Shown in pieces: positions 1 to 64,000 of a stretch of 64,000 nucleotides of DNA. The notes beneath the pieces were generated by a model. The model saw only the letters and a list, made by a program, of their open reading frames with translations, did no database searches and was not told the DNA's origin. The stretch is from NCBI GenBank assembly GCA_015179125.1, contig WHVA01000570.1, forward strand, positions 1 through 64,000. The letters are read 5' to 3'. Each line of letters opens with the position of its first letter. Within the stretch, counting starts at the first letter, position 1. Both the position numbers and the translations under genes were made by a program. This DNA is from Gautieria morchelliformis (lineage: Eukaryota > Basidiomycota > Agaricomycetes > Gomphales > Gomphaceae).

Positions 1-1862
1 TGAGCTGGACAATAATATCCCTAGGTTCAGGGATGATGCCATCTCCAGGAAGAACCACCGCAATCTCATCCGCAGTAGGGATATTATACCTCCTAGGATC
101 CCTGTGTTCCCTGTAGTGAGCCTAGCCCGGATCTCACCATTCTGTCCCTGAGCTCTGAGCCTCTCAGCCGCTTGTCTATATATGGGAACATGAGGATTGC
201 ATAAGAGGAGCATTTCCTGCAAGTCTCCCATGATAGTTGGAGACAGACCTGGGTTACGGGTGTTCCTCTGTGCCAAAGCCAATGCTGGATCATATATATA
301 AAGTTGGGCATACTGTATCCGCCTCCCAGGGTTAGGGATGAGAGAGCCATGAATATGATACAGTTCGCCCTGGCAGCTTGAGGACATATGGACCACGACC
401 CTCCCGAAGCAAATCTAGATCAAAGTCGGCTCCCAAGGAAGTGAATGCAAATGCAGCATTGTACTGCCTGATGTTCTGGCGAAACTGTTTGGCCTCAGGG
501 TCCTGGCCCTCTAAGAGCCGTCTCAATGGCTGAGGGAGCACTGGCATCTCTGGAAGCTGCACCTTTCCTTCCATACAGCAATCACCAAATCTGGGCCGCC
601 GATTTGAGGATCTCTGCAGGCGTTCTGCCATCCAGTGTAATGCTCCACAGTCAGGGCAGGGAATAACCATGGGACCCAGATCATGACGCTGCCCATCTGC
701 CTCAATTATTCTAGAGCGACCAAGTGGAACAGGAGGAGGAGGTCGCTGAGGACGCTGCCGAGGTACAGGGAGTGGCTGAGGAGGCTGAGGAGGTGCAGGG
801 AGTGGCTGAAGAGGCTGTGGAGGTGCAGGGAGTGGCTGAGGAGGCTGAGGAGGAGCAGGGAGTGGCTGAGGAGGCTGAGGAGGTGCAGGCAGTCCCTGAA
901 GAGGCCGCAGAAGTGCAGGGAGTAGCCGAGGCATTGGTCTTACTGCATTAGCCTGAGCCCGCAATGCTGCGACCGCTGCAGAACCTACTACAGGAGGTCT
1001 AGGAGCTGGTTGTAAAGGTGCCTGCCTGTGTCTTCCCAAGGGCTGTGCTGGGATAGGCTGTATACCAGCAGTGTGAGCATGCAAATCTGCCACCGCTGTA
1101 GAGCCTACTGCCAAATGTCCAATTCCAGCCGCCTGAGCACGCAACTGAGCAATTGCTGCAGAACCTACTACAGGAGGTCTAGGAGCTGGTTGTAAAGGTG
1201 CCTGCCTGTGTCTTCCCAAGGGCTGTGCTGGGATAGGCTGTAACCCAGCAGCATGAGCACGCAAATCTGCCACCGCTGTAGAGCCTACTACAGGTTGTCC
1301 AATTCCAGCCGCCTGAGCACGCAACTGAGCAATTGCTGCAGAACCTGCTACAGGAGCTGGCTGTCCAGCGTCAGGCCTATTTCTTCTGAGGGGCTGTAAT
1401 CGTGGGATAGCTGCTAACTGTGCACAAAGGGCTGCCACCTGCTCTCCAGGACTGGGATCAGGTGGATATGATGGCCCCGCAAGCGTAGGAGGGTGCAATG
1501 GAGCTGGCTGTACAGGGTCTGGCCTATGTCCTCTCAGGGGCTGCCATGGTGTGATAACTGCTAACTGAGCACGAAGGGCTGCCACCTGCTCTGTAGGACT
1601 GGGATCAGGAGCAAGTGATGGCGCCGCAGGCATTGGTGGACGTGATGGCCCTGCCACAGGTTGTTGAAAAGGATCGGCTGCACTGCTTCTAGAAGGAGGG
1701 TGAGGGATGGCAAAAGGCGGTGGTGGAGGGGGTGGCTGGTTCTGAGCTCCAATATGCACTCTCCGACGCGCTCTCCGATGACTGGGTGGTGTCATTACCT
1801 CCTGCCCCTCCCTCGCACTTTGACGCACCTGCCGACGGATGCTCTCTGGGGTAGATGGATCC
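1..1862 (-). CDS. Helitron replication/helicase protein, N-terminal part (runs off the left edge)
   Basis: A minus-strand gene whose 3' part lies outside the window. It begins with a low-complexity proline-rich region containing two long repeats (motif VVGSAAIAQLRAQAAG with its companions) and a run of PPQPPQPLPA-type repeats. A Cys-rich segment follows (CPDCGALHW, FGDCCMEGKVQLP), then RRLLEGQDPEAKQFRQNIRQ and FTSLGADFD. These are hallmarks of the region before the Helitron_like_N domain of basidiomycete rolling-circle transposons. The family sequence continues in other frames to position 1: HGSLIPNPGRRIQYAQLYIY near 345, and RRYNIPTADEIAVVLPGDG near 90. Two frame changes are seen, one near 362 (an extra base) and one near 118 (a missing base), so this copy is probably inactive. 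An intron at 1863-1919 (GTAAGT...CTCAG) joins the main exon to an upstream exon. Rep and helicase motifs should lie further left. The family assignment is firm; the exact start is not. Confidence 0.8.
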
Positions 1863-1919
1863 CTGAGAAATGCAGGCATAAGAGTAGAGAGAGAATAAAG
1901 ATATCAATATCAGACTTAC

Positions 1920-2100
1920 ATCGCAAGCAGAATAAGGCAAACTCAGGGAAAACAGGCTGTGCGGGTATCTCAGACGGATTGCAAAGCCACTGATCCTAAT
2001 ATAAATACTGCAAACAGCAGATACAGTTACAAAAACTTACCAGAAAGGGGATAATACCCAGGTAGGGTATGCAGTAGTGACAGGACAAATGCACTTGAAA
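1920..2100 (-). other. upstream exons of the Helitron gene
   Basis: On the minus strand a clear exon (about 1920-2008) lies between an acceptor (TTTGCAG) and the donor GTAAGT at 1914-1919. Upstream of it is an intron that starts with GTAAGTTTTTG. The exon contains a C-x12-19-C-like stretch that I cannot assign to a domain. It connects the proline-rich Helitron exon to the tandem array at 2039-2900, whose last unit ends in that GTAAGT donor. Whether this part is 5' UTR or coding cannot be decided from the sequence. Confidence 0.45.
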
Positions 2101-2900
2101 AGTGCCTACAAAATGCCAAAAAAGCAAAGTTATAGCAAATAACAACATAATAAGCATCAAGAAAAGGCAGATACAATACCATAACACTCACCAGAAACAG
2201 CCAGGTAGCAGGTGCAGCAGTGACAGGACAAATGTCACTTGAAAAGTGCCTAAAAAAAGCCAAAAAAGCGAAATTATGGCAAATAAGAAGATAATAAGCC
2301 TCAAGAAAAGGCAGGTACAATGCCATAACACTCACCAGAAACAGCCAGGTAGCAAGTGCAGCAGTGACAGAAAGAATGTCACTTGAAAAGTGCCTAAAAA
2401 AAGCCAAAAAAGCGAAATTATGGCAAATAAGAAGATAATAAGCCTCAAGAAAAGGCAGGTACAATATCATAGCACTCACCAGAAACAGCCAGATAGCAGG
2501 TGCAGCAGTGACAGGACAAATATCACTTGAGCAGTGCCTAAAAAAAGCCAAAAAAGCGAAATTATAGCAAAAAAGAACATAATAAGCATCAAGAAAAGGC
2601 AGGTACAATAGCATAGCACTCACCAGAAACAGCCAGATAGCAGGTGCAGCAGTGACAGGACAAATATCACTTGAGCAGTGCCTAAAAAAAGCCAAAAAAG
2701 CGAAATTATAGCAAAAAAGAACATAATAAGCATCAAGAAAAGGCAGATACAATACCATAACACTCACCAGAAACAGCCAGGTAGCAGGTGCAGCAGTGAC
2801 AGGACAAATGTCACTTGAAAAGTCCCTAAAAAAGGCCAAAAAAGCGAAATTATAAATAACAAACATAAAAAAAGGCAGTTTCAGTAGCATCAAACTCACC
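2039..2900 (-). repeat. 144-bp tandem array, each unit an exon-intron cassette
   Basis: Six tandem units begin at about 2039, 2189, 2333, 2477, 2621 and 2765. The period is exactly 144 bp for the inner four, 150 for the first and 132 for the last. On the minus strand every unit contains a 58-nt stretch ending in CTG before GTGAGT (GTAAGT in the first unit), and a TTTTTTAG-type acceptor just before GCACTTTT. Each unit therefore looks like a 58-nt exon plus an 86-nt intron, with both splice sites kept in all copies. Because 144 is a multiple of three, the array is also one open frame of about 290 codons rich in Phe, Leu and Tyr, which is an alternative but less likely reading. Confidence 0.75.
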
Positions 2901-2929
2901 AGAAAGAACCTAGATAGGAAGTTAATAGA

Positions 2930-3092
2930 AGAGATGCAGGTGGTGGGAGGGATGGGATGGGATGGGATGATGGTAGAAGGAGGGCAGAGGGGACCGGCTG
3001 TGCAGCGTCTGCCAGGTCACCCAGCGCTGTACCGGCAAGGTCTGCGCTGGGCCTGGGCCTAGGGCTCGCGGCTGCGCCGCTCGCTCCGCTGA
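2930..3092 (-). other. GC-rich segment, candidate Helitron 5' terminus
   Basis: A short GGGAT tandem run (about 2946-2970) is followed by a GC-rich block that on the minus strand reads TCAGCGGAGCGAGCGGCGCA from position 3092, with a small palindrome (GCGGC-GCA-GCCGC). Helitrons begin with TC, and the abrupt change to AT-rich DNA at 3093 would suit an element end. The base before TC is G rather than the usual A, so this boundary is tentative. Confidence 0.3.
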
Positions 3093-3475
3093 CCTAATTA
3101 TTACGTAACATTATTTGTAATATTATTAGTCAGCCTCGACGCCCACAACCCACTGAGCGCGTTTAACTCTTAGATGTACATGAGCTTAGTAAGCAGGTAG
3201 AACCTTCTATCTATTAATGGAATGGGGGAAGAAGCTTATGGAAGCTGGAAGAAAGCATTGGAAGGTTCTGATTGATTCCAGGTGATTTTTCTCAGTGACT
3301 CATTCGACTCCACTAGGTTTCCCACCAATCAGAGCTTGGTTTGTCAGGAATGACTCACTGATCAGAGTCATGTGACTTGGCACAGCTTGGTTGAGTCATG
3401 GGAGCTGTACTTTTAGTTCTAGATTGGCACTCAGAGGCTGAGTAAGCAATTCTGAGCCAATTAGAGCTCGCTAGC
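3093..3475. other. intergenic, no gene seen
   Basis: AT-rich at first (TTATTTGTAATATTATTAG), then mixed sequence without a convincing reading frame, splice pattern or repeat. It separates the Helitron from the Tc1/mariner element. Confidence 0.5.
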
Positions 3476-3608
3476 CACTGGAGGCATATAAAAATTTTCT
3501 GGTCTGAAAAACTGTTCAAAAAACTGTAAAGATATTCCAAAATTTTTTAGTGTTTTTACAGCATTTTCAAAAAACCTTGATGCGGCACACTTTTTTTTTT
3601 TCTCAGAG

Positions 3609-4110
3609 GTGCCCATGCTGCTACGACTGGCAATGGGGTATCGATGTATCAGCCCTGATGTCAAGCAGCGAGCACTATGGCTGCTTCATAATGGTTATAT
3701 GGAAGAGGTGGGTATTATCCTCAATGTCTCAAAGAGCAGCATGACTCGGTGGGCACAAAACCCCGAAGTTTACGGCAACGTCGTTCCACCACACAATCCT
3801 CTCCAAGGCCAACCTCGTGCTTTGAATACCACACAGATGCATGCCCTAATCAATCTAGTTCAGAATGCCCCAGAAATGTTTCTGGATGAACTGCAGGACT
3901 GGCTTGCACTAGAGCACAGCATCCTTGTGGCTATAACAACATTTCACTATGCAATCCAGAATGCCAGCCTCTCCTACAAGTTACTGAGACGACAGGCCAC
4001 GGAACGAGATGAGATTGGATGAGCACAATGGATGGAAGAGGTGCAAACTCATTTTGTGGCCAGTCAGTTTGTATGGACGGATGAATCAAGCAAGGATGAT
4101 CGTACTATTT
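3609..4110 (+). pseudogene. Tc1/mariner transposase, N-terminal half
   Basis: The frame from 3609 gives an N-terminal helix-turn-helix region of the fungal Tc1 type: ISPDVKQRALWLLHNGY, then VSKSSMTRW, then FLDELQDWLALEHSI and SLSYKLLRRQATERDE. A stop codon at 4020-4022 interrupts it. The same frame then goes on to AQWMEEVQTHF and WTDESSKDDRTI, where the Asp of DES is the first catalytic Asp of the DDE triad. A second stop follows at 4111, and the other catalytic residues are missing because the next 62 bp come from elsewhere. It acts, in family members, by cutting and pasting DNA at its inverted repeats in the nucleus. This copy is inactive. Confidence 0.8.
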
Positions 4111-4112
4111 GA

Positions 4113-4174
4113 TCTGAATATGGTGGCGGTGGCCCCGAGGGCTCCAGGTTACCGCTAGACATCGTGTGGGTGGT
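4113..4174 (-). other. host gene fragment inside the mariner element
   Basis: These 62 bp match 6103-6164 at roughly 80% by eye, in the same orientation. On the minus strand they read SSGNLEPSGPPPPYSD, against SSSNLGTSGPPPPYSE in the cytoplasmic tail of the membrane protein gene 2 kb to the right. The match begins directly after the DES motif of the transposase. This is what gene-fragment capture by a DNA transposon would look like. Confidence 0.6.
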
Positions 4175-4580
4175 TTGTGCTGCTGCTGCTCTAGTGCCTA
4201 ATGGGCATGAGCGCCTCTGAGAAAAAAAAAAAAAAGCACGCCACGTCAAGGTTTTTTGAAAAAGCTGTACTGTAAAAAGACTTTAACAAAATTTTGTGCT
4301 TTTGTTAGAATTTGTTCAGCAAGAAAATTGTAAAAAGTTTAATTTTTTTTCAGGGTTTTTTGTGTTTTCATAAGTTTCTTTGTGAAAACACAAAGAAACC
4401 CATCAAAAACCCGGCAAAAAACTTTGAATTTTTTTACAATTTTCTTGCTCGACAAATTCTAATAAAAACACAAAATTTTATTATAGTTTTTTCACATAAA
4501 AAACACTAAAAATATTTGGAAAATCTTTACAATTTTTTGAACAATTTTTCAGACCAGAAAATCTTTCTATGCCTGCAGTG

Positions 4581-5689
4581 AGCCACAATTACTAAGAGCA
4601 CTGCTTAGCACTGCAGAGCACAACCTGATACAGCCCTGTTGCCATGACTGACCAAGATCCCCACTGTTTGGTGAAGCCAAACAGGCTGCACAGTTGTTAT
4701 GGATGCATATGGCAACTGATTGATGCTCAGCTGGAAATACTGAGAGAGCCATCCAGCTAGACTTGTGGGCACTTGAGCGACCATAAGTCCGAAAATAAGG
4801 CTACTGCCAAGGTGTCCTGCAGAGTTTGAAATCAAAGGGCTGTGACAAAGTTATGGGTGTAAGTGGACACACAACTCTGTAATGGCACAAATAAGGCACT
4901 GAAGCCTCAGAAAACTAAGGAAAAATAAGAGAAAATTAGAGGAATGTTTGAATAGTAATTCCCCCAATTCAATCAATAGCATCCAAGGGCTATAGATTAT
5001 TCGGAACTAATTTTACATAATTTAAGGCCTTTTACAGAATTGGGCTTGTTGAACAGCCTTCCTTAACTGGATGAGCAGCTATTCCTCTAAAATTGAGTAC
5101 ATGTGTGATCTCGATGACATGAGTTCCTCAGACCCAGGCAGCATTGGGGATGACTCTTCTGATGAAGAAGACACTCTTCTACAGCTAGGATGAAGAGGAT
5201 GGTGAAAACCTGAACTCTGAGGAAGCACAAGCACTGACTCTAAGTGGGGTATTCTTGTCACTTGGGCCCCAGTAGTGTTCTGGTGCTTCAATCCTGGAAT
5301 TTCCTTGATAAATATACAGAAATCTCATGAATGCTTCCCAGAAACATAATTATTAATCCACTGGATTTCAGTGAGTGTTCCATGAGCTAGCTTAAAAAAA
5401 CTTTAGTGTGCAAACAATGGGAATCCAGGCCTTTGAGCACTGAAATTCTCCTGATCCTTACATTGGATTTGTAGTTCATAAGGTATGGAAACTAATTGAC
5501 AAGGCCACTGAAAATTCTACTGATCCAACCACTTGAATAATTTCATTTTTTTTTTCCTAGGAAACCCGGTAAGCCCTATTTTCTTTGGTTTGTTTCAATG
5601 GGGGTTGTTTCATTGAGGTACCCACTGGAAACAGAAACCCCGCGGGTAAACCTACCAGGTTTCAATGAATTCGCTATCCACAGTGGCGA
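4581..5689. other. intergenic, unassigned
   Basis: No convincing gene. A short acidic frame on the plus strand near 5092-5190 reads CDLDDMSSSDPGSIGDDSSD and then stops. It may be the end of a decayed mobile-element protein, but I cannot name it. Nothing else repeated was seen. Confidence 0.35.
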
Positions 5690-5735
5690 GACTGGGTTCG
5701 AGAATCGAGTCTACCTTGTGCTAAGTACCAGCATG
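5690..5735 (+). repeat. direct repeat, left copy
   Basis: A stretch of about 40 bp centred on GCGAGACTGGGTTCGAGAAT occurs here and again at 9387-9432 in the same orientation with only a few differences. The two copies enclose the membrane protein gene and its upstream region, about 3.7 kb. The GGTTCGA core recalls a tRNA B box but no tRNA fold could be built, so it may be a SINE or MITE fragment. Confidence 0.5.
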
Positions 5736-5975
5736 GTATACAATTGCTACTGTTAATGTACGCTTGCCTGCCATAAGAATCCAATGTCTAACTACCCTAT
5801 AAACCAGCCATGTCCAATATTGTTCGTAGCCCAACCAGGGGCAAAAAATGACAGGAACTTCGATATGTCACTGCTCGGAATTGTCAAGGCTGTATGTATG
5901 GCCGCTAAGCATCTCGAATGGCACTCATCATCCTGTGCATCCAGCATAACGCCGAGTAGAAGCTCTACTTGTGGA

Positions 5976-7918
5976 TCACAGAAGGGCTATGATTGTGCCA
6001 TGAGAGTCAGAACTGCCTGGGGAAGACCGACCAAATATTTCTCTAGTTCCCTCTCTGTCTTCAGTGGACGGTGAGGATTGGTCTGCCGCACTGTGACTAG
6101 GCTCTGAATACGGTGGTGGCGGGCCAGAGGTCCCCAGGTTACTGCTAGACCTTGATTGGGAGGTGATGCTAAGTCGGCTTGGCGCTACGGCTTGCGTTTC
6201 AAGCCGTCGAGGAGGCCCTTGCGTCGCAAGTCCGGGGTCTGCGAATGGGTCTGATTGCTCAGAAACAACGCGTGCGTCATCTCCGAAAGGGTCGCGCAGG
6301 ACAGCAGACACGACCTCGTGTTTAGTATGAGCGGTGGAATCAGAAGTGATGTTGGTAACTGGAGAGAGGTCGATCGCCGCCATTTTCGCGCGATTGGGAT
6401 GGTTCTCGGGGTCATCACGATGCGCATCATAGGGCTCTATTACAAGCGGCCCGACGCGCTCGCGAGAGGAAGTAAGGAACGGTGCCGCTGAAGCGGGGGG
6501 GTCAGCTGCATGTATACGCCGCTGCTTCTTTCGGCGCAAAACGATGCACACTGTAAGTAATATCAGAACGAACAGGGTTGAGCCTACGGCGGCACCGATC
6601 TTGACGCTTTGGTTGGAGCCACCAGTGCTGAAATCGGATAGTGAGTCAATTGCCAAATATGTCATATGAAAAGAAACAAACGAAGAGCCATGTGGAGAGG
6701 TGCTTGGCAGGACGAGGACGGTGGTAGTGAGCACCTTGGTGGGAACTCCTCCAATGTCAGTTGAAGTCCAAAAGGTGGTCGTGATTGACGCAGGTGGACC
6801 CTTGGTTTCCGTTGTTGTCTGTCTGGAAGGACGCGTCAAACGAGTTTCGGGGTCGCGACCGGGAACAGAGACCAAAACGATCAATACGCCCATCGCTTTT
6901 TATCCCCCAATACAACAGAAAGCGAACGAAAGAAAGACATACCTCTGTGTGGCGGCCGATGTTTCGGCACTAGGAGTTATATCCAGGATGCTGCAGTTTA
7001 TGGCGTTAAAGAAGCACAGCCGGGGAAGGCGAGGAATATCCTTACATCACAACAGTTGAAGCCTGAGGGGATTGGGAAGCCATAGGCGACTCGGATGCAA
7101 GTGTTGTCACCCTTGCTGGTATTGCTGTCAACGATGAGGGCGCCATAGATCCTGTATATTATATAGTGACTGGGGATATACACTCACGCGCTACTCTTCT
7201 CACCGGCGGTTTTTGCTACTTGGGGAGTGTGAAGTAAAGTACTTGAGGGGACATCCGTCAAAATGCTCATAATGCTATCTAGGAGACTTACGAATTCTGC
7301 GTCATGCCTCGGACTGTGATCGCTTCAGTTACCCTTAACCCCACATTCTCAGCAATGCGCGGGAGACCTCCACCAGTGTTGTCATTGCCAGTGTCGTCAA
7401 CAATGCCCGACGACAAACTCCGAGGAGCGACGTCAAATCCAAAACCACGTCTGATCACAATGATACCTTCGCTACTACCATTGTTGGCACCATTCCCTGA
7501 AGGCGAAGGAGGGGGAACAAGAGTCACGGACCCTTGAGAAGACGGAGACTGTGTGAAATGGAATGGCGAAGCTCCAGCACGCTGTTGTATAGACGGCACA
7601 GCCGGTGAAACTGACACGGAAGCCTTCGAGTTTGATCCCGGACTCGAGGATGGTGGCCGAAAGCCACCAGAGCGTGCTTGCGTCAGACCAGTACTACCAG
7701 GAGATGCCATAGGTGCAGGCTCTGTGAATGAATGATAAGTATATTCGTGGCCGAGTCTAATGAGGTTACGGCAGCAACTCAAGATACTGGACCACCGACC
7801 AACACCAAGGGAACCAAGTGATCGAGATTCACTCACGTATATCTTTAACCACTCCTGTAGACCGACCTATAGCAGCCGGGGTGGTCGCTGAGCCCCCATG
7901 CGTAGGCACCGGTGCCAT
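5976..7918 (-). CDS. mucin-like single-pass membrane protein with PPPPY tail
   Basis: A host gene of about seven exons: 7837-7918, 7292-7721, 7188-7241, about 7070-7151, 6943 to about 7040, 6682-6822 and 5976-6627. All but the 4/5 junction keep the frame with GT-AG introns; the exact splice between exons 4 and 5 is unsure. The N-terminal half is Ser/Pro/Gly-rich (SPSGNGANNGSSEG), and a Cys-containing stretch follows (NTSKGDNTCIRVAYGFPIP). Then come a Thr-rich stalk (RQTTTETKGPPAS, VLTTTVLVLPSTS), a transmembrane helix (IGAAVGSTLFVLILLTVCIV) and a basic stop-transfer signal (RRKKQRR). The cytoplasmic tail of about 190 residues has DPFGDD, DPFADP and GPPPPYSE. This layout is common in basidiomycete surface proteins, perhaps wall sensors; the PPxY motif could bind WW-domain ubiquitin ligases (inference). 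No signal peptide is visible after the Met at 7918, so an upstream exon may be missing. Confidence 0.65.
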
Positions 7919-9386
7919 CGCGCTACGGGTGGTGGGGAAAGTAGATGATCAGGGTGTTGTGTCAATGATAAATAGGCTGTGGCGATCTCGGATAACACAT
8001 AGAGGCATGAAGAAGAAGAGCAAAGCGATTAGTCGTTGAATGAGATCCGAACTACTGTAACAATGAATACGGCACAGCCAGTAAGTCCACCAAGCTGATG
8101 ATGCAAACCATTATGATAGTAATCCTAAGCTTTCTCAGCTGAGATGCGACTGTGGCAGTGCCACATTCAAGCCAGCCGTTGGATCCCAGCGGCGAGAACG
8201 CGTAAGACTTTCGACAAGGCGACGGGCCGTTAAAAGATGTGATGTAATACTGTGCCCTAAAACATTGCGAAGTGCAGTAGAGTGTGGGCGTGCTGCATGA
8301 GGTTGGTTATTGAGGGATCTCAGATGCGACCGGCGGGAGAAGTCGAGGACATAGTATCAAGAATATGAGAACTTGATCATATGTGTACAGCGCATCAACA
8401 GCAGTAGTAGACTCTAGGAAACAGATGCATGCATTAGTAACACTTTCCCACGCGGCGTGATTGATTCCTCGCGGTTCTTTGTATTTGATGTTATGTATGG
8501 CGGTCTCGTTTGCCGAATAAGGCGAAGATTGAATATTTAGTAAATCGTGATGTGGTCAGATTTTGAGATCCGAACATTGCTTTCTCGTCACACACTCCTA
8601 AACATCCACTTCTTTTTTCCACTACTCCGCGCTTTGCCTTTCGACGTGCTGGATACTGCAACTTCGAAAATGCCGTTCCTTCCCGTAGTAGAGCACCAAC
8701 GCAGGGGAGGTTCCTTGGTGGGATAGGTTTCTGCGCGTCTTGGCAAGGAATACTCTGGAGAAGTTAACTCGTCGACTCACGCAAACGAAGATCGATTTGT
8801 CCTCCCTCACAGTGTTCGAAGTTTGCGTTCCCGTTCGCTTTTTGCATCCCGCCTTGTCTCAGCGAAGTTGTAGGATGGACTCACGTACATGACGACTTTC
8901 AACGTCTTCCCGAACAGGTTCGTCTTCCCCGCCCCCCTCTTTTGATGACGTCTTCCTCCACGGTTGTTCTTCTAAGAAGATTGGGTAAGAAGTGGCGATC
9001 GGATTTGCTTGAAAGTTGTTTGTCGGCGCGGCCCTTGGTCGATAACTGCGTTACCTTTGACAAGAGAAAAAAAAAACAAAGAGGCTGTTTTTGAAGAGTA
9101 GTAGTGAACAGAATTGATTTAAAAAAAAAAAACAGACCCTGGTCAAATATCTTGGACATCTGACAAGGGCCACGGCGGCGACACCGGCTTCTAGTATCAA
9201 AGCCCCCATTCTCAAATGTCACACCAGCTGTAAATATCTGCAGCGTCGCTTTTATGCTCACACCTAATAGCGCTGAGTAATCGCACGCTACTCCAAACCC
9301 CAACCCTTGTATGAGAATCGAACCAGTCTCTATAATCGTTTCGCTTACTTGTTATAGATTTAGAACGACTTCTAATCGTTACCATA
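7919..9386. other. upstream region of the membrane protein gene
   Basis: No gene supported. On the minus strand a hydrophobic stretch (LIALLFFFMPLCV) lies at about 7990-8030 and might belong to a 5' exon with a signal peptide, but it ends in a stop and no splice site pair could be fitted. Two homopolymer A runs lie at 9067-9077 and 9120-9132. Confidence 0.35.
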
Positions 9387-9432
9387 GCGAGACTGGGTTC
9401 GAGAATCGAGTCTACCCCTTGTACTAAGTGCG
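9387..9432 (+). repeat. direct repeat, right copy
   Basis: Second copy of the repeat at 5690-5735 (GCGAGACTGGGTTCGAGAAT core followed by CGAGTCTACC and TTGTACTAAGTG). The copies differ by a CC insertion and a few bases. Confidence 0.5.
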
Positions 9433-10000
9433 TGAGAATTAGTTGGGGTCACGTGCGTGGGCGCGGGACCGCACTTGCAGGACAGCACCACCAAGCTTCG
9501 CGGAAAAACAACGGGGAACGGCGGTAATGCCTTCGACGTGCGTCGCGGCGGAGGGCTACGCGACATGCACAACATGTTCCGCTACTTGTCGTCCTGGAGC
9601 AGCGGCACACTGTGTGGGGGCGGTAAGCGATGTTGCCGCGCGAAGGAGTCTGCAGAACCGAAAGGCGGCAAACCGCGTGAGTGAAATCCTGCCCCTTGCT
9701 TGCGGTGATGCACACGTCGTGGGCGCGGCAACGGATCCACGAAACTTGCTCATGAAGCTCACTCACTGCAGGCACGACATGATCCGCAGCCGCATTGCCT
9801 CTCAGACACCGACCAGCTGCGCGTACGAAGACAAACGCGTACCTACGCGACGCGCGCTTCAACGGGACGCCGGAAATATGTACGTGGGAGCTGTACGCTT
9901 CGATCTGAGTGCCATGGGAATGCCATGTCTTCGATGAAGGGTCCGAACTGCCGTGCGGCGCCTCTCATTGTCTTTTCCCGCCTACCACCCACCTCGAACG
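9433..10000 (+). promoter_or_regulatory. upstream region of the NACHT-WD40 gene
   Basis: GC-rich sequence directly before the ATG at 10001. An open frame at 9443-9937 has no recognisable domain and an amino acid make-up typical of chance frames in GC-rich DNA. A pyrimidine-rich stretch (TTTTCCCGCCTACCACCCAC) precedes the start codon, as is usual in fungal promoters. No TATA box was seen. Confidence 0.3.
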
Positions 10001-13000
10001 ATGAACAACGTTAAGGCCACCGTGACTGCACCGTAAGTCAAGATCACTACTCTCTAGTGAGCCAACTGTTCACTCTCCATCCCAAAGTACTCCTGCAGCA
10101 ATCAAAGTGGCAGGAAAGGCTCCTTCGTTAGCGCTGTCTATTGCACACTGACTTTGACGATCGACAACAGGCTTGAAATGCACCCATCTTCCCAATACCA
10201 GACTCGGCAAGCGTCCTAGTCGCTGCTTCGTGAAACTCTTCGTCGATAAGGATATCCATAAGACTGCGTTAGCCGCCAGAGGCAATACTGCCTTGTGGAA
10301 TGAGTCATTCTTTTTGTGCGTTTAATTCCACTGTCATTGTCCCAACGTGATCTTAAATCTACACAGCTACCAATTGACTGCGTCCTCTGTGTTGGAAATC
10401 GAAGTATATGGGCATCATACCATCGGATGTGATCGCTACATAGGCGGTACGAAGGAAAGGATTGAGTTGTTGCTTGCAGAAGGAGCAACTGGAGGTCAGT
10501 CCTTTTCGCTCATCGGTGGAATGTACGTGTAAACATCGAACACAGCAACAGTTGCTCGGAAACTGCGAAAACAAGATAAGGCAGGCAAGATTCATGAGGT
10601 TCTCGCTGTCCTAGAGTTCACCCTCGCGTCTTTCGTGACGTCGGACCAGTTGAACGAAGCAGTCAGCGAAGCGAAAGTGGTCGACAGTATGAACCCCGCG
10701 CCGTCCAGAATTATTGAAGCAGGGAATGTGGTCGACGGCATCATTTCCGCCACCAAAAATACTGTCATCCCGACAATGGATGCTTGGGATCCACTCCTGG
10801 ACAAGATCGAGCGGTTTACCGAGATCGTGGATGCGATCTCTGAGGTATGGGTCAAACGTCGGTGGTCTCCCAGGTCATCTCATGGACACGGTTCGCTTGA
10901 TTCTAGGTCCATCCTTACGCGAAAATGGCATGGTCTATCCTGTCTAGTGTGCCAAAGGTAGATCTATCCCATGCACCAGCTGAATTGACATATCTGACGT
11001 CTCGCCCAGACGATCATTGCTCAGAGGGACCGGGACGATAGCATCAACGAGCTGGCGAAAATTATTGACGACACCTATGCATTCGTCGATCTGGCAGAGC
11101 CGTTGATGCAAATTGAATCGCAGCAGTCAATTATCTTAGCCTTGGCGCAACAGACGTTAGAGTGCGGCTACTTTGTCCGCGCCTACGCGAAAAACAAGAG
11201 TTTCTGTATGTTGGACCCACTGTCACGTGGGCCATAGCTGATGACTTTGTTCAGGGAAAAGAACCGCGAAATATCTGGTGTCGGATGTCGACAGCAAGGT
11301 CAAACAATACCAGGAATCTTTCACCAAACTCCAGCTGGAGTTAGAACAGCATGCCGTGATTCATACCGAAATCAAAGTACTACGTGTTCTGGAGGCCGTC
11401 GGCGACTTGTGTGAGTTTGCCGAATAGCGGCCGTTCCCGAGGCTTATAAACTTTGCACTCAGCCGGGGAAATTTGGCTGAACGACATGCCCTACGCAGCA
11501 GGTGCTTGTTTCGATCCTGATAAAGGATGTTTGCCGGGCACTCGGGAAAAGGTTATTGCAGAAATATGCGATTGGGTCAACCAGGATACCGACGATACCC
11601 CTCGGGTATTTTTCCTGAATGATGTTGCGGGTTCGGGCAAGTCAGCGATTGCTCACGAGGTCGCACGACGATTTGATAAGCTCAAACGTCTGGGATCATC
11701 GTACTGTTTTGACCGCGCTCATCTGGCAGAGCGATCCCCCGCCAATATCTTTAGCACGATTGCTCGTGATCTGGCTGATCTGGACCCACAACGCAAAGCA
11801 TCCTTGTGGAAAGTGGTTGGAGAGCAGAGAGCACTTCGGACCACACGCATACCTCGTCTGCAGTTCCAGAAGTTCATTCTAGACGCCGCCCATGGGATAA
11901 CGACCATCGGACCAACGGTGATCGTTATCGATGCATTGGATGAGAGCGGAGACATGAAATCTCGCCAGGGCCTCTTGTCTGTCCTTGGCAACGAAGCTGC
12001 AGAACTGCCGCCTAACTTCCGCATTCTCATCACCTCCCGTGCCGAACAAGACATCCAGGGTGCGCTTCTTGGGAAGAAGCACGTGCTTTTCAGATCCCTA
12101 AAGGATATGGACCCGAACCCTGCCGATGACGTCGCCCGCTTTGTGAAATATGAACTGGGTAACATTACGGCCCTCGAGCGCAAATGGCCCAACGATGACT
12201 GGTGTAGGTTATTAGTCGAGAAATCTGAAGGTCACTTTCAATGGGCGTCCACGGCTTGTCGATTGGTCAAAGGAGATGGGAAGTATGGTCGGGATCCTGT
12301 GAACCAACTGCACAGACTTTTGACCAAGAACCTCCGTGGGTTGGATCAGCTCTATCTCGGCATTCTCAATCAGATATTCGGGGGTGACGATGACTTGATG
12401 GATGATGACGATTTCAGGCATCGCTTTCACTTGGTGATGGGCTGCATGCTTGCCGCCAGAGAACCGCTCTCGATGTCTGCCCTGCAGAAATTATGCAAGG
12501 AAAACGACTCGGGTACCGAGGTTCATGATATAGTCGGACCTATGGGTGCTCTGCTGAGCGTTCCTTCTCGTGAATCTGGCCCAATCAGTCTGCTGCACAC
12601 ATCTTTTCGTGACTTCTTGACAGATCACAGCCGGAGCGGACCCTACTACATTGACACATCGTTACACCATGTCGGCCTTGCCCATTCATCCTTGCGCGTG
12701 ATGGTAAAGGAACTGTGTTTCAACATTTGTCATCTTGAAACATCACATCTGCGCAACGACGATGTCGTTGACTTGAAGGCACGGACCAAGAAGAATATAT
12801 CCTCACAACTTTCCTACTCTTGCCGTTTCTGGGCTGACCATGTTTCCGACACGACCTTTACGGCTGATATAGGTAGAAAAGTCCAGGAGTTTTTCGAGAC
12901 TAAGCTACTCTACTGGCTAGAAGTTTTGAGTTTGCTTAAGACTGTACCCCTGGCATCGGCAGCTCTCTCATCAATGGTTGTGTGGAGCCAGGTAAGCGCC

Positions 13001-16000
13001 ACGCCCGAGCGCTATGGCTTTGATGACGAGTTCTGACATGACTCTAATGAACGTCAGGATGCAGATACTACAGCATTCGTAACGGATGCTCGCAATTTTG
13101 TAGCTACCTTTGGGAGTGTAATTTCTCAGAGTGCTCCCCATCTCTATTTGTCGGCACTCCCGTTTGCACCTGAAAGGTCGAAACTAAGCGAGGTTTACCT
13201 TCCGCGATTTCCACGACTACTCAGCATCGAGACCGGGAAAGCGACGACGTGGCAACCTATTCAATCTGTTCTGGTAGGTCATACCATGTCCGTCTCATCG
13301 GTGGCATTCTCGCAGGACGGCGAGCGCATCGTCTCTGGGTCTCATGACAGGACGATCCGTGTGTGGAATGCAGACACCGGAGAGCTCATTGCACCATTCG
13401 AAGGACACATCGGCGACGTGTTGTCGGTGGCGTTCTCGCATGACGGCAAGCGCATTGTCTCCGGGTCTGATGACAAGACGATCCGTGTGTGGAATGCGGA
13501 CACCGGGGAGCTCATTTCAGCACCGTTCGAAGGCCACACCCACTCTGTCTCGTCGGTGGCGTTCTCGAACGACGGAAAGCGCATCGTCTCCGGGTCTGAT
13601 GACAACACGATCCGTGTGTGGAATGCAGACACTGGGGAGCTCATTTCAGCACCATTCAAACACCACAGCCGCACTGTCTCGTCGGTGGCGTTCTCGCGCG
13701 ACGGCAAGCACATCGTGTCCGGGTCTCGTGACAGCGCGATCCATGTGTGGAATGCAGACACCGGGAAGTTCATTTCAGCAAGAGGTCACACCCGCGACGT
13801 CTGGTCGGTGGCGTTCTCGCACGACGGCAAGCGCATCGTCTCCGGGTCTTCAGACAAGATGATCCGTGTGTGGAATGCAGACACCCGGGGGTTCGTTTCA
13901 GCACCGTTCGAAGGCCACACCTGCCCCGTCTCGTCGGTGGCATTCTCGCACGATGGCAAGCGTATCGTCTCCGGGTCTGGTGACTATACGATGTCGATCG
14001 GTGTGTGGAATGCAGACACCGGGAAGCTCATTTCAGGACCATTCAACTACGACGCCACCGTCAGGTCGGTGGCGTTCTCGCACGATGGCACACGCATCGT
14101 CTCCGGGTCTTCGGACAAGACGATCCGTGTGTGGAACGCAGACACCGGGGAGCTCATTGCAGCCCCATTCAGAGGCCACATCGGCGATGTCTGGTCGGTG
14201 GCGTTCTCGCACGACAGCAAGCGCATCGTCTCTGGGTCTTCGGACAAGACGATCCGTGTGTGGAATGCAGACAACGGGGAGCTCATTTCAGCACCATTCG
14301 AAGGCCACACCCACGCTGTCAGGTCGGTGGCGATCTCGCACGACGGCAAGCGCATCGTCTCCGGGTCTGAGGACAAGACGATCCGTGTGTGGAATGCAGA
14401 CACAGGAGAGCTCATTTCAGCACCATTGGAAGGCCACACCAGCACCGTCAGGTCGGTGGCGTTCTCCCAGGACGGCAAGCGCATTGTCTCCGCGTCTGAT
14501 GACCACATGATCCGTGTGTGGAATGCAGGCACCGGAAAGCTGATTTCAGCACCATTCGAAGGCCACACCCGCATGGTCATGTCCGTGGCGTTTTCGCCCG
14601 ACGGCAAGCTCATCGTCTCCGGGTCTGGTGACACCAGCATCTGTGTGTGGAATGCAGACACTGGGGTGGTCATTTCAGCAGCATACGTACGCCACAACTG
14701 CAGCGTCACGTCGGTGGCATTCTCGCAAGACGGGAAGCGCGTCGTCTCCGCGTCTTCAGACAGGATGATCCGTGTGTGGAATGTCGATGCCGGGGGGTTC
14801 ATTTCGGCACCATTCGAAGGCCACACCCACGCCGTCTCGTCGGTGGCGTTCTCGCACGACGGAAAGCGCATCGTCTCTGGGTCTTGGGACAAGACGATCC
14901 GTGTGTGGAATGTAGACACCGGGAAGGCCATTTCAGCACCATTTGAAGGCCACACTCACATTGTCACCTCGGTTGCGTTCTCGCAGGACAGCAAACGCAT
15001 CGTCTCCGGGTCTGATGACAAGACAGTCCGTGTCTGGAATGCAGACACCGGGGAGGTCATTTCAGCACCATTCGAAGGTCATACCCGCGACGTATTGTCG
15101 GTGGCATTCTCGCAGGATAGCAAGCGCATCGTGTCCGGGTCTGATGACTACACGATCCGTGTGTGGAATGCAGACACCGGGAAGCTCATTTCTGCACCAT
15201 TCGAAGGCCACAGCAACACCGTCAGGTCGGTGGCATTCTCCCAGGACGGCAAGCGCATCGTCTCCGGGTCTGATGACAAGACGATCCGTATGTGGAATGC
15301 AGACACCGGGGAGCTCATTTCACCACCATTCGAAGGCCACACCCATGCTGTCTCGTCGGTAGCGTTCTCCCAGGATGGCAAGCGCATCGTCTCCGGGTCT
15401 GGTGACAAGACGATCCGTGCGTGGAATGCAGAGACCTGGGAGCTCATTTCAGCACCATTCAAAGGCCACACCCACATCGTCAGCTCGGTTGCGATCTCGC
15501 ATGACGGCAAGCGCATCGTCTCCGGGTCTGATGACCACACAATCTGTGTGTGGAATGCAGACACCGGGGAACTCATTTCAGCACCATTCGAAGGCCACAC
15601 CCACTGGGTGAACTCGGTGGCGTTCTCGCAGGATGGGACGCGCATCGTTTCCGGGTCTAATGACATGACGATCCGTGTGTGGAATGCAGACACCGGAGAG
15701 CTCATTGCACCATTCGAAGGCCACATCGGCGACGTCTTGTCGGTGGCGTTCTCGTACGACGGCAAGCGCATCGTCTCCGGGTCTGAGGACAAGATGATCC
15801 GCGTGTGGAATGCAGGCACCGGGGAACTCATTTCAGCACCATTCGAAGGCCACAGTGAGACCGTCAGGTCGGTGGCGTTCTCGCAGGATGGCAAGCGCAT
15901 CGTCTCCGGGTCTGATGACATGACGATCCGTGTGTGGAATGCAGACACAGGAGAGCTCATTTCAGGGCCATTCAAAGGCCACTACGATAAGGTCATGTCG

Positions 16001-17165
16001 GTGGCGTTCTCGCCGGATGGCAAGCGCATTGCCTCCGGGTCTCATGAGAGGACGATCCGTGTGTGGAATGCAGACACAGGGGAGCTCATTTCAGGACCAT
16101 TCAAAGGCCACACCCTCACTGTCGAGTCGGTGGCGTTCTCGCACGACGGCAAGCGCATCGTCTCCGGGTCTCATGACAAGACAATCTGTGTGTGGAATGC
16201 AGACACCGGGAAGCTCATTTCAACACCATTCAAAGGCCACACTGACGCTGTCTCGTCGGTGGTGTTCTCGCACGACGGCAAGCGCATCGTCTCCGGATCT
16301 TTTGACAAGACAATCCGTGTGTGGAATGCAGACCCTGGGAACGTCAATTCACCACCATTCGAAGGTCATACCGCCGGCGTCACGTCGGTGGCGTTCTCGC
16401 ACGACCGCAAGCGCATCGTCTCCGGTTCTGAGGACAAGACGATCCGTGTGTGGAATGCAGACACTGGGGGGCTCATTTCAGCGCCATTCGAAGGCCATAC
16501 TCACACTGTCTCGTCGGTGGCGTTCTCCCACGACGGCAAGCGCATCGTCTCCGGGTCTGAGGACAAGACGATCTGTGTGTGGAATGCAGACACCGGGGAG
16601 CTCATTTCAGCACCATTCGAAGGCCACACGGCCGGCGTCATGTCGGTGGCATTCTCGCAGGACGGCAATTGCATCGTCTCCGGATCTCATGACCACACGA
16701 TCCGTATGTGGAATGCAGAAACCGGGGAGGTTACTTCACCACCATTCGAAGGCCACACCGGGTTTGTCACGTCGGTGGCGTTCTCGCATGATGGCAAGCG
16801 CATCGTCTCTGGGTCTGATGACAGGGCGATCCGTGTATGGAATGCAGACACCGGAGAGGTCATTTCAGGACCATTCGCCGGCCAAGCCCCTTGTCAGTAG
16901 CTGTTACCTGGATTTGTCCGACCCAATGAAATCTGCTAATATCCTTTGCACAGCTACAGGGCCTGGGTTTCGACAAGACTCACGGCTACAAAATGGCTGG
17001 TTACTCAACTCTCCCTCAGAACTTTTATTCTGGGTTCCGCCCTGGTCTCAGTCAAGTTTGTGGTGGCCGGTGAATACTGCTGTTATTGCAAAGGGGTCCA
17101 CAAGGCTTGATCTCAGCCGGTTTGAGCATGGGAGTTCATGGATGAAATGCAGAGAGGCCATATGA
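10001..17165 (+). CDS. STAND/NLR-like receptor: C2-like, NACHT, 28 WD40 repeats
   Basis: Exons that keep one frame: 10171-10315, 10367-10494, 10552-10844, 10907-10957, 11010-11215, 11255-11410, 11463-12991, 13058-16892 and 16954-17165. A first exon 10001-10032 (MNNVKATVTA) is likely, but its link to 10171 is unresolved. The N-terminus is C2-like (RCFVKLFVDKDIHKTALAA, WNESFF, SVLEIEVYGHH). A helical linker follows, then NACHT with Walker A DVAGSGKSA (about 11617-11646), Walker B VIVIDALDE (about 11921-11947) and RILITSRAE (about 12020). The WD40 part fills the eighth exon. The last exon gives LLFWVPPW and WWPVNTAVI, the tail shared by agaric members of this family. Such proteins are cytosolic signal-transducing ATPases implicated in non-self recognition (HET-E/HET-D are ascomycete cousins). 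No stop or frame break occurs in about 6 kb, so the gene looks functional. Confidence 0.9.
13268..16882 (+). repeat. 28 tandem WD40 repeats, 129-bp period
   Basis: The eighth exon holds 28 consecutive WD40 units, mostly 43 codons long, of the form GHxxxVxSVAFSxDGKRIVSGS followed by xDxTIRVWNADTGxLIS. Twenty-eight equals four seven-bladed propellers. Variation concentrates at unit positions 3-5, 7, 13, 23, 25, 26 and 28 and around 36-43, while the rest is almost invariant even at the DNA level. Units 1-2 and 19-20 share the rare ELIAPFE ending followed by GHIGDVLSVAFS, which shows that larger blocks were duplicated as well. Confidence 0.92.
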
Positions 17166-18718
17166 GTTTCCCAGGGAAAACACTCATTGACACATGGGTA
17201 TTCCATTTCCTGCTATCATAGTGATTTGACTTCCCATATTATACATGCAGTAGCCCTCTGATAGTCTGTCTTGGACACAGTCTATCCTGCAGTGCATGTA
17301 CCATGTAAGCTACCAACCAATTCACACAATGTCATCATAAATGGGTTACAGGGTTTAGTATGTAGAGAATGTATGCTCTCTCTCCTCTGACCCAGATTAG
17401 CCGCATGATGCTCATGGCATGATCTGTGAGTACATGAGCTCCCACGCTGTGTTTCCTGCACCCAGTTGATGTGTGCATCAGGTGCTCCATAGGTACAGTC
17501 AACACTGTGATAACCCATACCCTTCCTTCCATAGATGCCTCAATGTATGGGTTGTCACAGAGTATGGGATACCACAGAGGACCTTTGTGGTGCTTAAATT
17601 CATCTGGCCTATTGAAGTAACCTTCGGATGAATATAGAGACACACTTTTAATGCCTAGTTGCTATCTACAAGTGTTTTTGAGACATGTAATCAGTGATTT
17701 TTGATGTCTCCATTGCGAAGGTGTGCTCAAGACGTGTCTAGCAACCAAAGTTAGTCAGCTTTTTTTTTTATTTTTATTTTTATTTTTCTCCTCATCAATT
17801 TATTCAACCATGGGCATCACACCTATGCTGGTCATTACATAGTTTCTACCATGAGCACGAGCCTTTCCCCTATCTCCCTGGGTCTCCCAGCCCCCTGTGT
17901 CCTCACAGGGTGACTGCACTGACAATGGGCCTAAGCCCCTGCCAGCCCACTCCCCTTGGAAGTGGTTGTTACCCTGCACTGTTGGTGAGGCTAGGTGCAG
18001 GTCTGTCCTGTCTGTTGGTGTCATGTGGGTAGATCTAGCTGCATAAGTGCTTGGCTGCTGAAGCAGGCTGGCACAACAAAATGGAGTGCCACGGAAGGAA
18101 AACTTCATCTGGCAGTGCTGGGTGTCCTTGCGCACTGTTCTTGGGGTTGTCTGCCTCTGCCACGCCGTGTTGAGTCCGGCTTTTGTTGATGCATAAGACC
18201 TGAGTGTGGGAATTGTGTTTGTGGGCATGGGGTGGGGTGGTCATGGTGTGCATATTGGCATGGTGGTGCATGGTCATCACTTCAGCAGTAAGCTTAGCAA
18301 AGCCAGCTTTCAGCTTAGTGGCAGCAGGGTCATATTTGGTCAGATACTTGTGGGTATGAAGTTTTTTTAGCACTTTTTGGAGTTTTTTGTCCAAAAATAG
18401 ATAAATTTTAATAAATTCATGGGTTATGTACCACCATCCCATCATGGATTATTGAATATGATAGAGTTTATGAGATTAATTATGAAACATCTTGGTGGAC
18501 AGCCAAAAGTATGGAATACTAGCCAATAGACCCATGCTTTGCACTAGGTTAGTTAAGGTTAACATCACACAGGGGTAGTTAATAGCATTAAAGAATTATT
18601 TGGTGGAATGAAACTACATATTTAATCAGGCTTTAGCAAAACCTCTTTGTATACAATATTAGATGTTTTGTTCCCTCCCCTAAAGAACATGGACTCTGTT
18701 CCAATTAGTGCCTCTTGA
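17166..18718. other. gene-poor region after the receptor gene
   Basis: No gene supported. A T-rich run (TTTTTTTTTATTTTTATTTT) lies at about 17760-17785 and reads as an A-rich tail on the minus strand. It could be the 3' end of a minus-strand LINE, but no LINE coding sequence was found beside it. An open minus frame at 17800-18228 has no recognisable domain. The last bases (18719-18723) are one copy of the TACTG duplication that flanks the next element. Confidence 0.4.
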
Positions 18719-18739
18719 TACTGTGTTACAATCCATTCC

Positions 18740-19294
18740 TGTAAGAACCCGGCCTTTGGCCGGTTACTTACCGGTAAAACCTTCTTCCGAGCCCGAGCCT
18801 TGTGATATTCGTGCCCGAGTACATATGATCCTTATCCGTGCCCGAGCCCGAGCTTGAGCTCATATCCGACCTTGATCCCATGCCTGTATCCCCTTAGTTA
18901 CTGATTCCGCTCCATCACGCATCATTCGTATATTACCTCACCCTGACCTCGGCCTCCTGACCTCGCCCTGACCTCCACTAATATGTTCGCCCCTGACTCG
19001 TACCCTCGCTCGTATATAACCCCCTTGTATGCATTCCTACTCCTCAGTCTGAAAATCAACTATCGTATCCCTTTGATCCTTAGCTAGTTTCTAAGCCTCG
19101 CCTCCTAAGCCAAACCTCGCCTCTTATTCGTTTACCTCCGAAGTTGGGACTCGTGCGTAGGGTTGGCGCAGCACATAAGCTGAAGCCAAGTCCCTCTCCG
19201 ACTTCCCCATCCAAACCTCGCCCCGTAACCTCGGACCTTACCTCGGGTTTCGCTCCTGACCTCGGTCAACCTTACGACGGATCGTATCGTAACA
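18740..19294 (+). repeat. 5' LTR of gypsy element 1
   Basis: 555 bp, begins TGTAAGAACCCGGCC and ends CGTAACA. It contains a TATATAA box (about 19013) within a stretch rich in CCTCG and GACCTCG words. It matches the 3' LTR apart from about 19 substitutions and a 6-bp length difference. Confidence 0.9.
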
Positions 19295-22200
19295 GCATTT
19301 TCAGACTGCTTACACCCTACGTATCCCTTTTCTTCACTATGTCCATGATAACTCGTTCCTGCACCCTTCGGGGTATCTCAGAACAACGACGTTTCTCGGA
19401 AGCCCCCGACGACTCACCACCGTCCCCGGGGATACCCCTGGCAGACCCCGCCGAGCCTAGTAACAAAGGCAAAGGTAGGGCTGACCCCGGTGACCCTTCA
19501 GGTGATCCAGGTGATGGCTCTGGAGGTTCTGACAACGATCAGGACCTCCCCACCTACCACCCGAGGACCTCGGTGACCTCGAGGATAACGAGCTTATGCG
19601 TCGAGTGTTCATCAAACTCGCGAAACCTCGCGAGTCCGAAGCACGAGCCAAGGTCAAGGAACCGGATAGTTATGACGGTACTGACCAGGCCAAGCTTCGC
19701 ACCTTCTTCCTTCAATGCGTACTCAACTTCCGAGATTGCCCCACAGTGTTCAAGACTGGGGCCTCGAAGGTGCAGTATGCTATTTCTTACCTGTCCGGCT
19801 CAGCTCTACAGTATTTCGAGCCGGCGATCCTCGGCGAAGTCCAACCCGAGCCAGATTGGCTCGAGGACTGGGACAGCTTCAAGGCCGAGCTCGAGCTCAA
19901 CTTCGGCCCATACGACAACGCTGCCCAAGCCGAGATTGACCTCGAGAAGATCGTCATGAAAGAGCACCACAAGGCCACGCGATTCTTTATCGACTTCACC
20001 CGAGCTTCGACTCGGACTCAGTGGAACGATGCGGCCCTCCGACACTTCGCCTACAAGGGCTTGGCCAAAAGAATCAAGGACGACTTACTTCACTTCCCTT
20101 GATTCCGCAGCCTCGCCGAGCTTAGGAACTTCGTGCTGGAATGGGACAGCCGTTACTGGGAGCGTAAGAAATATGACGCCATGATCAATGGTCGTAGCTC
20201 CCAGCCTGCACGCACTGCTAATCAGTCCAGCAGCAATGCCACTAACAACAACCAGTCATCCAGCGGTTCTAATAACAATAAGAACCGCAACAAGACTAAC
20301 AACAACGGCAAGGGTTCCAACAACAACTCTTCGAACAACAAGAGCCAGCCCGACATTTCGAGCAAGCTCGGGAAGGATGGCAAACTCCTTCCCGAGGAGC
20401 GCCAACGTCGGGTCGACCAGGGCCTTTGTCTGCTTTGCGGCACCAAAGGCCACATCGTCAAGGACTGCCCGAAGAACAAGTCTACCAACGGTAGCGGTTC
20501 TAAAGGTCGGGCAGCGAAGACCCCTAACAAGGGGACTTTGGCCTCCATTATGGAGGTGAAAAAATAGGTAGCAACCTCGGAACCACACGATCCGAGGATT
20601 GCGGTAACCTCACCCGTGTGCTCAGACTCAGTGCCACTTCTCATTCATTGTCCAAAGATTCCCTTAATGTAGATCTAACCTCGCCTTCGCTCCCCAACGT
20701 CGCTTTTGTTGCATTAGTTGACTGCGGGTCCTCAGATTGTTTTATTGAATCCAGATTTGTCCAGGAGTACTCTATGCCTGCTTATCCTGTCTCCCCTATA
20801 CCTTTGAAACTATTTGACGGTAGTACTAACACTACCATTACCCAAGCTCTAGACCTCTGCATTTGCTTTCCGACTGGCGAACAACAATGGGTTACCTTCT
20901 ACGTAACCTCGCTCGACTCGAGTTGCTCGGTGGTACTTGGCCACAACTGGCTCACCCGCTACAATCCGTCGATTGACTGGGTATTGGGCAGTATTACTTT
21001 CAAGACCATCGACCTAACAACGACTCCAGCGACCACGGCGATGTCAGCCCGCTCAGCCTCGGCTACGACTTCGACCTCGCCTACGGCATCTTCGCCCCCG
21101 CCTCCGACCTCGCATCAGAACTCGCCTCCGAAGTTGCAAGCACCGCTCGTTTCCCTAATCAATGCACCCGCTTTCATGCGCGTGGCTAGTTGGAAGGGTC
21201 CGAAGTGTTTCAGCTCAATCTGGCTTCACCTGAGCTCCTCGCCAGAGGGGCAACATCGGGAGAAAGTTCTTCCGAGCTTTCTGAGAACGTTAAGAAACAT
21301 GTTCCCGAAGTATATCACGAATTTGCAGATGTGTTCAGCAAAGCACGCGCTGACACTCTAGCTCCCCACCGACCCCACGATATCAAAATCAACCTCGAAG
21401 AAGGGACCTCGCCGCCTATTGGTCCCATCTACTCTCTCTCGGCTTCCGAACTCAAAGCACTTCGCGAGTTCATCGACAAGCACTTGAACATCGGTTTCAT
21501 CCGACCTTCACGCTCGCCTCATGGTGCACCGGTATTGTTTGTTCGCAAAAAAGATGGCTCCCTTCGGTTGTGTGTCGACTTCCGAGGTTTAAACAAGATC
21601 TCAAAAAAAGATCGGTATCCATTGCCATTGATTGCTGACTTACTTGATGCTCCAAAGAATGCTCACATCTATACGAAGATTGACCTTCGTCACGCTTACC
21701 ACCTCGTACGGGTGGCTGAGGGTGACGAATGGAAAACCGCCTTCAGGACTCGCTATGGGTCTTTTGAATGGTTGGTTATGCCATTTGGTCTCACTAACGG
21801 CCCTGCTGCTTTCCAGAGATTCATGAACGAGATTTTCGCCGACCTTTTGGACGTTTGTGTGGTGGTATACTTGGATGACATTCTAATCTACTCCAGTGAC
21901 CCCTCCAAACATGTTGAACATGTCAAGGAAGTCTTGCGACGACTGCGACTCAACAACCTCTTCGCCAAAGAAGACAAATGCGAGTTTCATCGCGACTCGG
22001 TTGAATTCCTCAGCTACATACTCTCTCCCGAGGGCCTAACTATGGCGGATGACAAGGTAAAGGTCACTCAAGACTGGCCTGAACCTCGCAAAGTTCGCGA
22101 CATCCAGTCCTTCCTCGGTTTCGCCAACTTCTACCGATGTTTCATTCACAACTACTCCGACATCACCATTCCTCTCACCCAACTCACCCGCAAGGGTACC

Positions 22201-24403
22201 CCTTGGAACTTTTCCGAGGATTGTCGGCAGGCCTTCAACTTGTTGAAGAAGGCGTTCACTACCGCTCCTATCCTTACCCACTGGATTCCTGACCTTCCAC
22301 TAATTGTAGAGACTGATGCTTCAGATTATGCCTTAGCGGCAATCTTATCGTTGCGAAGCTCAGAAGGCGACCTTCATCCCGTCGCTTTCCACTCCCGCAC
22401 ATTCACCTCTACCGAGCTCAACTACGATGTTCACGACAAGGAGCTCCTAGCCATGTTTGACGTGTTTCAACGCTGGCGACACTACCTCGAGGGCTCTGGC
22501 GACCCTGTCGACGTTATTACTGATCACAAGAACCTCGAATACATCTAAACTACGAAGCTCTTGACCCGTCGACAAGCTCGGTGGTCAGAATACCTTTCCC
22601 AGTGCAACCTCACCATACGCTTCTGACCAGGTCGCCTCGGAACGAAGCCTGACTCTCTCACTAGACGATGGGACGTCTACCTTAAAGGGGGGAATAGCGA
22701 CTATGCCACCATAAACCCACAGAACCTACGGCCAGTCTTTACCCAACACCAGCTGGCATCGTCCCTTAGAGCTACTAACCTCGCTCCCGTCATACTCCGA
22801 GCCGCTTCACTGCTTGATACCGAGCAGATCCGAGCTGACATACTAGCAAACCTCCCCTCAGACCCCATAGCCAAGTCGCACCTCGGCTTGGTTAATGACC
22901 CGAGGTGGACCACAGACCCCGAGGGCTTTCTCAAGCTTGACAACAGAACCTATGTTCCAGCGGCCCAAGACCTTCGACTTCGCATCCTGCAATACAAGCA
23001 CGACCACATTCTCTTGGGACACTTTGGGGTCAACAAGACCTTGGAGTTGATCTGACGAGATTACACTTGGCCAGGGATTAGATCCTTTGTCAAAGAGTAT
23101 TGCAAGACTTGCACCACTTGTATGCGAAGCAAGCCGCAACGTCACAAGCCCTATGGCCTCCTCAAACAACTTCCCGTTCCCGAGAAGCCTTGGAATTCCA
23201 TCTCTATGGATTTCATTGAGCAGCTTCCCCCTTCATCCGAGTTCACCTCCATCCTAGTGATTGTTGACCGCTTCACTAAGCAGGTTATCTTCATTCCAAC
23301 CACAGACAAGATAACCTCGCAAGAGCTCGCTCATCTCTTCGTCATTCATGTCTTTTCCAAGCATGGAGTCCCCTAGCACGTCACCTCAGACAGGGGTTCC
23401 CAGTTCGTCTCGCACTTCTGGCGTTCCCTAGGGAAAGCCTTGGACATGCGGTTGCATTTCACCTTGGGATATCATCCCGAGGGTGACGGTCAAACCAAGC
23501 GTGCTAACCAGACCTTGGAACAGTACCTCAGGATATATTGCAACTATCAGCAGTCCAATTGGGCTTCGCTCCTTCCCCTAGCCGAGTTTGCCTACAACAA
23601 CGCGCCTAGCGCAACCACCGGCATCTCCCCATTCTTTGCTAATAAGGGTTACCATCCGAACCTCGCAGTTCACCCCGAGCGCGACCTCGCCTCGGCACGA
23701 GCCCATGACTTCGTGGTTGACCTGGACGAGCTTCACCAAGAACTTCGCCGTGCCATCCTCGAGGCTCAGAAGGCTTACCAAGCCTCGGCCGATGTTCGCC
23801 GCAAGCCCGCTCCTGATTTTCAAGTAGGATCCCTCGCCTTTGTGAAGGCACAGTACTTCAGAACGACTCGCCCTACCAAAAAGCTCGCCGAGAAGTTCTT
23901 GGGTCCTTTTGAGATCATTTCCCGAGCAGGTACTCACTCCTTCACCCTTCGACTTCCAGAACACATCCATTCAGTCCATCCAGTATTCCACGTATCTAAG
24001 CTCGAACCAGCCTCGCCCAATACCATCCCGAACCGAGTTCAGCCGCCTCCGCCCCCAGTCGTGATCGACGGCGAACCCGAGTTCGAGGTTTCCGAAATCC
24101 TCGACTCGAAGATCGATAATCGATGCAAAAGCTGCAACTTACTCTATCTTGTTAGGTGGACTGGTTACGGAGGTACCGACGAAGACACCTCGTGGATCCT
24201 CACTTCCGAGCTTGATCATGCCTCAGAGCTGGTCACTGACTTCCACGAGTCTTACCCGGCCAAGCCAGGACCTTTGACTGCTCTATGACCATTCCCTGTT
24301 TAACCCCCCATGACCCCCAGTAGTTAGATAACAAAAATTCCTCGCAATCGAATCACAAAATCAATGAAACACCAGAAAAGATTCCATTATTTCCATCAGT
24401 AGA

Positions 24404-25629
24404 TTACTCCACCATCCTCGCATCCTCTTCCTCGCTCTCCTCGCTATCTTCGCCCGACTCCTCCCCATTACTACTACTACTTCGCTCCACTAGACCCCCA
24501 TATCCCCCATACTCCGCCAAATCTCTCACGTCCTGCAGACGTCTCAAATAGTTCCTCAGCCTCCTTATCCTCATGAACTCTATGTCCGCCCTGTTCATCC
24601 TGTCATTCACCGCTCTAAACTCCCCCAACAACTCGCACACCCTCTCCCCAACCTCGCCCACCTTCTGTCCCACATCCCTCACCGCCGCTATCAACTCCCT
24701 CATCTCCACACTTCGCTCCGCCCTTTTCGTCTTCTTATCCTTCTTCGCCCTCCGACCTTCCACCTCGGTTTCTTCCACCTCGGTTTCTTCCACCTCGGTT
24801 TCTTCCACCTCGGTTTCTTCCACCTTGGTTTCTTCCACCTTGGTTTCCGCTACCTTGGTTTCCTTCCCCTCACTCTGCCCCGCTTCCCCAACCTCTCTCC
24901 CCTCACTCTGCCTCGCTCCCCCAGTCTCCTTACCCTTCTCCTCGCTCATCCTCACTTCCATCCGCTCTACCCTCGCCTCCAAGTTCCGCTCGACCCAGTC
25001 GCTTGAGTCATCGTCCTCCTCAACCTCGTCCCGAACTTTGGCCTCTTTCCTCGGCCTCGGTCCGTCCTCGCTGTTCTCGCTCCTTGCCCGCGGCGCTAGC
25101 CTGGCCCTTTCCAGGGTTTGCCTTGCTGCGACGACCTAGGGCTATACTACAGCCTAGGGACCGCGTCCGGCACCACATGCATGCGCCCCCGTCAGCAACG
25201 CCGAAGTCAAGGCTCACCTGGCAAAGGCACGTGTAATCGCGCTCTTCCGCACCTCGCCTCGGGCTTCACCCCGAGCTGCCACGCTCGAGGACCCCCGTCA
25301 GCGAGCTTGTACCCGTATAGGGTCAAGTCTGTCGTGTGGTAAGCGAAGAGCATTCACTTGTACTACTCAAGTCAGCGAACAGCAAAAGACGATACTACTC
25401 AACGACTCACCTTTTTGCCATTTGGCCCTTCCTGCCACGGCTGCCGCATGTTGATGGCCCCCATCTCATCAATTGGCAATGTGCCAACTTTGGGTCGATC
25501 CTCGGGCATAACCTCGCCTGAGGCTCCGTCCTCCTCAGACAGCAATGTCTGGTCGAACGCGTTGTTTGCGCTGTTCTCGTCGACGGCTGAGTTGAAGAGG
25601 GGTTGTGGGCGCACCATATTCGTTGGCAC
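24404..25629 (-). other. antisense coiled-coil frame in gypsy element 1
   Basis: Between pol and the 3' LTR the minus strand carries coding-like sequence, opposite to gag-pol. The largest frame (24404-24982) encodes a very charged protein with an EVEET pentapeptide repeated about seven times (a 15-bp tandem repeat at about 24768-24860). A coiled-coil-like stretch with VGQKVGEVGERVCELLGEF and an acidic Ser-rich end follow. Further minus-strand pieces near 25160 carry a CxxC-x6-C cluster (CMWCRTRSLGC), and at 25399-25629 there is an N-terminal-looking frame starting MPTNMVRPQPLF. Gypsy element 2 has the same arrangement. Function is unknown. Confidence 0.55.
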
Positions 25630-25789
25630 TTGGGTTCACTGCCTCCTACCCACCCTTTTATCTAACCTCGGCTACGATTTAAGCTTCGCCTTTCTGGCTA
25701 CTTAACATCGGGCCGGGATCTAGATTCGAGGATAGGCGAACCTTGTTCATATTACGGCCTCGAGGGTCTCGGCCATAAGGAGGGGATAC

Positions 25790-26350
25790 TGTAAGAACCC
25801 GGCCTTTGGCCGGTTACTTACCGGTAAAACCTTCTTCTGAGCCCGAGCCTTGTGATATTCGTGCCTGAGTACATATGATCCTTATCCACGCCCAAGCCTG
25901 AGCCCGAGCTTGAGCTCATATCCGACCTTGATCCCATGCCTGTATCCCCTTAGTTACTGATTCCGCTCCATCACGCATCATTCGTATATTACCTCGCCCT
26001 GACCTCGGCCTCCTGACCTCGCCCTGACCTCCACTAATATGTTCGCCCCTGACTCGTACCCTCGCTCGTATATAACCCCCTTGTATGCATTCCTACTCCT
26101 CAGTCTGAAAATCAACTATCGTATCCCTTCGATCCTTAGCTAGTTTCTAAGCCTCGCCTCCTAAGCCAAACATCGCATCTTATTCGTTTACCTCCGAAGT
26201 TGGGACTCTTGCGTAGGCTCAGCGCAGCACATACACTGAAGCCAAGTCCCTCTCCGACTTCCCCATCCAAACCTCGCCCCGTAACCTCGGACCTTACCTC
26301 GGGTTTCGCTCCCGACCTCGGTCAACCTTACGACGGATCATATCGTAACA
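25790..26350 (+). repeat. 3' LTR of gypsy element 1
   Basis: 561 bp, preceded by a polypurine stretch (AAGGAGGGGA), with the same TG...CA ends as the 5' copy and followed by the second ATTCC. Confidence 0.9.
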
Positions 26351-26731
26351 ATTCCGAAGTCTGGTCCCGAAGCCTCGGCTTCAGTACTCGCTCGGGAACC
26401 TTGGGTTTCACTCGGCTTCCTTCAGGTTTCTCTTCGTTCCTTCCATCACCCCTGACTTCCTTGCCTAGTTAGCTCCCTGTATGCCTGACCCTTTGTTCCC
26501 CTGTCTGTTGATCTGATCATTGATCCCTCTTGACCCTGCACACTACTGTACTATATAGACCCCCAGTCCATTTATTGTAGTTCCTCAGTTCAGATATCGA
26601 ATTAGCTTCTCATACACTAGACCCCTCTGCTTGATATCAAATCCGATCCTCGGCTTCTAGCCGAGACCCTTCCCAAAATTAGGGTGGAACACTGAGTGGG
26701 TGCAACCCACAAGGTTGAAGCCAAGCCCTCT

Positions 26732-27108
26732 TGTCAGGGTTCACGTGTTTCCTTCCACAAGTTTCTGTTTTCTTCCATGAGTTTCCGTCACCTTCTGTCA
26801 GTTTCCGTCACCTTCTGTCAGTTTCCATCACCTTCCGTAACCTTCCACCAGTTTCCACAACCTTCTACAAGTTTCCATCTCCCCTATTATGTAAGCCTTG
26901 CCAGCGCTATAAGACTGTAGCCAGTGTGGTGGCATTTCCTCAGCTTGATCTCTGAGGATACCCACTACACAGGCAAGTCCCATGTATCTATCGTTGGTAG
27001 ATTTATAGACTGAGGATACCCACTACACAGTTGGTCATTGTCCTAGTATCGGCTCTTATCTCCTTGAGTATCTTTGGTTGTGGCTTCATCATTAGTGTTG
27101 CCCTCACA
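26732..27108. mobile_element. 377-bp solo LTR inside the 5' LTR of element 2
   Basis: Begins TGTCAGGG and ends CCCTCACA, and is flanked by the 5-bp duplication CCTCT (26727-26731 and 27109-27113). It contains a run of TTTCCGTCACCTTCTGTCAG-like repeats and two copies of TGAGGATACCCACTACACAG. No internal coding part remains. It belongs to a different family from the other solo LTRs. Confidence 0.78.
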
Positions 27109-27567
27109 CCTCTGCCCCGAGACCCAAGTTTGGCCCTGGTAAAGCTGAACTACAGTACAACTCACAGTCTTAACAGTATATTTGAACTCCCTACACTCAT
27201 TGTTCAGAACACCAATCACCTGTTCATACACCCATGCCAAAGGCAGCCACATAACGCCGACAATCGAAGCTCAATGACATGCATGAGGTGCTTCGACCGT
27301 CCCGGAAAACCCCCCATTCCGTCACCGGTATTCCAACCCCCCATCAGTTCAACCTGTGCCCTGGAGCCGAGTTATTGGTGCTGGCTGAGGGCGTGTCAGT
27401 GAAGTTCCTGAAGAACCGAGCGCTAAACCCCCCGAACCTAGTGGCCCTGGTGATGGTGGTGGAGGTGGCCATGATTCCGATTCTGAGCATAATTCCGATC
27501 CCGATGTAGCAGGGCTGAAACCTAATCCCAACCCGAATGCAGTGGCAAATGGCGAGGAACAGGTTGG

Positions 27568-28581
27568 TGTCAAGATTGGATTTTAGGCGTTAACATCGTG
27601 TATTAGTGAACACAGCAAATGCCCGAATAGCTTGTGCGAATAAGTGTGCTGTTCAGCAAATAGGATGAACCAATAAATGTTCAGAAGGTAAGAGGGCTGC
27701 CTGAACGGAGCTCACCCTATCTACAGTTGTAGCGAAGTAGCCTGTGATACTTGACGATGTAATGTGCAAGGTGTCATGGAAAGGTTGTTCAGCAGCAACA
27801 ATCCTTTCACCGGTGAAGGTGCTGCTTTGGAGCCCTTCGCCGACAGCACCGATAATAGTATGAAGGCTAAGGTAATGAAGGTGAAGTACAAAAATTCACC
27901 AGTGGTGCTTAAGTCCTCCTCTGGTCGAAGATATAAATCTATAGGAGAGGGCTCAAGACGATGGTCACAGTGAGGTCAAGTTTTGACCAAGATAGACGTA
28001 TGATAATTGAACTGGGGAATATACATGCAAATGTAAACTACTTATCTTGAATGCTCATATGATGCTAGCAAATAGGAAAGAGGTCGTCTTGAGTCAGGGT
28101 TGGATAGGGGTGCGCAGTCAGGATACAAAATAGGTGAAACACATATACAATGGAGGAGGGGAGGAGTGCGAACATGAAACAATGGAGGGAGAGAGGATGA
28201 AGGCACCTATGTAAGAAAACATGCCTTGAGACCTGAATATATGTTGCCCTGCATGGACTCTTCATCTGCTGGGTTGATCCCACACAATCTACGGGTAGGA
28301 CATCCTGTGAATGCATTCCAGCCATAGGAACACCCAAAGGGGGTTGAGTTGAGAAGATGATGGGACCAGTGATGAACCATCAAGCTGGGTAAAGGATGTC
28401 GATCATGTTTGATGGTGTGCCTAATGGCGAATGGTCGTTCAGCGAATGTGGCGAAGGGTGAATGGAGCGAACATAGAGGAGGCGTGGTCGAAGGGAAGGG
28501 CGAAGACAAGCGAACATGGAGGAGGAGTGGTGAAAGGGAAAATAGGGATAGCTGGGTACAAGAAATAAACGAGTCATGACA
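27568..28581 (-). mobile_element. solo LTR, 1.27-kb family, copy A (inside element 2 gag)
   Basis: Begins TGTCAAGATTGG, ends GAGTCATGACA, with the target duplication GTTGG (27563-27567 and 28582-28586). It is one of four complete members of an LTR family seen here (the others are at 32746-34523, 37269-47407 and 49417-50685, in opposite orientation). At 1014 bp it is the shortest of them. No coding sequence. Confidence 0.82.
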
Positions 28582-31500
28582 GTTGGGCGATTACTCACCG
28601 CTTTGGAAAAGCTCGCCAACAATGGACTTCGTGGTGGTGGAGATCAAAATGACTCCAAGGCAAAACTCTGGGAACCCGACCAATTTGATGGCTCGGACCC
28701 AAAGAAACTCTGAGGATTGCTTCTCCAATGCGCATTGAATTTCCATGCCAAACCCCAAGCATTCTGAGATGGTTCTACGAAAGTGAATTATGTTTTGTCT
28801 TTCCTCAAGGGAACATCTCTGGTACCTACCTTGCAGATGACGCTGCTGACGAACCCGCATGGGCTTTGGATTATACGGCATTCACGGAAGAGCTCTATCT
28901 GAATTTTGGCCCCTAGGATCAGGTTGCGGATGCCGAAATTGAGCTCGAGAATTTGGTCATGAAGGATAACCACAAGGCAACTCAGTTTTTTGTCGAATTC
29001 TACAGGCTTGCATCCGTCCTCCAGTATAACGATTCGGCTTTGCATCGCCGAGCCTATTTGGCTTTGCCAAAGCGAATCAAAGATGAGATGGTGCATTTTG
29101 ACAAACCCCGAACCCTTGATGACCTCCAAGACCTCATTCAGAAAATCGACCAGAGGTATTGGGAACATTGTGGAAAACTCTCTCGTGAGACTCATTCCAC
29201 TCCAAACCTGAGGCCAAGAATGACAGATCAGCCAACCAAAACCGAGGTTCCCAGAACAACGACCGACGACAAGGTCAAGGTTCAGGCAACTCCAACGCTA
29301 ATGCCGGTAATAACTGAGGCAAACGCAAGGATAAGCTGAAAGGGAATAATCAGTCTGAGGGTCAGAAAAAACCCGAACCATACAGTCCTTCCTTGGCTTC
29401 ACCAATTTTTACCTCCACTTCATCTATAACTATTCCGACATCACAGTTCCCCTCACCCGGCTTAAACCTAAAGCCACCCCATGGGAATTTACTGAAGAAT
29501 GCCTAAAGTGTTTCCATTATATCAAGGAAGCTTTCACTTCAGCTCCGATTCTGTCGCATTGGATTCCTGACCAGCCTATGGTCGTGGAAACTGACGCCTC
29601 GGATTATGCCCTTGGTGCAATCCTGTCTCTGTTCAATGATGAAGGCATCCTGCACCCAGTTGCTTTCCACTCCCGAACATTTTCCGGTGCCAAATTAAAT
29701 TACGATGTTCATGATAAAGAGCTACTGGCAATTTTTGAAGCATTTCAACGTTGGAGACACTATTTGGAGGGCTCTGGCTCACCCATTGATGTTGTCACCG
29801 ATCACAAAAACTTGGAGTATTTTGCCAGCACAAAGTTGCTAACCCGACAACAAGCCCGCTGGTCTGAATTCCTCTTGCAATTTAACCTCATTATTCAGTT
29901 CTGTCCTGGAAAGCCAACGCTCTAATGGGATGTCTACCTTACAGAGGGACGTAATGACTACGGCTCAGTCAACCCACAGAACTTCTGACCGATTTTCACT
30001 AATCAACAACTGTCAGAATCCCTCCAGGCAACTTGTTTGCTTGCACCTGCTCTCTGAGTAAGCACTGTGATGTACTCCAAGAAGCTTCATGCCGACATCT
30101 TAGCTAACCTGGCATCTGATCCTGTAGCTTGGCATCTCGGTGATAGCTCTGACCTGAGATGGACGCAAACCGCGGACAGCTTCCTCTGCCTCGACGGCCC
30201 CATATACATTCCCAATGCCGACAACCTCCGGCTCTGAGTGCTCCAGTACAAACATGACCATGTACTCTTGGGACATTTTGGCCAAAACAAGACCTTACAA
30301 CTCATCCAACAGGAATATACATGGCCTGCACTTCGGTCTTTCGCCATCGACTTCTGCAAGTCATGCACTACTTGCTTGCGTTCAAAGTCACAGCGTCATC
30401 AGCCTTATGGCTCCCTGCAGCAGCTTCTGATACCTGAGCAACCTTGGAATTCCATCTCCATGGATTTCATTCAGCAGTTGCTGGCGTCTTTGGGATTCAC
30501 TGCAATCCTCGTAGTAGTTTGTGGCTTAACTAAGCAGAGCATATTCATCCCAAGTTATGACAGGGTCACCTCCACAGACCTCACCCGCCTGTTTGTCTTG
30601 CATGTATTCTCGAAGCATGATGTCCCTAGTCATGTGACATTGGACCAAGGTTTGGAATTCTTCTCGCACTTTTTCCATTCCCTTGGTAAGGCTCTCCACA
30701 TGAAACTGCATTTCACCTCAGGACATCATCCTGAAGGCGATGGTCAAACCGAACATGTAAACCAAACTCTGGAACAGTATCTTCATGTATATCGCAACTA
30801 CCAACAGGACAATTGGTCTGAGTTGCTACCACTTGCTGAGTTTGCGTACAACGATGCTCCAAGTGCAACTAGCAGCATATCACCCTTCTTTTCCAACAAG
30901 GGATACAACCCGAACCTCATGGTTCACCCCAAACAGGACCTCACATCCTCCCAAGCCCAAGACTTCGCAGTTGACCTTGACCAGTTACATGCTACCCCAA
31001 AGGAGCAAATTAAACTCACTCAATCTCGGTACCAGGTCTTGGCTGATGGGTGTCGTGCTCCCGCTCCCGAGTTCATGATAGGATCCTCTGCGTTTGTAAA
31101 ACCACAGTTCTTCCAGACAACCCAGCCCTCGAAGAAGCTGGCTGAGAAGTACCTCTGTCCCTTTGAGGTTATAGGCCAGGCTGGATCCCAAGCTTACATT
31201 CTACACCTACCAGATAGCCTTCAGGTAGTCCACCCGGTCTTTCACATCTCAATGCTCGAACCCGCAGTCCCAAACATCATTCCGAATTGGATTCAGTCTC
31301 CGCCGCCTCCAGTTTAGATTGACGGCACGACAGAGTACAAGATTTCCGACATTCTTCATTCCAAGATCAACCAACGATGTAGACCCTGTAACCTCCTGTA
31401 CCTTGTCCGTTGGGCTGGTTATGAAAGAACCAATGAAGAGACATCATGGGTCCTTGCGACTGAGCTCGGCCATGCAGCCAAGATTGTGACTGACTTTCAC

Positions 31501-32150
31501 TCCACCTACCCTCCCAAGCCTGGACCATGGGTTCCTTGAACCCGAGATTTGGCTCCCCCATTTCTTTCGCTCATTTCACGGTCACTTTCTTAGTCAGACA
31601 CAACACTCTGTGCTATGTTTTATCTTGGCTGTTTTGCTGAATAGCTATGCTTGTAGTTATTGGCATTTCTCTCTTTCTGTTCGTTCACTTCTGTTCCTGA
31701 TTCTGATTCCAAAACAAAAAGCACCAAGAAAAAAGATTCACATTAGGTAGAAAACCCAAAAACATTATTAGTCTAATTATCCTCCATAGTCGCATCCCTG
31801 TCCACATCCTTTTCCCCGTCATCCCCTGATTCCACATCCGAACCCCCATCCCTCATCTTATCCGCATCCTCGTTCTCATTCCCATTCTCCGAACCCGAAC
31901 CCGTCTCTGCTCTTTCCTCTGTCTCTTTCCCCTTTTCCCCACTTCCCGAACCCGAACCCCCCTACAAATCAAACCCGCCCCAACCTGAATCCATACCTGA
32001 CCACACGGCAGCTTTTTCCGCCACCATGGTCCACAGCGTAAGTGGCTTGTTCATCCGGGAATTGTGCCGCTTGATCTGCTGCGCAAAATCCAGGATCCCT
32101 GAAGCCAGTGATTGCTCTGTTCCAGTTGCTTATTTTGCTAGGACAACAAG

Positions 32151-32639
32151 TGTTAGCAACTAGGGGCTATGGCAGGGAAGGTTCGGTAGAGTTCTTAGAA
32201 AGCTAGAATCAAATACACTCTCTCAGTGAATTTATTGTCACTGATATATTAATACAGTACCTAGAATCAAATACACTACATGATTTTCAGTCAACATGCT
32301 ATGTAAATATGAAAGATACTACTCGCCTCTCTCAGTGAATTTATTGTCACTGAGAGAGGAGTACAATCCTGTCTCAGAAGGCATATACGTGCACCCGACC
32401 CTTTAGCGCCCAAGGGCTCGCGCGTCGAAGTCATTTCAAACTCCGCTGGGTGCAGCCGCCTGTGAAAATAGAAATAACAAAGTGGAATGGAGAGATAGGG
32501 AGTGACTGGAAAATTTCGAAAATAAGCAGAGAAATGGATGCATGGTACAAGAACAATGTGAGAAACAATTGGAAACACCACACAATAAATTGAACATATT
32601 ATGCTTGATTTTGGTGCAGGAGCATAAATGCACCCAACA
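32151..32639 (-). mobile_element. solo LTR, 490-bp family, inverted copy
   Basis: Begins TGTTAGCAAC and ends CACCCAACA with the duplication ACAAG on both sides (32146-32150 and 32640-32644). It is the reverse complement of the element at 33069-33567. Both carry two hairpin-forming copies of CTCTCAGTGA...TCACTGAGAG. Confidence 0.8.
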
Positions 32640-32745
32640 ACAAGTCCCTCAGCATTCTGTATATTTCCCCTCCAGAAAGGCCGTCGGGTTTTAGGCCCCT
32701 CAATCCCGTACCCAATGGCCCAGCACTGATGTCTACCGATGGTAG

Positions 32746-34523
32746 TGTCATGACGGGTTTAGTTCCCATACTCAGATGCTCAGTTTTCCCATTTTCTCAC
32801 TCCACCTTCGTGTTCGTTCTGATCGCCATTGTCATGTTTGGCAACCGATTCTCGCTGTTCGCGCCAATTACCATAGCCACGCCATCAAACGCACGATCGA
32901 CGTCTTTGGACTGACTTGGCAGTCATCGCTGGGTCTACCACCTCCTCTGCTCGACCCTCTTCCGATGGTGTTCTGGTAATTGGATTGTCATGACCTGAGT
33001 ATTTCCTGCACCTTGTTATCCCCATTTCCCCTTTCGCTACTCCTCCCCAGTGTTCGCTCGGCTTCGCCTGTTGGGTGCATTTATGCTCCTGCACCAAAAT
33101 CAAGCATAATATATTCAATTTGTTGTATGGTTTTTTCAATCTCTTCTCACACTGTTCTTGTACCATGCATCTATTTCTCTGGTTATTTTCGAAATTTTTC
33201 AGTCACTCCCTACTTCTCCATTCCACTTTGTTATTTCTATTTTCACAAGCGGCTGCACCCAGCGGAGTCTGAAATGACTTCGACGCGCGAGCTCTTGGGC
33301 GCTAAAGGGCCGGGTAGTAGTACATGCACAGTGAGACAAATTTCCCCCTCTCTCAGTGACCACTAAATTCACTGAGAGAGGCAAGTAAATTAGTCTAGTG
33401 TTCTTTCGGTTTATTGACCTAGAAATCCTCTGTAGTGAATTGATTTCTAGGTAGTGTATAATATATTTATAGTGACCACTAAATTCACTGAGAGAGTGAA
33501 TTGATTTCTAGTCTATTCTTTTGAGCAACAAGTCCATACCTACTGCCTATAATTCCTGTCCTCTACATCGCCCTCCACCTCGACCTCTCCTCCTCTATGT
33601 CACCTCTGTTCACCCTTCCTCGCATTTCGCCGAATGACCATTCGCTGCTCGCATCATTCTCCAGCAGGCACACCATCAAATCACGATCGACATCCCTATC
33701 CGGAGTGATGGCTCGTCAGTAACTGCATCAGCTTCTCGATCCAACCCCCTTTTGGTGTTCATATGAGCAGGGTGCGTTCGCGGGACGTCCTACCCGTGGG
33801 TCGTGTGGGATCAACCCAGTAGATGAAGAACCCATGCAGGGCAGTGTATATGCGGGCCCCAAGACATGATTTCGTATACAGGTGTCTTCACCACCTTCAC
33901 CCTCCGTCGTTTCATGTTCTCCCTCTTCTCTCATTCTATTGTATGTTTATTTCATCTATGTTGTATCATGCCTGCGCACCCCTATCCAACCCTGACTCGT
34001 GACGGCCTCTTTCCTATTCGCTGATACCTTACGAGCATTCGATATAAGTAGTTTACATTCGCATGTATATTCCCCAGTTCAATTATCATACGTCGTTCAT
34101 CTTGTGCAAATTTGACCTCGCTGTGGTCATCGTCTTAAGCCTTCTCTTGGAGATTTCCATCTTCGACTAGCAGAGGACTTAGGCACCACCGGTGATTTCT
34201 CATACCTCATCTTCGTTACCCTAGCCTTCGAACCATTTTCTGTGCCATTGGCGAAGGGCTCCGAAGGAGCACCTTCGCCGGCGAAGGGATTGTCGCTACT
34301 TAGACAGCCCTTCCGTGACACCTTGCACGTTGCATCGTCAAGTGCCACAGGCTATTTCGCTACGACTGTAGATAGGGTGAGCCCTGTTCAGGAAACCCTC
34401 TTACCTTGTGAACATTCATTGGTTCACCTATTCGCCAGACGGCATACTTATTCGCACAAGTTATTCGGGCATTCGCTGTGTTCACTAATACATGATATTA
34501 ATGCCTAAAAACCAATCTTGACA
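32746..34523 (+). mobile_element. solo LTR, 1.27-kb family, copy B
   Basis: Begins TGTCATGACGGG and ends AACCAATCTTGACA. Without the 499-bp solo LTR inserted in it and the duplicated 5 bp it is about 1.27 kb, like copies C and D. The flanks GGTAG and TATAG agree in three of five bases, so the duplication has decayed. It contains the 16-bp perfect palindrome CCTTCGCCGGCGAAGG (about 34273). It sits in the 3' region of gypsy element 2, at the end of the antisense frame. Confidence 0.75.
33069..33567 (+). mobile_element. solo LTR, 490-bp family, inside copy B
   Basis: Begins TGTTGGGTGCAT, ends CCTCTACA, with the duplication TCGCC on both sides (33064-33068 and 33568-33572). Together with 32151-32639 it forms an inverted repeat pair about 430 bp apart. 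Confidence 0.8.
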
Positions 34524-35318
34524 TATAGCTCCCGACGGCTTGATCGGCGTGACCTTCATTTTCTTTGGTCCCTCGGTTCCCTCCTTGTCTTTCTGCTTCC
34601 GCTTCCGTCCAGGAAGCTCCAGCGAACCTTTCAGTCCACACAGTTCCGGCACGTGGTTTCCTTCCCATGCAAACACTTCATATGACACTGCCTGCAAGCG
34701 TTGCACGGTTCGCACTGAAACAAAAAAACATAAGTCAAACCCAGATGGAACCAACCCAAGGACTTACCTCTTCATCTGACTCCTCCTCATCTGACTCCTC
34801 GGTTGTTCTTCTTTTATTCGGTCCTGAGGACCTCGACTTTGGCTTAGCCACATTCCTTTCCATCGCATGTTTTGCCGCCAGAATCCGAGATTGTGTGATG
34901 GCCGAATCCATGACGATGGGCTCGGGCAATGGGATGTGTATGTTTTGGTCCACGTCAGCTTGCCAAACCTCCTCAGCTTTCCGTGCCTCTTCAGCTTTTC
35001 TCACAGCTTCAGCCTGCGCTTCCCGTTCTTTCCGAGCTTCCTCAGCTTTCTTCTCATCCTCCCGCCATTTCTTCTCCAAGGCTTCCTTGCGCTCCTGTGC
35101 AAGTCGACACTTTTCTTGGAGTGCCTTCCGCCACTCATCTGCTTCCTGTGCTCTGCCTGCGCAAGCTCCATGTCGAGCTCCTCAATCTCATCGATGTTCA
35201 TTTCTGGATCATCCGACATAATCGGTGAAGTTTTTGATGATGATGGGAGAAGACAAGAAGCAGAACGTGAAACAAAGCTTATGTAACCTTCCTGACATGG
35301 CAATCTCCGGGATATCAC
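34524..35318 (-). other. antisense coiled-coil and Cys-cluster frame in gypsy element 2
   Basis: Minus-strand frames opposite to gag-pol. Near 35220 a start region reads MSDDPEMNIDEIEELDMELA. A long Glu/Lys/Arg/Ala-rich coiled-coil region follows (about 34860-35080: EEARKEREAQAEAVRKAEEA), then a basic and acidic stretch (PKSRSSGPNKRR, EESDEEESDEE). Near 34700 there is a Cys cluster in another frame (CEPCNACRQCHMKC, then CRNC). The order coiled coil then Cys cluster resembles the antisense frame of element 1 at 24404-25629. Function is unknown; nucleic-acid binding is only a guess. Confidence 0.55.
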
Positions 35319-35355
35319 TTATGGCCTACTGGGTTTGGCCATAAGAGGGAGGTAC

Positions 35356-35809
35356 TGTTACGATCCATTCCCAAGTCTTGTCCTGAAGCCTCAGCTTCAG
35401 TACTCGCTCGGGAACCTCAGGTTTCACTCGGCTTCCTTCAGGTTTCTCTTTGTTCCTTCCATCACCCCTCACTTCCTTTCCTAGTTAGTTCCCCGTATGC
35501 CCAACCCTTTGTTCCCCTGTCCGTTGATCCAATCATTGATCCCTCTTGACCCTGCACACTACTTTACTATATAGACACCCAGTCCATGTATTGTAGTTCC
35601 TCCATTCAGATATCAAATTAGCTTCTCATACACTAGACCCCTCTGCTTGATATCAAATCTGATCCTTAGCTTCTAGCCGAGACCCTTCCCAAAATTAGGG
35701 CGGAACACTGAGTGGGCGCAACCCACAAGGTTGAAGCCAAGCCCTCTGCCCCAAGACCCGAGTTCGGCCCTGGTAAAGCCACACTACAGTATGACTCACA
35801 GTCTTAACA
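35356..35809 (+). repeat. 3' LTR of gypsy element 2
   Basis: 454 bp, begins TGTTACGATCC and ends CAGTCTTAACA. It is preceded by a polypurine stretch (AAGAGGGAGG) and followed by TACTG. A TATATAG box lies at about 35570. Confidence 0.9.
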
Positions 35810-35814
35810 TACTG

Positions 35815-36036
35815 CAATATAAAACTGTGCATGTGAAAATACTGTGTATCGCAAGTCTATTCCTACCGTGACCCCATGCTGTGCACCAGGATACACCTGG
35901 ATGTGCCACAGTGCTAGGTACGGACTGCTGGGGACTCACTGGATGAGCCTGGATGCCCTGAGACTGCCATGGACCCATGGGATAAGCACTGGGACTGCCG
36001 CTGGGGTGGATACCCATGCTTCGCCCAGAGGTTAGG
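35815..36036. other. spacer between gypsy element 2 and the LINE
   Basis: No gene, repeat or LINE protein similarity recognised. It may be the decayed continuation of the LINE, whose reverse transcriptase part is missing. Confidence 0.3.
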
Positions 36037-37268
36037 TCAAACACAGTGGGTAAATAAAACTTGGGATAAATGAAACCCATTCAGATAAGTAAAACACATC
36101 TTATTGCAATTGAAAGTAGCTCTAAGTAACACAACAGGGTAGGACGTGGCTCTGAGTGTTGGAACATTTTTTGGATGTGCCATCTGTAAGTCCCACTCCA
36201 CTGTCATATCTATGAGTATTTGTGCGTCGTCTAGGTTGTGCCTTGTGAACAGCTGGTTGTTGCGCTCTTTGTCCCACTGTGTGTGGTGGTGGTTGAAGTT
36301 GCTGATCCATATCATACCCAGGTCCTCATCTCCAGGTCCTCTTTTGCGCTGCTGTCTCTGTATGAACGTTTTCATGGTATATAAGCTGTCGGAGTTGTTG
36401 CAGTCACAATAGATGTTGATGATGAGTATGTTTCTGGTGTTTGTCTTGATTCTGATGGCCATAGCATCAGGCATCCCGATGTCCATCACAGCCCATGAGT
36501 TGGCGGCTATTCTCTTGTTGACTAGGATCATCGATCTCAACCTCTTCTGTCTGTCAATGTAGTGAGTTTTGGGGTAGACTGTGTACCAGTGGGGCGTTGC
36601 TCTGGCATTTCCAAGGAAATCTATATAGGGCTCTTGTATGGCGATGATGTCGTACTTGTCAGGTGTAGCAGCAGCTAGTAGATCCGCAGTGGCTGTCAGG
36701 GACTTGTTTGTGTTTTGTTGTCTGATCTGCAATTGTGTTATCATGCTGTCGTCTCCCTTCATCTAGGCTGTGTGCTGTGGGGGCAGCTGTAGTTGTTGTC
36801 TCTCTGTTCCCCCCTGGGCTTGTACTCATCCAGCATTGTCTGTCTGATGCTTCTTGTGTGTGCCACCCCTGAGCCCTGTGCCCCATTTCAGGGTTCATGT
36901 TTCGTCTACCTCTGCTCCCCTCCGCTACTCTCAAGGTCCCCCGCTCACCACCTTGAGTGGCACATGGCTAGGTTTGTTGTGTTCTCCCCCTGACGTTGTC
37001 TTGGGGGGCCAGCTGTTGTCAGAGGGGAGCCTCCACGCTGGTTGTTCGCCCTGTCTGATCCTGTTGCTCCCATGTCCAGGGTTGCTCATTGGGGAAATAC
37101 TTGTACGTTCCTTCAGGGTCTGCTTTCTTGATGGTCTGGCATGCTGACACAAACCCAGGGCAAGTTTGGTCGTATGACGCATGCCCATTGGTATCGCAGT
37201 TTATGCATTTGAATTGAGCTGGGTCAGTCTCCTCGCACTCCGCTGTCCTGTGCACCCCCCCGCATGTC
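36037..37268 (-). pseudogene. Tad1-like LINE, 3' piece: ORF1 end and ORF2 endonuclease
   Basis: On the minus strand the ORF1 end (37019-37260) reads GGVHRTAECEE and CINCDTNGHASYDQTC, a CCHC knuckle, then NEQPWTWE. ORF2 begins near 36745 with an exonuclease/endonuclease/phosphatase domain: LQIRQQNTNKS, IAIQEPYIDFLG (catalytic Glu), ILIINIYCDCNNSD and WDLQMAHPKNVPTL. Where the family has GDFNRHH this copy has SNFNHHH, so a catalytic Asp is lost. The frame breaks off after about 240 residues and no reverse transcriptase follows to the left. A LINE of this type copies its RNA into nicked DNA; this one is dead. The other half lies at 47408-48640. Confidence 0.82.
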
Positions 37269-37308
37269 TGTCATGACGCGTTTATTTCCTATACCCAGTC
37301 ACAGTGAT

Positions 37309-37336
37309 CAGTCGATTGGTACGGTTCGGGTGCCTG
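37309..37336 (+). repeat. left terminal inverted repeat of the 8.9-kb transposon
   Basis: 28 bp beginning CAGTCGATTGGTACGG. It is the reverse complement of 46136-46163 with a single C/T difference. Confidence 0.8.
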
Positions 37337-37641
37337 CGATGGGATCTCCAGCCCCCGGGCGACCGAGTCGTTGTCAGCACAAGTCCCCCAGGACCACTGT
37401 TCAAAATAACTCGCGCGGTGCTTGCTCTTGCTACCGCGGCATCTCTCCGGGTTCGACTCCCATTCACAGCTGCGTCCAGCCTTTATACTAGCGGCCGGTG
37501 TGGCCGCCGGGTAAGCCCTGTGAGTTATCGTCCTTTGTATCTTTGCGTATATTGGAGAGTGATGTCTTAAGTACAGGAGGCAATTTGTGCTAGTATATAC
37601 AATGCAACCCCGCTCCCCTAGCCATATCCCACACTCACCGA

Positions 37642-37746
37642 GCGGCCGCCAAACTCTTCTTCACGATCGACTGTGTCCCGCCCATCGACAGCGCCTCCGA
37701 TATCGGTCTCAAACCTTCTGAAGTTGTCGGCCGCATTGAGTGTTCA
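37642..37746 (+). pseudogene. ABCB-type ABC transporter fragment 1
   Basis: 35 codons in one frame: AAAKLFFTIDCVPPIDSAS then DIGLKPSEVVGRIE. This is the linker between a transmembrane domain and a nucleotide-binding domain in P-glycoprotein/Ste6-like full transporters, which pump lipophilic compounds or peptides out at the plasma membrane. Similarity stops sharply after GRIECS. No other exon of the gene is adjacent on this strand. Confidence 0.7.
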
Positions 37747-37987
37747 GCTATGTTCATTCCCCTCTCTCAGCTTCTGAGCCTGTACCAGTTGCGCATACGC
37801 CCCATCCCATTGGAGTAGCTGGCTCTACATCCTTATCCTCTGACTAGATAGCATAATTATTATAATGTAGTTATCGAAAAAAAGATCTTATGCTTTAACT
37901 CTATAATAAACAATTTGAAAAAAAAAATTTTTTTTGTTATAAACTTCTAATTACCAAAAAGTTTCTGGAATTTGCCCACTGCCATTA

Positions 37988-38171
37988 ATATAGTCCCCCG
38001 CTCCAACACGACTCCCTCTCCCATAACGAAAATTTGGTCCGCGTCTTTGATAGTGGAGAGCCGGTGTGCGATCGTAATTGTCGTGCGTCCCGCCGCGGCC
38101 TTGTCCAGAGCATTTTGCACGACCCCTTCAGACTGCGTGTCGAGTGCGCTGGTGGCTTCGTCGAGGAGGAG
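37988..38171 (-). pseudogene. ABCB-type ABC transporter fragment 2 (Walker B to H-loop)
   Basis: Minus-strand frame starting at 38171 reads [16 protein letters not shown] (Walker B and D-loop), then [18 protein letters not shown] (H-loop His) and [15 protein letters not shown]. It is a piece of an ABCB nucleotide-binding domain with all key residues, in the opposite orientation to fragment 1 only 240 bp away. The fragment is cut off exactly where LTR sequence begins (38172). This rearranged pair cannot be functional. Confidence 0.82.
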
Positions 38172-39036
38172 CCCTGATCTACAGTCATAGCGAAATAGCC
38201 CGTGGCACTTGACGATGTAACGTGCAAGATGTCACGGAAAGGTTGTCTAAGTAGCGACAATCCTTTCGCCGGCGAAGGCACTCCTTCGGAGCCCTTCGCT
38301 GACAGCACAGAAAATAACTCGAAGGCTAAGGTACCGAAGATGAAGTATGAGAACTCACCAGTGATGCCTAAGTCCTCTTCTGGTTGAAGATAGAAATCTA
38401 CAGGAGAAGGCTCGAGACGATGATCACAGCGAGGTCAAGTTTGCACAAGATGGATGTATGATAATTAAACTGGAGAATATACATGCGAATGTAAACTACT
38501 TATACCGAATGCTCATATGGTGCTAGCAAATAGGAAAGAGGCCGTCTGGAGTCAGGGTTGGATAGGGGTGCGCGGTCAGGACACATAATAGATGAAATAG
38601 ACATACAATAGAATGGAAGAGGGGTGCAAACATGAAACAACGGAGAGGAAAGAGGGCGAAGGCCCCTATGTACGAACACACGCCTTGGGACCTGCATATA
38701 CACCACCCTGCACGGACTCTTCATCTGCTGGGTTGATCCCACATGCCCTACGGGTAGGATGCCCCACGAATGCATTCTGGCCATAGGAACACCCAAAGGG
38801 GGTTGAGTTGAGAAGATTAAGAGACCAGTGATGAACCATCAATCCGGGTAGAGGATGTCGATCGTGTTTGATGGCATGCCTGTTGGCGAGGGATGCGAGT
38901 AGCGAATGGTCATTTGGCGAATGTGGCGAATAGTGAATGGAGAAAAGAGTGAATGGAGCGAAGCCGAACGAACATGGAATAGTGGTGAAAGGGAAAACAG
39001 GGATAGCTGGATACAATAAATGAATGGGTCATGACA
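38172..39036 (-). mobile_element. fragment of the 1.27-kb LTR family, copy E (left end missing)
   Basis: Aligns with copy A from the region TCTACAGTCATAGCGAAATAG to the end GGGTCATGACA, including GACGATGTAACGTGCAAG and TTTCGCCGGCGAAGG. The first part of the family sequence is absent and replaced by the ABC transporter fragment, so no target duplication can be read. Confidence 0.75.
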
Positions 39037-39199
39037 ACTGTGTAGTGAAAACTTCAGCAAAGCTAATTCGTCCTGCCCTGCAGTGGTATGAGTCCCATTG
39101 AGTCCAACCTGCACGGAGGCTGCAACTGACACTATCTGAATGCATCCTGAGCATGTGGGTCTGTCATGGAGTGGGATTTTAACAGATGATGGGTTCTAT

Positions 39200-39378
39200 G
39201 ATGGATGATGGCCCCAACACCTGGCGTCCTGGCAGGAATGATGCGAATAGCGAATGCGAAAGCAGTATGGTGACGAATATTTTGGCAAGATATTCGCTGG
39301 TTCGGGAAGTCGCTCGCTGGTTCAGGAGGTCATTCGCTGTGTGTTGAGGGATGATTCGCAGAATAAACGAGTCATGAC
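39200..39378 (-). mobile_element. short degraded end of the 1.27-kb LTR family
   Basis: Ends GAATAAACGAGTCATGACA like copies A and E and is preceded by GCGAATAGCGAATGCGAAAG words typical of the family. The rest is too diverged to align by eye. Confidence 0.45.
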
Positions 39379-39379
39379 A

Positions 39380-39800
39380 TCATAGTTGACCAGATTTCTC
39401 TGACACCCCCGAGAGTGTTTTGTGAGAGTCATGCCAGACATCTGGCTGGGTTTTGTAGAATTCGTAGTTGACGGGATTTCTCCGACACCCCGACAGTGTG
39501 ATGTGAGAGTCATGCCAGACATCTGACTGGGTTTCGTAGAATTTGTAGTTGACTGGATTTTTCCGACACCCCCAACAGTGTTTTGTGAGAGTCATGCCAG
39601 ACATCTGACTGGGTTTTGTAGAATTCGTAGTTGATGGGATTTCTCCGACACCCCGACAGTGTGTTGTGAGAGTCTTGCCAGCCATCTGACTGGGTTTTGT
39701 AGACATCATAGTTGACCAGTTTTCTCCGACACCCCAAGAGTGTCAGAGAATTCGTGCCAGACAATTTCTGACAGTCCTTTGTAGAACTCATGGTCGACCC
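39380..39800. repeat. 82-bp minisatellite, about five copies
   Basis: Units start near 39382, 39465, 39546, 39629 and 39709 with the word TAGTTGAC(C/G/T)GG and share TCTCCGACACCCC, GTGAGAGTCATGCCAGACAT and CTGACTGGGTTTTGTAGAA. The last unit decays toward 39850. Spacing is 80-83 bp, so frames shift between units and a coding role is unlikely. Confidence 0.75.
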
Positions 39801-40007
39801 AACTTGTCCAAGCCAGTCTCCCTGACAGTGTTTCGTCAGAGTAGTGCCAGGATTCTGATAGTGTTACCCAAGAATGGTAGTCAACCTGGGCTATGGCTAC
39901 ATGTCACACCAATTTATTCCATTGTGTTAACACATGATATGTATAAAGGACACCGGCCTGGTATATTATTGTCTCACAAGGGCAACCTATTTCACAAGGG
40001 AAGGAAA

Positions 40008-40538
40008 CTAATCATGGGTGGGAATGTGGGCATGCAATGCCTGCATGCTGAACCAGCGCGCGCACCGGTCACACTTCTCAAATAGGTGAGAGCACTCCCA
40101 CTCTGTTATCCCAACATACTCATTGTCAGCTTCTTGGACAATGTGTTCATAGCGTGATGCCGGTTTGGACTCGGGCTCTCCTTCTGGTTGGCTGTGCCCA
40201 GGTACATGAGGATGCACACGTGTGGCAGGGGTGGATGGCCCTGGAGAGGGAGAGCTGGCATTGTGACTGGCAGGGTTGACCGAATTCCAAGGGATGCGGT
40301 CGCTGGACATGCGGTAAGCTTCAACTGATGAGGTAGACGGGGTAGGCGACAGTGTGAGATAGTGTTCCCCCTGGTCATCCCGCATGGACTGCACGAGCCT
40401 CTCAATGGCTTTATCTATGCTTGGGCGTGCTGGCCATGACAGACGTGAGTAACACACATGACTGTGGTATGCAGACGTACCATGGGGGGGTGGGTAAGGT
40501 GGGCGCATGCACGCAGTCACCTTGTGCTGACGCCGCAC
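40008..40538 (-). CDS. unknown protein with a C2H2-like finger at its end
   Basis: A 176-codon minus-strand frame inside the 8.9-kb transposon. The middle is Ser/Pro-rich (LTLSPTPSTSS, SSPSPGPSTPATR). The end reads CDRCARWFSMQALHAHIPTH, a classical C-x2-C-x12-H-x3-H spacing. A donor-like GTGAGT occurs near 40448, so the real gene may be spliced. I do not recognise the family. It could be a second transposon protein or captured host sequence. Confidence 0.4.
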   Translation of the reverse strand: MRRQHKVTACMRPPYPPPHGTSAYHSHVCYSRLSWPARPSIDKAIERLVQSMRDDQGEHYLTLSPTPSTSSVEAYRMSSDRIPWNSVNPASHNASSPSPGPSTPATRVHPHVPGHSQPEGEPESKPASRYEHIVQEADNEYVGITEWECSHLFEKCDRCARWFSMQALHAHIPTHD

Positions 40539-41456
40539 GGCCCCTCAGCTGGTCGTGTGCGTGAGCTTGGCTGTTCGATACAATAGACTGTGTGTGTATT
40601 GATGACCCAGGTTAGCCCGTGGAAGACCCTGATGACTCACCAAAGTCAAGTGCGGCCCATTGTGGGTCACTGAAATCCCGTGTTCGTTGGGCCGACATGT
40701 ACTTGCGTGTCCAATTGACTATGGTGACAGTCAGGAGCATCGGCGGATAGAACCCCAGTTCCCATGCTTACCATGGAGTTTGCAACGGTGGCAACTCGAC
40801 GTGGTCAGCCCCCCTGCCGTAGTCTTGAAGCGAAGCACGCAAGCCAGGTCATCCTGGGCCGTTTGGGCTACCAGTACGCACAGGCAGTGCAGAGTGATAT
40901 CAAGCCGGGCCAGGTGCCTCGCAAGCTTGTGGGGTTCGACCCTCACCTCGTCCATACCGGTAATGGGACTGATATCAGTTCCAAGGGGTCAACATGGAAT
41001 TCGCCTGGGATATTGCCATTGGACATACTAAAAAATCTCCGCGGCTCCAATGCCAGGAACGCAAATGACTCCCTCAGGGGACTTCTTGGCCAACAAGCGC
41101 GCAGGTTCTAGGACCGCGTGTTGAGCAGAGGACAGCTTCTTCATCGCGTGGACAGTGGGATCGTGGGGGCAAGGATGTGAGAAGACAAATCAGGCCCCCA
41201 TCGTGGGGTTCTGATTTAAATGCCCTAGAACTCCCGGGCTCGGTTGTTAGTGTGCCCCGAGCTCAATAATCCCAATCACAAGTGCCAAGGGCACTTACCC
41301 GTGATTCAAGCTAGCGAGGTGTCTGATTGGCCAGACACGTCCCAGGCTTAATTAGCGCGGCTGCGCTGGCCTATCATGCCCCTGTAGCACGGCCGCCTAG
41401 TTTGGGAATAAGGCGAAGAGTCTGGTCAGACCCCTCGCCTCACTCGCAACCTACGC
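40539..41456. other. region before the transposase gene
   Basis: An open plus frame at 40764-41111 (FATVATRRGQPPCRS, GLLGQQARRF) has no recognised domain. It lies opposite another open frame and may be chance. The stretch 41170-41450 is probably the transposase promoter; no TATA box is evident. Confidence 0.3.
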
Positions 41457-44400
41457 ATGCGTCCTGCGTCCCCACTTGCACCTGCCCCGTGTGACCATCG
41501 TATCCAAACAATGGACGTCGGGCACAACAGCGCCATCCAGCACGCGATCGTACATCCCCCACGAGAGTCCGGAGGGCTCCGGCCATCGCAAGGCTCATTG
41601 TCGAGCTCCCCCTCCCGGAGTGACCATGGGTACCAACCGTACGAATCGGCATGCGTCGAGGAGATCATGGCGTGGACTCCCGAGCACGATCCTGTGCGAA
41701 TCACTCGCAAATCGACTGTGAAATTGGTTATCGACCACCCGGTCCATGCTATTCTTGAATATCCTCAAACCGGCACTCACCTGGGAGACGCTGTCACACA
41801 TTGGTTTCCCATTGACTGGTCCTTATTCATCCACCCGAAGGAAAACATCCAATACTCCCTGGGTGACGCACATGGAAGTCACCGTGATGTCCAGTGCCAC
41901 CTCCTCACTGATGATGAGGGAGGTTCACCCATGGCTTGCTATAAAATGAAGACCACCTGTAAGTCAGCCTTGCTTCAACCTGGGTGCATGCTGTCTGCAA
42001 GACTTACGAGTCGCATGTTCTGTCCAGGTCGGTCCATGAAGGCGTGCACGTACCGTAGCTGGTGGAGAGGTGCGATACCCTCAGGAAATGTGTCGGGTGG
42101 GAATGCTGGCACCACACCAGTTTGCATTCGAGAGTCACGTGAGGCCACGCATGACGTGTTTGAGAAGACTCTGTGCTTTTACGGGGCTATCATGATGCGA
42201 GGATGCACCCTCAGCACAGAGACAGTGGATATCACTCCCGATGTGCTGGACGCCCACTACGACTCTGCGCTGGACCCTCTGCGACTGGACACGCCTCCTA
42301 ACGGAGATGAGTTGCCCATCGATGTTCGCGTGCCAATCAAACCTGTCTGCACAGGAAGAATTGTGCTGCGCTGGAGCAAAACCCAGAGCCCCTACATTCA
42401 GTAAGCCCCTGATTAGCATCCATCTTTTTGGAGTTGACCCATGTGCCGCAGATGCACCAAATACCAACCCGGCCACCATGCTCATTTCCTTATGCACAAG
42501 CTCTCAGAATACCATGTTGGCTACCTTGGGGCCTTACTCGCAGATGACACCCCCACAATCCAAGAGCACGAGCGGGCCGCTGCCCTTCTAGGCTATGGGC
42601 CACTCATTTCTTGCTCGTTTGTGTCTGCTCGTCGAGAACAGAAGCAACTGTGCCATGAGTGATGCCCGTTTCTCCCTCTCAAGTGTGCTCTGAATCTGGT
42701 TGATCCAGCACACTGGCACCGCTTGTGCAACGGAAACCTGGAGCGTGGGATCCTGCGCCCTGGCCCGCGGTGTCCCACCAGGTTCAAGATCTATGTACCC
42801 AACGACCTCAATGCCACGCCCATGGTCCTAATTGTCTCACGCAACCCCCATTCACACCCAGACCTCAACCCAACTCACACACCACTCGCTCTGATCCATG
42901 TGTTCAATGCTATGCTCAGGGACCTGGGATGGCGCCTTGCAGATGCCACTCCTCGGCGTCTGGCCTTGGATGCAGCCTTCATGTCCTCATTATGCAAGCA
43001 CCTCCATTGGGAGGGGCTTCATGATCCGGTCCTCTCGGACCTCCATCCTTCCCTTGGCAACCTGGACCACACTGCACGTCTCATCAACAAACTCCGTGGT
43101 GAGTTTTTCCCCCATGGAACTGGACTACCCCGTATGTCCTTTGTTTTTTTCCCATCTGCCCTGGCCCCTGACCTAACCCATAGGTGCGGTTGGTCTGCTG
43201 GAGCAACATGCCGAACTCCCCCATGAGCGCCAGTATCTGCATGTCGTAGAAATGGTTGAGCTTGCTGGGCATGATCCTTTCAGCATCATCATTTGCATGT
43301 TGCCAAGGATGAGTGCCCTTCTATTGAGCACCCGCCGCCCATCGATTGACATGTCCTTCAAATGAGCCGACGGTTACGAGGAATTCGAAATTGAAGCTTG
43401 GTTTCCAGATGTCATGAAATGTGAGTTTCACTGTGCCCCCTATGCTCTCCAACACCCATGCTCCATCAGCCATCGTGTGTGCACGTGTTTTTGTGACGTC
43501 TCAGTCTGCCACTGCCCACCTGCATATGTTCCAACGCCTATTTGCTATTGCCGAACAAGACACCGGTCATCAGGTCCAGTTTGGACACATCCATGGGGCT
43601 GGTTATGAGACCTTTGTGGCTGATGCACACAAGGCGCAGGCACTAGGTCCGTGGATACCTCATGGCATGTGCATGCACTGACTGACTGGCAGGCCTCGGT
43701 CAATTTTGCATCAAATTGAGCAAGGACATCCCACATCAATGTCAATACTCTTGCGCCTGCCGACTCAATAATCTGAATGCCTATGAGCACCTCCAACATT
43801 TCTTCATTCTGTGCACCAACCATTTCCAGAGAGGTATTCATAAACTGGGCAACATTATTTTAGATGATGTTCGACGCACCATGCATAGTCTTGCCACAGC
43901 CTACCCACTGCCAGACTTGTCACATACCATGCGGGTGGTGCGTGAAGGTGGTCCGAAAGCTGCAGGTATTTCTCATGATTATTATCTTAGACAATCTTAT
44001 TCCTATCCTGCAGCATGGTTGGAAGATAAAACAGTCTCCTCTCCTTTTGTCATCCCTGCCATTTATCAGCCCACTAGCAAGATACCCTTGGCAATCTGGA
44101 AGGCCTCACCTTCTACATCCAATGGAAATGAACAAGCCCACCGCAATGTTAACCATGATGGCACACGTCTCACTCTGCTGGCAGCCATCATGCGTGGCCT
44201 GCAGTATGATGAGCGTGAAGTGGCAGCGCTGCAGCTGATGGACACCATCGGCATTCATCCGCGTGACCAGCTGCCCACCGAATATCGCCGGGCTGGGCAT
44301 GCTGTCTTGCGCCAAGGTCAGTCACCCCCAGGTGTTCTTCACACCCCCAGCTCAAAAATTTCTAGTTAATGTACAGAAGCGCAAACTGGCATCCATAGAC

Positions 44401-44690
44401 GCTGAAATAGCCACACGTATCAGTGATACGATGAGGTCTTGTTAAACGCACACAAGGCTTTTGACCAGTGGCAGACACCTCATGCAAACAAGAAAACCGA
44501 GCGTGAGATGGCTCACAAACTCCAAGATCTACATGTACAGTATGAAAACCTTCGCGGAGAGGCGAAAGCACTCTCAGTGCGTGGCTCTGGGGCTATACCT
44601 CTGCGGGATCTCAGAGAGTCATGTGTGTTTGACATCCCCTCCATCGCAGCCCTTACAACGCACACAGCCCACCCACTCCAGACCAGATGA
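41457..44690 (+). pseudogene. multi-exon transposase of the 8.9-kb element
   Basis: Coding blocks in order: 41457-42404 (WTPEHDPVRITRKSTVKLV, HLGDAVTHWFPIDWS); about 42440-42660, a Cys/His stretch (CRRCTKYQPGHHAHFLMHKL); 42723-43110 (TPMVLIVSRNPHSHPDLNPT, DLHPSLGNLDHTARLINKLR); 43183-43425 (RRPSIDMSFK); 43480-43650 (GHIHGAGYETFVADAHKAQA); 43693-44316 (IPLAIWKASPSTSNGNEQAH, then RNVNHDGTRLTLLAAIMRG); and from 44364 a coiled-coil tail. Several blocks are separated by GT-AG introns. I know this protein family from many agaric genomes, where it is annotated as hypothetical. The conserved Asp of IDMSFK, Asp/His of ADAH and Glu of NGNEQAHRN would suit a DDE nuclease (inference). A TGA at 43363, directly after IDMSFK, and possibly other changes break this copy. 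Confidence 0.65.
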
Positions 44691-44703
44691 CCGGGCCTTG
44701 CAT

Positions 44704-46135
44704 CACCTCATATAGATACTTGACCAGTCGTGCTTACAGACCATAGGCTCAGATTCAAGAGCTTAATTATAATCAAGAATAGTTACAGGGATGCTATTGG
44801 TGTGTGAATCCAGTATGAGTACACAGCAATGCAGTGTACATACAACTCGGCCCTGTACTGTGAAAGAATAAAGATCCGAAGGATCCTTGTCCACTGGAGG
44901 CACATACCGCCGACTGAGTGAGGTGTGTAATAACAAGAACCTGGATTACAAAGTGCTCACCTGAGACCACGACCTTCCTGCTTGAAATAACACCCAATTG
45001 TATATGACGAGATTGACATGTTGATCACGACACACCGAAGATAGGAGCGCCTCCTGATAGAGCTCAAGAGGTGCCCGGGGTTCCGTTACGCAGATCATAG
45101 AATGATGGACTGCGAGTTGAGATAGGAATCTTCAAGGATAGGAATATTTCACAAGGATTTTACCTGGAATGATGCCTCAGCGAAGAGCGAGGGGGAGGGG
45201 GGAGGGAACTCCTACTGATTGCGGGTGGTGGGTGAAGCGCGTGTGAGGTGGGTAAGTGAGAGCTCATCAAGGGAATGTGATAGCTGATAGTGATGCAATA
45301 TCAGAAGGAGATGGTTTGTGGACAATGTGGTCTTACCCGCGTTTCCATATACTGGAGCGTCCGAGCACTTGGAGGCTCTGGGAAATCGGATAGGTCACGG
45401 AGATAAAGTGATGAGGCAGAAGAGACAGAGTCCTGGGTAGAAAGCGTCACAGGAGAGTAGTGTACCACCAAAACATTGACATGAGAGCCTGCTATAACCA
45501 ATTGAAGAGTCACTCACGATCAAAAAATCGTTCATCCCACTTATATGGGTGCAAATAAGAAGACATTGCCCATGTTCAAAAGGGAGGCTGACAACTTGGT
45601 GCGTTGAATAGACTAGACTGGAGGTATGGGAGGCACCTACAAGATGCCAAGGCGAAATCAACCAATTCAACCGTCATTGCAGCCAAAGGTGACTGGGATA
45701 GAGTGCTGTCGAGCAGGAGTGATCAAACAGAGTTAGATGTTCGGGCTTGGTTTGTGCTTCGTCTCAAGTTAGTGTGTCATGAGCCACAGGGTCACGTGAC
45801 AATGACCAATGACGCGACATCTTCGCCTGGTAATATTCTCATACCACCCTGGTATGACAATATGTAGGTACAGTGGAAACAAGGACGAGACTATTCACGT
45901 TTGAATAAGTAGAGAAGTTACTCGGGATCTGGTGTGTCCCCGAAAATTCTGAATGTACTTACTAAGCGGATAAAGGTCAGTGCTAAGCCAAAGGGGAGAC
46001 TTCAGACTTCAGCTAGTAGCGTGACTGACCCGGCAAGAAAGAGCGAAATAACACTTCCGGGTGTGTGTGGGGTCTTAGGTGCTGGAAATAGTGTGGGGTG
46101 CTTGACCGAGGCAAGCCGAGGTGCATGATAGCAAT
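44704..46135. other. 3' flank inside the 8.9-kb transposon
   Basis: No gene recognised. Short open frames on both strands lack domains. A G-rich run (GAGGGGGAGGGGGGAGGG) lies at 45189-45206. Confidence 0.35.
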
Positions 46136-46163
46136 CAGGCACCCGAACCGTACCAATCAACTG
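46136..46163 (-). repeat. right terminal inverted repeat of the 8.9-kb transposon
   Basis: Reads CAGGCACCCGAACCGTACCA on the plus strand, the reverse complement of 37309-37336 with one mismatch. Confidence 0.8.
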
Positions 46164-47407
46164 TGAACTCACCCAGTCGCTCTGTCCTCCCATTCCTCAC
46201 TCCATCTCCGTGTTCGCTCTGATCGCCCTTTGCCGGGTGCAGCGACCGATCTTCGCTGTTCACGCCACTCACCATAGCTGCGCCTTCAAAGCACGATCAA
46301 CGTCCTTGGACCGGCTTGGTGGTTCATCACCCCCTCTGCTCAACCCACCCCATTTCGATGTTGTTCCTATGATTGGATTGTCACGTTTCGTGTGTTTCCT
46401 GCACTCAGCTATCACTGTCTCCCCTTTTACCACTCCCCCTCCGTGTTCGCTCGGCCTCACCCCTCCTTTCGACCACTCCTCCTCTATACCCTCTCCGTTC
46501 GCCATTCACCACATTCGCCGAACGACTATTTGCTGCTCGCATCATTCGCCAGCAGGCACACCATCAAACACGGTCGACACCATTTACCCAGCATGATGGT
46601 TCATTACTGGCCCCATCACCTTCTCGATCCAACCCCTTTAGGTGTTCATATGGCCGGAATGCATTCGTGGGACATCCTACCTGTAGGTCGTGTGGGATCA
46701 ACCCAGCAGATGAAGAGTCCGTGCAGGGTGGTGTATATGCGGGTCCCAAGGCATGTTTTCATACATAGGTGCCTTCGCCACCTTTACTCTCCGTCGTTTC
46801 ATGTTCACTCTCCTCCCTCACTCTATTGTATGTTTATTTCATCTATTTTGTATCATGACTGCACACCCCTATCCAACCCTGACTCATGACAGCCTCTTTC
46901 CTATTCGCTGTTACCATACGAGCATTTGATATAAGTAGTTTACATTCACATGTATATTCCCCAGTTCAATTATCATACATCCATCTTGTGCAAACTTGAC
47001 CTCGCTGTGACCATCGTCTTGAGCCTTCTCCTGTAGATTTCTATCTTCGACCAGAAGAAGACTTAGGCATCACTGGTGAGTTCTCATACTTCACCTTCGT
47101 TACCTTAGCCTTCGAATTATTTTCTGTGCTGTCAGGGAAGGGCTCCGAAGGAGTGCCTTCGCCGGCGAAAGGATTGTCGCTACTTAGACAACCTTTCCGT
47201 GGCACCTTGCAGGTTACATCGTCAAGTGCCACGGGCTATTTTGCTATGACTGTAGATTGGGCAAGCTCCATTCGGGCAACCCTCCTATATTCCAAACATT
47301 TATTGGTTCACCCTCTTCGCCGAATGGCATACTTATTCGCACAAGCTATTCGGCATTCACTGTGTTCACTAATACACGATATTAACGCCTAAAAACCAAT
47401 CTTGACA

Positions 47408-48640
47408 ATGTCCCACATACATCGTCGCCCACACACTCCACCGCCAAGTGTCTCGCATTCAGCTTCTGACAGTTCAGACACCTCCTCAGTTCCCTCTTCA
47501 TTATTCTTGTCCAGGTACACTTTCCTGAAATGATCAGCCCTTCCCATTTACTTTGGTTTGCATCTTGTAGAGATGAGAACTTAGCTATCAGGTGAGCCGA
47601 CCGCTGTCCATGTGTCCTTCGGCCCGCTGGCTTCATCTACCTTGTTGATATTAGCATGTCGCCGGGCAATCTCGACTCCCTCTTGATTTTCCTGAGCTCC
47701 CCCATGGCCTCCAGGGCATGCATTAGCAGGACATATTCTACCAAGACCACAACAGCCTGGTCTCTGACTACCGAGGTACCACCAAGTCTGTGCGCGAATT
47801 GCATTTTGTTCGCCTGGACCAACTTAGCTGCTGCAGGCATGTTTAGTTCGTATACCACACCCCATTGGCTAGTATCTTGGCTCCTATGAAGCTGATGTTG
47901 GTGTCAATGCTGATGCCTTCCAGCTGCTCCAGCACCTGGTTGGCCTTGGCTACCAGCTCTTGTTCCATAAGGTTCCCCAGTGCATGATGTTTTGCTTTTG
48001 GGTCTTTATCTATCAGTATTTGACACTCTCTGGCCTTCACTCTGGCCAGATTGCTTGGGTGCAATGGGGGGACATTACCTCTGAGCGCTGCTGCATATGT
48101 GTTCTCTGTTGCCTGTTCCCCTCTCACTTTGCTCCTTATCCTCTGAACCCTGCAGACTTCCTCCACCTCCAGGTTCACCTCATCTGTCATGTTCTTCGAG
48201 GTGTTGGTGATCTCGCATGTGGCCTCTACAATCTATTTGACTTCACTGAGTACAGGCACCAAATTTTTTTCAATGTAGTGCATGACTGCTGTGCTCAAGT
48301 CTCTAGCTGCCCCGTTGTTCATTAGGATGGCAACTGATCTGGCATCTTCCTCGAGTGCCCTGCTTGTGGAGCTGTGGGCAAGGGAAAGCAAGATGTAGCT
48401 GAGTTGTTCCGTCGTTGCCGGGCTGTCTTTGGCAATGAAGCCCTGCTTGTCCAGGAAAGCTCATGCTTGTTCTTTGGTGCAAACTGACATGTATGGATCT
48501 GCTATCAGTTCAGCTCTGGTTTTGGTGCTCGTCTGCTGACTGCTTGCTCTTGTTCAGGGTGCTGGTGTCGCTACAGGCACATGGGGCTCTGCGTTGGATG
48601 GCATAGCCCTTTTGGTGCATTTTTCGGTGAAGGCTTTTAT
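47408..48640 (-). pseudogene. Tad1-like LINE, 5' piece: ORF1
   Basis: Minus-strand ORF1 (gag-like) with FLDKQGFIAKDSPATTEQL and LAHSSTSRALEEDARSVA (about 48310-48470), then NTYAAALRGN and ARVKARECQILIDKDPKA (about 47990-48100). Next come FIGAKILANGVWYTN, GGTSVVRDQAVVVLVEYV, and GRRTHGQRSAHLIAKF with CLNCQKLNARHLAVEC (zinc knuckle, about 47430-47480). The sequence DDVCGT at its left end continues in the 37 kb piece as CGGVHRTAEC, interrupted exactly by solo LTR C. Frame changes and an internal stop are present, so the LINE is dead. Its 5' end meets gypsy element 3 near 48640. Confidence 0.82.
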
Positions 48641-48658
48641 GCTAGTGTTTAGTACTGT

Positions 48659-48952
48659 TCACAATATACTAGCTACAGCTGGGGTGTGTGTGTTCTTGGG
48701 GATTGGAATTTTATAAGTTTTGTGGTGGTGGTAGGTGTGAGAAAAGTTTTTCTTCCTCTGAGTGGCCTGCTTGCACTCTTGTGCAAGGTGGAACTGCGCC
48801 CTCAGCTTGTCCATCCTCTTGTCCCATTCCCACTCCTCCACCATATACTGCTCCTCGAGCTCCTTGTGTGTCAATTCAGGGACATCAGACATGGGAGCAG
48901 TTTTCAAGTTTGACGGTGATGGGAGAAGGCACAAAGCAAAGACGCTAAACAA
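48659..48952 (-). other. antisense frame of gypsy element 3
   Basis: The minus strand reads MSDVPELTHKELEEQYMVEE, then a charged helix-like stretch ending in QATQRKKN. Position (just before the polypurine tract), strand and character equal the start of the antisense frame of element 2 (MSDDPEMNIDEIEELDMELA). This is the third gypsy element in the window with such a frame. Confidence 0.5.
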
Positions 48953-49416
48953 TGCTTATATAAGCTTCCATCTTGGCAATCTCCAGGATCTCACGTATGG
49001 TCTCATGGGTTTGACCATAAGGGGGAGGTACTGTTAATTACCCATTCCCAAGTCCATTCCTCAAGCCTTGGCTTCAGTACTCACTTGGGAACCCTTATGT
49101 TCACTCCGCTTTCCCTTGATTCTCTCAGTTTCCCCTTTTGTTCCTCATCACCCCTGATATCTCTTTATGGCTAGTTCCTACACAATCCCCACATGTTCAA
49201 CCCTTTGTCCCCTTGTTCTTTTGATCTGATCATTAGTGCCCCTATCCCTGAATCCTGCTTTTCCTCTAAACCCCCCCCAGTCAAGTATGCTAGTCCCTCA
49301 GTTCAGATATCAACTTAGATCCTTGTACTTTAAGCTCCTCTGTCAGATATCAATTCCCAAGTCTCCACTTAAAGTCAAACCCTGTTCCCAAAATTAGGGT
49401 GGAGCACTGTGGGCAC

Positions 49417-50685
49417 TGTCATGACACGTTTATTTCCTATACCCAGTAGCCCTGTCCTTCCCTTCATCACTCCACCTCGATGTTCGCTCTGATCACCCTT
49501 TGTCGAGTTCGCTGAACGATCTTGGCTACTCGGGTCACTCGCCATGGCCACGCCATCAAAACACGATCAACATCCTTCGACTGGCTTGATGGTCCATCAC
49601 TAACTCTCTTACCTACTCGGCTCAACCCCCTTTTGGATGTTCCTATGGCCGGATTGTCACAACCCGTGTGTTTCCTGCACCCAGCTGTCCCTGTTTCCCC
49701 TTTCACCACTCCTCCTTCACGTTCACCCGACTTTGCCCTGCCATCTGACCACACCTCGTCTATGATTGCTGCATTCAGCCTTCGCCACATTCGCCGAACA
49801 ACCAGTCACTGCTCGCATCATTCACCAGCAGGCACACCATCAAACACGATTGACATCCTCTACCAGGTGTGATGGTTCATCACTGGCCCCATCATCTTCC
49901 CGACGCAACCCCTTTAGGTGTTCACATGGCCAGCATGCATTCATGGGATGTCCTAACCGTATATCGTGTGGGATCAGCCTAGAAGATGAAGTGTCCGTGC
50001 AGGGTAACATATATGCAAGTCTCAAGGTGTGTTTTCGTACATAGGTGCCTTTGTCGCCTTTTCTCCCCGTCGTTTCACATTCGCAATCCTCCCTGTTTCT
50101 ATTGTATATGTGTTTCATCTTTTCTGTATCCTGACTGCACACCCCTATCCAACCCTGACTCATGATGGCCTCTTTTCTATTCGCTAGCATCATATGAGCA
50201 TTCAGTATAACTAGTCTACATTCGCATGTATATTCCCCAGTTCAATTATCATACGTCCATCTTGTGCAAAACTTGACCTCGCTGTGACTATCATCTTGAG
50301 CCCTCTCCTATAGATTTCTATCTTTGACCAGAGGAAGACTTAAGCATCACTGGTGAGTTTTCATACTTCATCTTCGTTACCTTAGCCTTCGAACTATTAT
50401 CTGTGCTGTCAGCAAAGGGCTCCGACGGAGCGCCTTCGCCAGCGAAAGGATTGTTGCTACTTAAACAACCTTTCCATGACACCTTGCACGTTACATCGTC
50501 AAGTGCCACAGGCTATTTTGCTACAACTGTAGATAGGGCGAGCCCTGATCGAGCAGCCCTTTTATCTTCTGAACATTTATTGGTTCACCCTATTCGCCAA
50601 ACGGCCCACTTATTCGCTCAAGTTATTCGGGCATTTGCTGTGTTCACTAATACACGATATTAACACCTAAAAACCAATCTTGACA
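49417..50685 (+). mobile_element. solo LTR, 1.27-kb family, copy D (uninterrupted)
   Basis: 1269 bp, begins TGTCATGACACGTTTATTTC, ends AACCAATCTTGACA, duplication GGCAC at 49412-49416 and 50686-50690. It is the best reference copy of the family. It is rich in TTCGCC and ATTCGC words and includes TCGCCAGCGA where other copies have a perfect palindrome. Confidence 0.85.
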
Positions 50686-50777
50686 GGCACAACCTACAAA
50701 AAGCCCAGCCCTCATTTCCAAACCTTGGCTCAGCTCTTGTTTAGAGCCAAGTCTCAGTATGACTTCCAGTCTTAACA

Positions 50778-51640
50778 GACTGCCGCCCTCGAGGCAATAA
50801 TGAGACTTAGACTAATGGAAAATATATATATACTGCACGGTGTACCATGGAAAAACAACAGCATTCCAAGTGGGGGTAGGTAATCCCATCATTAATCCTT
50901 GCATAGGCATCATCCTATTTACTCTTTACTATATGGGTACACAACAGCCAGAGAAAAGTCGATGCAAAGTGGATGCATGCATAGTTGCACGGATAATAAG
51001 AACCATAAGTGGAGGTCGATCTAGACTTCTCAAGCTCACACATCATCAGGAATGGGTGCAATTTTCATTCTGAGATGTTTGTGCTACCAAGCGTTTGGAG
51101 CGTCATTTTCAGTGGGAGTGTTTGTGCCTGGTCTTCCATTGATTGCAACGAGGATCTGGGGCAACTTCGAATGAGCCTAGGCAGCTACCTGCTCTGCCTT
51201 TCCGAGGTGTCCGCCCAAGGAGACAGTGTAACATAAACAAGACTGTACGAATTTACTCAGAGTTTGCACTTCGGTGTCAAACCACTGTATTTACCTGTAC
51301 GAACTGCCTCTGATGTCACTTCCTGGCTTCTTCCCTTCTCTTGGTAACTTGCCGCGATGGCGCTTCTGCCCCTGTCGTGCTTCTATTGTCAATCGGATTT
51401 GGGGCTTCGTGCTTCCATTATGTAATTGCCTTTTCTGCTGCTTCTGTCGTTTCTATGCGCCGGTAATAGCTGCGGTCCTGACTTGCTTTACGGGGCAACA
51501 ATTTCGTGTGCACACTCCGTGGAGGAGTGTGGAGACGGTTTTGTTCTAGATTGCTCTCGCCATCTTCCAGCCTTTTTTATCTTATTTTTAATTCTTCTCA
51601 CCACGCACGCTAGATAGTTGCTGACACCTACTCACAGTGG
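50778..51640. other. unassigned region
   Basis: No gene supported. An open plus frame at 51274-51549 is Cys- and Phe-rich (CNCLFCCFCRFY) without a known pattern. It is probably non-coding. Confidence 0.3.
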
Positions 51641-51689
51641 AGACGGTGCCCTTCGAGTTCACAAAACGTATTTCACGGCTCGCGCCGAG

Positions 51690-51925
51690 TCCGTTGAGAA
51701 GCGGAGTTTGGCCAAGAGCGGCCGAGAGCACGGCCAGGTTTCTTTCCAGACAACGACGTTCATCGTATAACTCACTCGACGGCTCGACAGGGTAGACGGA
51801 TATAATTGTGCAAGGCATGATCCAGACCGTGATGGTGTAAGCAAGGCATATTTGTGAGATACCTGTCCCGTAAAATCCCGTGAGATTGAGTCAAGTTTCA
51901 CCCCAGTAGCGATAGACATGGACAC
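51690..51925 (-). repeat. inverted repeat with 54310-54500
   Basis: The reverse complement of this stretch aligns loosely with 54310-54500. Shared words, in the same order, are CATGT(C/T)TATCGCTACT, GTATCTCAC, CACGGTCT, and CGTCGAGTGAGTTATACGAT followed by TGCCTGGAA-like sequence. Overall identity is perhaps 65-75% with gaps. The copies face each other 2.4 kb apart. Confidence 0.5.
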
Positions 51926-51959
51926 AGACCACATGGGGCAGAGCGGCCGACGTGTGGGT

Positions 51960-53960
51960 ATGACACCTGAGAGGGAGGGTATGTAGATTTGGGATCGGAG
52001 GTGAGGTTTATATTGCGAAGGCAATGAAAGCGAATGACATTAGGATTGTGATGTAGAACGTGAGAAGGAGAGAGGGGGTGGGTTGAAATCATTGTGACAT
52101 AAAATACAGGCACAAATACTAACACGGCGGCGGGAGAGGCAGAGAGGATATGAGTATGACGAGCACGACACCTTTTCCTCGAAGGTCCTACATATGTGAT
52201 GCACGAAGAGGATGGGCGGGCGCTGCAGGGAGGGCGGTTAGTGGGATGGAGAATGGTCGCAGCGGGCTGGGAATGATAAAGACGGCTCACAGCACCGCGC
52301 TCCAACCGCGAGAATGTCCACCCTCGACTCTCGGCATGCCTCGAGCTGGGTACTGTCCAGGTCTATGAACCAACATTGTTGCATGCAGTTTAGCAACGCT
52401 GCACACGATGATGGCGAAGAAGAAAGACGCCAGGGTAGCGAGGAGGAAGGCACTAACGAGTGAGGTGAAGATGACGCGCATGCAGGTGAGTACTAGCCGA
52501 GTGATGGGTGGGGGGATGAGGGTGCGGCGCACACTAGACTGCCCTAGTATGGAGCCTCGCACCAGTAACGTACGTACGATGTGCACCGCCATTAAGAGCG
52601 CGCGCGCGCCACCTAAATGGCAGTTTAGATCGCGATCGTGATCGAAGTGATCGATCGGCGATCAAATAGATTGATCTCGATTCTGATCAAGCGCGCAGCC
52701 CACGCCACAAGGCACGCATCAGCTTAGGAGCAAACCCTGTCGATCAACCCATCGCCGGAAGCGCACCACGCCCCTGTTTCTATTCTCGTCTCCCGGCATT
52801 TCCCGGTGCCGGATTACCCCTCGACCACATAGGCTCACACGTGGCGGTGCAACTGTGCCGGCGAATTATGTAAGGGCTGGTATACTGAAGTGAACCTGAG
52901 CCTTGACTGAGAGATAGTGATGAGGGTATACGAAGATCGTTCACGGTGCTGCAATGCTGGGAGTCTGCATCACCTATTGATAGGGACTTGCAGGCGGTGG
53001 AGGGAATTGAAGACAGCGGTGGAGGAACATATAAGCCGCGAGAAAGCCGTAGGATGATAATGATGGAAGAAAGCAAACATCGCGATACATTGTCGTGCGT
53101 AGGGCGTATGCGCTAGGGTCGTGGATGGGCGTTGAATAGAGAAGAGAGTGTAAGTAATAGCGATGCTGAGCCTGAGGCCTGAGGGCTGTGGGCGTCGCCA
53201 GATAAGGAACCAGAATGCACTCGGGGTACGATGGTGCTATAGGGACATACTGGTTGTCGACGAGCGTGCGTTCACTCTGCATTACTTGAAGTGTTCAGCG
53301 CCTTGACCATAAGGAATCGCATCCGGAGCAGAACAACGTTGCTTACCGCTTAGTCTGTTGGACGTCGCTTGGCTACCGAGCTCCGAAGAATCACTGACAC
53401 TCAGTCCCCCTTCCATGACTTTAGCTTGTCCGCAAACCATTCTCGCCGAAGACAGCGCCCCAACACTTGTCTCCAAATACACCCGCATCGTGTCGATGGT
53501 CAGTCTGTCATACACGTCAGCAGTATGACCCAAAGTGTGCCTGATCTCTGCTGTTAGACTTGTTTATTATCATGTTGAGTAGCACACGTTCACAGGACAA
53601 GTTCCCGTCGTGCACAACGCATATTGGCGCTGGATGATACCGGAACATGGAGACGTGCGTCAAGAACCAAAGGAACGTATCACAAAGGAACACGGCTCAA
53701 CCGGCCATGGCACACACGTCTCGAATTGGACGTGACAAAGGAATATCCAAATAAGACACGCATCGCAAAGAGACGCGAAAGAGGGACACAAAGGAACGCA
53801 AAAGGGACCATGGAGAGATAGCGACACGAAAGGAACGCAAAGAGTAACACAAATGAGAACGCACCCCAAGGGATGCGCCCAGCTGGCTCCTTCCTGTTCC
53901 CCTTCCTTTGTCTTGCGGCTCGCCACTCGGGCTCCAACTTATAAATCCCCCTAGAATCTG
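51960..53960. repeat. 2-kb duplicated block, copy 1
   Basis: Matches 61370-63365 in the same orientation through a series of well-conserved stretches. Examples are GGAGGTG(A/G)G(A/G)TTTA, CGAGAAAGCCGTAGGATGAT, CAGTCTGTCAT, TCTCCAAATACACCCGCATC and AAAGGAACGCAAA. Identity is about 80-88% in the best parts. On the minus strand one stretch stays open in both copies (DRLTID-x-MRVYLETSVG, about 53440-53530), so part may once have been coding; the family is not recognised. Confidence 0.7.
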
Positions 53961-56570
53961 AGGTTCCCTCCCACTGTCTCACCTCGTCGTGGGCAGACCT
54001 GCTACCTCCTCTCTCTGAACAACACAGTCGCTTGGAGAGGCGCCTCGGTATCAGACCACAACTGGCAATGGTCTGAGTGACGAGGATGGTCGCGCTGGTA
54101 CCGGACCCTCCCCGCGCACTCGCGTACCCGCGCTCTGAAATCATCCTGCTCGGTGGGCCCGATGTATCTTCGTGACGGTCTCTACTCGGGAAATACCTGC
54201 CTTAGCCTGGCGGCCGTTGTATTTTCCTAGGCGACACTTGTTCTCTCGCCTCCCATCCCCTCCCTCTCGGCCGCCATACCCATGCGTCCGCCGCTCTACC
54301 GGGCCCACGTGGTCCGTTTCCATGTTTATCGCTACTCGTGTAGAACTCGTCAATCCTGGGGACAAGTATCTCACCAGTACGCCACATTGTCACGGTCTTG
54401 ACCATCGCTCATACCGTGTCGTAACGCGCGCCGTCTACACCGTCGAGTGAGTTATACGATATGCTTCGCTAGCTTCGTTGCCTGGAAGGCACACTGGAGG
54501 CTACTTTCTTCCTGCCCCGCGTTCCTGCGACTAGAACGCCGCTTACGAGCTTTCTGTACTAAGATTTGCTTGCACTTCTTGTCCGTCGGGATGGCTGATC
54601 GCTCTGCTCCGGTGCTACCGCGGCAGGCCGGCCCGGGTATCCGCTGCCTCACACTAGGCAAGCGCCTGCTAATCAGTGAGTGGTTCTTCATCCGCCCACA
54701 TCCCGTTCTTTCGCATGTGCTTGCGCTGTCGATGCTAATGGCGGGTATGTACGGCGTCCTTTTGGTTTGCCATATTCGAGGCTTAACTCGTCGACAGCGC
54801 GTTCTCTGGAGTTTTTTTCTGTTTCTTTTTCTCTCTCTCTTTTTTTTGTTTCGTTTCATTTCCTCAAGCGGCGCCGGTAGATCACTTGGTTCCCCTTCCA
54901 TACTTCGTGTGTTCGTGTGGTTTCGTGGGTGAAGGCAGACAACGGCGGCCGCTGTCTGCTCGCTTCTCTGTTCAATTCGCGTCGCTTCTTCTCCCATTCT
55001 TTTGCTTCCCTTCACCCCCTATACGCCAAGCTTATTTCTTGTCCCTTAGACACCGCATCCCGTCCCGCTATCCTTGAGGTGCGCTGTCCCTTCGGCTTCC
55101 CTCGTGCTTCCTCTTCCTTCGCACTCGCATGTGTTTACTCCCTGTCTTCCTTGACTCTCCACTTCCCGGCACCCGCTGCTTTTGCGCATTCCCGTCCTCG
55201 CCTTTTCAGCTCGCATATTCTTACTCGTGCTAGTCACTTCCGTCGTTGTCATGTTCATCATCCATCATCTGCTTCGTGCTTCGGCCGTCTATCTTCGCCT
55301 TCGTCTGGCCCAGACGCTCGTCCCCTCAGCTATCCCGTCAAGGACCTGCCGGATGACACTAACCCCTCCCCAGAATATTTCGGCCTCCGGCACGTCCTCG
55401 CCCAGCCCCCTATCGGCTCCGCGCGCATGCCCAGCATCGTCTTATGTGCCTATCACCTCATGTTTGCTGCTATCACGTGCGTTTCACATTGCTGTCATTT
55501 CAGCTCCACGCGCCTCTTGGTAACCCTCCCTCTCTCATCCGAGGCCTATGATCGCCATCGACGCCATCGCGGAGCGTGGGCGTTTCAGGTCCTTGTGTTC
55601 GTGTTTATCCGGAGTACGCTTGTGTACGGTGGGCCGTCGGTGGTCGGTGGTTTGCTGCGCCCCACGCCAGGGTTCCTCCGATTTGACCTTATGCTGTAGA
55701 CCCGATGGCGTACTGGATGTGGAACGCCAACGGGTGGTCGTTCGTGCTCGGCGGGCACGACTTTGCATGGGGGCACCCCGGTGCACATCAGTAGCGGTAC
55801 TGCTGCGCTTTGCTCTCAGGTGGGTGCGGGTCTTTCTATGCTATTGCGTTTTATTTCCTTGCCTGTTCCCCTTGTTCCCTTGCCTGCCCACGTTGTTCTC
55901 TGGCGTCTGTGGGTTTACCGCACTGCTCTACACCTCCCCCGCCTATCCACCCCGCTATTCCGCGATACGCACTCATTCTGCGTCAAGAAAAAAACACGGG
56001 GGTGTACCTCTTGACCGATATGAATAGCGGGGCATGCGGGGGTTATTGTGGTTCCCTGATGGGGGTTGGTTTGTGTTGGGACGGGCGGTTGGTATACCAG
56101 CCCCGCCCCACCTGCTCGCTACTCGCACCGCTTTTTTGTAAGGCAGCCGTCGATGCCGGCGTGGGAGAAAATGGTGCGAGGGGTCGTGTCGGGTGGTGCG
56201 TGCCTGTGTTTATAAGCTTGGCTTTTTGGACTGGGGCCTTCGTTTCGTTTCGCCTTCACCTCCCCTCTCGCCCTCCCCTCCATACAGCATCATCGCTGTT
56301 TCTGTTTGCTCCCCGCTGTGAGGATGGGGTGTGGCCAACGATGAATTCTAGAATGGATAGGGTGACCTGCGGTCTGAAGCAATTGAGCGGAGGTGGATGG
56401 GGAAGAAATGGTCTGTCTTCCTCCCACTTTTTTTGCCAATGTATGCAGCCACGCCTCGCACCCTCGCACAGGCCAACCCTCGCGCCCCGCTCCCCCCCGC
56501 TCCGCCATCGGAGGCTCAAAGCGGAAAACGTGGGCGTTGGTTCTGGACGCTGGCTGCTTAGTGTCGTGCC
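53961..56570. other. pyrimidine-rich insertion-like region
   Basis: About 3.4 kb (53961 to about 57390, including the permease relic) is present in block copy 1 but absent between the matching parts of copy 2. The plus strand is strikingly rich in C and T runs between 54800 and 56500. A frame with hydrophobic ends (54591-54932: PVLSHVLALSMLMAGMYGVL) is open but not recognised. The right half of the inverted repeat with 51690-51925 lies at 54310-54500. Confidence 0.35.
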
Positions 56571-56579
56571 CTAGACTGC

Positions 56580-57095
56580 TCGTTTACTGACAGTACACAT
56601 CCAGCAGAGACTTGAGAGTAGATAAAATGTCAGCAAAAAGAGTGTACCACTGACTGGGCAGAATGGTAGGAGGATAGACCCCAATCTTAAATGTGTGGAC
56701 CCTTGTCGTTTTCGTAGGGTAGCTTTGTAGATCCAGACTATACGGCAATTAGACGCGGCGTACCACACGAAGGTAATGGCAGGTACAGCCCTAATGCTAG
56801 ACCCATCGATGTAGCCGGCCAGTTGCACCCGCAACAATACACCCGGTAGCCAAGCCGAGCAGAATACTGATAGAGACCCAATCTCTTCCCTGAGAAAGAT
56901 AAGAATGCGACGCCGATAAATTCGAGGGAGCCCCATGGCAGCGGCTGCGGTGCAAGCGTGGTGAGACATTTCTGAAATAGTTCGCTGGTGGGGAACTATT
57001 GGCAGCCATTTGCTCCGCTGCCCCAGTTAAGTGCACCCGAGGCACCGGCGAGAGAGCTACTGACCAGAAGAACCACCATACCTGTAACGGATACC
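56580..57095 (-). pseudogene. purine permease relic (NAT/NCS2 family, xanthine/urate type)
   Basis: Minus-strand pieces in changing frames follow the order of a fungal nucleobase-ascorbate transporter: SSLAGASGALNWGSGANGC, then PLPWGSLEFIGVAFLSFSG, SISILLGLATGCIVAGATG, GYIDGSSIRAVPAITFVW and VHTFKIGVYPPTILP. In intact UapA/UapC-like proteins these are the middle transmembrane segments and the loop leading to the substrate motif. The matches change frame at least three times in 500 bp, a stop follows the first piece, and the flanking thirds of the gene are not found. It once imported xanthine or uric acid with protons (family knowledge). Confidence 0.7.
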
Positions 57096-57395
57096 TCCCG
57101 TATGTAATATCGTTATTTGGTGGATGTGAAATATTATATTCTAGCTGTGATGATTAGCGGGAACAGTCTTTTCAGAGTTGGAAGGATAAAAACATTTCCA
57201 CGAAGGAAAGAAACAAGAAAGGTACATGGCGTAAATCAGCTGATGGGTTGGTTGGAAGTGCAAGAACATATCTTACCGAGAAGTTTGCCATAGGCTTGGC
57301 ATGCCTGACGAACGACAGTACCGTCGGACAACGCGTGGACGAGCATGTGTCATCACTATACACAACATCAGAATATACAGGGTGACGAAAACATT

Positions 57396-57575
57396 AGGTT
57401 ATTCAGCGATAGTAGAAATGCAGAATTTGCTGTAGACAGCGTCGAGAAACTAGCCAACTTATGTAAGCGCCAATACAGACGCCAAACCAAAATTATTCTT
57501 GCCTGATATTAGACCGTTCCCAAGATAATAACCACAAGCGTTTTAGGCGGGACACTGACACCAGGCTAAGGATCT
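57396..57575 (-). repeat. 180-bp repeat, copy 1
   Basis: Matches 63405-63610 in the same orientation (GACAGCGTCGAGAAACTAG, CGCCAATA-AGACGCCAAACCA, CTGATATTAGACC, CCCAAGATAATA, GGCGGGACA). In copy 2 it follows the 2-kb block directly, whereas here about 3.4 kb intervene. Confidence 0.7.
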
Positions 57576-57954
57576 CTCTAGTTGCGTTAGATGCACCAAT
57601 GTAATCTACAGGCGGTGGCACCCACCACTCCCTATCACTGCAGGATAGCCGCCAGACGCCCGGGTGGTGCCTATCAGAGCGCAGGCTACTTATGAGGCAA
57701 GCATAAGCCTTTTCCTTGGTGAGTCTGCATACTTAATGGCGCTGTAACGCTGGTTGGTTGTGATGCATTCATAGAAGGCGTGTTCGACGCCTTCTTTGCA
57801 TGCTCCATAGTTGTGCTGTCAGACTCGTTTCCAGACACCGACGGTCGGAAATATTATAGAATCACCTGGACTGGAGGTTTCAAATGCAGGTCGCGTGCAC
57901 TCAGTACTGTAAGACACATAAGAAGAGGCTGGCCCTTCTCTGGTTGCTCACACC

Positions 57955-60381
57955 ATGTCCCAGACCGACGAGAAGGACATTGGACCGGGTGAGCTACCCG
58001 AGATTCACTTGGTGGATTCTCAGAAATATGAGGACGAGGATGCCCTTCGTATGACCCCGGCTGAGGAAAAGAAACTCCTACGGCGAATAGATCTATGGAT
58101 TGTGCCATATGCTTCGCTGTGAGTCTCCTCTGCATGCGTCGGCTGGATGGCGTGCTCATATGTTATAGACTTTATTTGCTCAGTGCGTTTGTAGTCTTTA
58201 GCCCAAAAAAATGTATCTGAAATCTCTTGGCAGGTTTCTTGGATCGCGTAAACGTCGGACAGGCACGACTAGCAGGGCTTGAAAACGACCTTAAGCTTCG
58301 CGGCGATCAGGTGCGGTGTGACGCCTCGCAGCAGGTTTAACAAGCTCATGCATTGATTAGTATGACATGGCCTTGACAATATTCTTCGTGTCATACGTCG
58401 CGTAAGTTTCGTGCACCATAGTCTACATCCCTTGTTTACTAGCGATATGGCAGCTTCGAGCTCCCTAGCAATCTAGTCATAAAGAAACTCAAACCCCCAC
58501 GCTGGATATGTTTCTTGATGGTATCGTGGGGCATTCTCCAAATGTGCGTGCTTTGCGAGTCGAAGCTCGAAAACAGACCACGTTCATTATTTATTTGCAC
58601 AGATGCATGGGTTTGGTGACCGATTACCGGGGCTTATATGTGACCAGATTTCTCTTGGGAATGTTCGAGGTGAAATACCTCTGCTTTACTTCCTGCATAA
58701 TATGAAGCTCATCAGGCCGTTCAGTCTGGATTATCCCCCGGTCTCAATTTCCTCCTTACAACCTGGTATACGCGGAAGGAGCTTAATGTCCGCGTCTCTC
58801 TATTCTTTGCAGGAGCTACGCTCGCAGGTTAGAATATTCGTCGCACATTGTCGGAAATCAGGGCTGACCCCCAGCAGGCGCTTTCGGGGGTCTACTTGCG
58901 TTTGGGATTCGCCACATGGCTGGTGTAGGTGGTAAAAACGGCTGGGCATGGATGTACGCATCCGCCCAAATAGTATGCTGAATCCGAGATGCTCACTGTA
59001 TATCAGCTTCATCTTAGAGGGGTTACTAACCGTCCTATTCGCCATACCAGCATTATGGCTAGTTCAGGATTTTCCACAGTACAGCAATATCCTGAGCCCT
59101 CAGGAACGAGCGCAGTGGCTGCATCGCCTTAACACATCACAAGGGATCACCAATGCGCCTCTCCCGTTTAGCAAGGCACAGGTTGTGCGAGCGGTGACCG
59201 ACTGGAAGACCTACGTCTACGGAACCATAGTGCTCTGTATGTTTTTCAAGTATTGCTCACATATTCCCATGACAGTAAACATCTCTGCACTCGTAGCCAT
59301 CGCGGAACCATCTTACTCCCTTTCCTTGTTTTCCCCTTCTATCAGTAAGTTATCCATAGGCTTGTTCCCAGACACCAATCCATCTTACTCTGGTAGTTGC
59401 GACGCTAGGCTTTACCAATGCCACTGCGAATTTTCTCTCGGCCGCACCTTACGCTATTGGTACAATTGTCGCCCTCTTGGTGGCCTATGCCAGTGATCGG
59501 TACTCCAAAAGAGCCCCTGTACTCATTGTGATGTATGTCTGATTCCACTGCTGTATATCTTGCTGACCAGTAAAATCCCTTCATTCATATCACGACTTTT
59601 GTTGTCCCCAGGATGCTATTACCTGTCGTCGGATACACCATCTTACTATGCGATGTGTCCCCCGCTATGAAATATGTCGCCATGTTCATCGCTGTCGCCG
59701 GTGTTAACTCCTCGACCCCAACTGCCGTCACTTTCGTGGTACGTAGTTCTTTATTTGACCGACAGCCTTCCGCTTAATTCTTCCCCATCTTGTTAGGGTA
59801 ACAAGTATGTAGGACAAAAACAGGCTTTATGTATTGGAGATTAATATCAAGCACAGCTTCGGACCTATGTACACACGTGCAACTACTATGGGTATGGTCT
59901 GCCTCACCCAGTTTTGGGAAGTCTAATGAGGATTAAAGGGGTAGCCTTCAGCATGGCGAACTGCGCGGGGTTTATCTCCTCTAATGTGTATCCCATTGGA
60001 GATGCCCCTCGCTACATACGTGGTAATGTTACAGCACTAGGGTTCTCGGTAACTACCGTTCCATCTTCCTGCTCGATCTCTATCCCTGACTGGTGTGTAT
60101 TTCCCTGACAGTGTCTGTGCATTGTACTATGCGCCTTTATGACCTTCTATAACATACGAGAAAATGCACGACGGGACAGGGTATATGGCGTTCCTAATCC
60201 TGACGGTAGCGATTGCAGCCCTTTATACGCCGACGATCCCGTTCGAATGAATAGATGGGGCCTGGGAGGCAAAACTAAGGAGGAGATAATTGCACTCGGT
60301 GATCATCATCCAGCCTTTAGGTAGGCTGCTCCTATCCTGCCGCAGAAATTAAACTGACCATTCCTTAGGTATATGATTTGA
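57955..60381 (+). pseudogene. MFS transporter of the anion:cation symporter (Dal5/Tna1-like) family, probably decaying
   Basis: Exons that read well: 57955-58118 (EEKKLLRRIDLWIVPYASL), 58169-58182 and 58234-58310 (joining to LYLLSFLDRVNVGQARLAGL), 58361-58401, 58442-58543 (GSFELPSNLVIKKLKPPRWI), 58603-58669 (MGLVTDYRGLYVTRFLLGMF), 58725-58827, 58878-58953 (GAFGGLLAFGIRHMAGVGGK), 59007-59236 (ILEGLLTVLFAIPALWLV), then 59372-59532, 59612-59738, about 59930-60030 (NCAGFISSNVYPIGDAPRYI) and 60116-60324 plus 60369-60381 (RWGLGGKTKEEI, HPAFRYMI). This is the family order, from the DRVN motif to the WGL and HPAFRY tail, with 12 transmembrane helices expected. Relatives import allantoate, nicotinate or other organic anions. 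At two junctions (about 58402-58442 and 59340-59372) no GT-AG pair keeps the frame, so it is probably inactive or a poorly spliced allele. Confidence 0.75.
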
Positions 60382-61060
60382 ACTACCCAGGTTTGCCACA
60401 AGTAGACGTCCCGTCATGACCATCATACATGCCCAAATCGATGTATGTACGAGGATTACTCGGAAGTTGTTCATTACGAAACATGTATGATTGTATTTGT
60501 TATTGGCGCCCGGTGGCGTGTTGCGTCCCTATTAGGTGTGGGCGCGTACCATATTGGAAGTCGAAGGCATATCGTACCTTGCTTATGCTCGGATTTATTA
60601 ACAGAAAATTGTCACGTGTCTAGGGGACAAAACTCAGACAAGTCGGGTAGTGGCAAGTGCAAGTCCCCGCTGCATCCACGGGAGCAGCATATAGCGAGGT
60701 CTCAGGCTCGGTGGCTCCACGGTAAGCAAGCAAAAGATATGTCCTCGTATATACACACCAGCAGAAAGAATGATGCATCAAACGGCCCAAGATGAGTACC
60801 ATGTTTTAGCAGCAAGAATAAGTGTGGGCACGTGCAGAGCACTGGTATGCCCCGGCACGTAGTGAGGCGGAGCCGGGTAGTTCCTGGGTAAATGGGACGG
60901 AATGGAGGAGCAGAGGATGTAACAACAAGCCACCGTTCCAATGATGAACCATAGAGATTAGAGAACGCCAATATATCTCTCTATGCATACTTATCGCCGG
61001 GGGGTAACCGGTTGCGCTAAGATGAGCTGGGTTCAATGCGTCTCCATGGGAATGACGGAG
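60382..61060. other. spacer after the MFS gene
   Basis: No gene supported; short open frames only. Confidence 0.3.
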
Positions 61061-61234
61061 GATATTATGAGAGGCAAAGAAATTCCAAGGAATTCGAACT
61101 TGGAAGCAAGCCGACCGGTGACCTCGGTCCCGGCGAGAGTTTAGACGCCTTAGCTAAATACCCCGATTCCCACGCTTCGCCCCTCGATCCCTGTGTCTCG
61201 GTCAATAGTCCTAATTGAATAATTCTTACACCTC

Positions 61235-61345
61235 GCGCTATCCGCTCTGGACGTCGGATATGCGGCCTGCGACCTGTGTCGAATCTGAAGATCGCAAGGG
61301 TGCAGGGGCATGTAATGGTTGTAGGAGACATGAAAATGTGTACGG
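61235..61345 (+). pseudogene. Zn2Cys6 zinc-cluster relic (fungal transcription factor)
   Basis: Two adjacent frames together show the spacing of a Gal4-type cluster: GYAACDLCRI with GC near 61247-61290, then ACNGCRRHEN near 61308-61335. The usual family form is ACDLCR...C...C..CRRH...C. Stops and a frame change interrupt it. The following 61370-61900 is part of the duplicated block. It was perhaps the regulator of a neighbouring transporter gene (inference). Confidence 0.4.
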
Positions 61346-61369
61346 GATTGAGTTTGATATTTATGTAAA

Positions 61370-63365
61370 TTTGGGATTGGAGGTGGGATTTACCTTGCGG
61401 AGGAAATGAAAGGGAAGGAGCGTAGGATTGGGATAGGGTACGGGAGAAGGAGAGAGGCGGCGAGTTGAAATCATTCTGACATGAAATACGGGGACAAATA
61501 CGGATACGAATACTAACATGGCGGCGGGAGAGACAGAGAGGATATGACGACGAACAGCAAGACACCTTTTCCACGAAGGGGCCAAACACACAGTATACGG
61601 AGAGGATGGACGGGCGGTCGCTGTGGGGAGGGCAGTTGGTGGGATGGAGAATGGGCACAGCGGGGTAGAAATGACATAGACGACTCACAGTACCGCGCTC
61701 CAACTGGGAGAATGTCGACCCTCGACTCTCGGCCTAGACCCAGGTGGGACCATCGAGCGAGCTACTGTCCGTGTCTACGAACTCGCTCCAAGAAGGAAGA
61801 CGCTGACCATCTTCGGGGAAGGGATCGCCATGGGGGCAGCGGCAGCCAGGGTAACGAGGAGGAACACAAACGAGTGAGGTGAGGATGACGCGCATGGCGA
61901 GTACTAGTCCTACAGTCGGCTTTATGTATGGAGCATCGCATCAGTGACGCACGCACGATGAAGTATATTTAGATGGCGTTCGTGATCGAGGTGCTCGATC
62001 GGCGATCAAATCGATTGATGCTATACCCATTTAGGCGCGATTGACATCAAGCGCCCAGGCACTTTCGCAGGCACGCCACGCCACAAGGCACGCATCAGCT
62101 GACGAAGCAGAATCCCCGAAGCCTCCAAGCCAAACCACCCATTCCGCGAAGCGCGCGCTTGCTACGATCTTCGAATCCCTTGTTTCTATTCTTGGCTCCG
62201 GCAGCGAGCGGTGCCGGACTTGCCTTCGATTCGGTTGCGACTCATCACACGTGGCGGTGTAACTATTAGCGCCCCGGTACATTATGTAAGGGTCGGTATA
62301 CTGAGCCTTGATCTGTGCGAGGTTGTAATGATGGATGCTTCCGTGACAGAGACATTGACAGACACGCACCATACGGGCAGGCAGGACACCGACAATACGG
62401 CAGGACATCGACAGTACGACAGTACATCAGACATGCGACCATCTCCTGGCCGACGGTCCATCGCGCACAACCACGGAGTCCTGAATCGAAGCCATCACAC
62501 AGTCACGTCCTTTTATTGATAGGGACTTCCAGGCGGTGGAGGGAATTGCAGGCAGCGGTGGAGGAACATACAAGCTGCGAGAAAGCCGTAGGATGATACT
62601 GACGGAAGAAAGCAACATTGGGCTCAATTGTCGTGAGTAGGGCGCATGTGGGAGGGTGGTGGATGTCAGGTACGATGGTGCTATAATGTAATACCGGTGG
62701 TCGACGAGCATGCGTTCACCCTGCATTACTTGAGGCGTTCAGCGCGTTGACCATACCGACTCGCACCCAGAGCACAACAACGTCGCGTACCGCTTAGCCT
62801 GTTGTGCGTCGCTGGGCTCCGAAGAATCACTGACCTTTGCATGATTTTAGCTTTTCCGCAAACCATTCCCGCCGAAGACAGGCCCCCAACGCTTGTCTCC
62901 AAATACACCCGCATCGCGTCGATGGTCAGTCTGTCATGCACGTCCGCAGCGTGACCCAAAGTGTAGCTGATCTCTCCTGTTGGACATGGTCATTATCAGG
63001 CGTGCCACACGGTCATAACACACGTTCCCGTCGCGCACAACCCATAGGAGGATACCGGAACTTGGAGACGTGCGTCAAGACTCACGAAGGAATGTATCAC
63101 AAAGGAAAACATCTCAACCGGCTATTGCGCATACGTCTCGAATTGGACGCGACACAGGAACATACGAACAAGCCACGCCTCGCAAGGGGAACCCAACAAG
63201 GGACGCAAAGGGAACGCAAAAGGGACCTTGGGGAGAAACAGGGAACCGGAAGGAACGTAAAGAGTAACACGGATGAGAACCTACCCCAAGGGATGCACAC
63301 GCCCAGCTCCTTCGCAGCTCGCCACTCGGGCTCAACTTGTAAATCCTCTCGCGCTGTCTCGCCTC
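61370..63365. repeat. 2-kb duplicated block, copy 2
   Basis: Direct copy of 51960-53960. It is about the same length, with local gaps (for example at 62330-62510, which has no counterpart in copy 1 and contains CAGGACACCGACAATACGGC-type short repeats). Confidence 0.7.
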
Positions 63366-63404
63366 CGTTCCTAGTTGGAGAGCTGAAAGATATGCATGGT
63401 GATG

Positions 63405-63610
63405 AAAACATTGGGACGCTATAAGCTGTTCAGAGATAGTAGAATTATAGAATTTGCAGTAGACAGCGTCGAGAAACTAGTGCTAACAGCTACTGAATGT
63501 TAAACGCCAATATTGACGCCAAACCAAATCGTTCTTACCTGATATTAGACCAATCCCAAGATAATAGCCAGCAAAGAGTTGTAGGCGGGACATTTGCACC
63601 AGGCAGAGGA
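63405..63610 (-). repeat. 180-bp repeat, copy 2
   Basis: Second copy of 57396-57575. Here the minus strand is open (GILCLVQMSRLQLFAGYYLG) and ends at a donor-like GTAAGAACG, so it may be the end of an exon. Confidence 0.65.
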
Positions 63611-63806
63611 TCCCCATAGTTGCATGACCGGCTCGAGGAGTGTTCGACGGGGAGGTTATATCCAAAGCACTTGTGTCTGCGACCAACTCAGTGGACAAGG
63701 TCTGTGGAAGACAGAAGTCGGCATCAAATAGTTTGTTCGATATATTGAGGGATGAGAGATCGGTGACCAACGTCTCTGCGGCCTCTGCGGGAACCTTTTC
63801 ACGCAA
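63483..63806 (-). CDS. unrecognised minus-strand frame at the right edge
   Basis: A 107-codon frame beginning MREKVPAEAAETLVTDLSSL. Its last third overlaps the 180-bp repeat. A possible upstream part runs to the window edge. No domain recognised. Confidence 0.3.
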   Translation of the reverse strand: MREKVPAEAAETLVTDLSSLNISNKLFDADFCLPQTLSTELVADTSALDITSPSNTPRAGHATMGILCLVQMSRLQLFAGYYLGIGLISGKNDLVWRQYWRLTFSSC

Positions 63807-64000
63807 ATGGCATGCCTTCTATCATCACAAAATGTGTCAGGAGGCATTGCTTACCAATATGCATTGTCCAATATTTTTAGAATGTACCTGTCTCATCCAC
63901 GAAACTCAAGTAGTACACAAGCATGAGCCCAAGGTCTAATACGATCCAGGTAGGTCTATCGAAGGCGTGATGAAAGAAGAAGTGGTGAACTCTAGAGCTT

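Follow-up and report, generated by a model that had tools for sequence, protein, structure and literature searches.

Judged from its sequence, a gene in the 64,000-nucleotide stretch analysed here (the window) encodes a C2-NACHT-WD40 NOD-like receptor (NLR), and its 28 C-terminal WD40 units each have four to six positions with an excess of amino-acid change. Receptors of this kind are already known, and the copy in the window is unusually long.

Layout of the locus

The features of the locus are as follows.

9194 to 13014 (+): stretch repeated on contig C927, 98.4% identical
10173 to 10315 and 10367 to 10494 (+): exons carrying C2, from a splice model based on GT-AG sites and frame
10173 to 10454 (+): C2 domain, spliced product matching Pfam C2 at 35.8 bits (cut-off 22, E 9.7e-9)
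10546 to 10844, 10907 to 10957, 11010 to 11205 and 11255 to 11410 (+): linker exons, spliced frame open
11463 to 12991 (+): NACHT exon, from Pfam matches and a P-loop motif
12992 to 13057 (+): last intron, GTAAGC...CGTCAG, directly 5' of the sensor exon
13058 to 16900 (+): open sensor exon holding all 28 WD40 units
13190 to 13273 (+): conserved head preceding unit 1, EVYLPRFPRLLSIETGKATTWQPIQSVL
13274 to 16876 (+): WD40 array of 28 units of about 43 amino acids, from unit spacing, Pfam and repeat finding
16877 to 16900 (+): short tail AGQAPCQ and stop, from likeness to the tails of paralogous arrays

The assignment is made because the exon upstream of the array contains an NPHP3_N/NACHT domain with a P-loop and because the spliced exons 5' of it match C2. 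The core of the former lies at 11561-12040, with the P-loop GSGKS and the motif DALDE. The exon matches NPHP3_N at 79.7 bits (cut-off 24.8) and AAA_16 at 34.2 (32.6), the NACHT profile scoring 23.3, under its own cut-off of 26.7; downstream of the core there is a weak winged-helix match, HTH_TANC1, at a sub-cut-off 25.7 bits (27). With phmmer the NACHT exon gave no match in the PDB at E up to 1, and the Pfam families matched by the spliced product at E up to 1 include C2 but no HET domain. The predicted protein pairs a P-loop NACHT-type STAND ATPase with C-terminal superstructure-forming repeats, as looked for in a fungal NACHT-WD40 NLR, and the NACHT domain upstream of the array bears out the earlier note, which had proposed a recognition receptor by likeness to ascomycete NLRs.

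The linker exons, between 10546 and 11410, contain no Pfam family above cut-off, and the region can be aligned with 20 paralogous loci in its introns as well as its exons. Compared with 19 paralogs the NACHT exon has a median dN/dS of 0.26 (range 0.24-0.33), showing that it is under purifying selection. The N-terminus could be damaged, since the first coding exon lies outside the settled splice model, which starts at 10173. The copy on C927 has no WD40 exon in the remaining 2.9 kb up to the contig end. Paralogous arrays are preceded by a similar head, L032 and L033 excepted, which may supply an outer strand, and most of them end in similar short tails.

Amino-acid change in the WD40 units

Tandem Repeats Finder (129 bp x 27.9 copies, score 4360) and Pfam WD40 (28 matching stretches) agree on the 28 units in one open frame described in the earlier note, confirming an array far beyond chance. 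Successive units are spaced by 43 amino acids in 23 of the 27 gaps and by 41, 42, 42 and 44 in the others. The units had been called nearly identical, which they are not: the 24 that lack indels average 0.827 identity in DNA and 0.735 in protein, with 85% protein identity reached by 13 of 276 pairs. The ungapped mean, which covers all units, is lower at 0.797 because four of them carry indels. High internal conservation is given in the available text of Dyrka 2014 as more than 85% identity over at least 100 amino acids, a level that the window array misses when judged by these unit identities rather than by the procedure of that paper; the means of four sister arrays (L008, L036, L034 and L035) lie above 0.85. 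Among 29 arrays, compared over indel-free units, the window array ranks seventh from the bottom in mean unit identity. Concerted evolution of the window array, also claimed earlier, is weakly supported: in an ungapped comparison the nearest relative lies within the array for nine of its 28 units, but 22 of the 28 other arrays are more homogenised and six less so (L013, L022, L032 and L033 being excluded from both comparisons).

With the E of EGH numbered 1, the nine face sites to which variation was said to be confined, originally numbered from the G of GH, become columns 4, 5, 6, 8, 14, 24, 26, 27 and 29. Codons were counted in the 24 indel-free units of the 28, and pN/pS was derived from pair counts, ignoring tree and saturation. 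These nine of 43 columns hold 59% of the non-synonymous differences and 54% of the amino-acid entropy, with a pN of 0.416 against 0.079 in the remaining columns. The concentration of change there therefore stands, but not the confinement, which is rejected since columns 1, 37, 38 and 41 are more variable than 27 and 29. The hypervariable columns are 5, 6, 8, 24 and 26.

The available text of Paoletti 2007 (PMC1805685) reports positively selected codons 7, 9, 25 and 27 in the Podospora HET-D/HET-E family, and these line up with window columns 6, 8, 24 and 26; the proposed identity of the varying sites with those of HET-E/HET-D/HET-R holds for these four. The per-codon count that had been suggested gave, for the four columns, a pN/pS of 2.21 (1.94-2.57 when units are bootstrapped) relative to the array-wide pS and 1.38 (1.11-1.75) relative to pS at the same codons, with 0.38 elsewhere in the units. 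Pooling 22 paralogous arrays, a set that omits L025 and L021, gave 2.08, 1.30 and 0.36. Random sets of four columns reach the mean pN of the window array at a frequency of 2.5e-5, and there are 27 different four-site combinations in the 28 units. Because the same codons change in the window array and in the sister arrays pooled from this genome, the pattern is no peculiarity of Podospora; it is present in a C2-type NLR outside the HET-D/HET-E subfamily.

In a second set of 22 paralogous arrays, L025 included, the mean entropy profile correlates with that of the window array at 0.93, and in three arrays (L020, L025 and L026) columns 4, 5, 6, 8, 24 and 26 give a pN/pS of 0.74-0.80. L020 and L025 are 98.3% identical over 5.8 kb, with 15 non-synonymous and two synonymous codon differences in the array; only one of the 15, in column 4, falls in the six main variable columns, and change mostly elsewhere argues against ongoing selection in any simple form in that pair.

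In the predicted model the four columns map to the d-a and b-c loops or to the start of strand a. A general interaction scaffold, with relaxed constraint at its loops and no diversifying recognition surface, would also vary there, since WD40 proteins in general are highly variable at the loop positions of their units; the same-codon pN/pS is only 1.3-1.4, and the top-face loops taken whole stand at 0.94 and 1.04. Such a scaffold nevertheless seems very improbable, as the bottom-face loops have pN/pS of 0.25-0.65 while the four sites exceed 1, and the codons that change are the same ones that are under selection in the HET-D/HET-E family. In the window array the d-strand region also stands at a pN/pS of about 1. 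It is also unlikely that the gene is a decaying NLR, with a little-homogenised, drifting array whose 28 units are a useless by-product of past unequal exchange. The low rank in unit identity, the indels in four units, the oddity of units 6 and 7, the near-identical 5' half without an array on C927 and the unsettled first coding exon would all fit decay. The frame, however, is open across 1287 codons, constraint is evident both outside the variable columns and in the NACHT exon, and the broken frames seen in L013 and L022 have no counterpart in the window array.

Unit numbers in the family and the predicted fold

The 122-Mb genome contains at least 84 close NACHT relatives. The canonical arrays sampled range from 4 to 28 units, and 15 of the 30 are multiples of seven against 4.3 expected, with a pile-up at 14, 21 and 28; arrays of 4, 5, 6, 8, 13, 15, 16 and 17 units are also present. 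When moduli from 2 to 12 are compared, seven alone stands out. Seven arrays were omitted: L025 as a near copy of L020, L021 for an abnormal tail, L013 and L022 for broken frames, L031 for a stub that follows 28 full units before the stop, and L032 and L033 for a different head. Counting these as found gives 17 of 37. L003-L006, the same places as L016, L023, L017 and L014, were counted once. Three of four arrays fetched after the idea of sevens arose (the next in NACHT rank, two with stop codons being passed over) are multiples of seven. As a control, 230 of 324 matched bacterial WD40 stretches were confirmed; among the best 80, multiples of seven make up 47 of the 69 with complete frames and 43 of the 62 that passed a mean identity of 0.35 and five units. 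Peaks at 7 and 14 units in repetitive WD40 proteins have already been published.

Growth of arrays by seven-unit blocks is not supported, as two of 23 arrays (L002 at 14, L031 at 21) have their strongest internal lag at a multiple of seven. In the window array lag 18 ranks first (0.811) and lag 7 second (0.810; mean 0.797), so a seven-unit step in its own past is possible. Plain inheritance of 14-unit arrays is likewise not supported: among nine of them clear collinearity is confined to the recent pair L020/L025 (z 9.7); z is -1.9 to 2.1 in the remaining 35 pairs and -2.1 to 2.6 in the 27 pairs that involve three later 14-unit arrays.

The pile-up perhaps reflects selection for whole seven-bladed propellers. 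We tentatively suggest, while holding it open to considerable doubt, that single units are gained and lost freely, that the receptors which persist are mostly those with whole propellers (14, 21 or 28 units), and that the window NLR might carry four recognition discs, which could read several ligand faces or several ligands at once. Inheritance from a few ancestors or an artefact of fetching might instead have produced the pile-up, 28 = 4 x 7 then being coincidence. This seems rather unlikely, though the NACHT-picked arrays alone are weaker (7 of 19, p 0.013; without the last four additions 4 of 15, p 0.16), arrays with 15 or 16 units are common, the ten array-picked loci were chosen non-randomly by similarity to the window array, and slight shared order is seen in a few same-length pairs (L041/L043 z 2.6, L002/L016 z 2.4, L044/L034 z 2.3). 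Set against it are the near absence of collinearity and of sevenfold lags, the modulus of seven standing alone, and the similar bacterial arrays.

The earlier reading of 28 as four propellers of seven blades is weakly supported. The family unit numbers favour sevens, but modelling of the repeats, as had been proposed, did not yield the split: AlphaFold gave a pTM of 0.36 for all 28 units and 0.46 for the last 14, and neither model, both of low global confidence though with blades confident in parts, has a 4 x 7 or 7 + 7 partition. In the 14-unit model the weak junctions follow units 4 and 10 rather than unit 7. Foldseek matches fit poorly overall, the best, 2ymu, having a TM of 0.28 by query length.

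The proposed receptor and known systems

Taken together, the gene probably encodes an intracellular receptor in which tandem propellers bind a ligand at their top faces and C2 leads the response. The units would form closed beta-propellers in tandem, most probably four with seven blades each, with the changing residues lining the top faces and binding a non-self or modified-self ligand. Binding would switch the NACHT core with its bound nucleotide, and C2 at the N-terminus would act, perhaps at a membrane, to set off cell death or defence. New specificities would arise by point change at the top-face codons and by gain, loss and exchange of units, selection tending to retain whole propellers. 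The family, a single-genome set with 4 to 28 units in the canonical arrays sampled, offers a natural series in which to ask how the number of blades, folding and specificity are linked.

APAF-1, a STAND ATPase with a double WD40 propeller, ranks among the top PDB matches; it is metazoan, with divergent blades and an N-terminal domain of another type. The best match in both sequence and fold is Npun_R6612 / WRAP of Nostoc punctiforme (PDB 2ymu), described in the available text as a STAND protein whose 14 WD40 blades make up two propellers of seven (PMC6805158, PMC9218822); it differs in being bacterial and in its nearly identical blades, with 10 point mutations reported over the 14. The C2-NACHT-WD40 NLRs of basidiomycetes share their domain types with the window gene, whose 28 units exceed the maximum of 21 found in the published text available; a NACHT protein with 47 blades was later reported from Penicillium camemberti, according to the portion available (PMC9218822). 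In contrast to HET-D/HET-E/HET-R of Podospora anserina (HNWD, NWD), the window gene matches C2 instead of HET at its N-terminus, its units, of about 43 amino acids, are less alike, and it has 28 of them, against the 10-12 repeats and three cryptic ones given for active HET-D/E alleles in the text available (PMC12222747). With these proteins, as far as the accessible text describes them, it shares the NACHT core, the C-terminal array of closely similar WD40 units in variable number and the excess change at the codons equivalent to 7, 9, 25 and 27 (PMC1805685).

The 28-unit array and its gene

The sensor exon of this C2-NACHT-WD40 NOD-like receptor gene lies on contig C638 of a 122 Mb genome assembled in 1113 contigs. 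Its GT-AG introns and domains, like the Gypsy-like reverse transcriptase and integrase frames in other parts of the window, indicate a fungal source, and the C2-NACHT-WD40 order would suggest a basidiomycete (Dyrka, 2014). The main features are:

13274-16876, + strand, WD40 array of 28 units in a single open frame
12992-13057, + strand, intron of 66 bases before the sensor exon

The 28 units claimed in the earlier note are borne out by this frame, by 28 stretches matching Pfam WD40 and by Tandem Repeats Finder, which gives 27.9 copies of 129 bp. Unit length is 43 residues in 24 units, 42 in two, and 41 and 44 in one each. The sensor exon ends in a short tail and stop resembling those of sister genes. 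The introns are of the GT-AG type and the exons 5' of the array splice to an open frame, with Pfam matches on the product to C2 (35.8 bits, cut-off 22) and NPHP3_N (79.5 bits). For the first coding exon none of the single-intron models tried is open, and two-intron models each need at least one weak site. Sequence 5' of the array aligns to 20 paralogous loci in introns as well as exons. Against 19 of these, the twentieth (L011) being left out owing to a stop, dN/dS of the NACHT is 0.24-0.33 with a median of 0.26, so the NACHT core is under purifying selection.

For the 28 units together (1200 residues; alignment of 20 rows) AlphaFold reached a mean pLDDT of 73.5 and pTM of 0.36; for the last 14 units the values were 83.1 and 0.46. 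Weak junctions in the 14-unit model fall near residues 169-172 and 412-430, roughly where units 4 and 10 end rather than after unit 7. Foldseek ranks 2ymu first and APAF-1 entries next, with TM by query length of 0.28-0.29 and large rmsd. These results make the WD40 blades credible but give no firm division into propellers, a difficulty that Pereira and Lupas (PMC9218822) also had with a 47-blade protein.

Positions 9194-13014 of the window recur at 98.4% identity on another contig, C927 (L011, C927:1-8500), where the alignment breaks off within the final intron and the NACHT frame is broken. The 2.9 kb between there and the contig end contain no WD40 units. Duplication of such genes can lose the sensor. 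Genome searches gave at least 85 matches to the NACHT exon, counting the window's own, with 85 of 415 candidates scored, and at least 154 to NPHP3_N, with 150 of 585 scored.

Other features of the window are:

14047-14955 and 15148-15975, - strand, open frames antisense to the array, probably arising from the codon use of the 129-bp repeat
20618-24285 and 30238-31314, Gypsy-like retroelement frames, from domain matches
745-1628, 2070-2854 and 39376-39743, further tandem arrays with periods of 30, 180, 147, 144 and 81/163 bp

The Gypsy-like frames match reverse transcriptase/RNase H, chromodomain, Tf2-1-like SH3 and integrase zinc-binding domains; an aspartyl protease match falls under its cut-off. 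For frames over the tandem arrays at 745-1628 and 2070-2854, the family search gave nothing or DUF6132 only.

Unit numbers and a possible preference for whole propellers

Among the 30 canonical arrays kept for this count, the window included, 14 units occur eleven times, 15 four times, and 16 and 21 three times each, the remainder having 4, 5, 5, 6, 6, 8, 13, 17 and 28. Multiples of seven thus make up 15 of 30 against 4.3 expected (14 of 29 without the window); the binomial p of 3.8e-6, like that of 0.013 for the 7 of 19 loci sampled by NACHT similarity, overstates the case because the arrays are related and the loci non-random. Loci sampled by array similarity gave 7 of 10, and four of the NACHT-picked arrays, added once the idea of sevens existed, have 14, 14, 14 and 4 units. 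Among 62 bacterial arrays taken for comparison, 43 have a unit number divisible by seven.

Shared order was sought between arrays of equal length. Among nine 14-unit arrays, a clear common order is seen in one pair of 36, L020 and L025, and not in the other 35 (z -1.9 to 2.1); three later 14-unit arrays add 27 pairs (z -2.1 to 2.6), and the three 21-unit pairs have z of -1.2, 0.9 and 2.4. Of 23 arrays, two have a strongest internal lag divisible by seven; in the window, lag 7 ranks second.

A preference for sevens is already known in general: repetitive WD40 proteins peak at 7 and 14 (Pereira and Lupas, 2022; PMC9218822), 14-repeat proteins are substantial in number (Hu, 2017) and numbers drop above 14 (Dyrka, 2014). 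A limited literature search turned up no single NLR family for which peaks at 21 and 28 had been described. The added result here is that the sampled family appears to prefer whole propellers, which makes the 28 of the window less likely to be chance.

The array of L031 (C223:102000-105950) has 28 complete units, then a 12-residue stub and a stop, past which coverage is slight. On contig C759, L032 and L033 have 31 and 21 units and an in-frame head unlike that of the NLR genes; in L032, units 13-15 and 17-19 and units 22-24 and 26-28 match best at lag nine. The open arrays of five loci (L012, L015, L028, L029 and L042) keep the usual head and tail but contain only 4-6 units, short of one propeller barring assembly in trans.

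Relatedness of the units

The units of the window array had been described as nearly identical and evolving in concert, both of which are too strong: the indel-free units average 0.827 identity in DNA (seventh lowest of 29 arrays) and 0.735 in protein, and for 9 of 28 the closest relative is another unit of the array. Ungapped DNA comparison of all 423 units of the 29 arrays gives a mean identity of 0.855 for units of one array and 0.834 for units of different arrays, with 185 units nearest to their own array; the corresponding figures for L008, L031, L034 and L038 are 12/14, 26/28, 12/14 and 11/14. The recent pair L020 and L025 differ by 15 non-synonymous and 2 synonymous codons, 14 of the 15 lying outside the six main variable columns. 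A third near copy, L021, has 10 units, best matched by L020 units 1 and 5-13.

Positions at which the units vary

With the E of E-G-H as position 1, entropy in the window array is highest at columns 5, 6, 8, 24 and 26, followed by 14, 4, 37, 1, 38 and 41. The profile correlates at 0.93 with the mean of 22 sister arrays, and the top five columns are identical. Paoletti (2007; PMC1805685) describes codons 7, 9, 25 and 27 as strongly selected, flanking conserved codons 8 and 26; aligning the conserved V and D places the four at columns 6, 8, 24 and 26 here.

At these columns pN is 0.528 and pS 0.382, against an array-wide pS of 0.239.

Non-synonymous relative to synonymous differences among units (bootstrap range in brackets)
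Window, columns 6, 8, 24, 26: 1.38 (1.11-1.75) by same-codon pS; 2.21 (1.94-2.57) by array-wide pS
Pooled sister arrays, columns 6, 8, 24, 26: 1.30 (1.18-1.45) by same-codon pS; 2.08 (1.83-2.38) by array-wide pS
Window, columns other than 4, 5, 6, 8, 24, 26: 0.38 by array-wide pS
Pooled sister arrays, remaining columns: 0.36 by array-wide pS

L020, L025 and L026 are exceptions, with pN/pS of 0.74-0.80, below 1, at columns 4, 5, 6, 8, 24 and 26. With loops assigned from the AlphaFold strands (a 7-12, b 18-23, c 28-32, d near 38-43), pN/pS in the window is 0.94 in the d-a and 1.04 in the b-c loop, 0.25 and 0.46 in the bottom loops and 0.25 in strands. The d-a and b-c sites of HET-E are placed on the top face (PMC1805685), and by analogy those of the window units would lie there too. 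The d-strand region has a pN/pS of 1.05, so part of the variation is off the top face; with columns 37, 1, 38 and 41 also among the variable ones, the earlier note's claim that variability is confined to the binding face goes too far. The receptor that the note saw is real and of a well-described kind, and the central part of its claim holds: as the ratios of 1.38 and 2.21 at columns 6, 8, 24 and 26 indicate, change in the window units gathers at the same positions as in HET-D and HET-E.
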